From the NCBI GenBank assembly GCA_003280135.1, contig QCFW01000001.1:1-64000 (forward strand): a stretch of DNA of 64,000 nucleotides, in the 5' to 3' direction. The stretch comes from Prochlorococcus sp. AG-363-N16 (GTDB lineage Bacteria > Cyanobacteriota > Cyanobacteriia > PCC-6307 > Cyanobiaceae). Of this stretch, positions 1 to 64,000 are shown in pieces (positions within the stretch are counted from its first letter, which is position 1; every line of letters begins with the position of its first letter). The notes under the pieces were generated by a model. The model saw only the letters and a program-made list of their open reading frames with translations, was not told the origin of the DNA and ran no database searches. Position numbers and translations under genes: made by a program.

Positions 1-252
1 GTTTTGATTAATCGTCAAAATCGACGAGGGTCAATGATTCAATCTGGAATGAGTATGTTTATCCTTGAAACAGAGCCAGCAGGCTATGTTTTGATGGCTG
101 CTAATGAGGCTGAAAAATCCTCAAACATTACTGTTGTTGATGTTAAAGGTGTAGGTGCATTTGGTAGACTTACTCTTGCTGGTAAAGAAGGTGATGTTGA
201 AGAGGCTGCTGCGGCTGCAATGAGAGCTATTGATTTAATTAATCGTCAGTAA
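1..252 (+). CDS. csoS1D: CsoS1D-like tandem-BMC carboxysome shell protein (3' end only)
   Basis: The frame is open from the first base of the window, so this is the C-terminal part of a longer gene; the ORF track's start at base 4 is only the first in-window start codon. The residues near [20 protein letters not shown] look like the end of a BMC domain. In picocyanobacteria the tandem-BMC pseudohexamer gene csoS1D lies just upstream of the rdgB/HAM1 gene and the cso operon, which is the order here. CsoS1D is thought to form a gated, wide-pore shell unit. Identity rests on position plus the BMC-like tail; the upstream sequence would settle it. Confidence 0.7.
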
Positions 253-257
253 ATAAT

Positions 258-839
258 TTAAATTTTAAGTTCTCTTATTAGGCTGGGAGCTAAGGCCCTA
301 GCAGCTTTTCCTCTACTTCCTAATTTCATTAATTGTTCTTGCGTTAGTTCCCCATAAGTACACTTCGCTTCTCTTACCCAAAAAATAGATTCAAATTCTC
401 CACCTTCGTATGCGGGAGATTTTAGTACTTCGCCCCAACAGATTCCTTCAGAATGACTAATTAAACTCCCTTTGGAGTCGCATAAAACCATTACACTGTA
501 AAAGCGAGCACTTCTGTATGGGTTGTCTCCTAACTCAGAAAGTATTTTTTTGATCTTCTCTTTATTTGTTTTAGCAAAACGGGCTGAATAAAGACCTGGT
601 GCGTTGTTTAATGCATCAACCTCAAAACCTGAGTCATCAGCTATTACCCAACTACTTGTTATTGCTGCAGCTGCCTTTGCTTTTAATAAAGCATTTTCTA
701 AATATGAAACTCCTGTTTCTTTGACATCAAGTTGGCTTGGTTGCTGGATTACATCTACTGGCAATGGGCCTAGCATGGATTTTATTTCAGAAACTTTTCT
801 AGGGTTTCCACTTGCAATTGTTAAAAGAGGTTTGTCCAA
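258..839 (-). CDS. rdgB: RdgB/HAM1 family XTP/dITP pyrophosphatase
   Basis: This 193-aa protein has the usual family length. It starts with the SGNPRKVSEI substrate-binding motif and carries ADDSGFEVDAL followed by GLYSARFA, the metal and nucleotide site of the family. The enzyme hydrolyses non-canonical purine triphosphates (dITP, XTP) to monophosphates in the cytoplasm and so cleans the nucleotide pool. It faces csoS1D tail-to-tail and is divergent from csoS1. Its location inside the carboxysome region is conserved in Prochlorococcus but probably has no functional link to CO2 fixation. Confidence 0.92.
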   Translation of the reverse strand: MDKPLLTIASGNPRKVSEIKSMLGPLPVDVIQQPSQLDVKETGVSYLENALLKAKAAAAITSSWVIADDSGFEVDALNNAPGLYSARFAKTNKEKIKKILSELGDNPYRSARFYSVMVLCDSKGSLISHSEGICWGEVLKSPAYEGGEFESIFWVREAKCTYGELTQEQLMKLGSRGKAARALAPSLIRELKI

Positions 840-900
840 GGCAAATGATTGGGGCTTTTTGCGGGTTTATCGAATTTATCAGTATTACTTGAAAAAATTT

Positions 901-956
901 CGAGGTAGGTTGGCTTGAACATTCCATCCCTTGGCAAAGCCTAGGGACCTACCTCG
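901..956. promoter_or_regulatory. Long stem-loop upstream of csoS1
   Basis: A perfect 10-bp inverted repeat, CGAGGTAGGT (901-910) and ACCTACCTCG (947-956), encloses a second pairing GGCTT/AAGCC. The loop presents GAACATTCCATCCCTT. There is no U-tract after it, so it is not a simple terminator. It lies in the rdgB-csoS1 divergent spacer, and could be an RNA leader structure or an operator. Confidence 0.6.
916..932 (+). repeat. 17-bp direct repeat, copy 1 (loop of the csoS1 upstream hairpin)
   Basis: TGAACATTCCATCCCTT occurs here and again at 1150-1166, exactly matching and in the same orientation. Copy 1 forms the loop of the 901-956 hairpin. Confidence 0.85.
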
Positions 957-1149
957 TTGAGAAAAGTTACTTAAACCTTTTCAATAACACAACTGAATGT
1001 TTGAGACTTAACACCGAAAAATACAAAGGCTTACATATCAGTCATGCCAAGGATGATAAGCTTAGCTTATGAATCAGTAAAAATAAGGTAATCAGGTTTT
1101 TAGTTAATTCCCCTTGACTTATCTCTATCTAAAAGGGCATTGTCACCTT

Positions 1150-1166
1150 TGAACATTCCATCCCTT
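1150..1166 (+). repeat. 17-bp direct repeat, copy 2 (csoS1 leader)
   Basis: Second copy of TGAACATTCCATCCCTT, ending 16 bases before the csoS1 ATG. That places it in the leader and over the ribosome-binding region, where binding of a protein or RNA would affect translation. Confidence 0.85.
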
Positions 1167-1182
1167 TATTTACGCAAGGCAT

Positions 1183-1494
1183 ATGGCTAACGAAACAATG
1201 GGTATCGCACTCGGCATGATCGAGACACGCGGCCTTGTACCAGCAATTGAAGCTGCTGACGCTATGACCAAGGCTGCTGAAGTGCGCCTTATTGGTCGTG
1301 AATTTGTTGGTGGCGGTTATGTAACTGTTTTAGTTCGTGGAGAAACTGGTGCTGTTAACGCTGCAGTTCGTGCAGGTGCAGACGCTTGTGAGCGTGTAGG
1401 TGACGGACTAGTTGCTGCTCACATTATTGCTCGTCCTCATAGAGAAGTTGAGCCAGCATTAGGAAATGGCAATTTCCTTGGTCAAAAGGACTGA
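1183..1494 (+). CDS. csoS1: Major carboxysome shell protein CsoS1 (BMC hexamer)
   Basis: A 103-aa single BMC-domain protein, with GIALGMIETRG at the N-terminus and the typical FVGGGYVTVLVRGETGAVNA core. It forms flat hexamers that tile the facets of the alpha-carboxysome, with a small central pore for bicarbonate and RuBP/3-PGA passage. It is the first gene of the cso operon and is followed by a hairpin ahead of cbbL. The close match to the BMC domain of csoS1E (8216 onward) shows a duplication within the operon. Confidence 0.97.
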   Translation: MANETMGIALGMIETRGLVPAIEAADAMTKAAEVRLIGREFVGGGYVTVLVRGETGAVNAAVRAGADACERVGDGLVAAHIIARPHREVEPALGNGNFLGQKD

Positions 1495-1501
1495 AATAAA
1501 G

Positions 1502-1530
1502 AGCACCTCTTTTAAGAAAGGTGCTGTTTT
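1502..1530 (+). terminator. Intercistronic hairpin between csoS1 and cbbL
   Basis: AGCACCT (1502-1508) pairs with AGGTGCT (1519-1525) and is followed by GTTTT. It is probably a partial terminator or a processing/stabilising element, because csoS1 product is needed in large excess. Confidence 0.65.
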
Positions 1531-1565
1531 ATATCCCTAAATCGACCTAAAGGAGTTTTCTACTA

Positions 1566-2978
1566 ATGAGTAAGAAGTATGACGCTGGGGTTAAGGAGTA
1601 CAGAGACACCTACTGGACTCCAGATTATGTACCCCTAGATACAGATCTCTTGGCTTGCTTTAAATGCACAGGCCAAGAAGGTGTCCCAAGAGAGGAAGTA
1701 GCTGCTGCTGTGGCTGCTGAATCTTCAACAGGTACTTGGTCCACAGTGTGGTCTGAGTTACTTACAGACCTTGAGTTTTATAAGGGTCGCTGCTATCGCA
1801 TTGAAGATGTCCCTGGAGACAAGGAATCTTTCTATGCATTTATTGCATACCCTCTTGACCTTTTTGAAGAAGGTTCTATCACTAATGTTCTAACCTCATT
1901 GGTTGGTAATGTTTTTGGATTTAAGGCTTTACGCCACCTTCGTTTAGAAGACATTCGCTTCCCCATGGCTTTTATAAAGACATGCGGTGGTCCTCCAAAT
2001 GGAATACAAGTTGAAAGAGATCGACTCAATAAATATGGTCGTCCTCTTCTTGGTTGCACCATTAAGCCTAAGCTTGGTCTTTCTGGTAAGAACTATGGCC
2101 GTGTTGTATACGAATGCCTTAGAGGTGGTCTTGACCTAACTAAGGATGATGAAAACATTAATTCACAGCCTTTCCAAAGATGGAGAGAACGTTTTGAATT
2201 TGTTGCTGAAGCTGTAAAGCTTGCTCAACAGGAAACTGGTGAGGTTAAAGGTCATTACCTAAACTGTACTGCTACTACACCTGAAGAGATGTATGAGCGT
2301 GCTGAGTTTGCTAAAGAACTCGACATGCCAATTATCATGCATGACTACATCACTGGTGGTTTTACTGCTAATACAGGTTTAGCTAACTGGTGTCGTAAAA
2401 ATGGCATGTTGCTTCATATTCATAGAGCAATGCATGCTGTTATAGACCGTCATCCAAAGCATGGTATTCATTTCCGTGTTCTTGCTAAGTGTTTACGTCT
2501 ATCGGGTGGAGACCAACTTCACACAGGAACAGTTGTTGGAAAACTAGAGGGTGATCGCCAGACTACTCTCGGTTATATCGATAACTTGCGTGAATCATTT
2601 GTACCAGAAGATCGTACTCGCGGTAATTTCTTTGACCAGGATTGGGGCTCAATGCCTGGTGTCTTTGCTGTTGCTTCTGGTGGTATTCACGTATGGCATA
2701 TGCCAGCACTGCTAGCAATATTTGGTGATGACTCATGCCTACAATTTGGTGGTGGTACTCATGGACATCCATGGGGATCTGCTGCTGGCGCGGCTGCAAA
2801 CCGTGTAGCTCTTGAGGCTTGTGTTAAAGCACGTAATGCAGGAAGAGAAATTGAAAAAGAAAGTCGTGACATTCTTATGGAAGCGGCTAAGCATAGTCCT
2901 GAACTTGCTATTGCACTTGAGACCTGGAAAGAGATCAAGTTCGAGTTCGATACAGTAGACAAGCTCGACGTTCAGTAA
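1566..2978 (+). CDS. cbbL: RuBisCO large subunit, form IA
   Basis: This 470-aa protein is full length. The catalytic landmarks are visible in order: [14 protein letters not shown], the carbamylated-lysine motif [17 protein letters not shown], the His region [13 protein letters not shown], loop 6 [12 protein letters not shown], and [10 protein letters not shown] near the end. The enzyme carboxylates ribulose-1,5-bisphosphate inside the carboxysome. Linkage to csoS genes marks the proteobacterial-type form IA enzyme of marine picocyanobacteria. A clear ribosome-binding site (AAAGGAG) precedes the ATG. It is often annotated rbcL. Confidence 0.99.
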
Positions 2979-2984
2979 TAGTTA

Positions 2985-3020
2985 ATAGAAGTAGGCATTG
3001 ACTACTTCTATCTTCTTTTT
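2985..3020 (+). terminator. Intercistronic hairpin between cbbL and cbbS
   Basis: A perfect 10-bp stem, ATAGAAGTAG (2985-2994) with CTACTTCTAT (3002-3011), is followed by CTTCTTTTTT. It looks like an intrinsic terminator or attenuator, or an mRNA 3'-end stabiliser for cbbL. Confidence 0.7.
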
Positions 3021-3072
3021 TAATTAGCCGATTTTCTCGGCACCCTTATTCATTCATTTTCACAGGTTCACC

Positions 3073-3414
3073 ATGCCTTTCCAGAGCACAGTTGGTGACT
3101 ATCAAACAGTTGCCACCCTGGAAACATTCGGCTTTTTACCGCCGATGACCCAGGACGAAATTTACGACCAAATTGCATACATCATTGCTCAGGGCTGGAG
3201 CCCAGTTATTGAGCATGTTCATCCAAGTGGTTCCATGCAGACATATTGGTCTTATTGGAAGTTGCCATTCTTTGGTGAAAAAGATCTAAACGTTGTAGTC
3301 AATGAGCTAGAAGCTTGTCATCGGGCATATCCTGATCATCACGTTCGTATCGTTGGTTACGACGCTTACACACAAAGTCAGGGTACCTGCTTTGTTGTCT
3401 TTGAGGGACGCTGA
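3073..3414 (+). CDS. cbbS: RuBisCO small subunit, form IA
   Basis: A 113-aa protein, beginning MPFQSTVGDYQTVATLETF and containing YWSYWKLPFFGE and the terminal CFVVFEGR of form IA small subunits. Eight copies cap the L8 core of RuBisCO, and in alpha-carboxysomes the L8S8 enzyme binds the N-terminal repeats of CsoS2. It sits 94 bases after cbbL, with a strong hairpin between. Confidence 0.98.
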   Translation: MPFQSTVGDYQTVATLETFGFLPPMTQDEIYDQIAYIIAQGWSPVIEHVHPSGSMQTYWSYWKLPFFGEKDLNVVVNELEACHRAYPDHHVRIVGYDAYTQSQGTCFVVFEGR

Positions 3415-3434
3415 ACTTAATTCAGCTTTCAATT

Positions 3435-3492
3435 GCTAAGTAGTCCCGAGTTTCGAGGCTACTTAGCATCTTCAGAGAAGTTTTTCTTCTCT
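3435..3492 (+). terminator. Two tandem hairpins between cbbS and csoS2
   Basis: The first stem is GCTAAGTAG (3435-3443) with CTACTTAGC (3459-3467). The second is AGAGAAG (3474-3480), loop TTTTT, CTTCTCT (3486-3492). Either could cut read-through into csoS2 or protect the cbbLS transcript. Confidence 0.65.
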
Positions 3493-3518
3493 AATTACTA
3501 AGTTTTAAAAGGGCGGAC

Positions 3519-5873
3519 ATGGCAAAACAATCAAGTCGAGAACTAGCACTTGAGAGGCGTAAAGCTCTCAGCACAGGAGGAAAGAAATCCTCCTCAGTAA
3601 GTACTGCAACTCCTAATCGAATTAGGACTGCTGCAGATGTTGCTGTCACTAGAACAGACAAATCTTTTGTTAAATCAACTAAGAAAGCTTTGGCTGTTAA
3701 TCCTTCTGTTGCTAATTCAAATAGTTTTTCTGCCTCTACTACACAAACTAGTAGTCATTCTTCTGTCCATAAAAGTAAGCGTATAAATAATCCAAGTCGC
3801 GAGTTGGTATTAGCTCGAAGAGAAGCTTTGTCTCAAAAAGGTAAAACAGCTGATAATAGTAAAGATAGAACACGTGTTGATGTGGCGAAAACATCCTCTG
3901 TAAAATCACCTTCGGGAACATCTGTTGAAGCTTGCTGTGAGCCATGTGCAGAGAAAGAACGCGAGTCTTCTCAAGACATTTCTAAAGGTTTAACTAAAGT
4001 ATCCAAGCGAACTGTTAGGCGAAATTCAACTACTAAGCGAAGGTCTATAGAGAATCCGAGTAGAGCTCTTGTTTTGGCCAGACGTGAATCTATGTCAAAG
4101 CATGGGAAATCTGCTTCAAAACAACCGACATCAGCAGCTTCTGTGGCTCGTCAAGGTAACCCTGATTTATCTAGCCGTGAGATATCTCAACGTGTTAGAG
4201 AATTACGTAGCAAAAGCGGAGCTACAGGATCTCATAGGACATGTGGGACTAGACCTTGCGGACCTAATCGTAATGGATCTAAGCAGGCTGCACTTGCTGC
4301 AGCTGATGCGCATTGGAAAGTAGGCTCTAGTGAGACTGCTTCAGGTCAAATAGTTACAGGAACTCAAGCTAATAGGTCAATAAAAACTACTGGCAACGAA
4401 GCAAGTACTTGTCGTTCTATTACTGGTACACAATATTTAGGCGCTGAAACTATAAATACATTCTGTGAAACAACTACTTCTTTTGCGCAACCAGAAAAAG
4501 TTGCTTTGACTAATACAAGTCATGGCAATCTTGTTACTGGTAATGAAGTTGGTAGATCTGAAAAGGTAACAGGGGACGAGCCTGGTACATGCAAAACTTT
4601 GACCGGGACTGAATATGTTTCAGCTAATCAATCGACTTCTTATTGTGGAGGGGTGCAACCTTCCCCAAGGAAAGTAGGGCAAAGTCTTACTGTTGATGGC
4701 AGGAAAGTGAGTGGTGTCATGGTTGGTCGCTCTTCACGAGTTACAGGTGATGAGGCTGGCAGTGATAAGAATTTAACTGGTGATCAATACCTTGGTTCTG
4801 AGCCGTTGCCTGATGGTAGGCCTGCGGAGAAAGTTGGTGTTTTTAATACTTTGAGCGGAAGCAGTGTCACTGGAACTGGAGTTGAGCGTAGCCAATCAGT
4901 TACAGGAAATGAGTATGGGAGCTGTAAGAACATAACTGGAGACGAGTATGTTGGCTCGCAACAATATGAGTCTTTTTGTGGAAGCAGACCTCAGCCAGAA
5001 GCTTTAAAAGTAGGACTTAGCCTTACTAATAAAGCTCAGTCTGTGAGCGGAACTATGACCGGTCGATCAGAATTAGTCACAGGTGACGAGCCAGGAACTT
5101 GCAAAGCAGTAACTGGCACCCCTTATGCTGGATTAGAAGATGCAGCTCAATTATGTGATACGACTTCAGTTGATGAAATTCAACACAGAACACCTAGAAG
5201 GTTAGGTACACCAGGTCCAAGTATGACAGGGCAACAGCCTGGGATAGGTGGTGTTATGACAGGAGCAAGAAAGGGTGCTTGTGAGAATTTGACTGGAACT
5301 CCTTATATCGGTTCAGATCAGCTAGCAGAAACTTGTGGATATAATACTTATGAGAGTAGTCGTGAGACTTCTGTTGGAACAAAATTTTCTGTCCAATCAC
5401 CTGCTATAGCTGCACAGTCTGAACGTGAAAATATATCTTCTGTAACTGGAACTATCTATGAAAAAGGATCACATATCACAGGACCTTTTGATATGGCTAC
5501 AAACAAAGTTACTGGCACTGAGCAGTTCAGGTTTGATCAGCGTGGAAAATCTTTGAATGTAATTCCTCAGGACTCTGCAGATTTAATCTCGGAAGATAAA
5601 AAGCGTGCTCAATCAAGGATTACTGGAGAAGGACAATCTGCTGGCTTAAATATTACCGGAGATGATTGGGCCAGAGGTGAAAGGGTTACAGGAACAGAAG
5701 GTGCTTCTTCGAGAAGACGTAATCCTTCTCGTCCAGGAGGGATGAATGCAATGCCTGCTCGTGATTTAAAAAGAAATGATGACGTTGCACAACCTGACTT
5801 CCTTATAACTGGATCTAGTGGAAACACTAGAGATGGACAGTTGGTAACTTTTTCAGGTGGAGCTAGAGGTTAA
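3519..5873 (+). CDS. csoS2: Carboxysome scaffold protein CsoS2
   Basis: A 784-aa, intrinsically disordered, low-complexity protein with three recognisable regions. The N-terminal region has four basic repeats of the SRELALERRKALS type (about residues 5, 90, 177 and 214), which bind RuBisCO. The middle region has six repeats built around VTG...RS..VTG.E.G.C..(I/L)TG..Y with paired cysteines; the sixth is divergent. A C-terminal region ends FLITGSSGNTRDGQ and anchors the protein to the shell. H. neapolitanus makes two CsoS2 isoforms by ribosomal frameshifting; I see one uninterrupted frame and no obvious slippery heptamer, so a single long form is likely. Confidence 0.96.
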   Translation: MAKQSSRELALERRKALSTGGKKSSSVSTATPNRIRTAADVAVTRTDKSFVKSTKKALAVNPSVANSNSFSASTTQTSSHSSVHKSKRINNPSRELVLARREALSQKGKTADNSKDRTRVDVAKTSSVKSPSGTSVEACCEPCAEKERESSQDISKGLTKVSKRTVRRNSTTKRRSIENPSRALVLARRESMSKHGKSASKQPTSAASVARQGNPDLSSREISQRVRELRSKSGATGSHRTCGTRPCGPNRNGSKQAALAAADAHWKVGSSETASGQIVTGTQANRSIKTTGNEASTCRSITGTQYLGAETINTFCETTTSFAQPEKVALTNTSHGNLVTGNEVGRSEKVTGDEPGTCKTLTGTEYVSANQSTSYCGGVQPSPRKVGQSLTVDGRKVSGVMVGRSSRVTGDEAGSDKNLTGDQYLGSEPLPDGRPAEKVGVFNTLSGSSVTGTGVERSQSVTGNEYGSCKNITGDEYVGSQQYESFCGSRPQPEALKVGLSLTNKAQSVSGTMTGRSELVTGDEPGTCKAVTGTPYAGLEDAAQLCDTTSVDEIQHRTPRRLGTPGPSMTGQQPGIGGVMTGARKGACENLTGTPYIGSDQLAETCGYNTYESSRETSVGTKFSVQSPAIAAQSERENISSVTGTIYEKGSHITGPFDMATNKVTGTEQFRFDQRGKSLNVIPQDSADLISEDKKRAQSRITGEGQSAGLNITGDDWARGERVTGTEGASSRRRNPSRPGGMNAMPARDLKRNDDVAQPDFLITGSSGNTRDGQLVTFSGGARG

Positions 5874-5880
5874 TTGACCC

Positions 5881-7413
5881 ATGGCCTATAGAACTTTGGC
5901 CAAGAATAAAGAGCGTTTCCTGGGACCTACAGCTCCTAGGAAGAGACATTTTTATTCAAAAGACGCTCAGTCTAATTTAGGCAATACTTCTATAGGTCAT
6001 CACTTTGGCTTTCATCCTTTGACTGATCAGTTAGTTAATAGTCAATTGAGAGATTATGAGCTTGAGGTTAAAGGAAGGTTTGATAAAATTGTCCCTTTTC
6101 TAAAAAACCTTTCAGCATCTCAGCATGAAAATGATTTTGTTGCTCTAGCACAGGAAAAAGCTAAGTCTGTTTTAGGTTTTGAACTTCCAAAACATGTCTT
6201 AGAAAAAGCTTGGGTTAGGCCTTTGGATATGAGAGCTTTGTTTGCTTGGTGTGTTTTTGAAGTGCATAAGCATACTAGTAATCAATTTTTTAATTCTGAC
6301 CCACTCCAGGGTTCTGAAGGTAGTAGAAATGCAAAAACATTCCAAAATTTTTTACACGAATGTGGATTTCACCTATTAGATATAACTCCTTGTGCAGATG
6401 GACGTTTGGCCCATTCGATTGCCTATGCATTGCGCATACCATTTAGTTCAGTTCGTAGACGATCTCATGCAGGAGCATTGTTTGATGTAGAAAATACAGT
6501 TAATCGCTGGGTTAAGACTGAACATAAACGTTATAGAGAAGGCTCCCCAAATGGTGCAAATGAACCCACTCGCTATTTAAAGGTAGTTCTTTATCATTTC
6601 AGTTCAATTAGCCCTTCTCATCAAGGTTGTGCAGCTCATGGTAGTAATGATGAACTAGCAGCATCAGCTGGATTGCAACGTTTGCGTGATTTTCGTCAAA
6701 CAGTGGAAAACAGTTTTTGCTGTGGCGCCTCTGTGGACCTATTGCTTATTGGTCTTGATACAGATACGGATGCAATAAGAGTTCATGTCCCAGATGCAGA
6801 AAGCAATGTAGATCTTCACAAATGGGTTTCTGTTCTAGACATATATCAAGCAACTAGAAATTCATCAGTTGATGCAGCAATGAGCAATATTGATGAAGCA
6901 ATTCAGATTGCTTCTCCCGGGAGAACAGATCCAGGAATGGTTAAATTTATTTCTCGATTAATTGCAAATAATATTTCTCAAATTGATTATGTTCAAGAAC
7001 TTCATAATGGCCCTTACCCAGACGCTGGCCATGCAGAGCGTTTTATTGGTGTTGGAATTGGTTTTAAAGAAGTACATTTACGGAATCTCACTTATTTCTC
7101 GCATCTAGATACAGTTGAGGAGGGAGCACCAGATTTGGATGTAGGAGTAAAAATCTTTAAAGGTTTAAATATCTCGCAAGACTTGCCAATACCTGTTGTT
7201 ATTAGATTTGATTATTCAGGAAGAGTCCCAGGTGCAAGGGAGAGAGCAATTGATGATTGCAAAAGAGTTGATAATGCAATTACATCTAGATATCGAGAAT
7301 TAGTAGAGAGTGGGCTTTTGCATACTTGCTTAACTATTCGAGACCGTGACAAAAAAAACCCTGCAGAGGTTGTGGGGTCTTCTTTACACCCTGCCATCCA
7401 GGAGGAACATTAA
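5881..7413 (+). CDS. csoSCA: Carboxysomal carbonic anhydrase CsoSCA
   Basis: The 510-aa length is typical (older name CsoS3). The catalytic zinc ligands fit by spacing to the H. neapolitanus enzyme: Cys171 in PCADGR with the Asp173-Arg175 dyad, His239 in YHFSS, and Cys250 in HQGCAAHG. It is an epsilon-type (beta-derived) carbonic anhydrase that converts bicarbonate to CO2 for RuBisCO on the inner face of the shell. It begins 7 bases after csoS2, so the two are probably translated from one transcript. Confidence 0.95.
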   Translation: MAYRTLAKNKERFLGPTAPRKRHFYSKDAQSNLGNTSIGHHFGFHPLTDQLVNSQLRDYELEVKGRFDKIVPFLKNLSASQHENDFVALAQEKAKSVLGFELPKHVLEKAWVRPLDMRALFAWCVFEVHKHTSNQFFNSDPLQGSEGSRNAKTFQNFLHECGFHLLDITPCADGRLAHSIAYALRIPFSSVRRRSHAGALFDVENTVNRWVKTEHKRYREGSPNGANEPTRYLKVVLYHFSSISPSHQGCAAHGSNDELAASAGLQRLRDFRQTVENSFCCGASVDLLLIGLDTDTDAIRVHVPDAESNVDLHKWVSVLDIYQATRNSSVDAAMSNIDEAIQIASPGRTDPGMVKFISRLIANNISQIDYVQELHNGPYPDAGHAERFIGVGIGFKEVHLRNLTYFSHLDTVEEGAPDLDVGVKIFKGLNISQDLPIPVVIRFDYSGRVPGARERAIDDCKRVDNAITSRYRELVESGLLHTCLTIRDRDKKNPAEVVGSSLHPAIQEEH

Positions 7414-7414
7414 A

Positions 7415-7690
7415 ATGTTGATTTGCAAGGTACTTAAGCCGCTTGTCTCTACCAATAGAATACCTGGGTTTGAACACAAGCATCTCCAGGTAGTGTTAGA
7501 TGGAAGTTCTAAAAAAGTTGCAGTTGATGCGGTTGGATGTAAGCCTGATGATTGGGTGATTTGCGTAGGTAGCTCAGCGGCTAGAGAGGCTGCAGGAAGC
7601 AAGTCTTATCCTAGTGATCTTACTATCGTAGGTATTATTGATCATTGGCAACCCGAGTCTTCTTCGTCAGCTTCTGGAGGGTCTGCTTAA
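7415..7690 (+). CDS. csoS4A: Carboxysome shell vertex protein CsoS4A (BMV pentamer)
   Basis: I start this at the ATG at 7415, which has GGAGGA just upstream, rather than the track start inside csoSCA. This gives 91 aa: MLICKVLKPLVSTNRIPGFE, typical of the EutN/CcmL/CsoS4 family. Pentamers close the twelve vertices of the carboxysome. It starts 2 bases after the csoSCA stop. Its stop overlaps the csoS4B start in TAATG. Confidence 0.94.
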   Translation: MLICKVLKPLVSTNRIPGFEHKHLQVVLDGSSKKVAVDAVGCKPDDWVICVGSSAAREAAGSKSYPSDLTIVGIIDHWQPESSSSASGGSA

Positions 7691-7941
7691 TGGAAATAAT
7701 GCAAGTTATGGGTAGATTAGTTTGTACTCAGAGAGTTGACGGATTAGGGCATATGCATTTACGTGTTTTAAGGAATAATAAAGGCAAGAAATTAGTAGCT
7801 GTTGACCCTGTTGGAGCACGTGAAGGAAATTGGGTGTTTACTGCTAGCGGTTCTGCTGCAAGGTTTGCTTGCCATGATCCATCTACTCAAACTGATTTAA
7901 CAATTGGTGGGATAATTGATTTTTGGAAGCCTGATGAATAG
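7690..7941 (+). CDS. csoS4B: Carboxysome shell vertex protein CsoS4B (BMV pentamer)
   Basis: The start at 7690 gives 83 aa, MEIMQVMGRLVCTQRVDGLG, and shares the TAATG with the csoS4A stop; GGAGGG lies 9 bases upstream. A start at the ATG at 7699 is also possible. It is the paralogue of csoS4A in the EutN/CcmL family and a second pentameric vertex protein. Loss of pentamers makes shells leaky in model systems. Confidence 0.92.
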   Translation: MEIMQVMGRLVCTQRVDGLGHMHLRVLRNNKGKKLVAVDPVGAREGNWVFTASGSAARFACHDPSTQTDLTIGGIIDFWKPDE

Positions 7942-7984
7942 TCCCAAAATCGTTGTTTCCTTTTTTAATTAAATTTTTATTTAA

Positions 7985-8512
7985 ATGACTAACTCTTCAC
8001 CTCGACGCATTCCTAAAAATAAAAAATCTTCGGATCCATCCAAGCAGGTAGTAGACGTAACACCTGAAAAAGGTGGTAAACAAACTTCACCTTCCGAGAA
8101 AAGAGTTCCCACGGAAAAGTCTTCACTTAATAAATTACAAGGTTCTAATTCTAAAGGATCCTCAATAGGAGGTTCAATAAAACCCTCTTCTTTAAAATCA
8201 TCAAATGATGGTTTTCGCCAAGGAATAGCTTTGGGCATGATCGAGACTAGAGGAGTGGTTCCTGCTATTGAGGCTGCTGATGCAATGACGAAAGCAGCAG
8301 AAGTGACATTGATAGCGAGAGAATTTGTTGGTGGAGGGTATGTAACAGTTATGGTAAGAGGAGAAACTGGTGCTGTTAATGCTTCTATACGTGCAGGTGC
8401 AGATGCTTGTGAAAGAGTTGGTGATGGATTAGTAGCAGCACATATAATTGCAAGGCCTCATGTTGAGATTGAATCTGTTCTCAAGCCAAGCGGGGCATCA
8501 CGAAGGAGTTAA
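7985..8512 (+). CDS. csoS1E: CsoS1E, BMC shell protein with a basic disordered N-terminal extension
   Basis: The last ~97 of 175 residues form a BMC domain almost identical to CsoS1 (GIALGMIETRGVVPAIEAAD). The first ~78 residues are Ser/Lys/Pro-rich, with no predicted fold (TNSSPRRIPKNKKSSD). Some Prochlorococcus carry such a gene at this position. The extension may face the lumen or the cytosol, and could bind CsoS2, RuBisCO or nucleic acid; its role is not known to me. Confidence 0.88.
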   Translation: MTNSSPRRIPKNKKSSDPSKQVVDVTPEKGGKQTSPSEKRVPTEKSSLNKLQGSNSKGSSIGGSIKPSSLKSSNDGFRQGIALGMIETRGVVPAIEAADAMTKAAEVTLIAREFVGGGYVTVMVRGETGAVNASIRAGADACERVGDGLVAAHIIARPHVEIESVLKPSGASRRS

Positions 8513-8588
8513 AGCAAGCCTTTTAGTAATAATTTTTTTAACTTGGACCTGTTTGTTATAAGTTTATCTAAATATACAATTGCAAAAA

Positions 8589-8840
8589 ATGAGTCAATGG
8601 AAAGAAAGAACTCGCCCTAACAGGTTGGAAAGAAGAATCGAATTCCCAAGTTATGAAGAAACAAGAGACTTCCTTGATAAATTAGGGAAACTTTGTGAGA
8701 AGAGTAAAAGGTACCCAGATATAAGTTTCGGGAAAACATATGTGAATCTAACTTTGAAACCAGGAGATGATAGTTTGGATGAAAAAATAGCTGAACTTGA
8801 CCATAAACTTGCTTTGGAAATTGATAAATTAATAAGCTAA
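8589..8840 (+). CDS. Pterin-4a-carbinolamine dehydratase-like RuBisCO assembly factor (acRAF)
   Basis: The ATG at 8589 gives 83 aa (MSQWKERTRPNRLERRIEF). The sequence has the small alpha/beta fold pattern of pterin-4a-carbinolamine dehydratases, with the helix YEETRDFLDKLGKLCEKSKR. Homologues at the end of alpha-carboxysome operons act as RuBisCO assembly factors and lack the dehydratase active site. I see YPDISFG and a Lys/Asp-rich C-terminus but not the canonical catalytic His-His pair, which fits acRAF. It is the last gene of the cso cluster. Confidence 0.78.
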   Translation: MSQWKERTRPNRLERRIEFPSYEETRDFLDKLGKLCEKSKRYPDISFGKTYVNLTLKPGDDSLDEKIAELDHKLALEIDKLIS

Positions 8841-8854
8841 CTTTCTTTTTCTTT

Positions 8855-9079
8855 TTAATTTTTTAGCTCTGCCAAGTCTCTTTTGATTAATGCCATTAAA
8901 TAAGAAGGAGCTTTATATCGCCCTGGAAGACATCTATTAAGTGTTTCTAAGTGGCCCCAGCAAACGGTTCTTTGAATTTCTTCGGAGCTCCTTCCTTGCT
9001 GCAGAAGCCTTCTTAGGGCTTTGCAGTAAAGAGGATAGCCTGCCTCTAACTCCCCAATCGTTAGCTTTGCTGTAGCCAT
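8855..9079 (-). CDS. Small conserved cyanobacterial protein (DUF3136-like)
   Basis: I choose the start at MATAKLTIGELEAGYPLYCK (74 aa); the track's start is 11 codons earlier. The middle region contains a helix-rich stretch and TVCWGHLETLNRCLPGRYK. It resembles DUF3136 of marine picocyanobacteria by memory only. No function is known. It converges with the acRAF gene (14-base gap). Confidence 0.6.
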   Translation of the reverse strand: MATAKLTIGELEAGYPLYCKALRRLLQQGRSSEEIQRTVCWGHLETLNRCLPGRYKAPSYLMALIKRDLAELKN

Positions 9080-9166
9080 GAAAAAAGGAAGACTCACTAT
9101 CAATCTAGACAATCAAGGTACCCGGTAGCAAAAATGTTCGCTAAGAGTTACTCAAATTATCTCAAG

Positions 9167-9568
9167 TTAAGCTTTTTCTATATAGGCAATACAATCAATT
9201 TCTACTAATGCGCCTTTGGGTAATGCAGCTACCTCTACACAAGCTCTTGCAGGACTAACTTTGCCTTTGAAAAAATTTGAATAGATTGTATTGACTTTTT
9301 CAAAATCTTTAAGGTTTTTCAGATAAATCGTAGTTCTCACTACATTAGCTGCTGTTGCGTTTGCAGCTTTTAGAACTGCTTCGAGGTTCTTAAGTACTTG
9401 ATCAGCCTCTTCTAAAACATTCCCATTTCCAACGATTAAACCTGTAGATGGATTTAATGCTATTTGACCTGAACAATAAAGCCATCCGTTTACCAAGACA
9501 GCTTGGCTATATGGTCCTACAGGAGCAGGGGCAAAATTAGTCTCTATTGCTTTAAGAGAAGGATTCAT
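9167..9568 (-). CDS. RidA family reactive imine/enamine deaminase
   Basis: This 133-aa protein has the full YjgF/YER057c/UK114 fold signature: APAPVGPYSQAVLVNGWLYC near the N-terminus and SPARACVEVAALPKGALVEI near the end. The conserved Arg in PARACVE binds the carboxylate. RidA hydrolyses 2-aminoacrylate and related imines released by PLP enzymes, protecting the cell from enzyme damage. It is a cytosolic trimer in the family. Confidence 0.9.
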   Translation of the reverse strand: MNPSLKAIETNFAPAPVGPYSQAVLVNGWLYCSGQIALNPSTGLIVGNGNVLEEADQVLKNLEAVLKAANATAANVVRTTIYLKNLKDFEKVNTIYSNFFKGKVSPARACVEVAALPKGALVEIDCIAYIEKA

Positions 9569-9603
9569 AAAAAAATGACGACTAAATCTATTAAAGCTTT
9601 CTT

Positions 9604-10365
9604 CTAACCATTCCAGTTGTTTTTATGATTCCGTAACGCTTGAAATTCATTAACGGATTGTGCTCTTAAAAATAAATTTGTTTTTCTCTCTTCTGCAAGT
9701 TTACTAGGAATACTTAGAAAACCATTAGCTCTTTTTTTTGAAACATCTTTAAGCCTTTTTTTTATATCCAAGTCATTTGGAAAAAGTTTATGAGCCCAAC
9801 GAAGGTTGGCCTCAGTATATTCGTGAGCGCAATAAATTTTAGTTTGTGAAGGTAATTTATTAACACGCTGCAAAGAGTTAAACATTTCCTGATAAGTTCC
9901 CTCAAATATTCGTCCACATCCACCACCAAATAAGGTGTCCCCAATAAATAATGCAGGTACCTTTCTCTTGTTTTTATCGTCTGATAAATAGTAAGCAAGA
10001 TGATTAGATGTATGTCCTGGTACTTCTATTACTTTTATTTGATATCCCATTAATGAAATATTTTCTTGGTCAGATACTGAATAGGACTGAAAAGGAATCC
10101 TATTAATATCTTTTTTCGATGCTATTACTGAAGCAAATGGCCAATGCTTTATAAGATCTGGGGTTCCGCCAATGTGATCATCATGATGATGCGTTTGAAG
10201 AATCGCATGTAACTTATAATTGTTGTCTTTTATCCATTGAATGACTGGTTTGGATATTGCAGGATCAACAACAACAACTTGTTTCCCAATTTGCCATACC
10301 CATATAATGTTGTCCTTTAAGACTGGAATGGCATGAATTATGAAATCTTCATTTTCGTTTGGCAT
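9604..10365 (-). CDS. gloB: Hydroxyacylglutathione hydrolase (glyoxalase II)
   Basis: This 253-aa metallo-beta-lactamase fold protein has the metal motif THHHDDHIGG at about residues 58-67 and a downstream GHTSNHLAYY and HEYTEANL, as in glyoxalase II. It hydrolyses S-D-lactoylglutathione to D-lactate and glutathione in methylglyoxal detoxification. It is divergent from hisG. Confidence 0.93.
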   Translation of the reverse strand: MPNENEDFIIHAIPVLKDNIIWVWQIGKQVVVVDPAISKPVIQWIKDNNYKLHAILQTHHHDDHIGGTPDLIKHWPFASVIASKKDINRIPFQSYSVSDQENISLMGYQIKVIEVPGHTSNHLAYYLSDDKNKRKVPALFIGDTLFGGGCGRIFEGTYQEMFNSLQRVNKLPSQTKIYCAHEYTEANLRWAHKLFPNDLDIKKRLKDVSKKRANGFLSIPSKLAEERKTNLFLRAQSVNEFQALRNHKNNWNG

Positions 10366-10415
10366 ATCTTCTAAGGTAGAGAAATTGATTGAGTTCGGAG
10401 TTAATTAGTTATTTC

Positions 10416-11060
10416 ATGATTACAGTCGCTTTAGCAAAAGGAGCTTTGCTTCAAGACTCTGTTTCACGATTCTCCAAGGCGGGGTTGGACTTTTCATCAG
10501 TATTAGAACCCAGCAATCGCCAATTAATGGTTCCTTCAAGCTGTGGTCGAGCAAAAGCATTACTCGTTCGTAATGGAGATGTTCCTGTTTACGTTGCTTA
10601 TGGGCAGGCTCAATTAGGAGTGGTTGGATTGGATGTGCTTAATGAACATCAGTTACCAGTAGCAAATTTAGTTGATCTTAATTTCGGAGCATGTCATATG
10701 GCAGTTGCTGTTAAAGAAAGTAGTAGTTATAAATCAGCACGTGATTTACCACCTCACTGCAGAGTTGCTAGTAAATTTACGAACTGTGCTAAAAAATTTT
10801 TTGAAGATATAGATTTACCAGTCGAATTGGTTCATTTGTCAGGTTCAGTAGAACTTGGGCCAATTACTGGTATGGCAGAAGCTATTGTTGATTTAGTTGC
10901 GTCAGGACGCACTCTTAAAGAAAATGGTTTAATAGAAATTGATCATCTTTTTGATTCAACTGCTCGACTCATTGGAAACCCTCTTTCCTTGAGGTTGGAC
11001 ACGGGAGAAATCGAATCTATTGTTCAGTCAATCCAATCAGATCAGAGTACACATAATTAA
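10416..11060 (+). CDS. hisG: ATP phosphoribosyltransferase, short (HisZ-dependent) form
   Basis: I start at the ATG at 10416, giving 214 aa beginning [15 protein letters not shown] as in other cyanobacterial HisG proteins. The typical [21 protein letters not shown] motif is present. It catalyses the first step of histidine synthesis (ATP + PRPP). The ~210-aa length lacks the C-terminal regulatory domain, so a HisZ partner is expected elsewhere in the genome. hisIE is at 25.8 kb, so the his genes are scattered. Confidence 0.95.
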
Positions 11061-11068
11061 TTTTAATA

Positions 11069-12865
11069 ATGATTCCAAAAGATCTTCAAAGAATTAAACG
11101 ACTTGGTAAATACCTTCGTAGAGATAAAAAGCGTTTAGGTGCAATTTTATTAATTATGTTGCCTGTTGCAATCGCAGGTGCAATACAACCTCTTTTAGTA
11201 GGTCAAGCAATAAGTGTTTTAAAAGGAGAACCTGCTTTTTCAGTACTTGAAGGACTTTCAATGAAAGTCTCAATTAGGTTTTTAGTGGGAATTTTATTGT
11301 TTTCGGTTCTTTTACGTTTGGGATTACAAGGATATCAGTCTTACAACATTCAGAAAGTTGGTCAAAGCTTAACAGCAAGGATAAGAAATGATTTATTTTC
11401 TCATTCAATGGCTTTGTCGTTGAAATATCATGATTCTATGCCTGTGGGTAAGTTATTAACAAGGTTGACTAGTGATGTTGATGCATTGTCTGAAGTTTTT
11501 GGTAGTGGAGCTGTTGGTATCTTGGCTGACTTAGTAAGTCTTTTTGTTATTGCATTCACAATGATAATGATTGATCTGAGGCTAGGTGTTTTACTTTTAG
11601 CAACTCAAATACCAGTAACTTTTTTGATTATTTGGCTCCAAAAAAAATATAGAATAGCTAATTATCGAGTTAGAGAAGAACTTTCTCAACTTAATGCAGA
11701 TTTTCAGGAAAATTTACAAGGTATTGAAGTTGTTCAAATGTTTCGCAGAGAATTTATAAATGGTAGAAATTTTAATAAGACTGGAATGGCTTATAGAAAA
11801 GCTGTTAATGGAACAATTTTTTATGACAGCAGCATATCAGCTTTTGTTGAGTGGGTATCTTTAACTGTAGTTGCCCTAGTAATTGCATTGGGAGGTTGGC
11901 TTGTAACTTCTGGTTCTATGGGGTTAGGAACTTTGACATCATTTATTCTTTACTCTCAAAGACTTTTTGAACCATTAAGGCAACTTGCAGAAAGATTTAC
12001 TCAAATACAAGGAGGCTTGACTGCTGTTGAAAGAATAGGTGAATTACTAGAAGAAAAAATAGAAATTTCTGATGAAAATGTAGATTTAAGTTATCAGATC
12101 TCTAAGGATAATAAAACAAATTCAAGCCTTGGAGAGGTAGTTTTTGAGAATGTAAGTTTTTCATATAGAAGTGATGAACCAATTATACAAAATCTTAGTT
12201 TTAGAATTTCTCCAGGTGAACATGTTGCATTTGTTGGTCCAACAGGTTCTGGTAAGACAACAGTTATTAGACTTCTATGCAGACTCTACTCTCCACAAAG
12301 TGGAAGAATCTTAATTGATGGAATAGATATTAGAAATATTCCTTTATCTAATCTTCGAAGGCAGCTAGGAGTTGTTCTTCAAGATACCTTTTTGTTTAGT
12401 GGTAATGTTTCAGATAATCTAAAGTTAGATTCAAATATTGATGATGAAAGTTTGAAATCTATTTGCAAAGAACTTGGACTGAATCCATTGTTGAAGAGAT
12501 TACCTCAAGGTTTAGATAGTGTGCTTAGAGAACGTGGAGGGAATATTTCTTCTGGAGAGCGACAACTTTTATCTGTAGCTCGTGTAGCTATTAGAGATCC
12601 AAAAGTTTTAATTATGGACGAAGCTACTGCTTTTATGGATCCTTCTACAGAAGCTACTCTCCAAAAAGATTTAGCAAGATTATTGGAAAGAAGAACTGCA
12701 TTAGTAATAGCTCATCGACTTGCAACTGTTGAATCTTCTGATCGAATTTTTGTAATGAGAAAAGGAAGGATTGTTGAAGAAGGGTCACATTCTCAACTTA
12801 GAATACAGGGAGGGCTTTATTCACAACTGGCCGAACTCCAAGAGAAGGGCTTAGCAAAATTATAA
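11069..12865 (+). CDS. ABC transporter, fused membrane/ATPase (MsbA/MdlB type exporter)
   Basis: A 598-aa half-transporter with six membrane segments in the first ~330 residues and a nucleotide-binding domain after that. Visible motifs are the Walker A GPTGSGKTTVIRL, the degenerate signature ISSGERQLLSVAR, Walker B VLIMDEAT and H-loop IAHRLATV. It should function as a homodimer or heterodimer exporting a lipid, peptide or drug-like substrate; the substrate cannot be read from the sequence. It begins 8 bases after hisG and is followed by a GNAT gene 6 bases later, so the three genes are probably one transcript. Confidence 0.93.
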   Translation: MIPKDLQRIKRLGKYLRRDKKRLGAILLIMLPVAIAGAIQPLLVGQAISVLKGEPAFSVLEGLSMKVSIRFLVGILLFSVLLRLGLQGYQSYNIQKVGQSLTARIRNDLFSHSMALSLKYHDSMPVGKLLTRLTSDVDALSEVFGSGAVGILADLVSLFVIAFTMIMIDLRLGVLLLATQIPVTFLIIWLQKKYRIANYRVREELSQLNADFQENLQGIEVVQMFRREFINGRNFNKTGMAYRKAVNGTIFYDSSISAFVEWVSLTVVALVIALGGWLVTSGSMGLGTLTSFILYSQRLFEPLRQLAERFTQIQGGLTAVERIGELLEEKIEISDENVDLSYQISKDNKTNSSLGEVVFENVSFSYRSDEPIIQNLSFRISPGEHVAFVGPTGSGKTTVIRLLCRLYSPQSGRILIDGIDIRNIPLSNLRRQLGVVLQDTFLFSGNVSDNLKLDSNIDDESLKSICKELGLNPLLKRLPQGLDSVLRERGGNISSGERQLLSVARVAIRDPKVLIMDEATAFMDPSTEATLQKDLARLLERRTALVIAHRLATVESSDRIFVMRKGRIVEEGSHSQLRIQGGLYSQLAELQEKGLAKL

Positions 12866-12871
12866 TCTTTA

Positions 12872-13417
12872 ATGACTAATAAAAACTCTCTGAAAAGATT
12901 AATGAGTTTTAGTAATTCAGATACTACTTCTTTGGATGCTGAAAATTTAGATTCTATTTATGGGAAAGGAGCATATAAATATAAATCTTTGAATGACAAG
13001 AATACTTTTGTATTTAGTCAATCTAAGCCATTTGATTTAATTGAACTCGAACAATTACTCCAATCCGTTGGATGGAGTAGAAGACCTATAAGAAGGGTCA
13101 AAAAAGCATTAGACAATAGTCTTTTAAAAGTAGGAGTATGGCGCCATGACCCTAAGTTTCCTCGTTTAGTAGGCTTTGCAAGATGTACAGGTGATGGCTT
13201 TTTGGAAGTAACAATCTGGGACGTTGCTATTCATCCTGTTTATCAAGGTTTTGGATTGGGAAAGCAATTGATGACTTATGTATTAAGTCAATTAAAAAAA
13301 ATGAAAATTAGCAAAGCTACATTATTTGCTGATGCAGGTGTTTTAGAGTTTTATAAGTCACAAGGATGGGTACTTGAACCAAAAGGAAAGAAGTGTGCTT
13401 TTTGGTATGCAAATTAA
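12872..13417 (+). CDS. GNAT family N-acetyltransferase
   Basis: The 181-aa protein has the acetyl-CoA-binding motif of the GNAT fold, IHPVYQGFGLGKQLM, followed by the fourth-strand region ATLFADAGVLEFYKSQGW. The first ~45 residues are polar and variable. The substrate is unknown. It lies directly after the ABC exporter and the two are often adjacent in Prochlorococcus. Confidence 0.88.
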   Translation: MTNKNSLKRLMSFSNSDTTSLDAENLDSIYGKGAYKYKSLNDKNTFVFSQSKPFDLIELEQLLQSVGWSRRPIRRVKKALDNSLLKVGVWRHDPKFPRLVGFARCTGDGFLEVTIWDVAIHPVYQGFGLGKQLMTYVLSQLKKMKISKATLFADAGVLEFYKSQGWVLEPKGKKCAFWYAN

Positions 13418-13460
13418 CAATTATTTGCCTTACTTTAATGGTTCTTAATAATACTTGAAT

Positions 13461-14165
13461 CTATAAATAGTATTCATCTGAAAGAGACTTGCTACTTGCT
13501 CCTTTCTTCCAGCGTGATCTAAGTTGTGCATTCAAAATAGCATTTTTAATTACACCTTTTTTGTCCCATTTTCTTGTCCCTGTAATCAATGTAAACCCTA
13601 AACACTTTAACTTATTTGGTTTGGATAACCTAAAGACAAAGTCAAGGTCTTCCATTAAATGTAAATCTTTATAGCCACCTATCGAATAATATAAATCTCG
13701 ACTGATTATTAAGCCTTGATCTCCATAAGGCTTCTTGAATACATGACTTCTTAGGTATACAGCTATTTCTAATAATCTGAACATTAAACTTTTTTTCGCA
13801 ACTCTAAAATTAAAGAACCATGCATATTTTTTGAATTCTTTTGACTGAATAGCTTTTAGTAGATAATTTAATGATTTTTTGCTTATCCTTGAGTCAGCAT
13901 GAAGGAAAAGAAAATAATCACATTTAGATTTTTTTGCACCATAATTAAGTTGATAACCTCTATTTGCTCTTTCGCTTAAAAATACATTAGCTCCAAATAG
14001 TTCTCCAATTAGTTTTGTCTTGTCTTGACTACCTCCATCTATAATAATTAACTCAATAAACTCATCAAATAATGAGAGGTCACCTAATAATAAAGGCAGG
14101 TTTTCTGCTTCATTTAGAGTGGGTACAATAACACTTATTTTTGGGTTTCTTATATCTCGTACCAT
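13461..14165 (-). CDS. Family 2 glycosyltransferase (TIGR04283-type)
   Basis: This 234-aa protein has the GT-A pattern: ISVIVPTLNEAENLPLLL at the start, DGGSQDKT, and FLHADSRI for the metal/nucleotide site. It belongs to the rSAM/selenodomain-associated transferase 2 group (TIGR04283), which is usually next to the transferase 1 group, as here. Its start overlaps the stop of the upstream gene by 16 bases, so the two are translationally coupled. Substrates are unknown. Confidence 0.85.
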   Translation of the reverse strand: MVRDIRNPKISVIVPTLNEAENLPLLLGDLSLFDEFIELIIIDGGSQDKTKLIGELFGANVFLSERANRGYQLNYGAKKSKCDYFLFLHADSRISKKSLNYLLKAIQSKEFKKYAWFFNFRVAKKSLMFRLLEIAVYLRSHVFKKPYGDQGLIISRDLYYSIGGYKDLHLMEDLDFVFRLSKPNKLKCLGFTLITGTRKWDKKGVIKNAILNAQLRSRWKKGASSKSLSDEYYL

Positions 14166-14803
14166 GGTGAAAGATCCTTGATATTATCTAAATCATTTTT
14201 ATATTGAAGAAGTTCATATTTAATACCTTGTACCTTAGCTTTTGAGAGGGTTTCTTCTAGCACAGAACTTGAACCCCACTTGATTCCATTAAAGAATAAT
14301 GTTGTAACAGGTTTTACCAGGCTACCTGATAAACCCATTAGCCAATACCCTCCATCGTATGCAGGACCAATAACAAGTTCTTTTTGATTTAATGCGACAA
14401 TTGCATTTATTATATCTATCTCACAAAGGGAAGGAACGTCAGTACCTATTACTATCGTCGATCTAGCTTTTTTTTGAAGAATAAATCTTTTGTTTGTCTG
14501 AGCTTTAATGAGTTCTTTCCTTAGTTTTAGTCCTAATACCCCAGCACTTTGGATTGATATTGTTTTAACTCCTATACTTTTCGCCCATTTATAAGCAAGG
14601 CTGGGTCCAATTCCCTCCATTGCAATTTTAAACTCACTAATCAGAGCAGTCTCTTTTAATTTTTTTGCAACTGAAACTGTATGCATGGTCAAAGATTTTT
14701 GGATATAAGAAGCTCTAACTGGACCAACGTTTTTAGACAAGCGCTTTTTACAACGATATGGAGCAGGCCATCTTGCCATCAGAATAAGGATTGGCTTTTG
14801 CAT
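14150..14803 (-). CDS. Nucleotidyltransferase/glycosyltransferase-like protein (TIGR04282, DUF2064)
   Basis: The 217-aa protein begins ILMARWPAPYRCKKRL and has GTDVPSLCEIDIINA and PAYDGGYWLMGL, the signature of the DUF2064/TIGR04282 family with an NTP-transferase-like fold. It is the partner of the following GT2 gene. The pair is common in cyanobacteria, and is sometimes linked to radical SAM or selenium genes, none of which is seen in the 20 kb around it. Confidence 0.85.
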   Translation of the reverse strand: MQKPILILMARWPAPYRCKKRLSKNVGPVRASYIQKSLTMHTVSVAKKLKETALISEFKIAMEGIGPSLAYKWAKSIGVKTISIQSAGVLGLKLRKELIKAQTNKRFILQKKARSTIVIGTDVPSLCEIDIINAIVALNQKELVIGPAYDGGYWLMGLSGSLVKPVTTLFFNGIKWGSSSVLEETLSKAKVQGIKYELLQYKNDLDNIKDLSPWYEI

Positions 14804-15090
14804 GTTTCTTTAAGAATCCGTAATGAAAGCAAAGTTGACTGACAAAAAACTAAATTCCTTTTTTTATCTTTATTTATAAGTGATTTAGGTAACTGTTCGT
14901 TGCAGCTTTTTTTTTATTTAAAGGACTTTTTTCTGCCAGAATCACTAGAAGTCTTGACTAAGTGCCTTCCCCTAACTGACTTTTACCTAGCGTATAGGAA
15001 TATTTATTTAAAACTTCATCCTCTGATGAATGAATGCTTTATATCCAAGAAATGCTTAGATTCATTTTCTAACAGGAAACTGCTTTTCCA

Positions 15091-16479
15091 ATGCCAAACG
15101 AGCTTTGGTTCAAAGTTCAGCAATCGCTGCAAAAAAATTTAAGCAAGCCATCTTACGAAACCTGGATTCGCCCTGCTGAATTCTTAAGTTTTGAAGATGG
15201 TGAGCTTACTCTCGTGGCTCCTAATAGTTTTTCTTGTGCTTGGTTGAAAAATAATTATGTTCGAACAATAGAAGAAGCTGCAGAAGGGGTTTTTGGTAAG
15301 CCTGTAAAAGTAAAAGTTGATGTGAAAGATAATCCTGGCTCTAATGCAAATTTTGAACATGCAAGGGTAAGACTTTCAGATATTAAAAAAACTCCTGCAG
15401 ATTCTGGTAGAGCAGTTAATGAATCCTTTGGAGGGGCTAAAAAGTTCTCACCTAGCCTTAATCTTCGATACGTTTTCAATAGATTTGTTGTAGGCCCTAA
15501 TAGCCGCATGGCTCATGCCGCAGCGATGGCAGTTGCAGAGGCTCCAGGAAGGGAGTTCAACCCTTTATTTATTTGTGGACAAGTTGGTCTTGGTAAAACG
15601 CATTTAATGCAGGCCATAGGACATTATCGATTAGAGATGGATCCTGAAGCAAAGGTCTCTTATGTTTCAACGGAGACTTTTACTAATGATTTAATCCTTG
15701 CAATTCAGCAAAATAATAGAAAAGCTTTTAGGGATAGATATAGAGCTGCAGATTTGATAATGGTTGATGATATTCAATTTATTGAAGGAAAAGAATATAC
15801 TCAAGAAGAATTTTTTCATACATTTAATGCTCTTCATGAAGCGGGGAGTCAAATTGTTCTTGCTAGTGATAGGCCTCCAAGTCAGATTCCTCGCTTGCAA
15901 GAGCGTTTGATGTCAAGATTCTCGATGGGATTAATAGCTGATATACAACCCCCAGACTTAGAAACAAGAATGGCAATTCTTCAGAAAAAGGCTGAGCAAG
16001 AGAAAGTTAGATTGCCACGAGAGCTTATCCATTTCATAGCAGGCCGCTTTACTGCAAATATTCGTGAACTAGAAGGTGCACTTACTAGAGCAGTTGCTTT
16101 TGCTTCTATTACGGGCTTGCCAATGACCGTTGAGTCGATTGCACCTATGTTAGACCCTAATGGTCAAGGTGTTGAAGTCACTCCTCAGCAAGTTATAGAA
16201 AAAGTTGCTGAGGTTTTTGAGGTTAATACTGAAGAAATGAATAGCTCTAGTAGACGTCGACCTGTAAGTCAAGCAAGACAGGTAGGTATGTATTTAATGC
16301 GTCAAGGAACTGACCTTAGTTTGCCTAGGATAGGAGAGGCTTTTGGGGGAAAAGATCATACAACTGTTATGTATGCTATTGAGCAAGTGGAAAAGAAATT
16401 ATCGACTGATCCTCAGTTAGCTAGTCAAGTACAGAAAGTTAGAGATTTATTGCAGATTGATTCACGTAATAGAAATTAA
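15091..16479 (+). CDS. dnaA: Chromosomal replication initiator DnaA
   Basis: The 462-aa protein has the four-domain layout: domain I ([18 protein letters not shown]), a short linker, an AAA+ domain III with Walker [12 protein letters not shown] and Walker [10 protein letters not shown], and a C-terminal DNA-binding domain with [14 protein letters not shown]. It binds DnaA boxes and melts the origin. The gene is isolated from dnaN and gyrase. I find no cluster of DnaA boxes upstream, consistent with cyanobacteria in which oriC and dnaA are separate. Confidence 0.98.
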
Positions 16480-16506
16480 GGCCTCCTATAACTATTGCTT
16501 TAATGA

Positions 16507-17745
16507 TTATTTTTTGAAAGGAGCTGGATTTTGATCCAAGCGATTCTTTAGTGGAATTGGTGGACCTTGTGTTTCACCATCAATTTGAGCTGTTTCCTCC
16601 AATGCTCCTCTAAACTCTCTTGCAGAAAGTAATGGCATATCTCTTGGTACAGAAATTCTATCTTTCAGATACCTTAAACCACTAGCAGTGCCTTTATTAG
16701 GTACGCAAGTTTTACTGGTTATCATTTTTGTAAGAGCAGCTCGTAGCGACTGCTCAAAAAGAGATTCGTCTAATGGATTTACATTCATAATGCGTTGTCT
16801 ATGCTTGAGAACACGAGATAAAGCAATCAATCGTGAAGAGTTTTGATCTTCCTCTGTAAATGAAGTCTCTTGCAAGCCAAGACCTTTACCTATATCTATT
16901 TGTTGCGAATAATCTTTTTGATTAGGATTTTTGTTCGACCAACAACCACCCATCTGTGGAGGGAGGTCATGCGAATGTGTGTGAAAATCACCTTGTGTGG
17001 CTCGATATATTTCGAGGGTTTCTAAGGAATTAAACCACTTATTAATGTTTGGGAATTCTTCCCGGAGATTAAACCCTTTATAGTAGGCAAGTGAGGCATT
17101 CATCCTTTCCAGATAAGGAATAAAAATAATATCAACACTTGCGAGATGATCCTCTTTTATATTCGTTATAGAGGGGTCAATCCAATTGTTTTTTGATTTC
17201 GAAAGGTGATTATCTAGTTCTTGTGCTGCAGATTGAAATTGAGATTTTCTTTTCTGCTCTTGAATTTGGTTAAAGGAAGGGTTACAGAGCCATATGCACC
17301 AACATCTGAAGATTTTTCTTTCAAGTCTCCTTAAGCTAAGAATGTGAGGGTCTTCTAATGGGAGCCCTAAAGATCCAAAGTTAGATTCCAGCTCTAAAAG
17401 AATTTGATCACTTTCTGTGATTATTCTTTTATCCAATTCAAGTGCAGGTAGCATCCCTGAAGGCACTTTTTTGAGATACCAATTCTCTTTATTGCCATAG
17501 CAGTGCATGGTTACTTTCTTGACTTGATATGGGATCTTTTTGGACTCCAACCAAAGCCAAACTTTTTGGCAGTAAGGGCACCATGCATGATTATCTCTAA
17601 ACAAAGTAATTCTTAATTCTTCTGGACTCTTGTTGAACAAACGAATGAGAGAATAGGGGTTGTTTGGTCCATTAACAATGTCAGGTTCTTTATATACAAA
17701 TGTTGAAAGTTCTTCCCAAGTAAGGGCTTTTATCGTTTCTTTCAT
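16507..17745 (-). CDS. Glutathione S-transferase-like protein with CPYC thioredoxin fold
   Basis: The 412-aa protein has a GST N-domain with the redox-type motif AWCPYCQKVWLWL (about residue 55-67) and a helical C-domain. The length is nearly twice that of an ordinary GST, with an extra ~150 residues at the C-terminus that I cannot assign. It is convergent with dnaA and divergent from glutathione reductase (41-base gap), so glutathione chemistry is a shared theme. Confidence 0.82.
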   Translation of the reverse strand: MKETIKALTWEELSTFVYKEPDIVNGPNNPYSLIRLFNKSPEELRITLFRDNHAWCPYCQKVWLWLESKKIPYQVKKVTMHCYGNKENWYLKKVPSGMLPALELDKRIITESDQILLELESNFGSLGLPLEDPHILSLRRLERKIFRCWCIWLCNPSFNQIQEQKRKSQFQSAAQELDNHLSKSKNNWIDPSITNIKEDHLASVDIIFIPYLERMNASLAYYKGFNLREEFPNINKWFNSLETLEIYRATQGDFHTHSHDLPPQMGGCWSNKNPNQKDYSQQIDIGKGLGLQETSFTEEDQNSSRLIALSRVLKHRQRIMNVNPLDESLFEQSLRAALTKMITSKTCVPNKGTASGLRYLKDRISVPRDMPLLSAREFRGALEETAQIDGETQGPPIPLKNRLDQNPAPFKK

Positions 17746-17786
17746 TGATGAGTAGGAGAATTGAAATGATAGGTTGGTAATTTATC

Positions 17787-19148
17787 GTGAAAAATACTTT
17801 CGATTTAATTGTATTAGGTGCCGGTTCTGGAGGATTGGCAGCTGCAAAGAGGGCTGCAAAGTACGGCGCTAGAGTAGCAATTGTAGAAGGGGATTTAGTT
17901 GGTGGTACATGTGTAATTAGAGGTTGTGTGCCTAAAAAGCTTTTAGTATATGGATCTAAATATAATGAGTATTTAAGTAATGCAGAGAGTTTTGGGGTCC
18001 AGGTCTCTAATGTCAATTTTGACTTGGAAACCTTGTGGCGGAATGTTCGTAAAGAAGTTGAACGCTTGCATGAAATTCATATTGGATTGCTAGAAAAAGC
18101 AGGAATAACACTTTTTAATGGGTGGGCTTCTTTCTCTAGTCCTAATTCAGTTTGTATAAAAAAGACACAAGATCAGACGAATTTTCTCGAGATTAGTGCA
18201 AGAGATATATTGATAGCGGTAGGTGGTATTCCTGTAAGACCAAACATAATAGGCTCTTCCTTAGGGTTAGTTAGTGATCAGGTTTTTGAGAAGACAAAAT
18301 TTCCAAAGAAAATTGTAATCGTTGGAGCAGGCTTTATAGCCTGTGAGTTTGCTTGTATTTTTAATAACTTAGGTGTTGATGTAATACAGTTAGTCAGGGG
18401 TAGTAGATTATTAAAAGGATTTGATGAGGAACTTGCATTAGCTTTGCAAAGTCAAATGAATAGCAATGGAATTGAAATAAGGTTTAAAACAAGTGTTAAC
18501 TCAATTAAGGGTGAAATAGGAAATTTAAAAGTCATTCTTGAAGATAAAAATACTATTAATTGCTGTGAAACTCTTTTTGCAACTGGGCGAAGACCATTTA
18601 CGGAAAACTTAAATCTAAAAGTTGCTGGTGTAGAGACAGATGGAGCAACAATTAAGGTTGATAATTTAAATTTAACTAGTTCTCCAAATATTTATGCGAT
18701 TGGGGATGTAACAAACAATGTTAATTTAACACCAGTTGCTATAGAAGAAGGAAGGGTTCTTATAGATAGGCTTTATGGAAAACAAAGCAGAAAAATTAAT
18801 TATGATTTGATTCCTAAAGCAGTTTTCTCTCAACCTGAAATAGCCTCAATTGGATTGAGTGAAGCAGATGCTGTATCAAAATATGGGGAAAATAATATTA
18901 AGACTTATAGATCAACTTTTAGGCCAATGTCTCAATCTCTTGCTAAAAATAATAAACAATGTTTTCTGAAATTAATTGTTGAAAAATCAACTGATAAGAT
19001 TATTGGATGTCATATGGCTGGAGAAAACTCTGCAGAAGTTATTCAGATGGCATCCATTGCACTTTCGATGGGTGCGAAAAAGATAGATTTTGATAGAACA
19101 ATGGCTTTGCACCCTACTATTGCCGAGGAATTTGTTACAATGACTTAA
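17787..19148 (+). CDS. gor: Glutathione reductase
   Basis: This 453-aa FAD/NAD(P) disulphide oxidoreductase has the FAD-binding GAGSGGLAAAKRAAKYGA, the redox disulphide GGTCVIRGCVPKK, and a C-terminal ALHPTIAEEFVTM with the catalytic His-Glu pair. It keeps glutathione reduced with NADPH. The start is GTG at 17787; no in-frame ATG fits better. It is divergent from the GST-like gene. Confidence 0.93.
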   Translation: MKNTFDLIVLGAGSGGLAAAKRAAKYGARVAIVEGDLVGGTCVIRGCVPKKLLVYGSKYNEYLSNAESFGVQVSNVNFDLETLWRNVRKEVERLHEIHIGLLEKAGITLFNGWASFSSPNSVCIKKTQDQTNFLEISARDILIAVGGIPVRPNIIGSSLGLVSDQVFEKTKFPKKIVIVGAGFIACEFACIFNNLGVDVIQLVRGSRLLKGFDEELALALQSQMNSNGIEIRFKTSVNSIKGEIGNLKVILEDKNTINCCETLFATGRRPFTENLNLKVAGVETDGATIKVDNLNLTSSPNIYAIGDVTNNVNLTPVAIEEGRVLIDRLYGKQSRKINYDLIPKAVFSQPEIASIGLSEADAVSKYGENNIKTYRSTFRPMSQSLAKNNKQCFLKLIVEKSTDKIIGCHMAGENSAEVIQMASIALSMGAKKIDFDRTMALHPTIAEEFVTMT

Positions 19149-19150
19149 AC

Positions 19151-20242
19151 TTATTTAACGAATCTCCAATATTTAATAGTTTTAAATGAAATAATTATTA
19201 GAGATATTGGCAGAAAAATACATATAATAAAAACTCTAAGTTCTTCTTGATATGTAGATTGTGTTAAAGGTAAGATTTGATCTGTTAAGTAAAAAATATA
19301 AATAAATAAAAGCCAGGCCCCCTCTTTACGAGTTATTCTTCCTTTTGTCCAGAAGATTGGCAAGCAGGCAAGGGTAGCAAGAAACATAATTGGGAAATCT
19401 TTTTGAATTAACACTTGTTCGACATTAAGCCCTGCACTTCCTGAAAGGAGTCCACAACTTCCAAGTACTAATAGTTGATTTAATAAGCTACTTCCAATGA
19501 CATTACCAATAGCAAGATCTGTTCTTCCTCGAAATGCTGCAACTAATGATGTTATCAATTCAGGCATTGATGTGCCTGCAGAAACAATCGTTAAACCTAT
19601 GATTTCTTCTTTAACGTTATATGAGATAGCTAGAGATTTTGCGCCATTTATTAAAACTTCAGAGCCTAAGCCTAGTAATAGCACTCCAAAAAGAATTCCA
19701 AAAAAGGCTTTTAACAATCCATTGGATGCTATTTCTAGGCTTATTTCTGGTTCTGCTTCTTTGATACCCTTTGGCTCTTCCCGTGCAGTTCGTATTTCCC
19801 AAATTGTGTTAATCACCAGAGCAAATAAAAGGGCCATTCCAGATTGCCAAGTAATGGTTCCTGAAGATGCCATTCCCCAGACAGCAGCGGATACAGCTAG
19901 AAGAAGTGGGACATCTCGTCTTACTAGTCGACTCTCAACTTTTAAAGGCATCACAAGAGCACTACAACCTAGGACAACTAAAACATTAAAAATGTTGCTT
20001 CCTACAACATTACTTACTGCGATAGCATCAGAGTTCTTAAAGAAGGAGCCAACACTTACAAAAAGTTCAGGAGCACTTGTACCAAGTGAAACTATTGTTA
20101 GACCAATAACTAATTGAGGAATTCCAAAAATTATTGCCAGCGTTACTGAGCCTTGAACGAATAATTCCCCTCCTCCAAAAAGTAATACTATTCCTATAAT
20201 TATTTCCAAAATATTAGGAATTAATGGTGACATAAGATCCAA
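19151..20242 (-). CDS. CaCA family calcium/sodium (cation/proton) antiporter
   Basis: The 363-aa membrane protein has two inverted halves, each with the alpha-repeat: GTSAPELFVS in the first and GTSMPELITS in the second, the ion-binding sites of Na+/Ca2+ exchangers. About ten membrane segments are expected. It probably extrudes Ca2+ (or Na+) across the plasma membrane. It converges with gor almost end to end (2-base gap). Confidence 0.92.
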   Translation of the reverse strand: MDLMSPLIPNILEIIIGIVLLFGGGELFVQGSVTLAIIFGIPQLVIGLTIVSLGTSAPELFVSVGSFFKNSDAIAVSNVVGSNIFNVLVVLGCSALVMPLKVESRLVRRDVPLLLAVSAAVWGMASSGTITWQSGMALLFALVINTIWEIRTAREEPKGIKEAEPEISLEIASNGLLKAFFGILFGVLLLGLGSEVLINGAKSLAISYNVKEEIIGLTIVSAGTSMPELITSLVAAFRGRTDLAIGNVIGSSLLNQLLVLGSCGLLSGSAGLNVEQVLIQKDFPIMFLATLACLPIFWTKGRITRKEGAWLLFIYIFYLTDQILPLTQSTYQEELRVFIICIFLPISLIIISFKTIKYWRFVK

Positions 20243-20364
20243 GCTTTAACGATTTTTAGTTGTGGTGATACAGATTTTCAATCCAATGTGAATAAGCTGT
20301 TAACTTTAACAGTTGAGTAAGTTATTTTTATAGTACTTCTATTTAATCTAAATCTCTTACGATT

Positions 20365-21447
20365 TTGGATTCATTGGCTTTTAAAAAGAAACGTCTAATA
20401 ATTCGCCAACCCGACGATTGGCATTTACATCTTAGGGATGGAGATATCTTGAAATCAGTTATATCCCCTACAGCAAGGGTTTTTCATAGAGCTGTAGTAA
20501 TGCCAAATCTTGTTCCACCTATTTCAACTATTCAACAAGCTTTGGCTTATAGGGAAAGAATTTTGGAGGCTGTTCCTGAAGGTATCTCCTTTAGCCCTTT
20601 GATGACAGCATATTTATCTGATAAAACATCCCCAAAAATTTTGGAAGAAGGTTTTACAAAAGGAGTATTTTTTGCTGCAAAACTGTATCCACAAAATGCC
20701 ACTACTAATTCCAGCTTAGGTGTTAGTGATATTACTAAAATCAACTCTGTTCTTGAGACAATGGAAATAATTGGACTGCCACTGCTGATTCATGGTGAGG
20801 TCACTAATAGTGATGTAGATGTTTTTGATAGAGAAGCAGTCTTTATTGAACAGCACCTTGAGCCTTTATTAAACAAATTTCCCAAACTTAAAGTTGTGTT
20901 GGAGCACATTACCACTGAGACAGCAGTCCAGTACGTAGAGTCTAAATATCCGGCATTGGCAGCAACTATTACCCCACATCACTTGCACCTTAATAGAAAT
21001 GCAATGTTCATTAATGGATTCAGGAGCGACTTTTATTGTTTACCTATAGTAAAAAGAGAAAAGCATAGGGTCGCACTACGCTCGGCTGCAACAAGTGGGA
21101 AACCATGCTTTTTCTTAGGTACTGATTCTGCACCACATTTAAGAGCTGATAAGCAAAGTTCTTGTGGATGTGCAGGGATTTTTAATGCTCTTAATGCCAT
21201 AGAAAGTTATGCGCAGGTTTTTGATGAAGAAGGGGCACTTGATAAATTAGAAGCATTTTCTAGTGAATTTGGACCGAAATATTATGGACTTCCTCTTAAT
21301 GAACAAAAAATAACCCTAATAAAATCTCCTCATAAAGTCCCTTCAAAGTTCATATTGCAATCCAATCAGATTGAATCTGAATATATTGTTCCTTTTCATT
21401 CAGGTGAAACTCTTTCTTGGAGAGTCTCTGAAACAGAAAGGTTTTGA
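20365..21447 (+). CDS. pyrC: Dihydroorotase
   Basis: The 360-aa type II dihydroorotase has the metal motif QPDDWHLHLRDG, the carboxylated-lysine region AAKLYPQNATTNS, and TPHHLHLNRN. It closes carbamoyl-aspartate to dihydroorotate in pyrimidine synthesis. The start is TTG at 20365; the motif HxH lies so close to the N-terminus that no later start is possible and no ATG is in frame before it. Confidence 0.95.
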   Translation: MDSLAFKKKRLIIRQPDDWHLHLRDGDILKSVISPTARVFHRAVVMPNLVPPISTIQQALAYRERILEAVPEGISFSPLMTAYLSDKTSPKILEEGFTKGVFFAAKLYPQNATTNSSLGVSDITKINSVLETMEIIGLPLLIHGEVTNSDVDVFDREAVFIEQHLEPLLNKFPKLKVVLEHITTETAVQYVESKYPALAATITPHHLHLNRNAMFINGFRSDFYCLPIVKREKHRVALRSAATSGKPCFFLGTDSAPHLRADKQSSCGCAGIFNALNAIESYAQVFDEEGALDKLEAFSSEFGPKYYGLPLNEQKITLIKSPHKVPSKFILQSNQIESEYIVPFHSGETLSWRVSETERF

Positions 21448-21533
21448 TGGGAGCGGGGGGACTTGAACCCCCACAGCCTTTTACGACCTGCGGATTTTAA
21501 GTCCGCTGCGTCTACCGATTCCGCCACGCTCCC
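21448..21533 (-). tRNA. tRNA-Leu(UAA), intronless
   Basis: The minus strand begins GGGAGCGTGGCGGAATCGGT and folds as a class II tRNA with a long variable arm. The anticodon is TAA within GACTTAAAATCC. The T arm is GGGGGTTCAAGTCCCCC and the acceptor stem GGGAGCG/CGCTCCC with discriminator A. No CCA is encoded. It directly abuts the pyrC stop codon. Many cyanobacteria have a group I intron in this tRNA; there is none here. Confidence 0.95.
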
Positions 21534-21593
21534 TTGAAAAGATTGGCTGAATACCTTTAATCTGATATTAGGTACATAAGTGATCTTTTCATA

Positions 21594-21845
21594 GTGTCTT
21601 TCTTCGCCATAAACAGTCAAATCTCTCAAAACCCTTTACTTGTACTAGGAGTTTATGGGTTTTTAGGAGTTGTTTATCTTGTTTTAATACCATTATTTCT
21701 TTACTTTTGGATGAATACTCGTTGGAATTTCATGAGTAAAATCGAAAGATTATGTATATATGGTTTGGTTTTTCTATTTTTCCCAGGTTTAATTTTATTT
21801 GCTCCTTTTCTCAATTTGAGAATGAATGGACAGAGGGATGCTTGA
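21594..21845 (+). CDS. ndhL: NAD(P)H-quinone oxidoreductase subunit L
   Basis: The 83-aa protein has two transmembrane segments ([20 protein letters not shown] and [18 protein letters not shown]) as in NdhL, a thylakoid subunit specific to cyanobacterial and plastid NDH-1. It takes part in cyclic electron flow and respiration. The start is GTG at 21594. The gene order ndhL-DUF3007-trpA is conserved in picocyanobacteria. Confidence 0.88.
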
Positions 21846-21848
21846 CAC

Positions 21849-22172
21849 TTGACTAAAGGAAATGTTGTTTTTGCTGGGTTAATCGCTTTTCTGATTGGAG
21901 GATTAGGCTATTGGCTTTTCTTAGTGTTAGGACTTGATTCTCCTAGCGCAGGGATAGCTTCTGAAGCAATCCTGGTGCTATTGCTTTTAGGCTGGATCTC
22001 TTCTTATTTTTTGCGAGTAATACGCGGGAAAATGACGTTTATGGAACAACGGAAAAGATATAGAGAATCTTATGAGAAGGTTACTGAAAAAGCTCTAGAG
22101 AAAAAATTTGATTCAATGTCTGAAGAAGAACAGATCAGTTTAATCAAAGAGATTGAAATTGATAAACAATGA
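21849..22172 (+). CDS. DUF3007 membrane protein
   Basis: This 107-aa protein has two hydrophobic helices (VVFAGLIAFLIGGLGYWLF and a second around residues 33-54), then a charged tail with GKMTFMEQRKRYRESYEK. The family is cyanobacterial and uncharacterised. The start is TTG, 3 bases after the ndhL stop, so it is likely co-translated with ndhL. Confidence 0.8.
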   Translation: MTKGNVVFAGLIAFLIGGLGYWLFLVLGLDSPSAGIASEAILVLLLLGWISSYFLRVIRGKMTFMEQRKRYRESYEKVTEKALEKKFDSMSEEEQISLIKEIEIDKQ

Positions 22173-22224
22173 GTTTGCAGGCATTCTTTAATGGGTGTTC
22201 TTCTTTCCTGATTAAAGAATTTTA

Positions 22225-23067
22225 ATGACTGAAATTAGAGACTTCTTTCAAAGATTTTTCCAAACGGATTTTTCTAGGACTAAGAGAATAAAAAAATGTT
22301 TTGAAAAAGTTAACAGAGAAGGTCGCATTGCATTAATGCCTTTTGTTATGGCAGGTGACCCTGATTTAAAAACAACATCTGAGATATTACTTGCACTTCA
22401 AGAGTCTGGCGCAGATCTAATTGAACTAGGTATTCCATATAGTGATCCCCTTGCAGATGGACCAATTATTCAGTTAGCAGCCTCTCGAGCTCTTTCTGTA
22501 GGGACTTCTCCTAAGAAGGTTTTGTCGATGCTCAGTGATCTGCGTGGCAAGTTATCTATTCCAATAATTCTTTTTACTTATACTAATCCGCTATTAAGTA
22601 TAGGTATGGAAGAATTTTGTAAGCAAGCATCTAGAGCTGGAGCTGCTGGACTAGTTGTTCCTGACTTGCCCTTAGAAGAAGCAGATAAGTTGTCAAAGAT
22701 CGCATTGTCTAGAAATCTTGATTTAATTCTTTTAGTAGCACCTACTACACCTCAGCAAAGAATGAAAACTATCGCTGAAAAGACTAATGGATTTACTTAT
22801 TTAGTAAGTGTTACAGGCGTTACTGGAGAGCGAAGGAAACTAGATCAAAAACTTGCAACACTTATCAAACAATTAAAGGAAGTTAGTACAAAACCAGTAG
22901 CTGTTGGGTTTGGGATCTCTGAGCCTAAACATATTCATGAAGTTAGGGATATGGGCGCTGATGGTGCAATAGTTGGTAGTGCATTAGTTAAAAGAATATC
23001 TAACGCAGAGAAAGGAAAATGTGCTCTTGAGGCAGCAAGTTTTTGTAGAGAATTATATGATACTTAG
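22225..23067 (+). CDS. trpA: Tryptophan synthase alpha subunit
   Basis: The 280-aa TIM-barrel protein has [31 protein letters not shown] (catalytic Glu and Asp region), [10 protein letters not shown] and SVTGVTGER. It cleaves indole-3-glycerol phosphate to indole, which passes to the beta subunit. The ATG at 22225 gives a slightly long N-terminus; other starts within 30 codons are possible. Confidence 0.96.
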
Positions 23068-23366
23068 TTTTGAGAAATTTGCCTTTAGTAGTATTTTATG
23101 TTGAATATACAAGACTAATTTAAAAATAAAAATTTTTTTAACAGCTATTCTTTTCAAGAAAAAAGATTAGCTTTTACGCAAAAATATTATTTAAAATAAT
23201 TTTATAGTATTTTTATAATGAATACTTTTTGACTTTAAAATTCGAAAAAAATATGACTTGAGCTTGCTTTAATACCTACTTTCTCTCCTTATACATAAAG
23301 TATTCTGTTATTGCATTAAGCTGCTAATTATATTATGTTGGCATTGTTATAATTGAATAATGATTT
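23068..23366. other. AT-rich spacer between trpA and the YciI-like gene
   Basis: About 300 bases with no coding frame I can support. It is very AT-rich with many T/A runs. It may carry the promoter of the YciI-like gene. I see no tRNA, hairpin terminator or repeat. Confidence 0.6.
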
Positions 23367-23636
23367 ATGGAAAAGTTTATTCTCTTTGGTACATATTGCG
23401 ATGACGCTATAAAAAAAAGGACTCCTTTTCGGTCTGAGCATTTAAAACGTCTTGCAGAACTTAAAGACAAAGGTATTCTTAAAACATTAGGTCCAACTAA
23501 GTGCAATAAATATGTTTTCGGTATTTTTGAAGGTGCAAATGCTAATCAAATAATTCAAATCGTAAAAGATGACATATATTGGAAAGAGAGAATATGGACT
23601 TCATTAGATATTCATCCTTGGGTCCAGGCATTTTGA
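23367..23636 (+). CDS. YciI-like protein
   Basis: The 89-aa protein resembles the YciI family (dimeric ferredoxin-like alpha/beta fold): RSEHLKRLAELKDKGILKTL is the typical His-containing helix and KDDIYWKERIWTSLDIHPW the C-terminal strand. No reaction is established for most members. Its 3' end overlaps the next, convergent gene by 25 bases. Confidence 0.75.
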   Translation: MEKFILFGTYCDDAIKKRTPFRSEHLKRLAELKDKGILKTLGPTKCNKYVFGIFEGANANQIIQIVKDDIYWKERIWTSLDIHPWVQAF

Positions 23637-23953
23637 GCTTGTTCCCATATCCACTTTGCAACCAGTTCATCTCCTCCTCTGCCAATAGCTTCCTCATAGC
23701 CACTCATAATCCCTATACCATTTTTTGCAATTTCAGCAATTAACTCCTGATTATCAATTCCATTTCTTTTTAGATCTTTTAACTTTAGTGTTTTGTTTCT
23801 TCTTATTATATTCCCACCATTTATATGACATCCTGCACAGTTCTTAATAAATATATCTTGACCTAAATTATTCTCTATACCAAAAACATCTTCAGGAAAC
23901 AATATAAGTAGAGCTATTAGCGAAAAGGTATAAAAAAATCTAATAAAAAACAT
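23612..23953 (-). CDS. Periplasmic/thylakoid-lumen cytochrome c (c6-like)
   Basis: This 113-aa protein has a signal peptide (FFYTFSLIALLILFPEDVFG) and one haem-binding motif CAGCH at residues 39-43. The axial Met is likely in GIMSGYEEAI. Size and pattern fit a class I cytochrome c of the c6/c6-like group found in cyanobacteria, an electron carrier near cytochrome b6f/PSI or in a separate redox role. It may be petJ-related, but the sequence differs from canonical c6, so I leave the symbol blank. Confidence 0.8.
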   Translation of the reverse strand: MFFIRFFYTFSLIALLILFPEDVFGIENNLGQDIFIKNCAGCHINGGNIIRRNKTLKLKDLKRNGIDNQELIAEIAKNGIGIMSGYEEAIGRGGDELVAKWIWEQAQNAWTQG

Positions 23954-23989
23954 TTTTTTAATCTAATTAATAGTAAGAATTAACTAAAG

Positions 23990-24304
23990 TTAATTATTGC
24001 AATCTTCTTTCATTTCTTCAAGAAGTAGATCAAGTTGACCAAACGGATCAGGGTCTTTCGAATCTTGCGAGGATGATTTATTTCCTGAATACCATTCATC
24101 TTCTACATCACAAAGTCTTTTCACCGCCTTTTGTAAGCCTCCTTGTATATAATCTTTTTTTAGTATGTTTACTAAGATAGGCATCCTTTCAGAATCGGCC
24201 TTAAGACTATGCTTCAGATCTTTTTGGGTTCTTTGGTGCTGCTTAAGCCAATCTTTTAGTAAGGAAGTAATTTCAGCTTCTATCTCTTCTGACCATTTAG
24301 CCAT
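23990..24304 (-). CDS. Hypothetical acidic helical protein
   Basis: I start at MAKWSEEIEAEITSLLKDW (104 aa); the track adds six upstream residues. The protein is helical, with LLKDWLKQHQRTQKDLKHSL and a Ser/Asp-rich C-terminal region ending LLLEEMKEDCNN. No function is recognised. Its start is 2 bases from the stop of the YkvA-like gene, so the two are co-transcribed. Confidence 0.7.
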   Translation of the reverse strand: MAKWSEEIEAEITSLLKDWLKQHQRTQKDLKHSLKADSERMPILVNILKKDYIQGGLQKAVKRLCDVEDEWYSGNKSSSQDSKDPDPFGQLDLLLEEMKEDCNN

Positions 24305-24306
24305 AA

Positions 24307-24672
24307 TTATAAAGGGAACCACTTGTCCAATTTGTATCTAGCTCTATTGCGAATCTCAGGAGTAATATTTCTACTCCAAAGACTTATTACGGCTGTTAAT
24401 GCAACAAGATCATCACTAAAGCCTGCAGCAGGTATGAAATCAGGAACCAAATCAATAGGCATAATTAGATAAGTAAGTGCAGCAAGAAGAGAAACCCTAG
24501 CTTGAGGAGGAGTTGCGGGATCAATAAGCATTTCAAATGCTTCTAAAGCAGGTTTTGCAATGATTCTTCCAGCTTTGATTAGGATCTTCTTTAAATGTCC
24601 TTCATCTATAACAGAGCTGTCAATAACCTCTGCTTCATAAACTTCTGTATTGTTGTTTTTATCCTTAGCCAT
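24307..24672 (-). CDS. YkvA/DUF1232 membrane protein
   Basis: The 121-aa protein contains the DUF1232 core YLIMPIDLVPDFIPAAGFSDD, a short membrane-associated motif. Function is unknown. It sits between a sigma-factor gene and the small acidic protein on the same strand. Confidence 0.85.
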   Translation of the reverse strand: MAKDKNNNTEVYEAEVIDSSVIDEGHLKKILIKAGRIIAKPALEAFEMLIDPATPPQARVSLLAALTYLIMPIDLVPDFIPAAGFSDDLVALTAVISLWSRNITPEIRNRARYKLDKWFPL

Positions 24673-24683
24673 TGGTTATAAGT

Positions 24684-25613
24684 TTAAGTTAAGGTCTCCA
24701 TATCAACTAAACCTGACTGGATACCAGCTTTTCTTAGTTTCCTAAGAGCTCTTTGAACAACTTGTCTGCAATACTCTCTGCTGCAATTCATATGTTCGGC
24801 AACTGTAGCTAAAGTTCGCCATTCATTAGTTCCATCAAGGCCAAACCTTAAGCTAACAATCGTTCTTTCTTTTGGCGTGAGATTAGCTTTATCTAAAAGA
24901 GACCAGGCAGAATCATTCCTTTCAGCTAATTCTGCAACTTCCATAGGAGGGATTTCTTCGCTAGGTAATACATCACCTAATTCAGAAGGGTCAGATTTTG
25001 ATTGAACAACTCCTTGCAAACTAACAGTGATACTTCTTAGTTCACATTCAAGTAATTCATCAACTTCTTGTTTGCTTAGATGCATTTGCTTAGCAATTAA
25101 ATCGGCAGAAGGAGGAAGACCATTCTCTTGCATTAAATAAGATTTTGCTGCTCTAAGCTTTGTTAGTTTCTCATTAATATTTACTGGAATTCTGATATTT
25201 CTACTTTGAGTTGATAGAGCTCTATTTAGCCCTTGTCGAATCCACCAGTATGCATAGGTGGAAAAACGATGTCCTCTTTTGGGGTCATATTTCTCTACGG
25301 CTCTAGTTAACCCAAGAGTTCCTTCTTGTATTAAGTCAAGTAAATCAAGTCCTTTTCCTTGATATTTCTTAGCAAGGTTAACTACAAGTCTTAGGTTAGA
25401 GGTAATCATATGATTTTTCGCCCGCTCACCTAAACGAATTGTTCTCTTTTCTATATCTGAATACTTGCATTCAGGCCCTGTCCCTCCAGCAAGATTGCAT
25501 CTCTCGGTTAAAGCAATCATTGCCTGAACCTTTCTGCCCATAGTGAGTTCTTCCTCAGGGGTTAAAAGGTGATGACGTCCAATTTCCCCAAGATAGTCAC
25601 TTAAAGAGCTCAC
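24684..25613 (-). CDS. Group 2 RNA polymerase sigma factor (sigma-70 family)
   Basis: The 309-aa protein has sigma region 1.2 (LSDYLGEIGRHHLLTPEEEL), region 2 (LDLLDLIQEGTLGLTRAVEKYDP then RFSTYAYWWIRQGLNRAL), regions 3 and 4 with the helix-turn-helix RTLATVAEHMNCSREYCRQ. It lacks a long region 1.1, as in group 2 sigma factors of cyanobacteria that replace SigA under stress or light changes. Which one of the SigB-E type it is cannot be said. Confidence 0.93.
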   Translation of the reverse strand: MSSLSDYLGEIGRHHLLTPEEELTMGRKVQAMIALTERCNLAGGTGPECKYSDIEKRTIRLGERAKNHMITSNLRLVVNLAKKYQGKGLDLLDLIQEGTLGLTRAVEKYDPKRGHRFSTYAYWWIRQGLNRALSTQSRNIRIPVNINEKLTKLRAAKSYLMQENGLPPSADLIAKQMHLSKQEVDELLECELRSITVSLQGVVQSKSDPSELGDVLPSEEIPPMEVAELAERNDSAWSLLDKANLTPKERTIVSLRFGLDGTNEWRTLATVAEHMNCSREYCRQVVQRALRKLRKAGIQSGLVDMETLT

Positions 25614-25844
25614 GATTTGTACCTCTTTTATTACTAAAATTTAGGTCGAAAGTTATAACTTGCTTATCTTGTAATGAAGAGTTTCGAATTCATTCTTTAT
25701 TCTTAACTAAATTTTCCACATCAGAAAGATGTTTTTCGCTGTTCGAAAAAGGCTTTTCAGCCTAAATACGTTTAAACAACTTTTTTATATTGTTTAATTT
25801 CCCTAACGTTAGTTTTGATTGTGAATTGGTAAATTCGTATTGTT

Positions 25845-26495
25845 TTAAGAGCGTCTTTCTGCAAGAACTTCCAATAGATCTCGCCAATCAACTTCTTGAT
25901 GCGCCAGCGCAACCTGTAGATGAAAAATTAGATCAGCAGCTTCATTAGCAATAGAGATTTTATCTTTGTCTTTACAGGCCATGACAAATTCTACAGCTTC
26001 TTCTCCAATCTTTTTAAGGATCTTATTGTCACCATCTTTTAAAAGAGAATTTGTATAGCTCTCGTCCTTAGGATTTAAACGTCTATCTTTGATAACTTTA
26101 AAGACTTCACTACATATATCAGAAGGTGGATGTTCTATAGACAAACCTGATGAGCTTTCTAATCCTTCTTGAAAAAAGCAACTCCTAGCACCTGTGTGAC
26201 AAGCTATAGAACCAATTTGTTTTATTGTTAAAAGTATTGTATCTGAATCACAGTCATACCTTATTTCTTTGAGCTTCTGGATATGCCCACTTGTTTCCCC
26301 TTTTTTCCAGAGTTGATGCCTTGATCTGCTCCAGTAATAAACTTCTTTAGTTTGGAGTGTTTTTATTATTGACTCTTGATTCATCCAGGCCATCATTAAT
26401 ACTGTCCCATCAAGCCAATCTTGTGCAATCGCTGGGATAAGACCGTTTTCGTTAAAACGAAGCTTGTCTAAAAAATCTTGAATTAGTGGCATCAT
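25845..26495 (-). CDS. hisIE: Bifunctional histidine synthesis enzyme HisIE
   Basis: The 216-aa protein fuses HisI (phosphoribosyl-AMP cyclohydrolase; YYWSRSRHQLWKKGETSG, IRYDCDSDTILL, ACHTGARSCF) with HisE (phosphoribosyl-ATP pyrophosphohydrolase; KIGEEAVEFVMACKDKDK, NEAADLIFHLQVAL). It does steps 2 and 3 of histidine synthesis after HisG. It starts with two consecutive Met codons; either could be used. Confidence 0.95.
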   Translation of the reverse strand: MMPLIQDFLDKLRFNENGLIPAIAQDWLDGTVLMMAWMNQESIIKTLQTKEVYYWSRSRHQLWKKGETSGHIQKLKEIRYDCDSDTILLTIKQIGSIACHTGARSCFFQEGLESSSGLSIEHPPSDICSEVFKVIKDRRLNPKDESYTNSLLKDGDNKILKKIGEEAVEFVMACKDKDKISIANEAADLIFHLQVALAHQEVDWRDLLEVLAERRS

Positions 26496-26560
26496 CTCTT
26501 TACTTTACAGAAAAGGTTTCCCTTTTGATCATCTATTTCTTCCCTTTATATATGTATTAG

Positions 26561-27031
26561 ATGTCTAATTCACTTTCCTACTATAGTTGCAGCAAGCATT
26601 TCCAAGGTTATCCATGTTGTCATAGGCAGTGGAAACATACTGGACATTGTCGATTTGTTCATGGATATAGCAGAAGCTTTACTTTTTGGTTTAGAGCAAA
26701 AGAATTAGATCAATATGGATTTGTTGTAGATTTTTCTGACTTGCATTTTTTGGAAGAGAAGTTAAGAAATCATTTTGATCATACTTTCTTGGTGAATTCT
26801 GATGACCCTTTGATTGAACATTGGGAAATCCTCCATAAGCAAGGTGCTCTAGATCTTCGAGTTATGGAAAATGTTGGGATGGAGTTTACTTCAAAGCTCG
26901 TTTGGGAGTGGGCGAATTCAATACTCTTAAAAAGAGATGAAGGTAGGACATGTTGTAATAGAGTAGAGGCAAGAGAAAATGATTTTAATTCAGCTTGCTT
27001 TGAGTCGATTCCAGAATGGTTTAGTGTATAA
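26561..27031 (+). CDS. 6-pyruvoyl-tetrahydropterin synthase / QueD family protein
   Basis: The 156-aa protein carries a PTPS-fold pattern: an N-terminal His/Cys region CSKHFQGYPCCHRQWKH, then CRFVHGYSRSFTFWF with the HGY metal ligand, and VVDFSDLHFLEEKLRNHFDH. QueD makes 6-carboxytetrahydropterin in queuosine synthesis; PTPS makes a pterin precursor. The N-terminal extra cysteines are unusual. Which substrate is used is uncertain. It is divergent from hisIE. Confidence 0.78.
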   Translation: MSNSLSYYSCSKHFQGYPCCHRQWKHTGHCRFVHGYSRSFTFWFRAKELDQYGFVVDFSDLHFLEEKLRNHFDHTFLVNSDDPLIEHWEILHKQGALDLRVMENVGMEFTSKLVWEWANSILLKRDEGRTCCNRVEARENDFNSACFESIPEWFSV

Positions 27032-27176
27032 GTAGGTGATCACAGACAAATTATTATTAGAGCTTTGTTTAGATAAAAGACTTTTTGTTTTTATAGTTGG
27101 GATGATTTTTGTTTAGAAGAAATCTTTCTTAGATGTTAGGTAGATATTTTAATTTGTATTGATTGGGAGTTGTTAC

Positions 27177-28739
27177 TTAATTAGGCAATGCCCATGGATT
27201 GATGCCAAGTTTTGCTCCAATTTTATGAGCACAGGCAAAGCCACTAAATGCAACGGCATTTAGTCCTTGACCAGGGAAGCATGAATCTCCTACGCAATAA
27301 AGACCTTTTATACTTGTTGTATTGAAGGGCATTGGTAAAAGACCAGGTAAACGCATAGAAGGTATTGGACCATAGCTTCCATCATGACGATTCAGGAATC
27401 GTCTATGGGTTTTAGGTGTTCCAATTTCTTTGTGAACAATTTCATTTGATATGTTTGGAAAAATTTGTTCAATTTTTGATATGAGATTATTACAAGAAAC
27501 TTCTTTTTTTTGCTTATAATCTGAAGGGCTTAGATGTTTCCATTCAACTATTGAAGAAGGTGTGAAAGCATGAATAATATGTTGTCCATCAGGAGCAAGA
27601 TTGGGATCTAAAAGAGTTGGAATTGAAATAAAAACTACACCTTGTTCCGTTTCCATTTCTTCCCAACTGTTTAATATTAAATGGTGGCAATGAGAGTTTT
27701 TAGGGATTACTTGTTTGCTTACTCCAAGATGAATTGATAAGAATGAAGGGGATGGTTTGTATCTTTTTTGCCATTGCTTTTCAGCTTTTGGTTGATAGGC
27801 TTTTGCTACTAATGGATCTTTGACAGATTCACCACCAAATGTGTCCCATCTTGTTGCATTAGAGATTATATTCTTTCCGAAAAATTTTTCTCCATTAGCA
27901 ATTTCTACTCCTACTGCTTGTCCGTTTTCAATTAAAATCTCTGTCACTCTTGATTTGTACCTGATTTCTCCCGAATACTTTTTGAGACCCTGAACTAATT
28001 TTTCTGCAATTTTCCCTACACCTCCTTTTGGATAGTTAATCCCACCAGCATGACGATCTGAAAAAACCATTCCAGCATTAATCATTGGAGTTTTATCGGC
28101 AGGCATTACTGACCAACAAAAGCACTCAATATCAATAAAGCGTAAAAGATTTTTGTCTTTTATATATCGCCGTGCTACGTCACCTACATTAAAAGGTAGC
28201 CATCTTGCTAGGCCGAGACATGCGAAAGGAGCCTTGAAAAATACTTTAGCAAGATAAGTTGGGTCCTCAATTGATAGAAGAGGCATAGCATCAAGACAAT
28301 TAAAGACTTTCCAGCAGACGGAATAGAATTTTCTTATGCCATTTTCTTCATGAGGAAATTTGGAAATCAAGTTAGAGAGGAAGTTTTCGTAATCTCTTTC
28401 CACCACTACTTCTAGCCCCGCAGGGAGATGGTAGGCAAGCTGGGATGGATCTGGAATCGTTTCGCATTTTTGCCCAACATCTAATAACGCTCGTGTTAGA
28501 AGGTTGGTGTATCCATTTTCACCAAAACCAAAGATCATTGAGGCTCCCACATCAAAGGTGTAGCCATTTCTATGAAACGCACCACTACTACCACCCGGGA
28601 TTGTATAACTTTCTAAAACTAATGTTTTCGCACCTTTGGATGCAAGTTGAGTGGCTGTAACCAGACCTCCTATCCCTGAGCCAACAATAATCGCATCCCA
28701 GAGATTTTTATTTTTCTTATTGGTGTTGAAAAAATTCAT
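27177..28739 (-). CDS. crtH: Carotenoid isomerase (CrtISO)
   Basis: The 520-aa protein has the FAD-binding motif DAIIVGSGIGGLVTATQLAS at the N-terminus and the family segments GGINYPKGGVGKIAEKL and GTPKTHRRFLNRHDGSYGP. CrtISO converts poly-cis lycopene to all-trans lycopene in carotenoid synthesis on the membrane. A lone gene, followed by trmFO on the same strand after 89 bases. Confidence 0.93.
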   Translation of the reverse strand: MNFFNTNKKNKNLWDAIIVGSGIGGLVTATQLASKGAKTLVLESYTIPGGSSGAFHRNGYTFDVGASMIFGFGENGYTNLLTRALLDVGQKCETIPDPSQLAYHLPAGLEVVVERDYENFLSNLISKFPHEENGIRKFYSVCWKVFNCLDAMPLLSIEDPTYLAKVFFKAPFACLGLARWLPFNVGDVARRYIKDKNLLRFIDIECFCWSVMPADKTPMINAGMVFSDRHAGGINYPKGGVGKIAEKLVQGLKKYSGEIRYKSRVTEILIENGQAVGVEIANGEKFFGKNIISNATRWDTFGGESVKDPLVAKAYQPKAEKQWQKRYKPSPSFLSIHLGVSKQVIPKNSHCHHLILNSWEEMETEQGVVFISIPTLLDPNLAPDGQHIIHAFTPSSIVEWKHLSPSDYKQKKEVSCNNLISKIEQIFPNISNEIVHKEIGTPKTHRRFLNRHDGSYGPIPSMRLPGLLPMPFNTTSIKGLYCVGDSCFPGQGLNAVAFSGFACAHKIGAKLGINPWALPN

Positions 28740-28828
28740 TTTGATAATTTATTAATTAATAGTCAATTCATTTTTTGCTGAGAACAAGTTTTGAACATGT
28801 AAGTGAATTAGTAAAAAAATTGTGCTGT

Positions 28829-30193
28829 TTATATCGTTGCATGAAGAACTTCTAAAGCTCTATCACGATAAGCTCCATAACGATTTTTTTTATTGGATAT
28901 GCGAGATTTCAGTTCTGGTAAGAGCCCAAAATTAGGGGGCATTGGTTGGAAATGTTTTTTGCTGTATGAATCATTAGTGATATGAGAATCAGTAATGAAA
29001 TTATTTAGAGCACCAATCATTGTTTCATTAGGAAAGGCTATTGGGCTGCTCCCTTTGGCAATTAAAGCAGCATTTGTTCCCGCCAACCAGCCTCCTGCTA
29101 CTGCAGCTGTATACCCTTCTGTTCCAGTAATTTGGCCTGCAGCAAGAAGATTTAATCTTTTTTTGAATTGAAGAGTTGGTTTTAATAACTTGGGTGAATT
29201 AAGAAAAGTGTTCCGGTGCATTACTCCAAATCGAACAAAGTCAGCATTTTTTAAGCCTGGAATTGTTTGAAAGATACGTTTCTGATCACCCCATTTCAAA
29301 TTTGTTTGGAAGCCAACAAGATTCCATAATCTTCCTTTTTTATCTTCTCTTCTTAGTTGAATAATTGCATAGGCTCTTTTGGATAATCGGTTTTTCCGAT
29401 CATGTAAGTCTCCCCATCTTGGGTCCCAAATCCCAATAGGTTTTAGCGGCCCATATCGCATTGTGTCTTCACCTCTTCTAGCAAGTTCCTCTATTGGCAA
29501 GCATCCTTCAAAGAAGATTGCTGAATCCCTCTCAAAGTCTTTCAGAGATGCTTGTTGTCCGTGAATCAAAGCATCTCTGAAAGCTAAATACTCATTTTTA
29601 TTCATAGGACAATTGATGTAATCAGCATCCCCTTTGTCATATCTACTAGCTTTAAAAGCTATTGAGAAATCAATACTTTCTCCCTCTATTATTGGACTTG
29701 CCGCATCAAAGAAATGAAATTCCTCTATTCCAGTAAAAGATTTTAGGTCTTTAGCTAAGGATTCACTTGTAAGTGGTCCGGAAGCAATTATTGCTATTTG
29801 CTTTTCGCCAGGAAGGCTTTTAGCTTCAGATCTTTGAATTTCTATAAGAGGATTTTGAGAAAGTTCATATGTGATTCTCTTGCTGAATTCAATTCGATCT
29901 ACTGCAAGGGCACCCCCTGCAGGGATGGAATATTTATCTGCTATTTGTATGACAAATGAGTTTAATTTTCTAAGCTCCTCTTTTAATAATCCAGCAGCTC
30001 TATCGGAGCTAAGAGCTCCAAAGCTATTACTGCATACAAGCTCGGCAAAATCAGAGGTGTGATGTGCGGGCGTCTTTTTATTAGGACGCATCTCGTAAAG
30101 GAGAACCTTGATGCCAGCAGAAGCAATTTGCCAAGCAGCTTCAGCACCAGCCAAACCTGCACCAATAATTGTTACTGAATTGGATTGGGCCAA
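28829..30193 (-). CDS. trmFO: Methylenetetrahydrofolate-tRNA-(uracil-5-)-methyltransferase TrmFO
   Basis: This 454-aa flavoprotein has [38 protein letters not shown], the catalytic Cys region [11 protein letters not shown] and [20 protein letters not shown]. It methylates U54 in tRNA using methylene-THF and FADH2. Length matches the family. Confidence 0.96.
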
Positions 30194-30237
30194 TGCAAAC
30201 GTATGCCTAGACTAAGAGTATTTTAAATAACTTTTCT

Positions 30238-30363
30238 TTAGAAAGCTTTGTTGTCATCTCCAAACTGCCTTCCCCATTGCTCTCTTGCTGGTTTTTGAAT
30301 GTTGAATATCACCCAGGCGACAGCAGCAAGTACTGGAAACGATACTAATAGGAGGTTGATCAT
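30238..30363 (-). CDS. psbY: PsbY-like single-helix photosystem II peptide
   Basis: Below the track's size limit. The frame gives 41 aa: a single hydrophobic helix [20 protein letters not shown] then a polar tail [14 protein letters not shown]. The FPVLAA.AW..FNI pattern fits PsbY. The start ATG is preceded by a short spacer without a strong ribosome-binding site. It would be a thylakoid protein at the edge of photosystem II. Identity is from pattern memory; another small photosynthetic subunit is possible. Confidence 0.65.
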
Positions 30364-30571
30364 TGAGTTCAATTGACTTCGTGATGGATTTTACAGAATA
30401 GATGCAAATAAATGCGAGATCTAAGCTAAAAAGGTTAAGACAAATTTGTTAAAAAATTATGTTTTGTGTGCTTACAGTCTTCCTTTTTTAAAAAAACCTG
30501 CACCCTACATATCAAAATGGCTAAGGTGATAACTTTGATGAGTGCTTGATTAAGCTACTCATTGATTACGC

Positions 30572-30643
30572 GGGTCGCTAGCTCAGTGGTAGAGCATCCG
30601 GCTTTTAACCGGCTGGTCCTGAGTTCGAATCTCAGGCGACCCA
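30572..30643 (+). tRNA. tRNA-Lys(UUU)
   Basis: The sequence GGGTCGCTAGCTCAGTGGTA folds as a canonical cloverleaf. The anticodon is TTT in GGCTTTTAACC, the T arm CTGAGTTCGAATCTCAG, the acceptor GGGTCGC/GCGACCC and discriminator A. It marks the edge of the core part of the window: downstream of it the small accessory genes begin. Confidence 0.96.
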
Positions 30644-30664
30644 TATAGACAAACCCTTTATTAA

Positions 30665-31027
30665 ATGTTCAGTAAAAGGTTTAGCCTGCAAAATCTTTTA
30701 TTTAAGACAGTCTTAAGTTTTGGCCTGTCTTCATTATCTCCAGTATTTGCAGGGCTGGATAAATATACGGAATTGGATAATTTTGACAATTGGCTAATTG
30801 AAAGGAAATTTGATTCGGAAAGAAACAAAATTTTTTGTAGAGCCTCTATGCCGAAATATGGATCATGGTTTGGCTCTAGAGTCCGACTTGATGAGGATGA
30901 TAAGGTTTTTATCCCTGAGGAATTGGCTATTTTCAAACTGCCTAATGCTTTCCCTCTAGAAAAGTTACAAAAGTCTCTTATGGCTTGTCGAGAAAGTTTG
31001 ATTTACACACCTCAGTCAGATGAATAG
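30665..31027 (+). CDS. Secreted hypothetical protein
   Basis: The 120-aa protein has a signal-like N-terminus ending SSLSPVFA before GLDKYTELDNF. The mature part contains one Cys pair (FCRASM, MACRES) that could form a disulphide. No known domain recognised. It follows tRNA-Lys by 21 bases. Confidence 0.6.
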   Translation: MFSKRFSLQNLLFKTVLSFGLSSLSPVFAGLDKYTELDNFDNWLIERKFDSERNKIFCRASMPKYGSWFGSRVRLDEDDKVFIPEELAIFKLPNAFPLEKLQKSLMACRESLIYTPQSDE

Positions 31028-31114
31028 AAGAATAGAAATATCTTGAATAACTAACAAATGCTCGACTATTAGTGGTTTTGGTTGCTGGATTAATAATGAG
31101 TTCATTTTATAAAT

Positions 31115-31198
31115 ATGAAACTTTTTTCAATTGCTTTAGCTATTGGAGTAAATCTAAGTTTGTATTTCTGGTTCTTGATCAATAATGCGATTTCATAA
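31115..31198 (+). CDS. Very small membrane peptide (27 aa)
   Basis: Frame MKLFSIALAIGVNLSLYFWF plus a short tail. It is one hydrophobic helix and could be a small thylakoid or membrane subunit. There is no strong ribosome-binding site. Low confidence without homologues. Confidence 0.35.
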   Translation: MKLFSIALAIGVNLSLYFWFLINNAIS

Positions 31199-31388
31199 AT
31201 TTTTACCTGTTCTTCGAAAAGGTTGTACATCGTAAAATCTAGGAATTTTAGCTTAATTAAGAGGCTTTAATTGTTTGTCATAATTCAAAATCTTTTTTAA
31301 TGGGAATTAATGAAATTTCAGAGAACAACTTTTTCTTTTTAAAAAGTGTTTTTGGCTTCATCCTTAAATAAAAATAGTTTGCTGTTAA

Positions 31389-31706
31389 ATGAAAAAAGAA
31401 TCTTCTGCAATCAAAAAAGAGAAGGCTTCTTGGCTATGGAAATGGGCAGAGCCTGAAAGTGTTTTAACGGTAATACCAAAATCTAAAACTCAAAAGTTGG
31501 CAAAACAGGCACAGCTGGCCAATATCGATGCTGAAAGAGCTATTAATAGGGCCTATCAGCACGAAATTATGAGGGCTAAGGCTATTAGTGAAGCAATGTT
31601 TAAATCTGGGAAAGCAGTTCGGTATACATTCATAAGTTCAGGCAGGGAATTTTTCTTAAGATTTTCTGTTATGCGTAAGAAAATCCGCTCTTGGATTTTT
31701 TCGTAA
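31389..31706 (+). CDS. Hypothetical basic helical protein
   Basis: The 105-aa protein is lysine/arginine-rich and helical: QKLAKQAQLANIDAERAINR, with a C-terminal amphipathic segment ending VMRKKIRSWIFS. No domain recognised. Confidence 0.55.
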   Translation: MKKESSAIKKEKASWLWKWAEPESVLTVIPKSKTQKLAKQAQLANIDAERAINRAYQHEIMRAKAISEAMFKSGKAVRYTFISSGREFFLRFSVMRKKIRSWIFS

Positions 31707-31821
31707 AAGGCAGCTTCTTATATAAGAAAAGGCATTGGAAAATCTATATAAATTTATGGTCTTTTTATTTCATTAGGAGTTTATTCTCTAAACTTTTGGT
31801 AAATAAATAGCTCTAATATCT

Positions 31822-32124
31822 ATGCAGCTTTACGTGGTTACATGGCAATTTGAGTCATCTGAGGACCAAACATTTTCGGCAGAAGCATTGCTTGATTATG
31901 TTGAAAGTGGCAAATCTGAAGAGACTCCCAAAGGTTATGAGAGGTTATCTTGGATTCATATGCCGCAGGATGGCACAGGCATTGTCATATGTAAGGCTGA
32001 GAATGCTTCTGTTCTTTATAAAGTTTTTGGTCCCTGGCGAGAAAAGTTTGGCATGACTTGGAGTTACAAACCTGGATTAACAACTGAAGAATTTATATCT
32101 TTGCTTAAAGAAGACCAGCAGTGA
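31822..32124 (+). CDS. DUF3303-like protein
   Basis: The 100-aa protein begins MQLYVVTWQFESSEDQTFSA and contains SWIHMPQDGTGIVICKAE, resembling the small ferredoxin-like DUF3303 family common in marine picocyanobacteria. Function unknown. No close operon partner. Confidence 0.72.
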   Translation: MQLYVVTWQFESSEDQTFSAEALLDYVESGKSEETPKGYERLSWIHMPQDGTGIVICKAENASVLYKVFGPWREKFGMTWSYKPGLTTEEFISLLKEDQQ

Positions 32125-32585
32125 TTAAAAAATGAAAAATAAATTATTTGTATCAATAAGTTTTTGAGCTTGTTCCTTTTAAAGAGCTTTTAAAACAGTT
32201 TTTTAATTATGCTTCTTCAGACATTTGCCTGGAAAAATGATTTTACTGTTTAACCATTAAATACAGACTGTTCTTTAAATAAAAAAAAAGACCCTCGTAC
32301 ATTGACGTGGGCCTGGGTGATGGGGAACCTTCTTTCTAAGAGACTTGAGCAATTAAATCAAGCCCCACAAATAGTGCTAAGGCTATTAGCTTCTCCATCT
32401 ATAGTGTCTTAGGGAAAAGCAGACCTTGACTTCCCTTTTTGGGACAGGCTTTTGAAGCCCCTTCAATTTTTAGAAAAAGTAAACTTTTTTCAAAGAATCC
32501 TTTTGAAAATTTCTTTTGGTTTCTGCTATTCATTCGTGGATAGGAAAAAATGCATTCCTAGAGAAAAAAAGAAGGTGAAAAATCT
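32125..32585. other. Spacer between the DUF3303-like gene and the next minus-strand gene
   Basis: The stretch holds only the candidate 20-aa peptide at 32336-32398. I see no tRNA or clear terminator; the GGGTC...GACCC pairing near 32290-32320 is weak. Confidence 0.5.
32336..32398 (-). CDS. Candidate 20-aa hydrophobic peptide
   Basis: Minus-strand frame MEKLIALALFVGLDLIAQVS. Its size and hydrophobicity resemble small membrane peptides of cyanobacteria. A T-run follows on the minus strand at 32281-32290. Evidence is limited to this frame. Confidence 0.25.
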   Translation of the reverse strand: MEKLIALALFVGLDLIAQVS

Positions 32586-33077
32586 TTAAACTTTGTTATT
32601 GGTAATCAACTCGTCTTTTATCCATCTGACTTTATGGTTATCTTTAGAGCTTTCTCGTCCTAGAACAATGATTGGAACCTCTAATTCTTTGTGAATAATC
32701 TTTTTTTTATATTGATTAATAAATGAAATGTATTTTTGATAGGTCCAGCCTTTATTACCTATACATTCCCACTTCCAAGATATTCTTAATGCTCGATAGA
32801 AGTCTTCCATCCCAAATTCATTCCAGCATTCTTGTAAAGCCAACAAGCTATCTTGACCACTAATAATTCTTTGATTGTACTTTTTTAGCTCTGGTGCTTC
32901 TGCTGAGTTATCTAAAGGTAGGTAAAGAGCTAATTCATTTATTTTGATTTTTTCTAGCCTTAACCAACATCTATTTAAAAGAAAAACAGGTAATTGCCAA
33001 GACCAAGACTCATTTTTTATCTTTTTAAGAGTTTTTCTAAGGTCCTCCTTATGCTTTTTAGGCCAGTAGAAATTCAT
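32586..33077 (-). CDS. Hypothetical protein, Trp-rich
   Basis: The 163-aa protein is rich in Trp and Lys (NESWSWQLPVFLLNRCWLRL, RISWKWECIGNKGWTYQ). No domain recognised. The last ~25 residues are charged. Probably a lineage-specific cytosolic protein. Confidence 0.55.
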   Translation of the reverse strand: MNFYWPKKHKEDLRKTLKKIKNESWSWQLPVFLLNRCWLRLEKIKINELALYLPLDNSAEAPELKKYNQRIISGQDSLLALQECWNEFGMEDFYRALRISWKWECIGNKGWTYQKYISFINQYKKKIIHKELEVPIIVLGRESSKDNHKVRWIKDELITNNKV

Positions 33078-33112
33078 CTTTAACGGGAAACTATTCTTAA
33101 TAAATAAAACAC

Positions 33113-33289
33113 TTAGTTTTTTGGGTATAAACGCTGTATTTTTTCAGCTTGTTTTTTTGCTGCTTCTTTTTCAAATTTTGTTTTTGCAATTCTTCTGAGA
33201 ATAATACCTGGGGTAAACCAAATTGCCCCAAATAAAACGATCATAAAAATTGGATTACGCCAAGTCATTTCGGCTAGATTGTTAAGCAT
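33113..33289 (-). CDS. Small single-helix membrane protein
   Basis: Too short for the track. The 58-aa frame has one membrane segment (NPIFMIVLFGAIWFTPGIIL) and a Lys/Ala/Glu-rich helical tail (KTKFEKEAAKKQAEKIQRLY). It lies immediately before the previous gene on the same strand (36-base gap). Looks like a real coding sequence of the picocyanobacterial small-membrane-protein type. Confidence 0.6.
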   Translation of the reverse strand: MLNNLAEMTWRNPIFMIVLFGAIWFTPGIILRRIAKTKFEKEAAKKQAEKIQRLYPKN

Positions 33290-33498
33290 GGTTCTGATAA
33301 ATATTTGTTTACTGAGTACTGATAGCTTTAATTCTTTTCAATTATATAATTGCACTTTCAAATTTGTTCTTAGTTCTTGAAAAGTTCCTTTAGAGAATTA
33401 CATTTTTGTAAAACTCTGAAACGCTTTTATAGGAAGTTCTAAAAAGAAGAAATTCTTACATTTTATTTTTTTGAAATTGGCTAAACAAAATTTCTTGA

Positions 33499-33702
33499 TT
33501 AAATCTTTGCAGATTTCTTCTTGCCGTCTTTTAGATATTGTCTGTAGGATTGGTCTCCCCAATAATAGTCTTCATAAAAAGTGAAGATAGATAGAGCAAC
33601 GCCTGCAAAAAGGAAAGCCCCGATAACTATTAAAAAATAGATAAAGCCGTTTGAAGGCTTCCATGTTTCGGCAAGCGAAACCAAGAAAAATAGTTTTGTC
33701 AT
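33499..33702 (-). CDS. Small membrane protein
   Basis: I start at MTKLFFLVSLAETWKPSNGF (67 aa). One or two hydrophobic stretches occur (IYFLIVIGAFLFAGVALSIF), followed by YEDYYWGDQSYRQYLKDGKK. Function unknown. The track's longer version adds 12 residues with no good ribosome-binding site. Confidence 0.55.
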   Translation of the reverse strand: MTKLFFLVSLAETWKPSNGFIYFLIVIGAFLFAGVALSIFTFYEDYYWGDQSYRQYLKDGKKKSAKI

Positions 33703-33885
33703 ATTACTAGCCTCGCTATAATTTGTACTTATTACCAACTGAAAGAAATACTCAAAAAAATCTTTGAAGCTATTTTCTCTGATTTATTTCTTTACTTGCT
33801 TTAAGACCTAAGTAAAGTGTGATCACAATGAGAGCCGTAATGATAAGGGAGTTACTATGACTGAAAATCTCAATAAGCATTTTTA

Positions 33886-34125
33886 CTATTCTCTGACAAA
33901 CCTATTTAAAAATATATCTAGCAAAACTGCAGTGAAGAATAGGCTTATTGAAGGAATAAATAATGGATACCAAAGAAATTGGAAAATTTTAAAAGGGGCT
34001 TCAATTCCACGGAAGCTTGCAAATATGCCAATAATAAATAGCAAAGCACCTGCAATTACAACAAATAAATTCAGAACTAAAAACTTATCCCACCATTTTC
34101 TTATGAGACTTTCTTCTGAAGACAC
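33886..34125 (-). CDS. Two-helix membrane protein
   Basis: The 79-aa minus-strand frame has two hydrophobic helices (FLVLNLFVVIAGALLFIIGIF and LFIPSISLFFTAVLLDIFL), which is the normal sign of coding. The overlapping plus-strand ORF 33857-34129 is Lys/Asn-rich and looks like its shadow. Confidence 0.6.
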   Translation of the reverse strand: MSSEESLIRKWWDKFLVLNLFVVIAGALLFIIGIFASFRGIEAPFKIFQFLWYPLFIPSISLFFTAVLLDIFLNRFVRE

Positions 34126-34202
34126 TTAATTCTTTTGTAGATATGCTCCTTTTTATTATAAGAAGCAAGATAATTGGATTGTCAATTATGAATTTTGCAT
34201 TA

Positions 34203-34227
34203 AAAAAGCCGCCAAAGGCGGCTTTTT
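34203..34227. terminator. Bidirectional intrinsic terminator
   Basis: AAAAAGCCGCC (34203-34213), loop AAA, GGCGGCTTTTT (34217-34227): a perfect 11-bp stem with an A-run before and a T-run after, so it can end transcription from both sides. Confidence 0.85.
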
Positions 34228-34424
34228 GGGAACTAGGGCAAGTGTTTCCTTGTTTCCACTGCCGGAGAGTTCCTTCTCCTCACATTAGGTATTATTACCA
34301 GTATCCTATAGATTGTCCACCATTATCTTGAACTGCTGACAAGGCATGAGAAGAGAAGAGGTGCCTATTCTTTTCTTGGTTTGCTGGAATTATTTGCTCT
34401 TTTGCGGTGGAAAAGTAAATGTAA

Positions 34425-34775
34425 TTAGCTACCAGGAGTAAGGGTTAGGTTTCCCAAGTCATTTTTACTTAATTCAAAGTAATAGCAAGTATCTGACACT
34501 TCATTCAAAATTTGATCTTTTATATTCTCAAGGTTAACTTGAGAAATTAAAGGTTTTTTAGAGAACTCAACTGCTGTTTCTCCAAGCGAAAATTTTAAAG
34601 CGCCTTCTTCCGAAATACCAAAACCAGTGCTATTGCAAAATGTTTTTGAAAACTTCTTGGCAACTCTATTTTCTAACTTAGTTATTTGGCGATCTATATC
34701 ATCTCCAGCTATCACTGGAGATGATATGAAAAAGCCAATTGCTGTAATTAGCAAGCTAATAAAAAAGGCTTTCAT
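34425..34775 (-). CDS. Secreted hypothetical protein, paralogue of the 47.9-kb gene
   Basis: The 116-aa protein has a signal peptide (FFISLLITAIGFFISSPVIA) and a mature region with KKFSKTFCNSTGFGISEEGA and a second Cys in DTCYYF. The KFS..FC.S.G.S.E.A pattern recurs in the protein at 47891-48307, so the two are paralogues. A disulphide-linked periplasmic protein is likely; no function known. Confidence 0.6.
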   Translation of the reverse strand: MKAFFISLLITAIGFFISSPVIAGDDIDRQITKLENRVAKKFSKTFCNSTGFGISEEGALKFSLGETAVEFSKKPLISQVNLENIKDQILNEVSDTCYYFELSKNDLGNLTLTPGS

Positions 34776-35331
34776 TTTTGTAAAATTTAGGAACTCTAGC
34801 GCTAATCTTTATAGCATCTTTAGGACTCATGTTTCTGGCAAGAAAAATATTTATTAATAGTACTAAAGCCTAGCAAATTGTTGTGTTTTTTATATAAAAT
34901 ACTCTTCTATATTAGATTCCCTGCATTTATAAATACTTTTTTTAATCAAAGCTTCTTATAACTTTTCTTAACTTTAAATAGTATTTAATTCCTTTGATAT
35001 CATGGGAAATATTTTAGTTTATCCCTCTTTATTCACATTAATCTAATCAGCCAAGCTTATTACTTAGATTAAATGGCAGTTGGAATTACTTGTGAATAAA
35101 TTTAGTAAGACTCTTTATCCCTCGTAGGACTTAATCGCTAAAATTTTTCTTATTGAAACATCTATTATAAAAAAAGATTTAATCGCTTTTATATCTTATA
35201 GGGGGTTTTCCTGTAATGAACAAATTATAATAAAGTAAGCTTTGTATTCGATATACTAGAAAGAATTGAATCTGATAAAAAAAGTAAGTTTTTTCTTTTT
35301 TTGCCATTACAGATTTAATATGAATATAATT
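34776..35331. other. AT-rich spacer upstream of tRNA-Pro
   Basis: About 550 bases with no frame I can support. Highly AT-rich with T-runs. It may contain the promoter of tRNA-Pro. I see no repeat of the downstream att elements here, so the tRNA-proximal boundary of the island is the tRNA itself. Confidence 0.55.
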
Positions 35332-35405
35332 CGGGGCGTGGCGCAGCTTGGTAGCGCGGGTGCTTTGGGAGCACTAGGTCGCAGGTTCGAATCCTGTCGC
35401 CCCGA
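35332..35405 (+). tRNA. tRNA-Pro(UGG), island integration target
   Basis: The sequence begins CGGGGCGTGGCGCAGCTTGG and folds as a canonical cloverleaf. The anticodon is TGG in CTTTGGGAG, the T arm CAGGTTCGAATCCTG, the acceptor CGGGGCG/CGCCCCG and discriminator A. The 52 bases from the anticodon loop to just past the 3' end are repeated at 37801 and 40478, marking it as the attachment target. Confidence 0.96.
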
Positions 35406-35414
35406 CTAGGTTTT
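35363..35414 (+). repeat. att-like repeat, parental copy (3' half of tRNA-Pro)
   Basis: From CTTTGGGAGC in the anticodon loop to TAGGTTTT just after the tRNA. The same 52 bases recur exactly at 37801-37852 and with one mismatch at 40478-40530. A repeat that starts at the anticodon loop is typical for tyrosine-recombinase integration. Confidence 0.85.
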
Positions 35415-35434
35415 CAAGATCTCAAGATGAGAAA

Positions 35435-35457
35435 GGGGCGCTGTAGGGGGCGCTAGA
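35435..35457 (+). repeat. Tandem GGCGCT element after tRNA-Pro
   Basis: Two direct copies of GGGCGCT separated by GTAG lie about 30 bases downstream of the tRNA. A 23-bp stretch here is identical to 37652-37674, and related paired elements follow the other tRNA fragments. Confidence 0.7.
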
Positions 35458-35509
35458 TTATTGCAATAGCCCTCTATAACTTGGTTCTTTTTGACAGGTA
35501 TTTATTTAG

Positions 35510-35842
35510 TCAAGGATTATTTGTATAAATAGCCAGCCCAACCGCAAGAGCTATTGCAACTCCACAGCCAATCCAAACGACCGTCATCCATGGGAATGGT
35601 CTTGATAATCTTTTAGTACATTCATCTAATTGGCTTTTGGTGAGTCGGAAATATTCACTTTGAGGAAGGCGAACATCTTTATATTTTCGATGCAGCTCCT
35701 TTTCAATCTCTCGGTAATCAGTTCTTTTTAGAGTTCTTATGATTTTGTCGGGTTTTAGCTCCTTCATTCGACGTTGAAGGTTCTTGGTTGTACCAATTTT
35801 ATGTAGATCTCCGTTTTGGATGAGATAAATGATGCCAGCCAT
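35510..35842 (-). CDS. GIY-YIG/T5orf172-type protein with a C-terminal membrane helix
   Basis: The 110-aa protein begins MAGIIYLIQNGDLHKIGTTK and continues RRMKELKPDKIIRTLK, which resembles the small T5orf172/Mug113 branch of the GIY-YIG nuclease superfamily. The last ~30 residues form one membrane helix (VVWIGCGVAIALAVGLAIY). The GIY-YIG core is short, and catalysis is uncertain. It is the first gene after tRNA-Pro. The membrane tail is unusual for a nuclease. Confidence 0.6.
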   Translation of the reverse strand: MAGIIYLIQNGDLHKIGTTKNLQRRMKELKPDKIIRTLKRTDYREIEKELHRKYKDVRLPQSEYFRLTKSQLDECTKRLSRPFPWMTVVWIGCGVAIALAVGLAIYTNNP

Positions 35843-35865
35843 AATAACTATCCTCCAATTACTTT

Positions 35866-36027
35866 CTAGCTGTTTCTAATCAGGATTCTTCGGATAGTGT
35901 CGAAACAGATTTTGATTACTAATGGAAGAATTAACCAAAAGAGTGGAAGAACTTGAGAGGAGAGTCCAGCATTTAGAAGCAGTGCTGCGATACCAAGCAA
36001 GGAAAAGCAAATAAGTTCTGTTCTCAT
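35866..36027 (-). CDS. Small membrane protein (53 aa)
   Basis: Minus-strand frame MRTELICFSLLGIAALLLNA with a second hydrophobic stretch LPLFWLILPLVIKICF. It directly follows the Trp-rich protein (stop TAG then ATG). A related frame (MNTDFICFFLLGIAGLLLNA) occurs after the second Trp-rich gene at 48285-48398. The opposite strand carries a coiled-coil frame over the same bases (see findings). Confidence 0.5.
   Translation of the reverse strand: MRTELICFSLLGIAALLLNAGLSSQVLPLFWLILPLVIKICFDTIRRILIRNS
35922..36014 (+). CDS. Candidate 30-aa coiled-coil peptide antisense to the membrane frame
   Basis: Frame MEELTKRVEELERRVQHLEA continuing to YQARKSK. It has a regular heptad of Leu/Val. In the paralogous region near 48.3 kb the matching plus-strand frame contains a stop, which argues against it. 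Confidence 0.25.
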   Translation: MEELTKRVEELERRVQHLEAVLRYQARKSK

Positions 36028-36255
36028 CTAGCTGCTGCAATCTTCATCTTTAGGCAATTGGAGCCATCCAGTGGTCCATTTTGAAGGATTTTTTAGTTCA
36101 TCCAAAGGAACTCGAATAAGAATTTCTTTGTTATTGACGGGGAAAAGCTCGACCCATCGTTGCTCTTTTTTGCCTCCATATTGCTTGACTTCAAAATGAC
36201 GATAGCCCTCCCTTTTGAAGGCTGATGTCCAAGCTTGGTTAGGTGGCCATCTCAT
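36028..36255 (-). CDS. Trp-rich small protein (TIGR02450/DUF2389-like), copy 1
   Basis: The 75-aa protein MRWPPNQAWTSAFKREGYRH has the WT..F......HF.V...R W.EL pattern of the short Trp-rich DUF2389/TIGR02450 family. A near-identical copy is at 48395-48628. The family is cyanobacterial with no known role. Confidence 0.68.
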   Translation of the reverse strand: MRWPPNQAWTSAFKREGYRHFEVKQYGGKKEQRWVELFPVNNKEILIRVPLDELKNPSKWTTGWLQLPKDEDCSS

Positions 36256-36318
36256 ATTCCCTTTCTAGCTGATTTATCTCAAGCTTTCATTTGGCCGCTA
36301 AGGCTGCATAATTCAGAT

Positions 36319-36801
36319 ATGAAACGCTTACTGATAGCACCGTTAATACTTGGATTTACTGCACCTGTTCAGGCGAGGCCTCCGGGTGTGAAACCAGATT
36401 TAAAAGTTGGACAATGCATTGAAACAACCGTTCAAAAGCTTTTTACAAGATGGCCTAAAGAATTTTATTCAGATGAGGTTATAGAAAAATATGGCGTAGG
36501 TTGGGAAGATCAAACAGGGATAATTAAGTTTTCAAATAATCTAACTGTTTATCTATACAGAAATCTAAAGGCTACAAATAGCAAATGGACTCCCCTCACA
36601 ACAAATGGCTCACTAGATTTTAAAGATGCAAAAAACATGTACCAAAATGGCGACAAAATAAAGGTATGTTTAGAATTTATCCCTACCGAATGTAGAAAGT
36701 TTGTTCCAGATGGCAGAGGGGAAATTTATTCGCTCACAAATCAAAGAACCAGAAAGACACATTATGGACATTACGGAAGGAACCAATGTGGAGGAGCATA
36801 A
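36319..36801 (+). CDS. Secreted hypothetical protein
   Basis: I start at MKRLLIAPLILGFTAPVQA (160 aa), a signal peptide of the MKRLL type common in this window; the track's start is 28 codons earlier, overlapping the divergent gene. The mature part has a Cys pair and ends with NQRTRKTHYGHYGRNQCGGA. No domain recognised. Starts the plus-strand island operon. Confidence 0.6.
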   Translation: MKRLLIAPLILGFTAPVQARPPGVKPDLKVGQCIETTVQKLFTRWPKEFYSDEVIEKYGVGWEDQTGIIKFSNNLTVYLYRNLKATNSKWTPLTTNGSLDFKDAKNMYQNGDKIKVCLEFIPTECRKFVPDGRGEIYSLTNQRTRKTHYGHYGRNQCGGA

Positions 36802-36807
36802 GAGACG

Positions 36808-37071
36808 ATGACTCCTAAAAAATTGACAAAAGAGCAACTAGCTCATCTTGAGGAGATTCGTAATTCATATCAGGAGTTACGTAAGCCAGCACCTGAGGGC
36901 TTAAGCGTAATACTGTCCGACCCCGAAGGTGTAATCGCATCAAAAGAAGAAAGAGAAAAACGTTGGGCAGCTGAGAAACTTAAAGCTAAAAAATTCAGAA
37001 AAAAAATAAGACGGTATCTATATGTAGCTTTGATAATTATTGGAGCTATTCTTGTGATCTTGAAAACTTAA
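36808..37071 (+). CDS. Helical protein with a C-terminal membrane anchor
   Basis: The 87-aa protein begins MTPKKLTKEQLAHLEEIRNS and ends with a membrane helix (YLYVALIIIGAILVILKT) after a Lys/Arg-rich region. It follows the secreted gene by 6 bases. Function unknown. Confidence 0.55.
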   Translation: MTPKKLTKEQLAHLEEIRNSYQELRKPAPEGLSVILSDPEGVIASKEEREKRWAAEKLKAKKFRKKIRRYLYVALIIIGAILVILKT

Positions 37072-37085
37072 GTCAAAACCAATAA

Positions 37086-37565
37086 ATGAAGCTCATAAGA
37101 AAAAGAATAAGCCAGGTATTAGACGGTTTATTTCCTCAATGGAATAAATACCCTGATAGATATATTTTGGGAGCCATCTTTCTTGTTTGGATTACTGAAG
37201 GACCTTTGGGGTATCTCGATAAAATCACTGTTCATAGCCATGTTCCTAGATATTCGCCACAAAATGCTGCAGAGAAATGCTTGGAAACAGTCAATGCTGC
37301 ATTAAAGGGGAAAGGGCCTGCAAGCTACGATTTTTCCATAGCAGAATCAAAGGGACCATTGATTGAAAGCGGATGTATTTATGACCAATGGGATAGGTGG
37401 GGTAGGAGATTTGATGGAAAATTTCATAGTTATATAGTTTTTAAAAATAAATACAAAGGAGGAAAAGAAGAGAGGTGGTTTATTAGTAGCTTCGCTGTTG
37501 ATAGACCATGGTGGGGGGGCAGACCAACAGCACCAATTCTTCACGACAGGATGAAAATTAAATAG
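37086..37565 (+). CDS. Membrane-anchored hypothetical protein
   Basis: The 159-aa protein has an N-terminal basic stretch and a helix (RYILGAIFLVWITEGPLGYL), then a globular domain with Trp-rich loops (IYDQWDRWGRRFDGKFHSY, RPWWGGRPTAP) and two Cys. No family recognised. Third gene of the 36.3-37.6 kb operon, just before an att-like site. Confidence 0.55.
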   Translation: MKLIRKRISQVLDGLFPQWNKYPDRYILGAIFLVWITEGPLGYLDKITVHSHVPRYSPQNAAEKCLETVNAALKGKGPASYDFSIAESKGPLIESGCIYDQWDRWGRRFDGKFHSYIVFKNKYKGGKEERWFISSFAVDRPWWGGRPTAPILHDRMKIK

Positions 37566-37626
37566 GGGGTCCCTCTGACGGAAAACCATTGTGGGTCGTC
37601 CGAAGGCTCGAAAAATTCAGACTGGT

Positions 37627-37644
37627 TCTCCCAAAGCACTAGGT
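37627..37644 (+). repeat. tRNA-Pro anticodon-arm fragment with inverted loop
   Basis: TCTCCCAAAGCACTAGGT. Read against tRNA-Pro, the right half (GCACTAGGT) matches directly, while CTCCCAAAGC matches the reverse complement of the anticodon loop. It is followed by the paired GGCGCT element at 37652. Confidence 0.55.
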
Positions 37645-37651
37645 GGCTGAG

Positions 37652-37674
37652 GGGGCGCTGTAGGGGGCGCTAGA
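37652..37674 (+). repeat. Tandem GGCGCT element, second copy
   Basis: Exact 23-bp copy of 35435-35457 (two GGGCGCT units separated by GTAG, ending AGA). The 38 bases normally found between the tRNA core and this element are missing here. Confidence 0.75.
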
Positions 37675-37800
37675 AAGTTCTAATCCCTTTAAATATGTTC
37701 TAATTTCTTGCGATATTGAGTCTCAAATCGATTTGCATGACTTCTTCTACTCCTTTGATAGCAATGCTTTTTGAGGATTCTCATCTTTTACGACCATGTC

Positions 37801-37852
37801 CTTTGGGAGCACTAGGTCGCAGGTTCGAATCCTGTCGCCCCGACTAGGTTTT
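37801..37852 (+). repeat. att-like repeat, internal copy (tRNA-Pro 3' half)
   Basis: 52 bases identical to 35363-35414, from the anticodon loop through the T arm and 3' end, with no 5' half, so it is not a functional tRNA. Another paired element (GTGCT AAAGGA GTGCT) follows at about 37875-37890. Confidence 0.9.
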
Positions 37853-38063
37853 GAAGGAATGGTAAAAATGGTTGTGCTAAAGGAGTGCTAAAAGCTTTTT
37901 GGGTATGACTGCTTTTTATGCGGACTGATATTGGTTAGCACTAATTTCGGGCCTTCGTACGACCCATATTAGAAAGCCTTATAAAGTACCTTGGTCAATA
38001 AAAAGGGACTGCAATAGCCCCTAAAGAAATCGACTGTCAACCGAGCTTTGACTATATCAAGGC

Positions 38064-38507
38064 CTAATCAACTTTGACAGGAAGAGTTGTTTTCTTGCCC
38101 TTAGCTCCTGCAGAAGCAACAAAAACCAGAGCCTCTTCATTACCATTATTTTCACAGTAATGAACTGTATCTTGAGGTGAAGCAAAGCTATCTCCGGGGC
38201 CTGCTTTTAGTACTTTTCCATCACTTGTTTCACAAGAAAGAGTTCCTCTTACTAAATACACAATCCCAGGTTGTGGATGGAAGTGAAGTGGAGTTTTAAA
38301 ACCAGGCTGAGCAGTTATTTTTTCGAGTTTCATTTGTGCTTGACCTCTTGGGTATTTAAATGAATCTCCATTCCATGATTCAGTTGCAGTAATAAGAGTC
38401 TCAATAACCACAGGTTCAATAGTCTTAGATGAATCTTTTTTTGATGTACAGGCTGCTATTGGGAAAATCATTCCAGCAGTAAGTGTAAAAAGGATAAATC
38501 GTTTCAT
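38064..38507 (-). CDS. Cupin-domain lipoprotein
   Basis: I start at MKRFILFTLTAGMIFPIAAC; the lipobox PIAAC makes a lipidated, membrane-anchored protein of 147 aa. The mature region is one cupin: PLHFHPQPGIVYLVRGTLSC with metal His, then GPGDSFASPQDTVHYCEN. The function could be a metal-binding or enzymatic sensor; substrate unknown. Its start is 69 bases from the divergent 51-aa gene. Confidence 0.72.
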   Translation of the reverse strand: MKRFILFTLTAGMIFPIAACTSKKDSSKTIEPVVIETLITATESWNGDSFKYPRGQAQMKLEKITAQPGFKTPLHFHPQPGIVYLVRGTLSCETSDGKVLKAGPGDSFASPQDTVHYCENNGNEEALVFVASAGAKGKKTTLPVKVD

Positions 38508-38575
38508 AGGATTAAGTAAGTCGCAGCGCAGAGCTTGTTGGCTCTCCATCGACACTAAAGCATTTTTTAAATCTA

Positions 38576-38731
38576 ATGAACAGCACTAAAGCGTCCCCGA
38601 AGGACGAGGTGATTACTTCTGTTTGCGAGTTGGTCGATCAGCAAGAAGCGGTAATCAAAAACCTCAAAGAACAACAACAAGCCCTTATTTATTTTTTAGG
38701 AGGTCTAACGATTATTTCTCTAATCTTTTGA
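38576..38731 (+). CDS. Small tail-anchored protein (51 aa)
   Basis: Not in the track. Frame MNSTKASPKDEVITSVCELV, a helical Gln-rich region (LVDQQEAVIKNLKEQQQAL), then a membrane tail IYFLGGLTIISLIF. The same tail is found alone at 44021-44062, which supports it as a real island gene with a dispersed fragment. Confidence 0.6.
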   Translation: MNSTKASPKDEVITSVCELVDQQEAVIKNLKEQQQALIYFLGGLTIISLIF

Positions 38732-38822
38732 AACTGCTTTTCCAAAAAGCGAATAACAGAATCAGGAATGGGTTTATTGATAGGCATGATTATTTGCCTA
38801 CAACACAGTGGAAACTCTTTAA

Positions 38823-39017
38823 TCATGGGGGGTTACATTCTCCTTCCCAATTTTTTCCTTCTTTTTCACATGCTTCAGCACTTGGCATTTCTATTTTTTC
38901 CAAATTTCCAAAAATCTTTGTATGTGTACCCCAAGCAATAATCAACCAATGACTCTAGGCATTAGCGGTACTAGGGAGTGCAAGTGCAGCGATTATCGGA
39001 AGTAATAAGCTTTTCAT
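38823..39017 (-). pseudogene. Small secreted protein gene with an in-frame stop after the signal peptide
   Basis: The minus strand encodes MKSLLLPIIAALALPSTANA, then TAG, then an open frame of 43 codons: SHWLIIAWGTHTKIFGNLEK to CNPP. The signal peptide and mature part are in the same frame and match the small secreted family of picocyanobacteria. The single TAG at 38955-38957 breaks it. It may be a point mutation or an error; read-through is not shown. Confidence 0.6.
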
Positions 39018-39024
39018 ATTTGAA

Positions 39025-39174
39025 TTATGCAGCCTTAGCAGCTTTATTTCTTTTAGCGTAAAGATCAGCCCAATGAGTCTTCTGCCTTTCTCGCGCTTGT
39101 TCAAAGGCTTTGTCAGTAGTAGCTGCTGATGCCCATGGATAAGCTTTTATATTAGAGTCCAGTCCATGTTCCAT
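39025..39174 (-). CDS. Small Ala-rich hypothetical protein (49 aa)
   Basis: Frame MEHGLDSNIKAYPWASAATT, ending AKRNKAAKAA. Helical and Ala-rich, with a Trp in HWADL. Too short for the track. No function seen. Confidence 0.45.
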   Translation of the reverse strand: MEHGLDSNIKAYPWASAATTDKAFEQARERQKTHWADLYAKRNKAAKAA

Positions 39175-39250
39175 TGATTCAGCGACACTTCGACTTAGAG
39201 ATCAATCAGAGCAATGGATATAAACTTGTTTTGTTTGACAGAGATCAGAA

Positions 39251-39865
39251 ATGAACATAACCAAGTTTCTATTAATAGATGCCTCATTAATGCTGATAGG
39301 AGTTCCTTTGTTTTTGATAATTCAAAGTAGCAAAGCTAAAGCTTCTCTAATAGAAAATCTGAATGATGCTGGATCGGTAAAGCTGTTTTCTATGAATCTT
39401 CCTGGTAACAAAGAATTGGCGGAACTTGAAAAAGTGGCCAAGAGGGATGGAAGTGGAATTGAACCTCACTCTTTGATTGGCCTTTGGAAATTTTTTTCTG
39501 TATGGAAGCAAAAAAATGACAATGAAGATTTAATTTCAAGTTCTTTCCTTAGGCTTTTTGTCGCAAGCTTAGAGATCAAAAAAGATAAATCCAATCAGTT
39601 ATTTATTACTAATTCCATCCAGTTTGGATCGCTATCAATCCGATTTAGAGGTTATGGCAAGGTGAAAGGAAAACAACCGTTATTACCTTTCTATTTTGAT
39701 TGCATAGAACTTAAGGCTGGCTCAAGGATTTTATTTAGTAGATCTTTGGAGAAACCAGAAGAAGAAAACATGCCTTTTTTTGCATTGATTTCGATAGAAG
39801 AAAATGGCAAATGGCTTTCAGCAAGAGGGCGTGGAGGTGGACTTGCCCTTTGGGTAAAAGGTTAA
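39251..39865 (+). CDS. Hypothetical protein, possibly fibrillin/PAP-like
   Basis: The 204-aa protein has an N-terminal hydrophobic segment (LLIDASLMLIGVPLFLII). Its C-terminal half includes SIRFRGYGKVKGKQPLLPFY and ALISIEENGKWLSARGRGGG, which is reminiscent of beta-barrel plastid-lipid-associated (fibrillin-type) proteins, but I cannot confirm it. It should be membrane-attached. Confidence 0.5.
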   Translation: MNITKFLLIDASLMLIGVPLFLIIQSSKAKASLIENLNDAGSVKLFSMNLPGNKELAELEKVAKRDGSGIEPHSLIGLWKFFSVWKQKNDNEDLISSSFLRLFVASLEIKKDKSNQLFITNSIQFGSLSIRFRGYGKVKGKQPLLPFYFDCIELKAGSRILFSRSLEKPEEENMPFFALISIEENGKWLSARGRGGGLALWVKG

Positions 39866-39892
39866 AATTAATCTTCTAAAACTTAAATGCCG

Positions 39893-39941
39893 CAGTGTTT
39901 TGGGGTACTAGGTTGCAGGTCCCAATACTGTCGCCCCGATC
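39893..39941 (+). repeat. Degenerate tRNA-Pro 3' fragment
   Basis: Compared with the tRNA, CAGTGTTTTGGGGTACTAGG then TTGCAGGTCCCAATACTGTC then GCCCCGA: several substitutions but the same layout. It looks like an old att site. Confidence 0.55.
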
Positions 39942-39957
39942 AGTATTGGCAAGGGAT

Positions 39958-40131
39958 CTAAGCGAAGGGTAAAATAGGGTCAAAACTTACTTTGCAAATA
40001 TTCCCTTTCTTGCCGCACCAAACTTCAAATGTTTGCTTTTGATATTTAGTATTCTCTGCCTCTTTTAAATCAGTATTAACAGTAGTAGGGAGTGCAATAG
40101 CTACAAGTAGTGGAAGTAGTAAGCGTTTCAT
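39958..40131 (-). CDS. Small secreted protein (57 aa)
   Basis: Frame MKRLLLPLLVAIALPTTVNT, then a mature part with a Cys pair (WCGKKGNICKVSF). The signal peptide closely resembles those at 38823-39017 and 43683-43946. Its start overlaps the stop of the upstream gene (ATGA). Confidence 0.6.
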   Translation of the reverse strand: MKRLLLPLLVAIALPTTVNTDLKEAENTKYQKQTFEVWCGKKGNICKVSFDPILPFA

Positions 40132-40316
40132 TTCTTTGCTTTCTTTAGCCCAAGCATTTCTGCCATTTTGCCAGTAAAAGTAAAATAGCCAATTGCTCCA
40201 ATAAACAATAAAAACGCAATCAGATTTGGAACTATCCCTCCAATAATTTGAGCTTCTCCAAAACTTAGAAACATGATCACTACAAATACCCTTGCCCAGT
40301 TATCAGTAAAGCTCAT
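40128..40316 (-). CDS. Small membrane protein (62 aa)
   Basis: I start at MSFTDNWARVFVVIMFLSFG; two membrane segments follow (VFVVIMFLSFGEAQ and LIAFLLFIGAIGYFTF). ATGA overlaps both upstream and downstream genes. The track's version adds ten residues. Confidence 0.6.
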   Translation of the reverse strand: MSFTDNWARVFVVIMFLSFGEAQIIGGIVPNLIAFLLFIGAIGYFTFTGKMAEMLGLKKAKK

Positions 40317-40447
40317 TTGCTTAGCCCTGAGAAGAAAAAGAACCAAGTAAAGACAATCACGTTTAATGCAACTGTTAAAGAGATTGCAATGACCTTGAAA
40401 GTTTTCCCAACTTCTTCGGTCTTTGGATTTAATTTGACTCTTGCCAT
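40313..40447 (-). CDS. Small single-helix membrane protein (44 aa)
   Basis: Frame MARVKLNPKTEEVGKTFKVI then a membrane helix (SLTVALNVIVFTWFFFF). First gene of a tight three-gene minus-strand group sharing ATGA junctions. It begins ~30 bases from the third att-like copy. Confidence 0.6.
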   Translation of the reverse strand: MARVKLNPKTEEVGKTFKVIAISLTVALNVIVFTWFFFFSGLSK

Positions 40448-40477
40448 ATATCTATTATGCCAATGACATTAAATTGT

Positions 40478-40530
40478 TTTGGGAGCACTAGGTCGCAGGT
40501 TCGAATCCTGTCGCCCTGACTAGGTTTTCA
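40478..40530 (+). repeat. att-like repeat, distal copy (tRNA-Pro 3' half)
   Basis: Matches 35363-35414 except one C-to-T change in CGCCCTGA. The similarity continues for ~75 bases after the tRNA fragment: a paired GTAGCT element (40550-40570) and CTCTATGACTTGGTTCTTTT resemble 35435-35495. It is the likely outer boundary (attR-like) of the island. Confidence 0.9.
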
Positions 40531-40655
40531 CAGTCTCAAATTGCGAAAAGGTAGCTTTAGGGGTAGCTAGATTGTTATAAGCTACCTCTATGACTTGGTT
40601 CTTTTTTAGTTAATTCTCTAAATCTGAGGAAGATGAATTCAGTCTTGAGCAAGAG

Positions 40656-41408
40656 ATGAGTCGATTGCGTAATCTTTTATATGAGCAAATAGGGAACCAA
40701 ACTAGGTAATGTCATACATCTAGATTCAACAAAGCAAGTGGAATTGCTATTGTAGTTTCAATACTTCTGGCGGTCTTAGAAACAGAGAGTGATATAGAAC
40801 CGCAATTTGGGAAAATAATTCGCCATATTGATCTGTTCATAGGACTTCTTTTTTGTATCGAGTACTTTTGTTTTCTTTGGGTTTCTCCTCTGCAGCACCG
40901 GTATGGAAGAGGAATCAAAGGTGCTATTGGTTACATTTTTTCTCCACTAGCAATTATTGATGCGATAGCGATATTTCCAACATTCGTTGGCGCTCTTGGT
41001 TCTCAGTTCTATATTCTTCGTGTCATTCGTCTACTTAGAATTGCAAAAGTAGGAAGATTAAAAAGATTTCAGAAAAGCGTTTCTCACTTTAATTATGCAA
41101 TTAGTTCAAAGAGCCGTGAATTGCAATTGGCAGCAATTTACACAGGTATTCTTTTGCTTCTTAGTAGTACGTTGATGTATCTCGTTGAAGGGGGTATTCA
41201 ACCAGAGATTTTTGGTTCAATCCCAAGATGTATCTGGTGGGCAATAACCACTGTGACGACAGTAGGTTATGGAGATTCAATCCCAATTAGTGCGTTAGGG
41301 AAAATAGTTGCATCAATTACAACCCTTTTGGGTATTGGAGTTATAGCAGTTCCTATAGGGATAATTGCTGCAGGATTTACCGAGTCATTATCTAAAAAGA
41401 TTGATTAG
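40656..41408 (+). pseudogene. Voltage-gated K+ channel gene with an in-frame stop at codon 18
   Basis: The ATG at 40656 gives MSRLRNLLYEQIGNQTR, then TAA (40707-40709), and the same frame continues as an intact six-helix channel: S1 around AIVVSILLAVLE, an S4 with LRVIRLLRIAKVGRLKR, and the selectivity filter TTVGYGD. No ATG/GTG/TTG occurs between 40710 and 41120, so the ORF track shows only the last third. The most likely reading is a nonsense mutation. Other options are a sequencing error or non-standard initiation downstream. Confidence 0.7.
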
Positions 41409-41628
41409 GTTTGATCTAAATCAACTCTTTAAAAATATTGACTTTGACAACAAACTTTTCTGCAGAAGAAGTTTGCTACGAAGCTTGGCTTTAGAAAAAC
41501 GTTGCTTTCTTACATCTTTTAAATGGTAATCAATGAGATCTTAGTCAGGAATCTTTGTTATAACTGGTATCTCAAGTTCATCAGAGTTCACTAAAACCAG
41601 TTATTATAATTATCATTTCATAATTCTT

Positions 41629-42765
41629 TTGTTGAAACCAAAATTACTTTTACACATAGGTGACCATAAAACGGGAACAACTGCAATACAGAATTTTTGC
41701 AGGGCTCATTATAAAACTCTATTTAAAAAAGGTATATTTTATCCATACCCAATAAAATATCCAAGAAATTTTGATCCGGAAAATCCGCATATACCTCTTT
41801 TAATCAAAAGACACTATTATAATCAACGTAAAATATTTACAAGCATTCATGAAATAAAAAATGGTTCTGGTTTTTCAATAAGTGAAATAGAAAATATCTT
41901 ACGAAATTGGCAAGAAATATGTATTACTTACAATAAGAAGTTGTTTCTTAGTTGCGAAGCCATTAATCGACTTAAGTTAAGTATTAACGATGAAGAAGAA
42001 AGCAGAGTAGACTACTATCAATTAATAGATAATTTATTTAAGAACTATTTTGATATTCAGGTTATATTTATAGTTCGTAATCATGTCTCACTAGCGAATT
42101 CTCTTTATTTAGAAGGAGTACATTCTGGATCAATTAAAGGAGATGAAACAGTTGAGGACCTAATAAAGAAAAGGTCGTGGAAATTTAATTATATTAATAG
42201 AATTAAAGAAATTAATAGTGTTTTTCAAAACTTGTTAGTAAATTCTTATGAATCAATGTTGCTCGACAAGGATATTATACCTTCATTTCTTAAATTGCTA
42301 TCAATAAACGATTTTCATGAATTTGATAAAATTAATGATAGATCAAATAACATTATAAGAAAGTCTCTTAGCGCTAGAGATTGTATTCTTAAATTAGTTT
42401 TAAATAATATAAAAAAAGGCAACCTTACAAGAAAAGAAAACACGATAATATATGATTGGCTTTATTCTGATTTTGTACAGAATGTTTTACAGAAATATGT
42501 CAATTCAGAGAATAATAGTCTATGGAAACATGGAGCAAGTTCAAAAATTGACTTTTATAAATCTTGTGAAAATCAATTTGAATTTCTTAGAAATAAGTTT
42601 GATATTGATCTAAGCAATATGTATGATTTTAAAAAAGATAATGATTCATTTATAGGTTTTGCTAGTAACGAGTTGTTAACTGCTCTTTTAAAAGATAAGA
42701 AATTATTAAATAAAAAATATCATTCCATTAGAAATAGTCTTAAAAGAAAATTAGAAGCCAAATAG
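41629..42765 (+). CDS. Sulfotransferase-like protein
   Basis: The 378-aa protein begins LLLHIGDHKTGTTAIQNFCR, which is the 5'-phosphosulfate-binding loop pattern of PAPS-dependent sulfotransferases. The rest is weakly conserved (QVIFIVRNHVSLANSLYLEG fits the 3'-phosphate-binding strand and helix). Very AT-rich with Asn/Lys/Ile bias, suggesting recent acquisition. It may modify a surface polysaccharide or other acceptor. The start is TTG at 41629. Confidence 0.72.
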   Translation: MLKPKLLLHIGDHKTGTTAIQNFCRAHYKTLFKKGIFYPYPIKYPRNFDPENPHIPLLIKRHYYNQRKIFTSIHEIKNGSGFSISEIENILRNWQEICITYNKKLFLSCEAINRLKLSINDEEESRVDYYQLIDNLFKNYFDIQVIFIVRNHVSLANSLYLEGVHSGSIKGDETVEDLIKKRSWKFNYINRIKEINSVFQNLLVNSYESMLLDKDIIPSFLKLLSINDFHEFDKINDRSNNIIRKSLSARDCILKLVLNNIKKGNLTRKENTIIYDWLYSDFVQNVLQKYVNSENNSLWKHGASSKIDFYKSCENQFEFLRNKFDIDLSNMYDFKKDNDSFIGFASNELLTALLKDKKLLNKKYHSIRNSLKRKLEAK

Positions 42766-42766
42766 G

Positions 42767-42856
42767 ATTATATTACCTCCTGCTTTAACTGGGATTGCAA
42801 TACTTTATGTGCTAACTGCCGTTGGTTGTGTAGTTACTGCCCCTTTTATTTATTGA
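42767..42856 (+). pseudogene. Start-less small membrane frame
   Basis: Open frame reading ILPPALTGIAILYVLTAVGC then VVTAPFIY and stop, overlapping nothing after the sulfotransferase. It has no ATG/GTG/TTG at the expected beginning, only ATT ATA. Looks like the body of a one-helix peptide whose start is lost or non-standard. Confidence 0.3.
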
Positions 42857-42858
42857 TG

Positions 42859-43035
42859 TCATTCATCGCTTTGTTTCTTTTTCAATCGCTTGTATTCCTC
42901 ATGGAGAGAACCAAGTTTCATTGCATCAACAAAACCTCTTGGTCCATCTATTAGCAATTTCACGTCTTCAGGTTTATGCGCTTTTATCTCCAAAAATTCT
43001 TGTTGCCATGAAGTGTCTTGCCAATCAGTACTCAT
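42859..43035 (-). CDS. Small hypothetical protein (58 aa)
   Basis: Frame MSTDWQDTSWQQEFLEIKAH, then KPEDVKLLIDGPRGFVDAMK and a basic end. Below the track limit. Helical and acidic/basic mix. No function seen. Confidence 0.5.
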   Translation of the reverse strand: MSTDWQDTSWQQEFLEIKAHKPEDVKLLIDGPRGFVDAMKLGSLHEEYKRLKKKQSDE

Positions 43036-43177
43036 TTTTGTTGCTCAGTAAAGATTGCAAAGGGGCCTGCAATCCAATTCCAATACGCTGAAGGGAATCT
43101 GTATCCAAACCCCTCACTACCTCAACTTTACTCTTGTTGACGTTGATCCTTTATCATCTTTGTATGATGATTAATCA

Positions 43178-43342
43178 ATGACTCTTAGTTCTCATAGAAA
43201 ACACAAAATCTATATCGCAGCAACTATGAGATATGGTCTAGGTTCAAATGATCCAGAAGAAATTGCTTATTACGAAAAGATCAAGGAAGAGATGAAAAAA
43301 GATAGAGAACTGGGGAACATTGGGAAATCAAGAACGGATTAA
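43178..43342 (+). CDS. Small hypothetical protein (54 aa)
   Basis: Frame MTLSSHRKHKIYIAATMRYG followed by EEIAYYEKIKEEMKKDRELG. Charged and helical. It overlaps the end of the convergent gene at 43328 by 15 bases. Confidence 0.45.
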   Translation: MTLSSHRKHKIYIAATMRYGLGSNDPEEIAYYEKIKEEMKKDRELGNIGKSRTD

Positions 43343-43702
43343 TAGCTTTACTAGTGCAGGCTTATCAAGCCCTGTTGGACCGAGATTTCTTGATTTTGCT
43401 TCAATTTCGAATTTTGGAGAAGTTAGTTGATTTAACAAAAACTTAGATCTATTAGGTACAGGTGTTGGAGCTGGCTCAAAGAAGAATCCATCTTTAATGA
43501 GTACCCATAACGCAGCAGTAATACCAGTTTTTGCTTTTACCAGATGTTTGCTTAAAGACCAATAGATTTGATCATCATCCGCAACGATAGCTCTAGCTGT
43601 TGCAACGGAATTTAGTTTTCTAAATTTCACTGCGTTAGGTTCAATCTTTAGTCGCTGTAGTTGATCTAAAATATCGTCTCTTTTAAATGCTTGTATCACC
43701 AA
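43328..43702 (-). CDS. Hypothetical protein
   Basis: The 124-aa protein begins TTG (MVIQAFKRDDILDQLQRLKI) or at the GTG next to it. It includes VATARAIVADDDQIYWSLSK and ends GPTGLDKPALVKLLIRS, a possible SAP-like helix pair. Its start overlaps the 3' end of a broken secreted-protein gene on the same strand. No function known. Confidence 0.5.
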   Translation of the reverse strand: MVIQAFKRDDILDQLQRLKIEPNAVKFRKLNSVATARAIVADDDQIYWSLSKHLVKAKTGITAALWVLIKDGFFFEPAPTPVPNRSKFLLNQLTSPKFEIEAKSRNLGPTGLDKPALVKLLIRS

Positions 43703-43946
43703 AGTACTTGCAGTAGTACCTCGCTACATCTCTGAGGTCGCCCGTGATGTTGTTCTTTCCTTTTCCGCCCTCCTTCCTCGACAGTGGTCCTTTTAGATCT
43801 AGTCGATTTGCTGCCTCTGTATAAGTGAGTTAATTCGCATTCCAACAAGCACAAACTTCCATTCGTTTTTCAAACTCAGGCGAATGAGCATTGGCAACAC
43901 TAGGTATATTAGGTGCAGCGATTAAGGGGATTAACAAACGTTTCAT
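43683..43946 (-). pseudogene. Small secreted protein gene with an in-frame stop at codon 39
   Basis: The minus strand encodes MKRLLIPLIAAPNIPSVANA, HSPEFEKRMEVCACWNAN, then TAA (43830-43832), then 48 open codons (LTYTEAANRLDLKGPLSRKE to YCKYFGDTSI). The signal peptide and Cys spacing resemble the other small secreted proteins here. A CAA-to-TAA change would explain the break. Confidence 0.5.
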
Positions 43947-43990
43947 ATATCCATAATAGAGATAGTTGACAGCCGATCTTCGGATCAATG

Positions 43991-44020
43991 AAAGAGTCGC
44001 TTTAAATAGGCGGCTTTTTT
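43991..44020 (+). terminator. Possible intrinsic terminator
   Basis: AGTCGC and GCGGCT pair (one G-U) around a 9-base loop, followed by TTTTTTATTTTTT. Confidence 0.5.
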
Positions 44021-44062
44021 ATTTTTTAGAAGGGCTAACAATTATTTCTCTGATCTTTTGAA
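44021..44062 (+). pseudogene. Fragment of the 51-aa tail-anchored gene
   Basis: The last ~13 codons (FLEGLTIISLIF) nearly match the end of the gene at 38576-38731, including the bases after the stop (TTTTGAAACTGC). The 5' part is absent. Confidence 0.55.
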
Positions 44063-44181
44063 ACTGCGTTATTTATTGGGTTCAAAAAATGCTTTTGTGA
44101 GTAGAACCTGAAGAGTTGCCCTCTGACACATCAAAATTTAAGTTAAATATGAGATGCTTCTCATGTTTATACAAAATTATC

Positions 44182-44481
44182 ATGTCTAAGGGGTATTGGG
44201 TCGTTACAACAACAGTTACGAATCCAGAAGGGTTTGGAGAATATGTACAAGGCTTTGCTACTTGGATTGAATCAATTGGTGGCAAGGTTGCTGCTAAAGA
44301 TCTAGATGCAAAAACTGTTGAAGGTAAAGGCGGTCACCTTGCTGTGATTATTGAATTTGCATCTAAAGAAGTAGCTTCAGAGGCTTATAATAGAGCCGAT
44401 TATCAAGAGTTAAGTAAATTGCGCTGGGCTAACTCTACTGATACCAATATCACGATTATGGATGGTTCAGTAAATCACTAA
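44182..44481 (+). CDS. DUF1330-like protein, intact copy
   Basis: I start at MSKGYWVVTTTVTNPEGFGE (99 aa). The pattern (GYW.V...VTNPE...EY, GGK, A.D....VEG..G.L.VIIEF.S) fits DUF1330, a small ferredoxin-like fold. A frameshifted paralogue lies at 51454-51749. The track's earlier start adds 22 residues. Function unknown. Confidence 0.75.
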   Translation: MSKGYWVVTTTVTNPEGFGEYVQGFATWIESIGGKVAAKDLDAKTVEGKGGHLAVIIEFASKEVASEAYNRADYQELSKLRWANSTDTNITIMDGSVNH

Positions 44482-44494
44482 GATAAAGGAGAAA

Positions 44495-44620
44495 ATGATG
44501 GGTGAGATGCCAACAGTTGAAGCAGCAAATAGAGTAGTTGGAACTTTTGGACTGCTTTTGTTCATGGGAACCTCTGCCTATTTGGTTTGGCAGTTCAAAA
44601 GATTTTTTGGAAATAAATAA
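44495..44620 (+). CDS. Small single-helix membrane protein (41 aa)
   Basis: Frame MMGEMPTVEAANRVVGTFGL, helix GLLLFMGTSAYLVW, tail QFKRFFGNK. AAAGGAG precedes it. Its stop overlaps the next gene's start (TAATG). A related peptide is at 47287-47379 (YLVWMFQRFFKKKDS). Confidence 0.65.
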   Translation: MMGEMPTVEAANRVVGTFGLLLFMGTSAYLVWQFKRFFGNK

Positions 44621-44823
44621 TGCAAAGACTTTTAATCAGTTTCGGGCTTGGAATTGCCGCTATAGGTGTTCTCTACCCTTATTTAAGACAATTAGGTTTA
44701 GGGCAACTACCAGGCGACATAATTCTGAAGGGAGAAAACTCAACTTTTTATTTCCCAATAGTTAGTTGTATTGCTATTAGTTTGCTTGCTTCGGCTCTCT
44801 TTAACTTATTCCGATCCTCCTAA
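44620..44823 (+). CDS. DUF2905 membrane protein
   Basis: The 67-aa protein MQRLLISFGLGIAAIGVLYP has two membrane helices and the LPGDIILKGENSTFYFPI stretch of DUF2905. Function unknown. Coupled to its neighbours on both sides by TAATG overlaps. Confidence 0.82.
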   Translation: MQRLLISFGLGIAAIGVLYPYLRQLGLGQLPGDIILKGENSTFYFPIVSCIAISLLASALFNLFRSS

Positions 44824-44915
44824 TGCCCCTTAAAAGTCCTATTCCTGATTCTATTATTCTTTTCTGGCAAAAGTCCTTTAGAAATCTTAAAGCCAAATTT
44901 AAAAAATCAAAATAA
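44823..44915 (+). CDS. Small basic peptide (30 aa)
   Basis: Frame MPLKSPIPDSIILFWQKSFR, ending KAKFKKSK. It overlaps the DUF2905 stop by TAATG, which favours translation as part of the same operon. Confidence 0.45.
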   Translation: MPLKSPIPDSIILFWQKSFRNLKAKFKKSK

Positions 44916-45119
44916 GACTTTTCCTAATCACTTTTATTTATAGCTTTTGATATGTATTCTCCCTAGATGCGACCTCAGACTATTATTCTTGATCGATCAG
45001 CGTAATTTATTAGCAACTAAAGCTCTTTATATTCTGTTTTTACACCACCATCAGGGGACTTTCCTGGCTCCCTCGTTAAAAAGGTTAAAAGGTTTTTGTC
45101 ATTTTTAACGGACATCCCT

Positions 45120-45281
45120 TTATCTATTATGGATTAGAGGGTAATCGTATTCGTCTAATTGGAGTTCTTTCTTGATCAACCTAGCCTTCTTGTAAAGGTT
45201 CATAGTCTCTCGTCTACTTGAAGCATGCTCTGCCTCCTGTATTATCTTGGAATACTCCTTGTGTAGCTGTGTTTTTGTCAT
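45120..45281 (-). CDS. Small basic helical protein (53 aa), cassette A
   Basis: Frame MTKTQLHKEYSKIIQEAEHA, then SSRRETMNLYKKARLIKKEL. A paralogue, with its start lost, lies at 61004-61144. Both lie divergent from a LexA-like palindrome and a plus-strand gene group. Function unknown. Confidence 0.6.
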   Translation of the reverse strand: MTKTQLHKEYSKIIQEAEHASSRRETMNLYKKARLIKKELQLDEYDYPLIHNR

Positions 45282-45345
45282 AGTTGATAAAAAGTAATAG
45301 ATATTTTTCTCGCTTAATGTATTGACAGTTACGGGATAACCGCAT

Positions 45346-45361
45346 TAGTATAAGTGTACTA
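45346..45361. promoter_or_regulatory. LexA-like palindrome, cassette A
   Basis: TAGTATAAGTGTACTA: inverted repeat TAGTA...TACTA with a 6-base gap, close to the cyanobacterial LexA consensus RGTACNNNDGTWCB (one departure). The matching site is at 61212-61227 before the second cassette. It could control the divergent genes at 45281 and 45373. Confidence 0.6.
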
Positions 45362-45372
45362 CTGCAAGAGAC

Positions 45373-45573
45373 ATGGCTCCAGTTTCCTCACCTTACGCCT
45401 TAGTCCAAGCGTCTGACTGGAGTTCAGCAGTAGCTTCACCTATTGGTATCGGTCAATGTATAAGGATAAAACCCAAAAAGTTCTACCCAAAAAGCGATAC
45501 GCGGAAGAAGAGGGTTGGGAGTATATCGAAGAAGGTTCGCTCAAACTCTCACGTTCAGCTCGCGTTTGCATGA
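45373..45573 (+). CDS. Candidate frame just after the LexA-like site
   Basis: The frame begins MAPVSSPYALVQASDWSSAV 12 bases after the palindrome and ends inside the next gene in another frame. The first ~28 residues look protein-like while the rest is basic and irregular, so the true product may be a fusion with the next frame after a base change. Uncertain. Confidence 0.3.
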   Translation: MAPVSSPYALVQASDWSSAVASPIGIGQCIRIKPKKFYPKSDTRKKRVGSISKKVRSNSHVQLAFA

Positions 45574-45737
45574 CATGTGTTCACTTCCGTTATTCCTGTG
45601 ACAAGTATTGCCACACTTTGCTTACTTGCAATGCTCACCATCGCCTTATTCCGCAAGGAGCACACCTAACTAGTAAATGTCCTCAATGGCATAAGAACTA
45701 TGAGGAACAATATGGTCTCTGTCCCGAAGCTGCTTAA
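45456..45737 (+). CDS. Cys/His-rich small protein, possibly zinc-binding
   Basis: The 93-aa protein has a basic N-terminal half (KTQKVLPKKRYAEEEGWEYI) and a Cys-rich half: CMTCVHFRYSCDKYCHTLLT with CNAHHRLIPQGAHLTSKCPQ. The spacing of Cys and His looks like a metal-binding site. The family is common in marine picocyanobacteria as I recall; function unknown. Confidence 0.65.
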   Translation: MYKDKTQKVLPKKRYAEEEGWEYIEEGSLKLSRSARVCMTCVHFRYSCDKYCHTLLTCNAHHRLIPQGAHLTSKCPQWHKNYEEQYGLCPEAA

Positions 45738-45740
45738 CAA

Positions 45741-45917
45741 ATGAATAAAGATCAACTCGCCCAACAAATCTCTCTAGCGATGCATAAGTCTCCCAATGCT
45801 CGTTTAGATACTGTTCACTCCTATCTCAATACCTATCAGGGTTTATCCCATTATTTTAAGGAACTTTCAATAGATGATATAGAAGGAATTGGGACTCAGT
45901 ATGGAGTAAAAGTCTAG
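45741..45917 (+). CDS. Small hypothetical protein (58 aa)
   Basis: Frame MNKDQLAQQISLAMHKSPNA, ending ELSIDDIEGIGTQYGVKV. It follows the Cys-rich gene by 3 bases, and reads like a helical regulator or partner peptide. Confidence 0.5.
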   Translation: MNKDQLAQQISLAMHKSPNARLDTVHSYLNTYQGLSHYFKELSIDDIEGIGTQYGVKV

Positions 45918-45969
45918 TCATTACAACTCTGAAATGACAGAGGTTCGGTCTTCGATTTGATTTATATCC

Positions 45970-45990
45970 CTTATATGTGGTAGAGATAGA
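45970..45990 (+). promoter_or_regulatory. Shared upstream box of the histone-like genes, copy A
   Basis: CTTATATGTGGTAGAGATAG is matched with two changes by CTTATATGTGTTAGAGGTAG at 61675. Both lie ~25-40 bases before the ATG and are followed by GACTTAACTAC. Confidence 0.55.
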
Positions 45991-46012
45991 AGTTCAGACT
46001 TAACTACCCATC

Positions 46013-46492
46013 ATGGGATCATTAACGATAAAAGTCTCAGCTAAAGCTGAGGCGATGATAGCAACTCTCCAGAAGGAGATTTTTAATCGTAGACGCAAGA
46101 AAGTTACTGCAGTGGGTGTAGTAGAGACTCTTGTAGAAAGCGGTGCGAAGTCTCAATCTGATAAGCGTTATGCTGCTTCTTGGAAGAACCTAATCAAGGA
46201 TATTGAGAAAGCGGCTAAAGCTTCAGAAGTACATGGCAATAAGCCAGCCAACATCTCAGCTGAAGAGTGGGCAATGCTAGTAGCTCACCGTACACGTAAG
46301 GGAGCTGCAGCTACCAAGAAACCAGCACCTAAGAAGCGTGTGGCAAAGAAAGCAACTGCTAAGAAAGCAGCACCTAAAAAGGCTGCAGCTAAGAAGACTG
46401 TTGCTAAGAAAGCAGCAGCAGCTCCGGCAGCAGTCAAGCCAAGAAAGGCTAGACGTGCAAAGAGAGCTAAGGCTCCAGCAGCAGCTAAGTAG
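46013..46492 (+). CDS. Histone H1-like Lys/Ala-rich DNA-binding protein, copy A
   Basis: The 159-aa protein has an N-terminal globular part (SLTIKVSAKAEAMIATLQKE, VTAVGVVETLVESGAKSQSD) with a conserved central domain, and a C-terminal ~55 residues of repeated AAPKKAAAKK units like histone H1 tails. Such proteins bind DNA non-specifically, and may condense the nucleoid. A close paralogue is at 61716-62216. Confidence 0.78.
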   Translation: MGSLTIKVSAKAEAMIATLQKEIFNRRRKKVTAVGVVETLVESGAKSQSDKRYAASWKNLIKDIEKAAKASEVHGNKPANISAEEWAMLVAHRTRKGAAATKKPAPKKRVAKKATAKKAAPKKAAAKKTVAKKAAAAPAAVKPRKARRAKRAKAPAAAK

Positions 46493-46511
46493 TTCTAATC
46501 GCTAACAAATA

Positions 46512-46549
46512 AAAAACTCAGGGTACAGTCATGCTCCTTGAGTTTTTTT
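46512..46549 (+). terminator. Intrinsic terminator after histone-like gene A
   Basis: CTCAGGG and CCTTGAG pair with one G-U, flanked by AAAAA and TTTTTTT. Confidence 0.75.
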
Positions 46550-46909
46550 GTGGGAGTCTGTGCTATGCAGCTATCTCTTTCTTAACTCCATCAACAGTTC
46601 CTGACTTTTTTGCCTCGATTGGAATCTCAAGGAATATCAAATAGAGCAGGTGACGGTTAGGTGAAGTTTTAGGCTAGGCTATTTCAATTGGTCTTCGCTT
46701 AAAAGGCTTGCTAGAAAAGAATCTTTAATGAACTTATTCCTTGCCGTTGTCATACCCGTTCTAATACTTGGCTTTCTGTCTATTTAATAATACTTAGGAG
46801 TATTTGAAAGAGATTTTGAGAATCTCTTTGTTAGCTATTTTTGGTAGAAGTCATGATTGAAATATTAAACGCTTACTAGTTCTAGTAATTACTGCAAATA
46901 CTATAGAAT
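46550..46909. other. Gene-poor stretch with a possible 19-aa peptide
   Basis: A frame at 46728-46787 encodes MNLFLAVVIPVLILGFLSI, a single hydrophobic helix. I see no other feature. Confidence 0.4.
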
Positions 46910-47149
46910 CTAGTCTCCACCATTGCAGAAACGTACTGCAGCAGATGCACTTTTTCCGCTTCCCCTAATTTCTTCAACGCAATTATTAAAAACCTTTGAT
47001 TCCTGTTTTACTGAACAGAAACTTAAGGCTATGGCAGCAAGAGATATTGCAGAAATAACGCTAGTACTTAATTGAATAACTCCATAAGCAAGCATTGCTC
47101 CTTTTTTGCTTCCGCAATATTTTTTTGCATTGTTTTTTTCTTCAGTCAT
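46910..47149 (-). CDS. Membrane protein with Cys-rich tail
   Basis: I start at MTEEKNNAKKYCGSKKGAML (79 aa). A long helix (GVIQLSTSVISAISLAAIAL) is followed by SFCSVKQESKVFNNCVEEIR and FCNGGD. No function recognised. Confidence 0.5.
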   Translation of the reverse strand: MTEEKNNAKKYCGSKKGAMLAYGVIQLSTSVISAISLAAIALSFCSVKQESKVFNNCVEEIRGSGKSASAAVRFCNGGD

Positions 47150-47286
47150 TGAACTTTGTAGTTGTTTGGTAAACATTATGGTATATCTGTCAGTTTGTCA
47201 GCATCTTGCGATGAAGGTGGCAGGGAAAACCGTAAGTTCTACAAAAGATATGGTTCTAATCTAGCGCAAATGGATTTTGAAAGTTT

Positions 47287-47379
47287 ATGGAAACATTTTT
47301 CCCAATGTTGTTGCTTGTAGGCTCAACAATTTATTTAGTGTGGATGTTTCAAAGATTTTTCAAGAAGAAGGATTCGTAG
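47287..47379 (+). CDS. Small single-helix membrane peptide (30 aa)
   Basis: Frame METFFPMLLLVGSTIYLVWM followed by FQRFFKKKDS, a relative of the peptide at 44495-44620 (YLVWQFKRFFGNK). Confidence 0.55.
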   Translation: METFFPMLLLVGSTIYLVWMFQRFFKKKDS

Positions 47380-47480
47380 GAACTTGATGATCACTTGGGC
47401 TCATTAAGCTAGAAAGGGATATCAAAATCTAATTTGTTTTGAAGCCTAAAAAAATCCTCAACCTAAATTCCTATGAGTAG

Positions 47481-47717
47481 TGGAGAAACCATAGAAGATG
47501 TGTCACTTTTGGAATCTTCCTTGCTTTATTTGCTTCTTATATCCGAACGACAGTAGCGAATGATGTGAAAATTGGAGATATATGCGGGAGACTACAAGCT
47601 AATTACCAAATAACAGTTAAAGAAGCAATGAGGCAATTAAAACTTGAGTTTGTCAAAGACTAGGACTGGAGTGCTATCGCTAATAGTTACTGCCAAAGAT
47701 ATTTAGGAATTAGATAA
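47481..47717 (+). pseudogene. Secreted protein gene, start lost and in-frame stop
   Basis: Open frame CVTFGIFLALFASYIRTTVA (signal-like) then DVKIGDICGRLQANYQITVK, LEFVKD, TAG (47661-47663), then DWSAIANSYCQRYLGIR and stop. No ATG/GTG/TTG occurs at the expected start. The reading frame is otherwise coherent across the stop. Confidence 0.45.
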
Positions 47718-47890
47718 AAGGAGAGCATAGCTAAAACATCTGCTATTTCATATCATTTAGACTTTGAAGTACTGAAATTGGTCAGTTTTGTTTCTAAATC
47801 TTTTTCCAAAGAGGCGAAACTCATAATGAAGGTATTTCCTTAAAGGGAATTATTGCAGTCTTGTTCTTTCTACTAAAGCCCAACTTAAAA

Positions 47891-48307
47891 ATGAAACGCT
47901 TACTTCTTGTCTTTATTACCGCAACAACATTTTGTTTGGTTCCTTTTGCCGCATTTGCCTCCGCAACAGATTTATCACCTTTAGTCCTAGATCTATCTCA
48001 GAAGTTTTCAGAGAACTTCTGTACATCTGTTAGAAGTGGAATGACTTCTGAAAAAGCTGGAGAGATTGCTGCTGCGCGACTATCAAAAGGTTTATTGTTT
48101 TCTCCTGTGATGAAAGAGATAATGTCTGCTCGAAAAGAAGATTTAGCTGCATCTGTATCCACAAATATTTTTGATGTTTGCGGCACAGATCTTGGAGGAA
48201 CTAAAGAAGAACTTGATATTTACCTATCTCAATTAGCAAAAAAAGTTCCTAGTAAATCCTTTGGTGGTCTTCAGCTTCCACCTACTAGACAAAGATCTTC
48301 TGGATAA
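47891..48307 (+). CDS. Secreted hypothetical protein, paralogue of the 34.4-kb gene
   Basis: I start at MKRLLLVFITATTFCLVPFA (138 aa) with signal peptide ending AAFA. Mature part: LSQKFSENFCTSVRSGMTSE and VCGTDLGG, matching the pattern of the gene at 34425-34775. The track start is 10 codons earlier. Function unknown. Confidence 0.62.
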   Translation: MKRLLLVFITATTFCLVPFAAFASATDLSPLVLDLSQKFSENFCTSVRSGMTSEKAGEIAAARLSKGLLFSPVMKEIMSARKEDLAASVSTNIFDVCGTDLGGTKEELDIYLSQLAKKVPSKSFGGLQLPPTRQRSSG

Positions 48308-48398
48308 AAACATGGTAAGAGTTTCTTTGAATCCCTACAGCATTGAGAAGTAGTCCTGCTATGCCAAGCAAGAAAAAACAAATAAAATCAGTATTCAT
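48285..48398 (-). CDS. Small membrane peptide after Trp-rich copy 2 (37 aa)
   Basis: Frame MNTDFICFFLLGIAGLLLNA, then a short tail. Its ATG overlaps the stop of the Trp-rich gene (ATGA). It corresponds to the 53-aa frame at 35866-36027 but is shorter. It overlaps the convergent secreted gene's end. Confidence 0.4.
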   Translation of the reverse strand: MNTDFICFFLLGIAGLLLNAVGIQRNSYHVFIQKIFV

Positions 48399-48628
48399 TT
48401 CTTGTCATTGCAATCGTCATCTTTAGGTAACTGGAGCCAGCCGGTTATCCATTTTGAACGAACCTTTAATTCATTCCAAGATATTCTAAGAAGGATTTCT
48501 TTATTGTTGACGGGAAATAGCTCGACCCATCGTTTATCTTTCATACCTCCGTATTGCTTGACTTCAAAATGTCGATAGCCTTCTCTTTTGAAAGCTGATG
48601 TCCAGTTTTTGTTAGGAGGCCACCTCAT
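48395..48628 (-). CDS. Trp-rich small protein (TIGR02450/DUF2389-like), copy 2
   Basis: The 77-aa protein MRWPPNKNWTSAFKREGYRH is nearly the same as the protein at 36028-36255, and the DNA is also highly similar. Both copies are followed by a related small membrane frame. It suggests a duplicated block. Confidence 0.68.
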   Translation of the reverse strand: MRWPPNKNWTSAFKREGYRHFEVKQYGGMKDKRWVELFPVNNKEILLRISWNELKVRSKWITGWLQLPKDDDCNDKK

Positions 48629-49197
48629 AATATTTTGTCTTCATTTTTGAAGTTTTTAAAACTTACATCAAAGATTAATTTACATACGATAGAAATGAGT
48701 TTTATTACCGAATTAACAACTGCTGTATTATTTTAATGAGATAGTGATAGCCATCTAATCATGTATATAAGAATCTTTTTTCATTAGCTGGAAGCATAAG
48801 CTTCAAATTTATTCTTAAAAATATGGATTAAAATATTAGTCACGTTCAATAGTATTTAGGTTTTAGTAGTCGAAGACTGAAGAATTTAGAACCAAGACTC
48901 CTCAAATTATCATCAAGAAAGTATAATATTGAGTGAGCTTTTGATCTAATTGGGTTTTCCACATTGTCCTATTTGTGTAATTCTCGCGATGACAGCCCTT
49001 TGTTTAGGGCTTACCCGTACTCAGATGTTTACTTTTCTTGTTAAAGAGTCGCTAAAAAGAAAAAAAATTTGCTCCTCTTAACTTAGTTTTTAGTGGACTT
49101 TGTTTTTATTTTTATTAGATTGATTGAAATGCTTTAGTATTGATTGCAGTCATTCGACCTTAGCTTTCTATCTCATTACTTTATTTGCATATCAATT
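48629..49197. other. Gene-free AT-rich stretch
   Basis: No coding frame supported. T/A-rich, with no repeat or hairpin that I trust. A TTTTCCACA at about 48954 resembles a DnaA box but is single. Confidence 0.5.
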
Positions 49198-49362
49198 ATG
49201 GATTGGAATTCCGCAAGGCAACATTGTAAAGAACGCAACTGGAAATGGTCATTGGCTTTAATAGAACAAGCTGAGAAGGAAATGAAAGAATTAGAAGACA
49301 AGGTTAAAAGGTACGAAGATCAGCAGAAAGCCTATCGCTTGTATAACTCCTGCAATTATTAA
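49198..49362 (+). CDS. Small coiled-coil protein (54 aa)
   Basis: I start at MDWNSARQHCKERNWKWSLA. A helical heptad region follows (LIEQAEKEMKELEDKVKRYE). Cytosolic. The track's start is 18 codons earlier. Confidence 0.5.
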   Translation: MDWNSARQHCKERNWKWSLALIEQAEKEMKELEDKVKRYEDQQKAYRLYNSCNY

Positions 49363-49686
49363 TGGCTCTTACTTAATCCCCTATTGGCCTATCAGTTGAG
49401 ATGGTTTTAGTAAATCATTAAACGATGAAAAGTTTATTAGAGAAATACACAATAAGTGAAAAAAATGCTCAAGCAAAACCTAAATCATCCAAAAAAACTT
49501 GGTAAGAAGTATCTTTTTGTTATTTATTGGAGCTTTTATTTATGGGGTAATGACCTCTCTAAATTCTGATGAAATATTGCATAAATATTTTTTAACCCTA
49601 TAAAAACATCTTAAGTTTTTAACTATTCGAACTTTGCTTATCCTCTTTATTACCTTTATTAACTTCATAACCATTGGTTCTTTTAT
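49363..49686. other. Spacer with a possible 26-aa peptide
   Basis: A weak frame at 49425-49505 encodes MKSLLEKYTISEKNAQAKPK. Otherwise nothing seen; the glutamine amidotransferase promoter should be here. Confidence 0.4.
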
Positions 49687-50421
49687 ATGAAACGCTTATT
49701 AGTCTTGCAGCATTTGGAAAGAGAGGGACTTGGTTTGTTTTCCAAAATTGCTAGAGAGAGAGGATTGATTGTTACTGTATTTCGATTAGACCTTGGAGAC
49801 TCTCTTCCGGAATTGTATGAAGGAGATTTGGTTCTTGTCTTGGGTGGACCAATGGGAATAAAAGATATTAATCATCCAAGCTTTCCATGGCTTCTTGCAG
49901 AAGTTGATTTTCTGAAGAAAGCTCTGAATAAAAAAATTGGCATTATTGGTGTTTGCCTGGGGGCTCAGCTTTTGGCTTATGCGGCTGGAGGAAATGTCAG
50001 AACTTTGTTAGGTGGATCACCTCCAAAACCTTTGCCAGAAGTTGGATGGGAACCAATTTTCTTTAACTCATACACTAAAAGAGATTCATTTGATTATTTC
50101 TCAAAGTCACCTATGGTTGTGCTGCATTGGCATGGAGATAGAATTTTATTGCCTAGTAATGCCGAATTAATTGCAAGTAGTAATCGATGTAAAGAACAAT
50201 TTTTTAAAATAGGCGAATTGGCTTATGGACTTCAATTTCATCTTGAAGTAGAAGACGAAATGCTCGCAAATTGGATTGAAAATGACAGTAACTTTATTAA
50301 ATCAGCTCTAGGAAAGAATGCTAGATTCCTTTTGCAAAAGCAACAGAAGGAATTTGGAAAAAAAACTCTTAAGTCTAGGCTGATGTTTTTAAATCAATTA
50401 TTTGATCTTATTGGTGCTTGA
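49687..50421 (+). CDS. Class I glutamine amidotransferase-like protein
   Basis: The 244-aa protein has a class I glutaminase fold: nucleophile Cys90 in GVCLGAQLLAYAAGG, the oxyanion-type strand LGGPMGIKD, and the catalytic His-Glu pair in LQFHLEVEDEML. Stand-alone relatives resemble the GMP-synthase glutaminase domain and may act in glutamine hydrolysis, gamma-glutamyl peptide turnover, or cofactor synthesis. Substrate not known. Confidence 0.88.
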   Translation: MKRLLVLQHLEREGLGLFSKIARERGLIVTVFRLDLGDSLPELYEGDLVLVLGGPMGIKDINHPSFPWLLAEVDFLKKALNKKIGIIGVCLGAQLLAYAAGGNVRTLLGGSPPKPLPEVGWEPIFFNSYTKRDSFDYFSKSPMVVLHWHGDRILLPSNAELIASSNRCKEQFFKIGELAYGLQFHLEVEDEMLANWIENDSNFIKSALGKNARFLLQKQQKEFGKKTLKSRLMFLNQLFDLIGA

Positions 50422-50691
50422 CCTAATTTCTTTAGGAGCCTCTGGTAATCGCTTTCTTATACTTTTTCCCTAAGCCTTCACGAAATATAAAAAACTTGGC
50501 ACGGGAGGATTGGCGATTCATAATTTTGAAATGCATATAGAGTTTCGTCATAAAAGCTTTATTGCACCAGTTATGTCAATTTGATTTGGCTGACATTTTA
50601 TCTAGAGATTAATGAAATAGTCTTGCAGAATAGGGGACTTTATCTGCTAAAGAAGAAGTAACTAAATTTTAAAAAATAGGAATCATTGAAA

Positions 50692-50865
50692 ATGAATAAA
50701 ATTATTGATTGGCATAAGTCATTCGTAGAAAAAGCACAGAAAGAATTTGGGATATCCAATTATGCACTTTATTGGTATGGGTTTTTAGAAGGGATATTGG
50801 CTTTTTGGATTATTACAAAAGTTGGCGGATTGTTCGTGAATAAAAGTTCTGATCTTCTTTTCTGA
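50692..50865 (+). CDS. Small membrane-associated protein (57 aa)
   Basis: Frame MNKIIDWHKSFVEKAQKEFG then an aromatic helix (YALYWYGFLEGILAFWIITK). Below the track limit. No function seen. Confidence 0.5.
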   Translation: MNKIIDWHKSFVEKAQKEFGISNYALYWYGFLEGILAFWIITKVGGLFVNKSSDLLF

Positions 50866-51025
50866 TTTTTTTTGCGGAGGGCCTATAAGCCCCCCTAAAG
50901 GACAAGGCTCCAAGCCCAATTGCCCACAGCCAGTGTCTTCTGGAATAGATATTTACTTGAAATAAGATTCAATGAAAAGTGTGATAACCCTCAAGTATTT
51001 AAACTGTAGGGCTTGTAGAAAGCTT

Positions 51026-51170
51026 ATGGCCTTAAAAGCATTGGAACAAGCAGACTCTTTTATGGGATAATCCGATTGATAAATTAAACGAAGGTGTTCT
51101 TAGCAGTGCTATTGAAGATAGTCGATTGAATCTATTTGAATTTATAAAATCAGAGCAATTAAAAAGATAA
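51026..51170 (+). pseudogene. Frameshifted small gene
   Basis: MALKALEQADSF in one frame and WDNPIDKLNEGVLSSAIEDS to SEQLKR in the next join if one T is added in the TTTT run near 51060. The two halves look like one protein of ~50 aa. Overlaps a minus-strand membrane frame at its end. Confidence 0.4.
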
Positions 51171-51255
51171 TTGCCCCAGTTACTGCAAGGATGCTAATGC
51201 CTATAAGCAAATACAAAAAATATTTTTGAATAACAGCTGCAAAGTCATTTTCCAT
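51142..51255 (-). CDS. Small membrane peptide (37 aa)
   Basis: Frame MENDFAAVIQKYFLYLLIGI then SILAVTGAIIFLIALIL, one long helix. Divergent from the next plus-strand frame (9-base gap). Confidence 0.45.
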   Translation of the reverse strand: MENDFAAVIQKYFLYLLIGISILAVTGAIIFLIALIL

Positions 51256-51264
51256 AAATTCATT

Positions 51265-51384
51265 ATGCCTAATAAAAAAGATATTGAAGTAATTCAATTT
51301 TTTAGAGATGGTGCATTCATTACTCTTCTCAAGGAGGAGTTAAGTAATCAACATCGTCTTTTTGATCAGGAGCCATACTCGTGA
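51265..51384 (+). CDS. Small hypothetical peptide (39 aa)
   Basis: Frame MPNKKDIEVIQFFRDGAFIT, ending HRLFDQEPYS. Polar. Weak evidence other than the open frame. Confidence 0.35.
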   Translation: MPNKKDIEVIQFFRDGAFITLLKEELSNQHRLFDQEPYS

Positions 51385-51453
51385 TGATTAGGTAATGAAT
51401 ATTTCCTATTTTCTAGGAATAATGCAAATATCTTTTAATCTTAATTATTTTGT

Positions 51454-51749
51454 ATAGCAAAAGGTTATTGGATAGTTACCACAACTACACCAATCCAGCT
51501 TTTAGAGAATATGTGGAAGCTTTTCAACCCTGGCTGGAATCTGTAGGTGGATCAATTATGGCTAAAGATATGGATTCAAAGACCGTTGAAGGCAAATCTG
51601 GAAAACTTGCAGTGAGGATTGAGTTCCCTTCAAAAGAGGATGCGATTGACTCTTATAACAGGGGTTATTATCAAGAAATTAGTAAATTGCGTTGGGCGAA
51701 TTCAACTGATACAAATATCATCATTATTGACGGTCAAGTGATTCCTTAA
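51454..51749 (+). pseudogene. DUF1330-like paralogue, frameshifted and without a start codon
   Basis: Reading ATA GCA AAA GGT TAT TGG gives IAKGYWIVTTT, matching MSKGYWVVTTT of the intact copy at 44182; then the frame must shift by one base to continue YTNPAFREYVEAFQPWLESV to the end. The ATG is replaced by ATA and one base is missing. The track shows only the second frame with a TTG start at 51450. Confidence 0.6.
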
Positions 51750-51888
51750 GGATCACCACCTTGGTTGTGGTGTTTGCTTCGGAGTGAGACTAGAAGCTTA
51801 GTTCTTTTGATTTTTGCTGTTATCGCTTTATTTAAAGTCGCATATTTTTAAAATTCTTCTATTATGTTCGAAATAAACTTTTCCTACA

Positions 51889-52203
51889 ATGCTTCGTAAA
51901 CAAGAAAAGAATGCGTTCCTTCGTTTAATATTTCTCTCTCTTGGATGGGGGATAGGCCTTGATCGCTTTTATGAAGGAGATAAAAAAGGTGGAATCCTCT
52001 CTCTTGTTGGATGGGGACTAGTACTTACTAGCTTTGGATACTTTAAATGCTCTGGTATTGAATATGTAGATGGAGTAAAAAACTATGCTGATTACAGTCC
52101 TAATCCTTTAATTCTTATTCCTACAATTTTGGGGATTTACGGATTCATTCTTATAATCCGAAAGGCGTTTAGACTTTCAAAGCAATTTGAAAATGCAGAG
52201 TAA
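51889..52203 (+). CDS. TM2-domain-like membrane protein
   Basis: The 104-aa protein has the TM2 pattern: FLRLIFLSLGWGIGLDRFYE, then GDKKGGILSLVGWGLVL, and another helix near the end (ILIPTILGIYGFILII). Function unknown. Confidence 0.7.
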   Translation: MLRKQEKNAFLRLIFLSLGWGIGLDRFYEGDKKGGILSLVGWGLVLTSFGYFKCSGIEYVDGVKNYADYSPNPLILIPTILGIYGFILIIRKAFRLSKQFENAE

Positions 52204-52258
52204 ATAGCAATCCTATAAGGATTAATAGGTTTTATTTTTTTCAATTAAACTTATTTTT

Positions 52259-53962
52259 TCACGAGGAACAGCTGTAGTGTGAAATCCCGCCGGCATTGAA
52301 GAATTTTTTAGGCTTAATGCGGTCGTATTTAATAGCCATTTGCGATGATTGTTCTTCATAGGGATTAGTTAATAATTCTTGTAACTCACTAATGAGACTG
52401 TAATTACCTTCTTCGGCTTTTTTGTAAGCTGGTGCAATCAGCCATTCTCTCCAGGTGTATTTAGGGTTAACTTTTTTCATCGATGAAGTTGTCTCTTTGA
52501 TGTTGCCGTATCTAGTAATTCTGCCTCGCCAATTTTGGATCCATTTATTCCATTGAACGTCAATCTCATTTGAGCTGGTCGAGTAAAAGCTTTCTTTTAA
52601 AGTTTTTAGTTCGCTTGGAATTTCGGATAACTTTCTGAAGAAGATTGTGTAGTCCACTTTTGAAATAAGCATGAGACTAAACAGCTCATTTACGAGCATT
52701 TCGTCGTAATTAATTAGACCAAGTTTCTTTGACCACATTGTCTCGATCTTCTGGCGCATAGTTTCTGAAAAACCTTCTCTAAGCTTATCCAGTCTTCCCA
52801 GTGCATCTTTGTTATCGGAGAGGAGAGGTCTGATAGCTGCCCAGAACATCTGATAATTTGCTTCGGCCGCAGCAGGTTGATTGAAGAATGAGAAATGGTC
52901 GCCTCCTCCTGTCCAGGGCTGAAATTTCGGATCGAATAGCTCGCAGAATCCAAAGGGCCCATAGTCGAGCGTAAAACCACCAGCAGCACAGTTATCACTG
53001 TTAAAGTTCCCTTGGCAGTATCCAACACGTATCCAATTAGCTACTAGAGAGGTGAGACGCTGTCTGAAAAGATTGGCTAACTCGACTACTTGATCAGCAA
53101 ATGCAAGACTCTGATTGATTTCTTGCGAGTAGTTTCGCTTGATTAGATGATTTACGATCATCTTTAACTCATTGAGCTCATGATGATTGGGGCTATTACG
53201 AAAGCGACGAGCAAAAAGCTCAATTTGGCCTACACGTAGAAACGAAGAGGCGACACGGGTTGTAATGGCTGTAGGTGTATCAACTAAGACGTCGGGGTCA
53301 ATACTCTCTGAGTCTTTTGAATACCAAGGTCTAAGGACTTTCTCTGATCTAGAAACATATAAAGTTAGTGATCGAGAGGTCGGGATACCTAGGGAATGCA
53401 TATATTCCTGTGCCAGAAATTCGCGAACACTAGAACGAAGAACTGCTCGCCCGTCAGCACCTCGGCAATATGGAGTTGGACCTCCGCCTTTCAATTGCAT
53501 TTCCCATCGTTTGCCATTGAGAATGCCTTCGAATATGGAAATTGCACGACCATCGCCGTAGCCGTTCCCAGTCCCAAATGGACACTGCTGTATATATTCT
53601 GTGCCGTAGATCGAAAGCGCATATCCTGTTGCCCAACCAATTGAACGCATTGGTTTTTTCGTTACCGTTATGTCGCCAGAAAATAAACGGAGGAATTGCT
53701 CATCAAGTGCAAGATCATGACTCAGACCGAGTTCATGAAATAAATTTTTGCTATGTGCAATATATTCTGGTGATGGAATGGCAGTGGGAGTAACAGGCAC
53801 ATAATGACCAGAGAATACTTGACGAGGGTTGTGATCTTTACCATCTTTGGTCGCCTGAGGATCTGCTAGGAGTGTGTCCATGAAGGAATAGTCAGCACGT
53901 TGTAAAAACTCAGCGAAAGTTCTTGTTTGTGACGATTCGTACGTGCTCGAGGGAGCCGGCAT
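52259..53962 (-). CDS. selO: SelO/YdiU pseudokinase (protein AMPylator)
   Basis: The 567-aa protein has the SelO core: GWATGYALSIYGTEYIQQ, MQLKGGGPTPYCRGADGR, VLRSSVREFLAQEYMHSLG and NSDNCAAGG..DYGPFGFC. SelO transfers AMP from ATP to proteins in redox control. It ends HYSCSS: the Cys occupies the position of selenocysteine in eukaryotic SelO. The DNA seems less AT-rich than its neighbours, which suggests transfer; not measured. Confidence 0.9.
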   Translation of the reverse strand: MPAPSSTYESSQTRTFAEFLQRADYSFMDTLLADPQATKDGKDHNPRQVFSGHYVPVTPTAIPSPEYIAHSKNLFHELGLSHDLALDEQFLRLFSGDITVTKKPMRSIGWATGYALSIYGTEYIQQCPFGTGNGYGDGRAISIFEGILNGKRWEMQLKGGGPTPYCRGADGRAVLRSSVREFLAQEYMHSLGIPTSRSLTLYVSRSEKVLRPWYSKDSESIDPDVLVDTPTAITTRVASSFLRVGQIELFARRFRNSPNHHELNELKMIVNHLIKRNYSQEINQSLAFADQVVELANLFRQRLTSLVANWIRVGYCQGNFNSDNCAAGGFTLDYGPFGFCELFDPKFQPWTGGGDHFSFFNQPAAAEANYQMFWAAIRPLLSDNKDALGRLDKLREGFSETMRQKIETMWSKKLGLINYDEMLVNELFSLMLISKVDYTIFFRKLSEIPSELKTLKESFYSTSSNEIDVQWNKWIQNWRGRITRYGNIKETTSSMKKVNPKYTWREWLIAPAYKKAEEGNYSLISELQELLTNPYEEQSSQMAIKYDRIKPKKFFNAGGISHYSCSS

Positions 53963-54188
53963 AGGTCAACCTTCTCTTATATATAAAATCTTAGACTGTA
54001 TGCACTTACTTCTTGAGGGTATTTTATCCTGACTTGACAAGATTAATTTTTAAAATACTTCCTTTTGTCTTTGTTCATTCAGTATGTTTATAAGTCATGT
54101 ATCTCCTATATGAAATTTCTCTTTTGGGATCTACTTATATTTAATGTTTAAAGTTATGTCTATGGAACATTAAAAGTCACTTAATAAT

Positions 54189-54527
54189 TTACTTCTTAGA
54201 AATTTTAAAGCCAGAGCCACAAACACTTGGGTGTGCTCCTTCAGGAGTGCTAATTAAAAAACCCCCACCACTCATGTCACCAAAATAATCAAGCTTTAAA
54301 CCTTTCAATACTTCAAATTGATCTAATGGAGCAAAGAGAGTTATTCCATCAGTTCTAGCAATAGGCACTCCGTTATGTTGACCAGCCCTTAAACGAATAT
54401 ATAACCAACCTTCGTCAAAATTGTCTGGCAGTAAATCAATATGCATTTTCCCAGGAGCTCCTCCAAAAGCAGATTGTCTAATTAATTCAGCAGTAGCAGA
54501 TTTGGAGATATTTAGGTTGCAAGCCAT
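54189..54527 (-). CDS. HesB/IscA-like iron-sulfur carrier family protein
   Basis: The 112-aa protein begins MACNLNISKSATAELIRQSA, has GGAPGKMHIDLLPDNFDEGW and LDYFGDMSGGGFLISTPEG, a layout like the HesB/IscA A-type carriers. The usual three Cys are partly altered: a first Cys near the N-terminus and one in PSVCGSGF near the end, so the metal site may be different. Confidence 0.65.
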   Translation of the reverse strand: MACNLNISKSATAELIRQSAFGGAPGKMHIDLLPDNFDEGWLYIRLRAGQHNGVPIARTDGITLFAPLDQFEVLKGLKLDYFGDMSGGGFLISTPEGAHPSVCGSGFKISKK

Positions 54528-55043
54528 AATTCTTGGTCTTGGAATAGATTTTGAGTTTAAAACAATAGACTTTTATTGCCAGGAATAGAGTTCTGTTTTT
54601 CATTTTTTTGAGACTAAGGGCTGAGAAATGAGTAAATGAATCAGAATTATGAAAAGAACCAATTCTTTTTCGGAATTTAGAATTAAAAGCCAAAAGCTTT
54701 TAGCAACTTAGTTGCATTATTTTTTGAAGAATTTACGGACCATCTATCCCAGGCAAATGGAAGACCAAATAAATAAGATTAAACTGAATGAACCCACAGC
54801 AAGATTTGCTGCTTCTATTGTTGGCAGCTGATGTAACCATGATTCTCAATAGAATTAAAAGTATGTCAGTCTTTCAGCTAAAAAATTTCAGCATTATGTA
54901 AAAGTATAAAGAATTCGCTTAAGAAAAAAAATCATTAGTTGTCGGAAATGGCTGATTAGCAAAAGGGACCCAAAGGTTGTTTTCTTGAAGCCAATAGGAA
55001 AGCCCTACTTTCTTGATTTAAAGTTTAGGTGCAATATAAAAAA
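54528..55043. other. Spacer with a possible 24-aa peptide
   Basis: A frame at 54757-54831 encodes MEDQINKIKLNEPTARFAAS. Otherwise no coding signal. Confidence 0.4.
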
Positions 55044-55187
55044 ATGATTCCAGAAATTTTCCAATTAACTGAACAAGGGAGAGAGTTATCCCCTTGGGGA
55101 CCAGTTATTGGAATGATTATCCTTTTTTTAGGAATGAACATGAGAATTGAGTTTCATGTTCAGAAAGAAGAGAAAGAAGAAGAATGA
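55044..55187 (+). CDS. Small membrane-anchored peptide (47 aa)
   Basis: Frame MIPEIFQLTEQGRELSPWGP then helix VIGMIILFLGMN, ending in Lys/Glu-rich residues. Below the track limit. Confidence 0.5.
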   Translation: MIPEIFQLTEQGRELSPWGPVIGMIILFLGMNMRIEFHVQKEEKEEE

Positions 55188-55272
55188 TTCTCTTATTGCT
55201 GTAGTGAGGCTAAAATGTGGAATCTGTAATCGCTTTACTTGGCCTGATCTCAAATTTTAGGAAAGGTAGGAT

Positions 55273-55443
55273 ATGACAGGGCTTTTATTATTACTGTTTT
55301 CTTTTTTAGCATTGCAGTTATACATATTTTCTAGTGTAATTAGGAACAAAAATAATGAGCCATTAATTTTTAATCAAAATCAAAAATTTTATATTCATCA
55401 ATGGGCATTAAAGAAATTTGGTAAGATTCACACAAGAAAGTAA
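55273..55443 (+). CDS. Small membrane protein (56 aa)
   Basis: Frame MTGLLLLLFSFLALQLYIFS then a basic polar tail (NQNQKFYIHQWALKKFGKIH). One N-terminal helix. Confidence 0.5.
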   Translation: MTGLLLLLFSFLALQLYIFSSVIRNKNNEPLIFNQNQKFYIHQWALKKFGKIHTRK

Positions 55444-55526
55444 TAGCTAGAGTTATAAGAAGTTAATTCAATTTGGTTTTATGAGTGCAAGAAATGAATT
55501 TAGCGATCTTTGACTGAGATATACGA

Positions 55527-55847
55527 TTAATATTTATTATATGAATTGTCCTTTGGTGGAATAAGAATGAGTAGTTCGTTATGGATTTTTTCACAACAAG
55601 TTCCTTTCTTTAAGGGCTCATCACTTCTTACTTCAATAGAGCATTCGTTAAGGCTTCTATTACTCCATGAAATTAATACGTTTACTTTTGACTTGTAATT
55701 TTTATTGTTGATTTTCTCTTCTGCAAAAATTTGCGCATGATTACTGAATTCTTGTGAAATATTCAAGCCAACTTCTTCAAGAATGCTTTGAAAGCTGCTG
55801 ATTAAGCAATCATTTTTAAGTTCGCTTAGATACTGGAAGTAAGCCAT
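55527..55847 (-). CDS. Hypothetical protein
   Basis: The 106-aa protein MAYFQYLSELKNDCLISSFQ includes SKVNVLISWSNRSLNECSIE and KKGTCCEKIH. It looks cytosolic with several Cys. A lineage-specific family; function unknown. Confidence 0.55.
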   Translation of the reverse strand: MAYFQYLSELKNDCLISSFQSILEEVGLNISQEFSNHAQIFAEEKINNKNYKSKVNVLISWSNRSLNECSIEVRSDEPLKKGTCCEKIHNELLILIPPKDNSYNKY

Positions 55848-56007
55848 TCAACAATGAAAGAGGTGGGCTTTGTACCCATCTATGTGTATGCATCATAACA
55901 ATTGGTATCATTTTTTTGTCGCATTACAACGCGTCTTAATACTCTTTTAATTGTTGGCGAAAGGCCTGTTTCTTATCTATCGTTTGCATAAGCAATCTTC
56001 CTCGGCA

Positions 56008-56592
56008 ATGTTGGACGTATTAATTGTCGAAGATGATCCTATCCTCTTGGATTTTTTAACTCAAGAGGTTTCTAATCATATCAATGTTCCTGAGAGAAGA
56101 GTAAGGAATGCATCTTCTCTTAAGAGAGCTCGATATTTAATTTCTCAGAAAATACCTGATTGGCTTTTGCTAGATCTTCACCTTCCAGATGGTTCAGGTG
56201 TTGAATTAGCCGAGGAGTTTGCTCGAGATAATTTAAAAGCAAAAATAATAATACTTACAGCTCAAGCTGATCAATTTGCTGTGCCTGCAGTCCTATTGAA
56301 AAATGTCCATGCATTACTTAATAAGGCAGATGGCTTGGCTCCTTTGCGGGAAGCAATTTGGGATGTTTGTAGGACCTTGGATAGGGATCTTCCTGACTTA
56401 AATGCTCTTACTCCAAGACAATTAGAGTTTTTAAGACTTATTGGAGAAGGTTTAGATACTGCCCAAATTTCAAAGCAATTGAATATTAGTTTCTCTACAG
56501 CTCAGACACATAGGCGGCAAATTACACGAAAATTAGGAATTAAAGGTTCTGCCTTGGTAAATCTTTCAAGGAACCTACCTAAGGTTTCATAA
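56008..56592 (+). CDS. NarL/FixJ-type two-component response regulator
   Basis: I start at MLDVLIVEDDPILLDFLTQE (194 aa). The receiver domain has the acidic pair EDD, phospho-Asp56 in WLLLDLHLPDGSG, and the conserved Thr/Lys later (ILTAQADQ, LLNKADGL). A C-terminal LuxR-type HTH follows (LTPRQLEFLRLIGEGLDTAQ, STAQTHRRQITRKLGI). It sits 1 base before the histidine kinase gene and should be its partner. Confidence 0.9.
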   Translation: MLDVLIVEDDPILLDFLTQEVSNHINVPERRVRNASSLKRARYLISQKIPDWLLLDLHLPDGSGVELAEEFARDNLKAKIIILTAQADQFAVPAVLLKNVHALLNKADGLAPLREAIWDVCRTLDRDLPDLNALTPRQLEFLRLIGEGLDTAQISKQLNISFSTAQTHRRQITRKLGIKGSALVNLSRNLPKVS

Positions 56593-56593
56593 A

Positions 56594-58108
56594 ATGCTGA
56601 TGAATTATAAATTGAAAAAATTTGTTGATTTCATTTCTATTAATTTAGTTGCAATATCGGCATATTTTTTACTTGCATTATTGGCTAAAGAAGCTTTTGC
56701 TTGGCAATCGACAGCTATAACCTTATGGCCAGCATCTGGATTAGCTAATGCATTATTGATATCTCATGGTTGGATAGCTCTGCCTGGTTTAGCAATTGGC
56801 AATTTTCTTGGAACAGCTTTTGATCCCAATGTAGGTTTTTCTTTTCAACCATTTATGATCCCGGTGGCTATTGCAGCTTCAGCCCAAGCAGGGTTTGTTC
56901 GATGGATGCTAATCCGTAAGAATCTTTTAGATGACCCTTTAACGCGAATTTCTAGACTAATAACCTTTCTCTTAATTATTGGGCCTTTAGGGAATTGGCC
57001 AGCAGCAGCAACATTTTTGTTCTATCGAGTTGCTAATGCAGGGAAGTTGAGCGTAACTAATTTCGAATTACTTGATTCAAGTTACGTTAATGGCGCGTTC
57101 TTCTGGTGGCTTGGAGACTCAATTGGCTCCTTGCTGTTAGTACCTTTGCTTTTTGTGCTATTGCCATTCAAAAGACCCATATGGCTAGAGCGACGAACTT
57201 ATCTACTTAGACCACTTTTAGCAATGATTGTATTGCTGATTACGGGGTCATTCATAGAAAGAATCCTATTAGAGCGCATTAATATGACACCTCAGATGTT
57301 AGAGCCCATTCAAGACTTAAGACTTTTATCTACCTTTGCTTGGATTATTGTTGCTCTTGGTGTTTTGGGATTGATTTTACAAATCTCTGGCAAATATCTA
57401 GAGCAAGAAAAACTTTTGACTCGCTCTCGATTAGCGGGAGATGCAGCAGGAGCAGTGATCCATGAAATTGGACAGCCATTAATTCGATTAAGATTAAGGC
57501 TTGAAAATATTGTTAAATGGCATAAAAAAAACTCAAATATTGAAAATAAAGATTTTCCCTTTAATAAAGAAATAACGAATGAGGCAGAAAAAAGTCTTAA
57601 AGAATTAAATGCTGTAGTAGTTAATACTAGATCAATTCAAGACCTAACATTGGCTGGAATCCGCGATACTAATGCGGCTGATTTAGCAGATGCGGTTGCA
57701 ATGGCATCTGCTCAACTTCGATCAGATTTTGATCGACTTGATCAAGATCTTTCGGTCTTAATCAAAAAAGAATTACCTAAAGTTAGTTCTGGGCAAATCC
57801 AGTTACAGGCAGCTATAAGGAATTTACTTTCTAATGCGAGTAAAGCTGCAGGAGATCATGGAGTTATTCGAGTAAATGCTGGATTTAAATTGGGTTATGT
57901 TGTGTGCGAGATAGAAGATACTGGATCAGGGTTTGACCCTTTATCCATGCCTGATGGTAAGAAAAGGTTTAAGTCTCATACAAAAGGAATGGGGCTAGGG
58001 CTAATGATTGTTCGTCGAGTTGTAGATGATAACGGTGGAAAGATTAAGTTTGAGAATTCAGAAGAACTTGGTGGTGCAAAAGTAGGTCTATGGCTTAAGA
58101 CAAGCTAG
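56594..58108 (+). CDS. MASE1-domain sensor histidine kinase
   Basis: The 504-aa protein has an N-terminal membrane sensor of about eight helices with the MASE1-like WPASGLANALLISHGWIALP and GNFLGTAFDP. A dimerisation/His box follows near residue 290 (AVIHEIGQPLIRLRLRL), then the ATPase N-box (AIRNLLSNASKAAGDHG) and G-boxes (EDTGSGFDP, GMGLGLMIVRRVV). MASE1 sensors respond to unknown cues. It forms an operon with the NarL-type regulator. Confidence 0.88.
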   Translation: MLMNYKLKKFVDFISINLVAISAYFLLALLAKEAFAWQSTAITLWPASGLANALLISHGWIALPGLAIGNFLGTAFDPNVGFSFQPFMIPVAIAASAQAGFVRWMLIRKNLLDDPLTRISRLITFLLIIGPLGNWPAAATFLFYRVANAGKLSVTNFELLDSSYVNGAFFWWLGDSIGSLLLVPLLFVLLPFKRPIWLERRTYLLRPLLAMIVLLITGSFIERILLERINMTPQMLEPIQDLRLLSTFAWIIVALGVLGLILQISGKYLEQEKLLTRSRLAGDAAGAVIHEIGQPLIRLRLRLENIVKWHKKNSNIENKDFPFNKEITNEAEKSLKELNAVVVNTRSIQDLTLAGIRDTNAADLADAVAMASAQLRSDFDRLDQDLSVLIKKELPKVSSGQIQLQAAIRNLLSNASKAAGDHGVIRVNAGFKLGYVVCEIEDTGSGFDPLSMPDGKKRFKSHTKGMGLGLMIVRRVVDDNGGKIKFENSEELGGAKVGLWLKTS

Positions 58109-58131
58109 GATGATATCCCTTTGTAACTTAA

Positions 58132-58335
58132 ATATTCTTCAAATACTATGATTTAGGAGTTCGTAAACAACGACAAGAAGAACTCGACAATCTTGAGGAT
58201 TCTCGAAAGAGACTTGAAAAAGCTTACCAGTCTCGCATCAAGCACATTGATGAAAGAGAGAATGAACTTCAAGAAGAGCTCAAAGCTCTTTCTCTTGCCG
58301 AAGACACTAAACTAACTCTCTGTGAAAAAAATTGA
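58132..58335 (+). pseudogene. Start-less coiled-coil frame
   Basis: An open frame of 67 codons reads YYDLGVRKQRQEELDNLEDS, RKRLEKAYQSRIKHIDEREN and ELQEELKALSL before TGA. It is a strong coiled coil, but has no ATG/GTG/TTG near the beginning (ATA TTC TTC AAA follows the previous stop). Either the start was lost or the gene uses a non-standard initiator. Confidence 0.45.
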
Positions 58336-58355
58336 GAAAAGCAATATTAAATAAT

Positions 58356-58392
58356 AGTGACCTTTCAGGACCTGGGTTCTGAAAATGTCACT
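58356..58392 (+). terminator. Long hairpin downstream of the coiled-coil frame
   Basis: AGTGAC+TTTCAG pairs with CTGAAA+GTCACT, interrupted by a small bulge, and is followed by TTTAG. A second weaker GGCC/GGCC pairing lies at 58400-58425 before CTCTTTCTT. Could end transcription or be a small RNA fold. Confidence 0.5.
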
Positions 58393-58439
58393 TTAGATCT
58401 AAGGAAAGGGCCCTAACAGGCCTCTTTCTTATGGCACTT

Positions 58440-58706
58440 TTACTTGCTATAGGTCAACTTCAAAATAAGTATGGTCATATTCAAAACAAAGGTAATTATA
58501 TTTGCAATTAAAACTGGAAGAGCATTTACTTGAATCGCATAGACGATCCAGAAGAAAAGCCCAGTAATAAACATCATGAGCATTATTATCGAAACATCTT
58601 CTGCCTTCTTGGTTCTCCAGATCTTTATAACTTGAGGCAAAAAGGCAATTGTGGTCAAGGCAGCCGCTACAAAACCAAAATCGTCAGGGTTAAAAAATTG
58701 GAACAT
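58440..58706 (-). CDS. SemiSWEET/PQ-loop sugar transporter
   Basis: The 88-aa protein has three membrane helices and the PQ motif TTIAFLPQVIKIWRTKKAED, the pattern of SemiSWEET. SemiSWEETs dimerise to move small sugars by facilitated transport. Size is standard for the family. Confidence 0.85.
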   Translation of the reverse strand: MFQFFNPDDFGFVAAALTTIAFLPQVIKIWRTKKAEDVSIIMLMMFITGLFFWIVYAIQVNALPVLIANIITFVLNMTILILKLTYSK

Positions 58707-58990
58707 TTGTTTTTTCTAATAACGATTTAAAGTGACTAAGAAAGTTGCCGCAAAAAAATCTAAGCCTGGGCTTTAGAAGATTCCTGAAAAAGTAGCGATT
58801 AGGTGTCGCAGTTTTTGAACAATCTTTTTTTCAAGCATTATCCAAGAAAAACTCAATTTTTGATTGAAAACATTACACTAAAAAAGCGTTTCGCTTCCTT
58901 TTTTGATAGCCGTCTATTATCTACTTTAGTTTGAGTATGATTGAAATATATGCTTTTATGCTTTGTAGAAAATTAACATAAGAATTTTTT

Positions 58991-59629
58991 ATGTGCGGAA
59001 GATATGAGCTGAAAAATAAATTTGAAGAACTTCCACTTCTATTAAAGAAAGATTTACCAAGAGGGTTTGCACAGAAGTATGTAGGACAAAAATTAATTAG
59101 GCCGACTGATCCTGTAATAGTACTAAAAAATGAAGGTAAAATATCTACTTCAATAATGCTTTGGGGATTTATCTCTGAATGGTCTAAAGATCCTTTTGCT
59201 AGAGAAAGCTTAAGACCATTCAATGCTAGAGCTGAAACAATAGGAGAGAAGAAATTATTTCAAGGTAGTTGGAGACACAAGCGATGTTTAATGCCAGCAA
59301 GTGGTTTTTTTGAAAAGGGTTTTCGCATTAGTCGAAAAGATGAAAAACCTTTTTGGTTGGGAGGTGTCTGGAATAGATGGATGTCTACAGAAGGAAGTGA
59401 GCTTGACAGTTGTTGTGTCTTAACTACTGAACCAAATGACTTGCTCAAACCATTACATAATCGAATGCCAGTAATTATTCCAAATGGATTTGAGGAAGAG
59501 TGGATAGCTTCAGTTAAAGATCAATCTGAATTAAAGGCGCTTGAACCAATCTTGAATGGTTGGTGTCCAGATGAATGGAAAAAAGAAAAAATTAATAGTC
59601 CATCAATCTCTCAAATGAGCCTGTTTTAG
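58991..59629 (+). CDS. SRAP-domain (YedK/HMCES-like) DNA-damage protein
   Basis: The 212-aa protein starts MCGRYELK, with Cys2 as catalytic nucleophile. NARAETIGEKKLFQ and LHNRMPVIIP carry the other active-site residues, and RCLMPASGFFE the substrate loop. SRAP proteins crosslink covalently to abasic sites in ssDNA. Despite the SOS-associated name, I see no LexA-like site right before it. Confidence 0.92.
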   Translation: MCGRYELKNKFEELPLLLKKDLPRGFAQKYVGQKLIRPTDPVIVLKNEGKISTSIMLWGFISEWSKDPFARESLRPFNARAETIGEKKLFQGSWRHKRCLMPASGFFEKGFRISRKDEKPFWLGGVWNRWMSTEGSELDSCCVLTTEPNDLLKPLHNRMPVIIPNGFEEEWIASVKDQSELKALEPILNGWCPDEWKKEKINSPSISQMSLF

Positions 59630-59752
59630 TGCTGAATGAGGCTAATCTGTTGCCAACTTGGACAACCTCTTAAGTGATTTACATGTGGATGAGAACACTT
59701 TGCTCTCCAAATAGTTTGAAATTAAATAGGTTCAAATACCATATTTACTACT

Positions 59753-59998
59753 TTGCAAGACATTAATCATCTACTTATAGACTTGATAAAACAAGATCCT
59801 ATAGGTCAAACGAAAAGTTTCATATGGCTTGCTACTCCAATAGGTATAGCAGCTTTATGCAAAACAAATGACTTAAGTATTAAGCCTCCATTTGAAGAAG
59901 CTGTTAAGGAAGGTGTGGAGGTTTCTGTTGATCTAAGTCGAGAACAAAAAGAATTTCATCAAACTGAACAGGGTTTAGTCTTGCTTTTTTATTCATGA
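59753..59998 (+). CDS. Hypothetical protein (81 aa)
   Basis: The TTG-initiated frame reads MQDINHLLIDLIKQDPIGQT and continues SFIWLATPIGIAALCKTNDL. No domain recognised. An upstream ATG is not available in frame. Confidence 0.5.
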   Translation: MQDINHLLIDLIKQDPIGQTKSFIWLATPIGIAALCKTNDLSIKPPFEEAVKEGVEVSVDLSREQKEFHQTEQGLVLLFYS

Positions 59999-60077
59999 AA
60001 ACTCTGGCATATGATGCTTTGTGATTCCTTTTGGGATTAGTTGCAAAAATGGTGAGTGAAGATTTCTTAAAAGTTTT

Positions 60078-60497
60078 TTATTTGTTGTTGCTTATATCGT
60101 TTGCTTTGAAGAGATTTAGAGGAAAAGGGCCAAAAGTATCTGCATCCTTTCTTTCATCGTTATATTGACAGCCCAAAAGTACTCCTTCTCCTAAACCATA
60201 TTCAATCCGAATATGAACAGACCCTGTTTTTTGATTAGCTTTTAGAAAAACAGGACCATCTGCTTGTGTTTCTTTGTCTATTTTCATTGCCGACCAATTA
60301 AAGAATTTTTCTAATTCTCTTAAAACATCAATTGCTTGACTCGAGGATGACGCCATTATTCCAACAGTAAACCAATCAGCATCAGTAATATAAGAATCAA
60401 GCTGGTTCAACAGTTTTTGCTTTTGCTCTTTATTAAGTACTGGAGCTGATCTAATTTTGGTTAGATCAGCTAGAGAACTGATTGTCGAATCATTCAT
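60078..60497 (-). CDS. DUF1824 protein
   Basis: The 139-aa protein has ADWFTVGIMASSSSQAIDVL, FNWSAMKIDKETQADGPVFL and GSVHIRIEYGLGEGVLLGCQ, the order of DUF1824, a cyanobacterial family. Function unknown. Confidence 0.82.
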   Translation of the reverse strand: MNDSTISSLADLTKIRSAPVLNKEQKQKLLNQLDSYITDADWFTVGIMASSSSQAIDVLRELEKFFNWSAMKIDKETQADGPVFLKANQKTGSVHIRIEYGLGEGVLLGCQYNDERKDADTFGPFPLNLFKANDISNNK

Positions 60498-60526
60498 TTG
60501 CTTAATTAGAAGAGATAACTAAAATT

Positions 60527-60667
60527 TCAGCTAGCCTTGAGCTCTTTAACTGAGTTTTCTAGTTTTCTTTTGCAGGTAGTGCAAATAAGTAACCCTTTTT
60601 TGTTCCAATAGGTATTCAGTTGAACTTTTTTGCAAAGTTGACATTGAATTTTTTTGATTGATCCCAT
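60527..60667 (-). CDS. Small zinc-ribbon protein (46 aa)
   Basis: Frame MGSIKKIQCQLCKKVQLNTY then GLLICTTCKRKLENS: two CxxC pairs 23 residues apart, a zinc-ribbon. Below the track limit. May bind nucleic acid or protein. Confidence 0.6.
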   Translation of the reverse strand: MGSIKKIQCQLCKKVQLNTYWNKKGLLICTTCKRKLENSVKELKAS

Positions 60668-60698
60668 CGCAATTAGACCTCTTAACCAAAGTTATGAT

Positions 60699-60824
60699 TT
60701 AGAGCCAGTTTTTTCTAGCTTCCTCGGCAAATTTTCGACTTATAATCTCTGCCTCAGTGAGATTAACCTTGAATGTTTTTTGGTTAATTTTCTTTTGCGG
60801 TTTTGTTTTTGTCGTTGATCCCAC
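60699..60824 (-). CDS. Small basic peptide (41 aa)
   Basis: GTG-initiated frame MGSTTKTKPQKKINQKTFKV followed by NLTEAEIISRKFAEEARKNW. A basic N-terminus and an amphipathic helix. Start uncertain. Confidence 0.4.
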   Translation of the reverse strand: MGSTTKTKPQKKINQKTFKVNLTEAEIISRKFAEEARKNWL

Positions 60825-61003
60825 TTGTAGACACCGTTAATTAGATTGATACCGAGGATCATTTTTTCATATTTAATGCGCAATATGTGGCTTTAAAGAG
60901 TTAAGTAATTATTAAAAAATTCGGCATTGGTAAAAATCGCCCCTTTTGCGAAGCAACTTCATAGCCATAAGATGTTTTGTAAATTAAATCAATTTTTTAG
61001 TGC

Positions 61004-61144
61004 TCATCTGATTCTCTTTGCTTGAAGCTCTTTCTTTATGAGTCTAACTGTTGTACATAAGCTGATCTTTGCTCTTCTACTTGAAGCTATTGCGGCTTCA
61101 TTCAAAGTCTTCGAATATTCCTCTTGCAGCTGAGCAATTAAAAT
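61004..61144 (-). pseudogene. Paralogue of the 53-aa cassette gene, ATG replaced by ATT
   Basis: The frame ATT TTA ATT GCT CAG gives QLQEEYSKTLNEAAIASSRR then RLIKKELQAKRIR, matching the gene at 45120-45281 (QLHKEYSKIIQEAEHASSRR). The codon aligned with its ATG is ATT, and no ATG/GTG/TTG is in frame upstream. A pseudogene or a rare AUU start. Confidence 0.5.
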
Positions 61145-61211
61145 AACTTTCTCAATTATTAAAAGTCAGAAATTGATTAGCTGATGCGTTGACAGGCACT
61201 AAAAAAGAATA

Positions 61212-61227
61212 TAGTATATATGTACTA
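61212..61227. promoter_or_regulatory. LexA-like palindrome, cassette B
   Basis: TAGTATATATGTACTA, with the same TAGTA...TACTA arms and 6-base gap as 45346-45361. It lies between the divergent small frame (61144) and the plus-strand genes. Confidence 0.6.
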
Positions 61228-61259
61228 TTAAGTAAACCGAGTTGGTTCGTGTTGCGAAG

Positions 61260-61418
61260 ATGCTTTCACGCAGATGTTCTATGCAGGTTAAGAGGGTATT
61301 TTCACTTCCCCGCATAGTCAGAAGGCGATCCGCTAATCATGCTTGGTTTTCTTACTCTCAACGATTTTCTTTGAAGACAGATGATTCCAAGCGGTTGGCT
61401 GATCGATCCCAAAACTAA
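61260..61418 (+). CDS. Candidate 52-aa basic frame after the LexA-like site
   Basis: Frame MLSRRCSMQVKRVFSLPRIV, Arg/Ser-rich, overlapping the start of the DUF1651-like gene in another frame. It corresponds in position to the 45373 frame of cassette A, but sequences differ. Weak. Confidence 0.3.
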   Translation: MLSRRCSMQVKRVFSLPRIVRRRSANHAWFSYSQRFSLKTDDSKRLADRSQN

Positions 61419-61608
61419 ATATCTTTTGTTGTTTCATAGGGAGCAATTTAGTGTAAATTGTGTACCTCAAATCCTTATGGACAAATGGGATTCTACGTCT
61501 CAAGGCACTCCTGCCAGTTTTAAAAATAGCAGGAAAGTTGACCTTCAAGCAGCAATCGAAACATGGACAGAGCTAATTGGTAATGGATGGAGACATGTAA
61601 AATTTTAA
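61381..61608 (+). CDS. DUF1651-like protein
   Basis: The 75-aa protein MIPSGWLIDPKTKYLLLFHR ends with LQAAIETWTELIGNGWRHV, the typical GWL...W..L...GW..V layout of the picocyanobacterial DUF1651 family. Function unknown. Confidence 0.68.
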   Translation: MIPSGWLIDPKTKYLLLFHREQFSVNCVPQILMDKWDSTSQGTPASFKNSRKVDLQAAIETWTELIGNGWRHVKF

Positions 61609-61673
61609 GACCATATTTTCACGTAATATAGGTTTTATATGTCTTAGACACGGTTTGTATGTTGTATTTTACG

Positions 61674-61694
61674 CCTTATATGTGTTAGAGGTAG
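61674..61694 (+). promoter_or_regulatory. Shared upstream box of the histone-like genes, copy B
   Basis: CCTTATATGTGTTAGAGGTA, near-identical to 45970-45990; a partial third copy, TTATATGTCTTAGA, lies at about 61635. All are followed later by GACTTAACTAC before the gene start. Confidence 0.55.
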
Positions 61695-61715
61695 ATATTG
61701 GACTTAACTACTCAC

Positions 61716-62216
61716 ATGGGACAACTATCTATAAAAGTTTCAGCAAAGGCTGAGGCTATGATTGCCACTCTGCAGAAAGAGATTTTTAATCGCCGTCGTA
61801 AAAAAGTTACTGCACAAGGTGTAGTTGAAACTCTTGTTGAATCTGGTGCAAAATCTCAATCTGATAAGCGCTATGCAGCTTCTTGGAAAAACCTAATCAA
61901 GGATATAGAGAAAGCAGCTAAGCAATCAGAAGTACATGGCACTAAGCCAGCCAATGTTTCCGCTGAAGAATGGGCATTAATTGTTGCTTATCGTACGCGT
62001 AAGGGGGCGGCTGTAAAGAAGGCTGCACATAAAAAGCGTGTAGTAAAGAAGAAAACAACTGCAACGAAGGTGGCTCCTAAGAAAGTGACTTCTAAAAAAA
62101 TTGCTGGAAAGAAGACAACTGCCAAGAAGGTTTTAGTGAAGAAAGTAGCTCCAACTGTAGCTACTAAGCCAAGACGAGCCAGGAGAGCTAAAAGAGCTAC
62201 AGCCACTGCTAAGTAG
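61716..62216 (+). CDS. Histone H1-like Lys/Ala-rich DNA-binding protein, copy B
   Basis: I start at MGQLSIKVSAKAEAMIATLQ (166 aa); the track adds six codons. The first ~105 residues are close to copy A (46013-46492), and the C-terminal tail is a Lys-rich repeat (KKVTSKKIAGKKTTAKK) with more Val/Thr and less Ala than in A. It probably compacts DNA. The tail has diverged faster than the globular part. Confidence 0.78.
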   Translation: MGQLSIKVSAKAEAMIATLQKEIFNRRRKKVTAQGVVETLVESGAKSQSDKRYAASWKNLIKDIEKAAKQSEVHGTKPANVSAEEWALIVAYRTRKGAAVKKAAHKKRVVKKKTTATKVAPKKVTSKKIAGKKTTAKKVLVKKVAPTVATKPRRARRAKRATATAK

Positions 62217-62238
62217 TTTCAGCTTTTATGGAAATGTT

Positions 62239-62269
62239 TAAAGGGGGATATCGCTACCCCCTTTTTTTT
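62239..62269 (+). terminator. Intrinsic terminator after histone-like gene B
   Basis: AAAGGGGG pairs with CCCCCTTT around a 9-base loop, followed by a T-run. A strong terminator. Confidence 0.88.
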
Positions 62270-62559
62270 ACCTTCAAGGCCTATGACTTTTAGAGAATAG
62301 AAGTTTACTTAATTTGTTTTCTCAAAATGATTGAAATCAAAACAGTAGCCTGGATTGGGGCTCAGTGACTACGCTATAGCTTTCTAGGTCATTACACTGA
62401 GGTGTAATTGCTCGAGCGTTAAGACGGATTTACTTATTGGTTCTATTTAGATAGACCGAGAGAAGACTCTTGGGAAAATTTTTGGGGTTATTAACTCAGG
62501 GTCTTAAGAAGGTTTTTCTACTTAGGGGATCTTCAGTTAATTTCACCAGGAGCATGGCT
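62270..62559. other. Spacer before the coiled-coil gene
   Basis: I see no further coding frame here. The track's ORF from 62470 uses an upstream start that has no ribosome-binding site. Confidence 0.5.
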
Positions 62560-62787
62560 ATGAGTAATCAGTTCAGTGAGCCACCAGAAAAAAAATTATC
62601 TAAAAATTTAGTTGTAGAAGATAACCGGAGTAGGCGACTAATGGAGATGTATAGGAGGTTCAAATCTTTGCAATCGCAGCGATTTTATTTGAGAAATCAG
62701 CTAGTAGCCGTTGAGAAGTATTTGGATTCTCTTGATAGTCAAATAAAATGCTATGAATCTTATGAGCAATTAAGTTTGGAAAAATAG
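62560..62787 (+). CDS. Small coiled-coil protein (75 aa)
   Basis: I start at MSNQFSEPPEKKLSKNLVVE, with AGGAG 7-11 bases before; an ATG two codons earlier is also possible. The C-terminal part is helical (YRRFKSLQSQRFYLRNQLVA, VEKYLDSLDSQIKCYESYEQ). Confidence 0.55.
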   Translation: MSNQFSEPPEKKLSKNLVVEDNRSRRLMEMYRRFKSLQSQRFYLRNQLVAVEKYLDSLDSQIKCYESYEQLSLEK

Positions 62788-62871
62788 TTTTTGAAGACAC
62801 CTTGTAAAAACTATTTTGTAGAGAGGCTATTAGTTCAAGTTCTAATCTTTTTTAAAGAGGATTGGTTCGCC

Positions 62872-63126
62872 TTACCCAAAACTCTTGTTAGCGCATTCAT
62901 AGCCCGATTCTCTTATGTCTTTTTTCTGATCAAAGATTAGGTTAAGAGCGCAATCACAGTATTTTTCTATAGACTTCTCTGAAACACCTTTTATTAATGC
63001 ATTCTCCTTTGCACTAAGCATGCATTCTGCAAGTTGATCTTGCTCATAAGCCCTTGTTGAAGGAGTAAATAAGATCAGAATCCAGACCAGGAGAAGTAAA
63101 GGTACTAAGTTTTTAAGGATTTTCAT
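62872..63126 (-). CDS. Secreted Cys-containing protein (84 aa)
   Basis: Signal peptide NLVPLLLLVWILILFTPSTR-A, then YEQDQLAECMLSAKENALIK, SIEKYCDCALNLIFDQKKD and YECANKSFG. The four cysteines suggest two disulphides in the periplasm. It resembles small periplasmic proteins such as DUF-type C-x-C stress proteins; no function assigned. Confidence 0.6.
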   Translation of the reverse strand: MKILKNLVPLLLLVWILILFTPSTRAYEQDQLAECMLSAKENALIKGVSEKSIEKYCDCALNLIFDQKKDIRESGYECANKSFG

Positions 63127-63214
63127 TTATGCAATCACTCTTTTTGTTTCATAAATTCTATTGAAAAGCAATTAACGTTTCGTCTTTTTTCTTTCTTGTA
63201 ATTATTTTTTAAGT

Positions 63215-63430
63215 TCAATGGGCTGATTCTTTCCCTTTTTTTACCTCTATAACAAACTGATCTTCGACCAATCGCACCCATTCTCCTTGGAGGGCTTCTC
63301 TTGCTTTGGGAGGACAATCGAAGTTTTGCTTAATATTTAATGAAGTTGCTTTAACCTCAGGTGCTAAGGGGATAGATGTGACACTTTGCGGTTGATTAAG
63401 ACGGTTGTTTTTTTGTTTACAGAAAGACAT
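63215..63430 (-). CDS. Hypothetical protein (71 aa)
   Basis: Frame MSFCKQKNNRLNQPQSVTSI, then VKATSLNIKQNFDCPPKARE and VRLVEDQFVIEVKKGKESAH. It seems globular. The overlapping frame 63135-63317 is a shadow. Confidence 0.45.
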   Translation of the reverse strand: MSFCKQKNNRLNQPQSVTSIPLAPEVKATSLNIKQNFDCPPKAREALQGEWVRLVEDQFVIEVKKGKESAH

Positions 63431-63662
63431 AAAGCAAAGAAGGACAACATTGCACTTTTTCAGCTTCTAAGCAACAGCTTTATATCTGTTTTTGGAAGCT
63501 TAATTCTCCACGAAGGAGAGCTTGATTGCTAGGATTTAACCTGAAGAAAACCAAAGCAACTTAAGCATATATAGCAGAGAAGGGATGATATGCAAGCTAG
63601 CAAACACTATCAGTAGCGCTTTTGCCTATGACAGTTAATTAGGTGTTTTGACGGATTATGTT

Positions 63663-63688
63663 ACCAAACCTAAAAAGTTAGGTTTGGT
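63663..63688. promoter_or_regulatory. Perfect 11-bp hairpin in the leader of the 56-aa gene
   Basis: ACCAAACCTAA, loop AAAG, TTAGGTTTGGT. No T-run follows, so it may be an operator or mRNA structure 17 bases before the ATG at 63706. Confidence 0.6.
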
Positions 63689-63705
63689 ATCCTCGCAAAT
63701 CTTAG

Positions 63706-63876
63706 ATGACAAACGAAGAGATTCAAATGGCTATGGATAGCCTCTTTCATGGTGCTGCCAGAGTTCGAGCCAAAAAACATGCCAATAAGATTTCTAAGAA
63801 TCTGCACAGACAATTTTCGTCCAGAATAATTAATCAAATGTGGGACGATGAAAAACAAGACCCATACGCAGCATGA
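63706..63876 (+). CDS. Small hypothetical protein (56 aa)
   Basis: Frame MTNEEIQMAMDSLFHGAARV, then RAKKHANKISKNLHRQFSSR. Helical and basic. Its stop overlaps a following ATG (ATGA). Confidence 0.5.
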   Translation: MTNEEIQMAMDSLFHGAARVRAKKHANKISKNLHRQFSSRIINQMWDDEKQDPYAA

Positions 63877-63904
63877 ATGACTTTAAAAGATATATCTTGA
63901 ACTT

Positions 63905-64000
63905 TGTGAAACCAAGAAGCTTGCAAGTGATTTTATGAAGGAAGGGAATATTACTCACCTACAGTTGATAAACGTAGGAGAAGAAAAAGTAATAGAACAA
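63905..64000 (+). CDS. Possible partial frame running off the window end
   Basis: The frame LELCETKKLASDFMKEGNIT continues to the last base without a stop (HLQLINVGEEKVIEQ). The start is not clear; only the next bases would decide if it is a real gene. Confidence 0.3.

Follow-up and report, generated by a model that had tools for sequence, protein, structure and literature searches.

Paired direct repeats beside stacked tRNA-Pro copies in Prochlorococcus as probable arm-type sites of tyrosine integrases

Results

tRNA-Pro copies and paired repeats in the window

The window analysed here is a stretch of 64,000 nucleotides from Prochlorococcus sp. AG-363-N16 (contig QCFW01000001.1, positions 1 to 64,000), in which the part from 35332 to 40568 carries an intact tRNA-Pro(TGG) gene, further copies of its 3' part and a series of short tandem pairs. 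When an element has integrated into a tRNA gene, its P' arm follows a tRNA copy and its P arm precedes the next one, and the features are named in these terms.

35332..35405, + strand: intact tRNA-Pro(TGG) gene (ARAGORN and Rfam)
35364-35405, + strand: shared core, the 3' part of the intact tRNA-Pro from the anticodon loop, identical over 42 nt with the copies downstream; element 1 has its left attachment site here
35435..35454, + strand: P'-arm pair of element 1, GGGGCGCT GTAG GGGGCGCT, copies at 35435 and 35447, period 12, with the tRNA end 29 nt before
35510..37565, no strand assigned: interior of element 1, with a GIY-YIG/T5orf172 protein (35510-35842, - strand), a DUF2389 protein (36028-36255, - strand) and three small ORFs; no recombinase
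37622..37644, + strand: core-like sequence CTCCCAAAGCACTAGGT, immediately upstream of the P-arm pair of element 1; many P arms are laid out alike
37650..37671, + strand: P-arm pair of element 1, GGGGCGCT at 37652 and 37664, period 12, unit and orientation as at 35435
37802..37843, + strand: tRNA-Pro 3' fragment, identical (100%) over 42 nt; it is the right end of element 1 and at the same time the left end of element 2
37844..39897, no strand assigned: remnant of element 2, with a cupin protein (38064-38555, - strand) and small ORFs
37874..37892, + strand: P'-arm pair of element 2, GTGCTAAAGGA GTGCTAAA, copies GTGCTAA(A) at 37874 and 37885, period 11, 30 nt beyond the fragment
37935..37941, - strand: third, inverted copy of the element 2 unit (TTAGCAC), near the fixed position (+63) that it has in locus L093
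39898..39939, + strand: degenerate tRNA-Pro fragment (83%), a decayed junction with no adjoining pair
40478..40519, + strand: tRNA-Pro 3' fragment (98%), left end of element 3
40550..40568, + strand: P'-arm pair of element 3, GGTAGCT TTAGG GGTAGCT, copies at 40550 and 40562, period 12, 30 nt beyond the fragment

The first-pass annotation of this DNA had described tandem pairs at 35435, 37652, about 37875 and 40550, and all four are there. It had also placed each of them about 30 bases after a tRNA fragment, which holds for three, lying 29-30 nt past the tRNA-Pro 3' ends at 35405, 37843 and 40519. The fourth, at 37652, is instead a P-arm pair, 150 nt upstream of the fragment at 37802. As this pair has the same unit as that at 35435, the two mark the two ends of one 2.4-kb element (element 1). 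Identity between the intact gene and the fragments runs over 42 nt from the anticodon loop to the tRNA 3' end, and strand crossover presumably takes place inside this shared core. For the remnant of element 2, no P-arm partner was found, nor any recombinase in 37844..39897; its unit is also present in the complete element L093. No P-arm partner of element 3 was found in the window either, and the far end of this element has therefore been lost or has decayed.

Some other features of the region were noted by the way. An inverted repeat seen by eye (GGGTCGTCCGAAGGCTCGAAA at 37591-37611 and TTTCGGGCCTTCGTACGACCC at 37946-37966) encloses the P pair, the fragment and the next P' pair. Near the island, at 34224-34289, lies a Cyano-1 small RNA (Rfam RF01701, 53.3 bits), and two similar proteins 16 kb apart (46013-46492 and 61698-62216) have a common N-terminal domain and lysine/alanine-rich tails.

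Frequency, period and phase of the pairs

The first-pass annotation had named two outcomes as fatal to its own proposal: that such pairs be no rarer in shuffled or other sequence, or that other islands lack them. Clearly, neither holds. In a first set of flanks, an exact repeat of at least 7 nt was present in 107 of 143, against 9.4 expected from shuffles. When tRNA-Pro(TGG) 3' copies were gathered from many genomes of the same bacterial family, giving 229 distinct downstream flanks, 149 of these (65%) contained an exact repeat at least 8 nt long; among 6000 control windows taken at the same loci, the share was 3.7%. In 147 of the 149, the period is either 11 (104 flanks) or 12 (43). A third, inverted copy of the unit accompanies the pair in 52 of 153 flanks (against 2.3%). 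Within the whole window, exact repeats with a period of 11-12 and a length of at least 8 nt number only seven, and three of them are the pairs described here; the repeat at 40550, at 7 nt, is below this threshold. Across the 1.4-Mb genome to which the window belongs, the period-12 motif occurs only at its three places in the window and in one further, non-repeat match, and nearly all of its matches in 26 genomes fall inside the tRNA-Pro island. At locus L186 (about 1390-1490), the pair TTGGGAAAAAATTGGGAAAA comes after a tRNA-Pro-like fragment whose T arm is different, so the layout reaches a variant core.

The offsets at which the pairs start group near +30, +52 and +73 from the tRNA, that is, two helical turns apart. 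Tested for phase at 11 nt and at 22 nt, these offsets gave p of about 1e-38 and 1e-51, respectively, values that are optimistic because related flanks were treated as independent.

A place 30-80 nt beyond a tRNA would suit a signal acting at the RNA level, such as a terminator or processing signal, and two of the copies in the window have weak inverted partners (40580 and 37935). We nevertheless hold this explanation to be highly improbable, as the pair is a direct and not an inverted repeat and is also found upstream of fragments, while 58 other tRNAs (from this genome and one relative) have no such pair at +25 to +80. Moreover, a scan for consensus terminators found none at the pairs, and a terminator, where one is seen, lies between the tRNA and the pair, as in 46 of the 91 flanks belonging to the +52 and +73 classes and in none of the 72 with +30; on these grounds the notion that the pair and its inverted copy together form a terminator was dropped.

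Matching units at the two ends of an element

In 42 of 60 elements, the P-arm window before the following tRNA fragment contains the unit of the P' arm again, oriented alike, compared with 3.2% when units are swapped between elements and 0.85% in interior windows. In the remaining 18 of 60 there is no matching P pair, either because the site has decayed or because the element really ends elsewhere than at the tRNA fragment. The P-arm pairs, too, are helically phased (67 integrase loci). Such matching at both ends is how the P and P' arms of a tyrosine-integrase attP are laid out.

One subclass of integrases departs from this layout in that its P pair is inverted rather than direct. In this subclass (L173-L181, L214-L235 and others), the inverted pair, for example TTCCACG..CGTGGAA, lies about -160 to -90 before the fragment, and related P' arms carry direct period-12 pairs of the same unit.

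Other short sequences recur in the arms. Directly upstream of the P pair is a core-like sequence, GAGCACTAGGT and variants of it, seen at 37622-37644 in the window and at L077, L079, L180, L191 and other loci. At least 9 of its 11 positions are matched in 13 of 22 tested P arms, where about 0.6 would be expected, and it may be an extra core-type site. TCTCA/TGAGA motifs lie between the tRNA copy and the pair in 50% of P' arms (14% after shuffling), and AGACTCA/AGTCTCA near -83 in P arms; both are candidate sites of a directionality factor or a host protein.

Integrases beside the sites

A strict regular expression for the catalytic motif missed the integrases, which were recovered by a family search and then by a profile built from 13 integrases found beside these sites. 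The profile has matches in 375 of 400 genomes of the family at E up to 1e-12, a threshold that also lets in a more distant chromosomal recombinase of most genomes. In 108 of 137 distinct matches there is a tRNA-Pro-like fragment near the start of the gene, with the gene reading away from the fragment and the P pair between them. One complete autonomous element (L346, 9.1 kb) consists of tRNA-Pro, a P' pair, a 454-aa integrase, a P pair of the same unit about 20 nt in front of the integrase start, and a fragment. The period-12 class was at one stage thought to have no integrase of its own, an idea that was rejected when the profile of a related clade found three.

The integrases have the conserved catalytic residues of tyrosine recombinases and match PF00589, and a structure model aligns with the Tn1549, P2, XerH and lambda integrases (Z 11.7-12.8). 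In the model, the N-terminal domain is an alpha-beta-beta-beta-alpha unit, separate from the core-binding and catalytic domains. When the fold of this domain was searched in isolation, no arm-binding protein stood out as a clear relative: the best matches were unrelated proteins, and the HAI7 arm domain was matched with only Z 3.1 (73 aligned, 3.9 A). Some genomes also have recombinases of about 200 aa, too short to include an N-terminal arm domain and partly near long integrases (G150:C6:15606 in L096, G177:C5:12060 in L139, G177:C3:73836, G019:C3:90028 and G028:C1:83162).

The unit follows the N-terminal domain of the integrase

The first-pass annotation had proposed that covariation of the unit with the recombinase clade be examined, and this covariation is indeed found, located in the N-terminal domain. 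Among 67 integrases with a direct P pair, the partial correlation of unit distance with N-terminal distance, the core-binding and catalytic distances being held constant, is 0.29 (0 of 300 permutations), while those of the core-binding and catalytic domains are 0.07 and 0.00. Where catalytic domains are at least 80% identical, identity in the N-terminal domain is 88% for integrases with the same unit and 63% for those with different units. Thus, the unit tracks the N-terminal domain of the integrase and not its core-binding or catalytic domains.

The closest comparison is that of the integrases of L276, L277 and L278, which are 92-93% identical and are associated with the units GGGGAGCT, GGGTAGCT and GGGGCGCT, respectively. 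Of the 23 columns that make up one N-terminal hairpin, 10 are variable, as are 24 of the 341 other columns (Fisher p 6.5e-6); in the model, this hairpin falls in the first strands of a three-stranded sheet.

Related integrases and the arms next to them are inherited together, and part of the covariation is therefore descent; comparing domains with one another lessens this effect without removing it. A more radical view is that shared descent or repeat slippage is all there is, the pairs being functionless parts of old duplicated flanks. The flanks 35361-35492 and 40475-40606 agree at 83%, and common origin does account for part of their resemblance. As a full account, however, descent or slippage is very unlikely, given that the sequence of the unit changes while period, orientation, phase and the match among four copies are kept, and that L276, L277 and L278 differ from one another in both copies of the unit, with most of the protein changes located in the N-terminal hairpin.

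We also considered whether elements within one genome are forced to differ in unit, and rejected this. Units are common to elements of one genome in 11.1% of cases and in 5.3% between genomes; with sharing somewhat commoner within genomes, we claim no rule of exclusion.

Elements without an integrase

Neither a search for family PF00589 nor the integrase profile gave a match anywhere in the assembly to which the window belongs, which is 82% complete. Element 1 thus has both pairs and the fragment, with the integrase absent from this assembly. In the period-12 class, many elements have both pairs and no integrase. The units of the window do have integrase counterparts in other genomes, namely at L278 (element 1), L093 (element 2) and L277 (element 3). 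The natural reading is that integrase-less elements would be mobilised in trans by an integrase with a matching unit.

One integrase-less element of 8.2 kb with matched period-12 pairs (L073, 3191-10369) has genes that, named by eye from sequence, appear to be phoB, phoR, pstS, a chromate-type transporter, an MFS transporter, GAPDH and an ArsR-type regulator (arsR). At the other extreme are mini-elements of 221 bp (L097, 439-660) and 228 bp (L068, 4933-5161), where the two tRNA copies have a single pair in common, the product to be expected if the P' and P pairs of a longer element had recombined with each other.

Discussion

The pairs are very probably double arm-type sites for the N-terminal domain of a tyrosine integrase of the lambda/L5 type, with units specific to each element group and one tRNA-Pro core. 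That they are arm-type sites of several related elements that used one tRNA was already suggested by the first-pass annotation, and it is the best-supported reading, in view of the matches at both ends (42 of 60), the helical phase, the adjoining integrase gene and the covariation with the N-terminal domain. Strands would be exchanged at one core common to all elements, comprising the anticodon loop and the 3' half of tRNA-Pro. Each element group would have its own arm unit of 6-9 bp, present twice in the P' arm (+30, +52 or +73 relative to the tRNA) and twice in the P arm (about -115, -127 or -150 relative to the next fragment), where an integrase gene, if there is one, would start just after the pair. 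Since both pairs are in helical phase with the core, arm-bound and core-bound integrase could be bridged in one complex. With the core common to all, it would be the arm unit that decides which integrase acts on which of the stacked elements, and the elements of the window, having no integrase, would need one in trans from an element with the same unit. Binding of integrase to the pairs, recombination and mobilisation in trans are what the sequence patterns lead us to expect; the layout, the matching at both ends, the phasing, the covariation and the existence of same-unit integrases are observed.

The main competing explanation is that the pairs are sites not of the integrase but of an excisionase (directionality factor), which the first-pass annotation had also offered, or else of a protein that represses the integrase promoter. 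Excisionase sites are typically direct repeats, and the classical ones occur in one arm only. The direct orientation of our pairs and their position directly before the integrase start, as in L346, would fit such a role, and KplE1 offers a case of an attachment site that overlaps the promoter of its integrase (PMC2951348). However, the unit follows the N-terminal domain of the integrase and not other parts of the gene, the same pair is found in both arms, and both pairs are kept in elements that have no integrase. Because the identity of the unit follows the integrase and the sites are in both arms, we regard an excisionase or repressor as an unlikely owner of the pairs.

Taking the pairs as arm-type sites of the integrase, the arm unit may be an evolvable address: many integrase groups would coexist on one tRNA core by virtue of each reading its own unit and no other, and integrase-less cargo elements, one with apparent phoBR, pstS and arsenic-type genes, would be moved in trans by an integrase that shares their unit. 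We see this extended proposal as evenly poised between right and wrong. Address labels at both ends would help to account for the stacking and swapping of gene cargo at a single place in ocean cyanobacteria. If this is true, a 20-bp signature would predict which integrase moves which genomic island, recombinase-less islands included, and would yield exact element ends; movement of cargo would become directly testable in the most abundant photosynthetic cells of the ocean. The N-terminal domains and their DNA sites would also make up a large natural data set for the rules of arm-binding recognition.

The type of mechanism is already known from lambda, L5 and Cluster K phages. In the attP of the Cluster K mycobacteriophages CrimD, Anaya, Adephagia and Pixie, and in those of L5 and Giles, pairs of arm sites of about 11 bp flank a tRNA or tmRNA core, with the pairs of L5 and Giles in direct orientation; in Cluster K a terminator lies between the core and one pair, and the consensus of close relatives varies with residues at the integrase N-terminus (PMC3203893). 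The elements described here resemble these phages in having arm-site pairs on both sides of a tRNA core, an intervening terminator and a unit that changes with the integrase N-terminus. They differ in that one tRNA-Pro core is common to many elements with a very wide range of units, that the positions step by helical turns and that integrase-less elements have matched pairs. In KplE1, the attachment site of IntS, with its arm sites, overlaps the integrase promoter beside a tRNA and leads to self-repression (PMC2951348), whereas here the P pair is merely close to the integrase start codon. What looks new is the address-like diversity on one shared core, together with integrase-less cargo elements that have matching addresses.

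The tycheposons of Prochlorococcus (Hackl et al. 2023), as far as they are presented in PMC10872708 and PMC10187409, are tRNA-flanked cargo elements of marine picocyanobacteria with tyrosine recombinases. L346 is likewise a tRNA-flanked element with a tyrosine recombinase, and the window holds elements without one; all are probably tycheposons or close relatives of these. No link of such elements to arm-type sites was found in the literature searched, the founding tycheposon paper lying outside that search. In the biology of ICEs, cis-mobilisable elements (CIMEs) are elements that have attachment sites without a recombinase, stand in tandem at one tRNA and are thought to be moved by a relative. 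Element 1, with its attachment sites and no recombinase, is built in the same way. Unlike in CIMEs, the arm unit here predicts which integrase group could serve each element.
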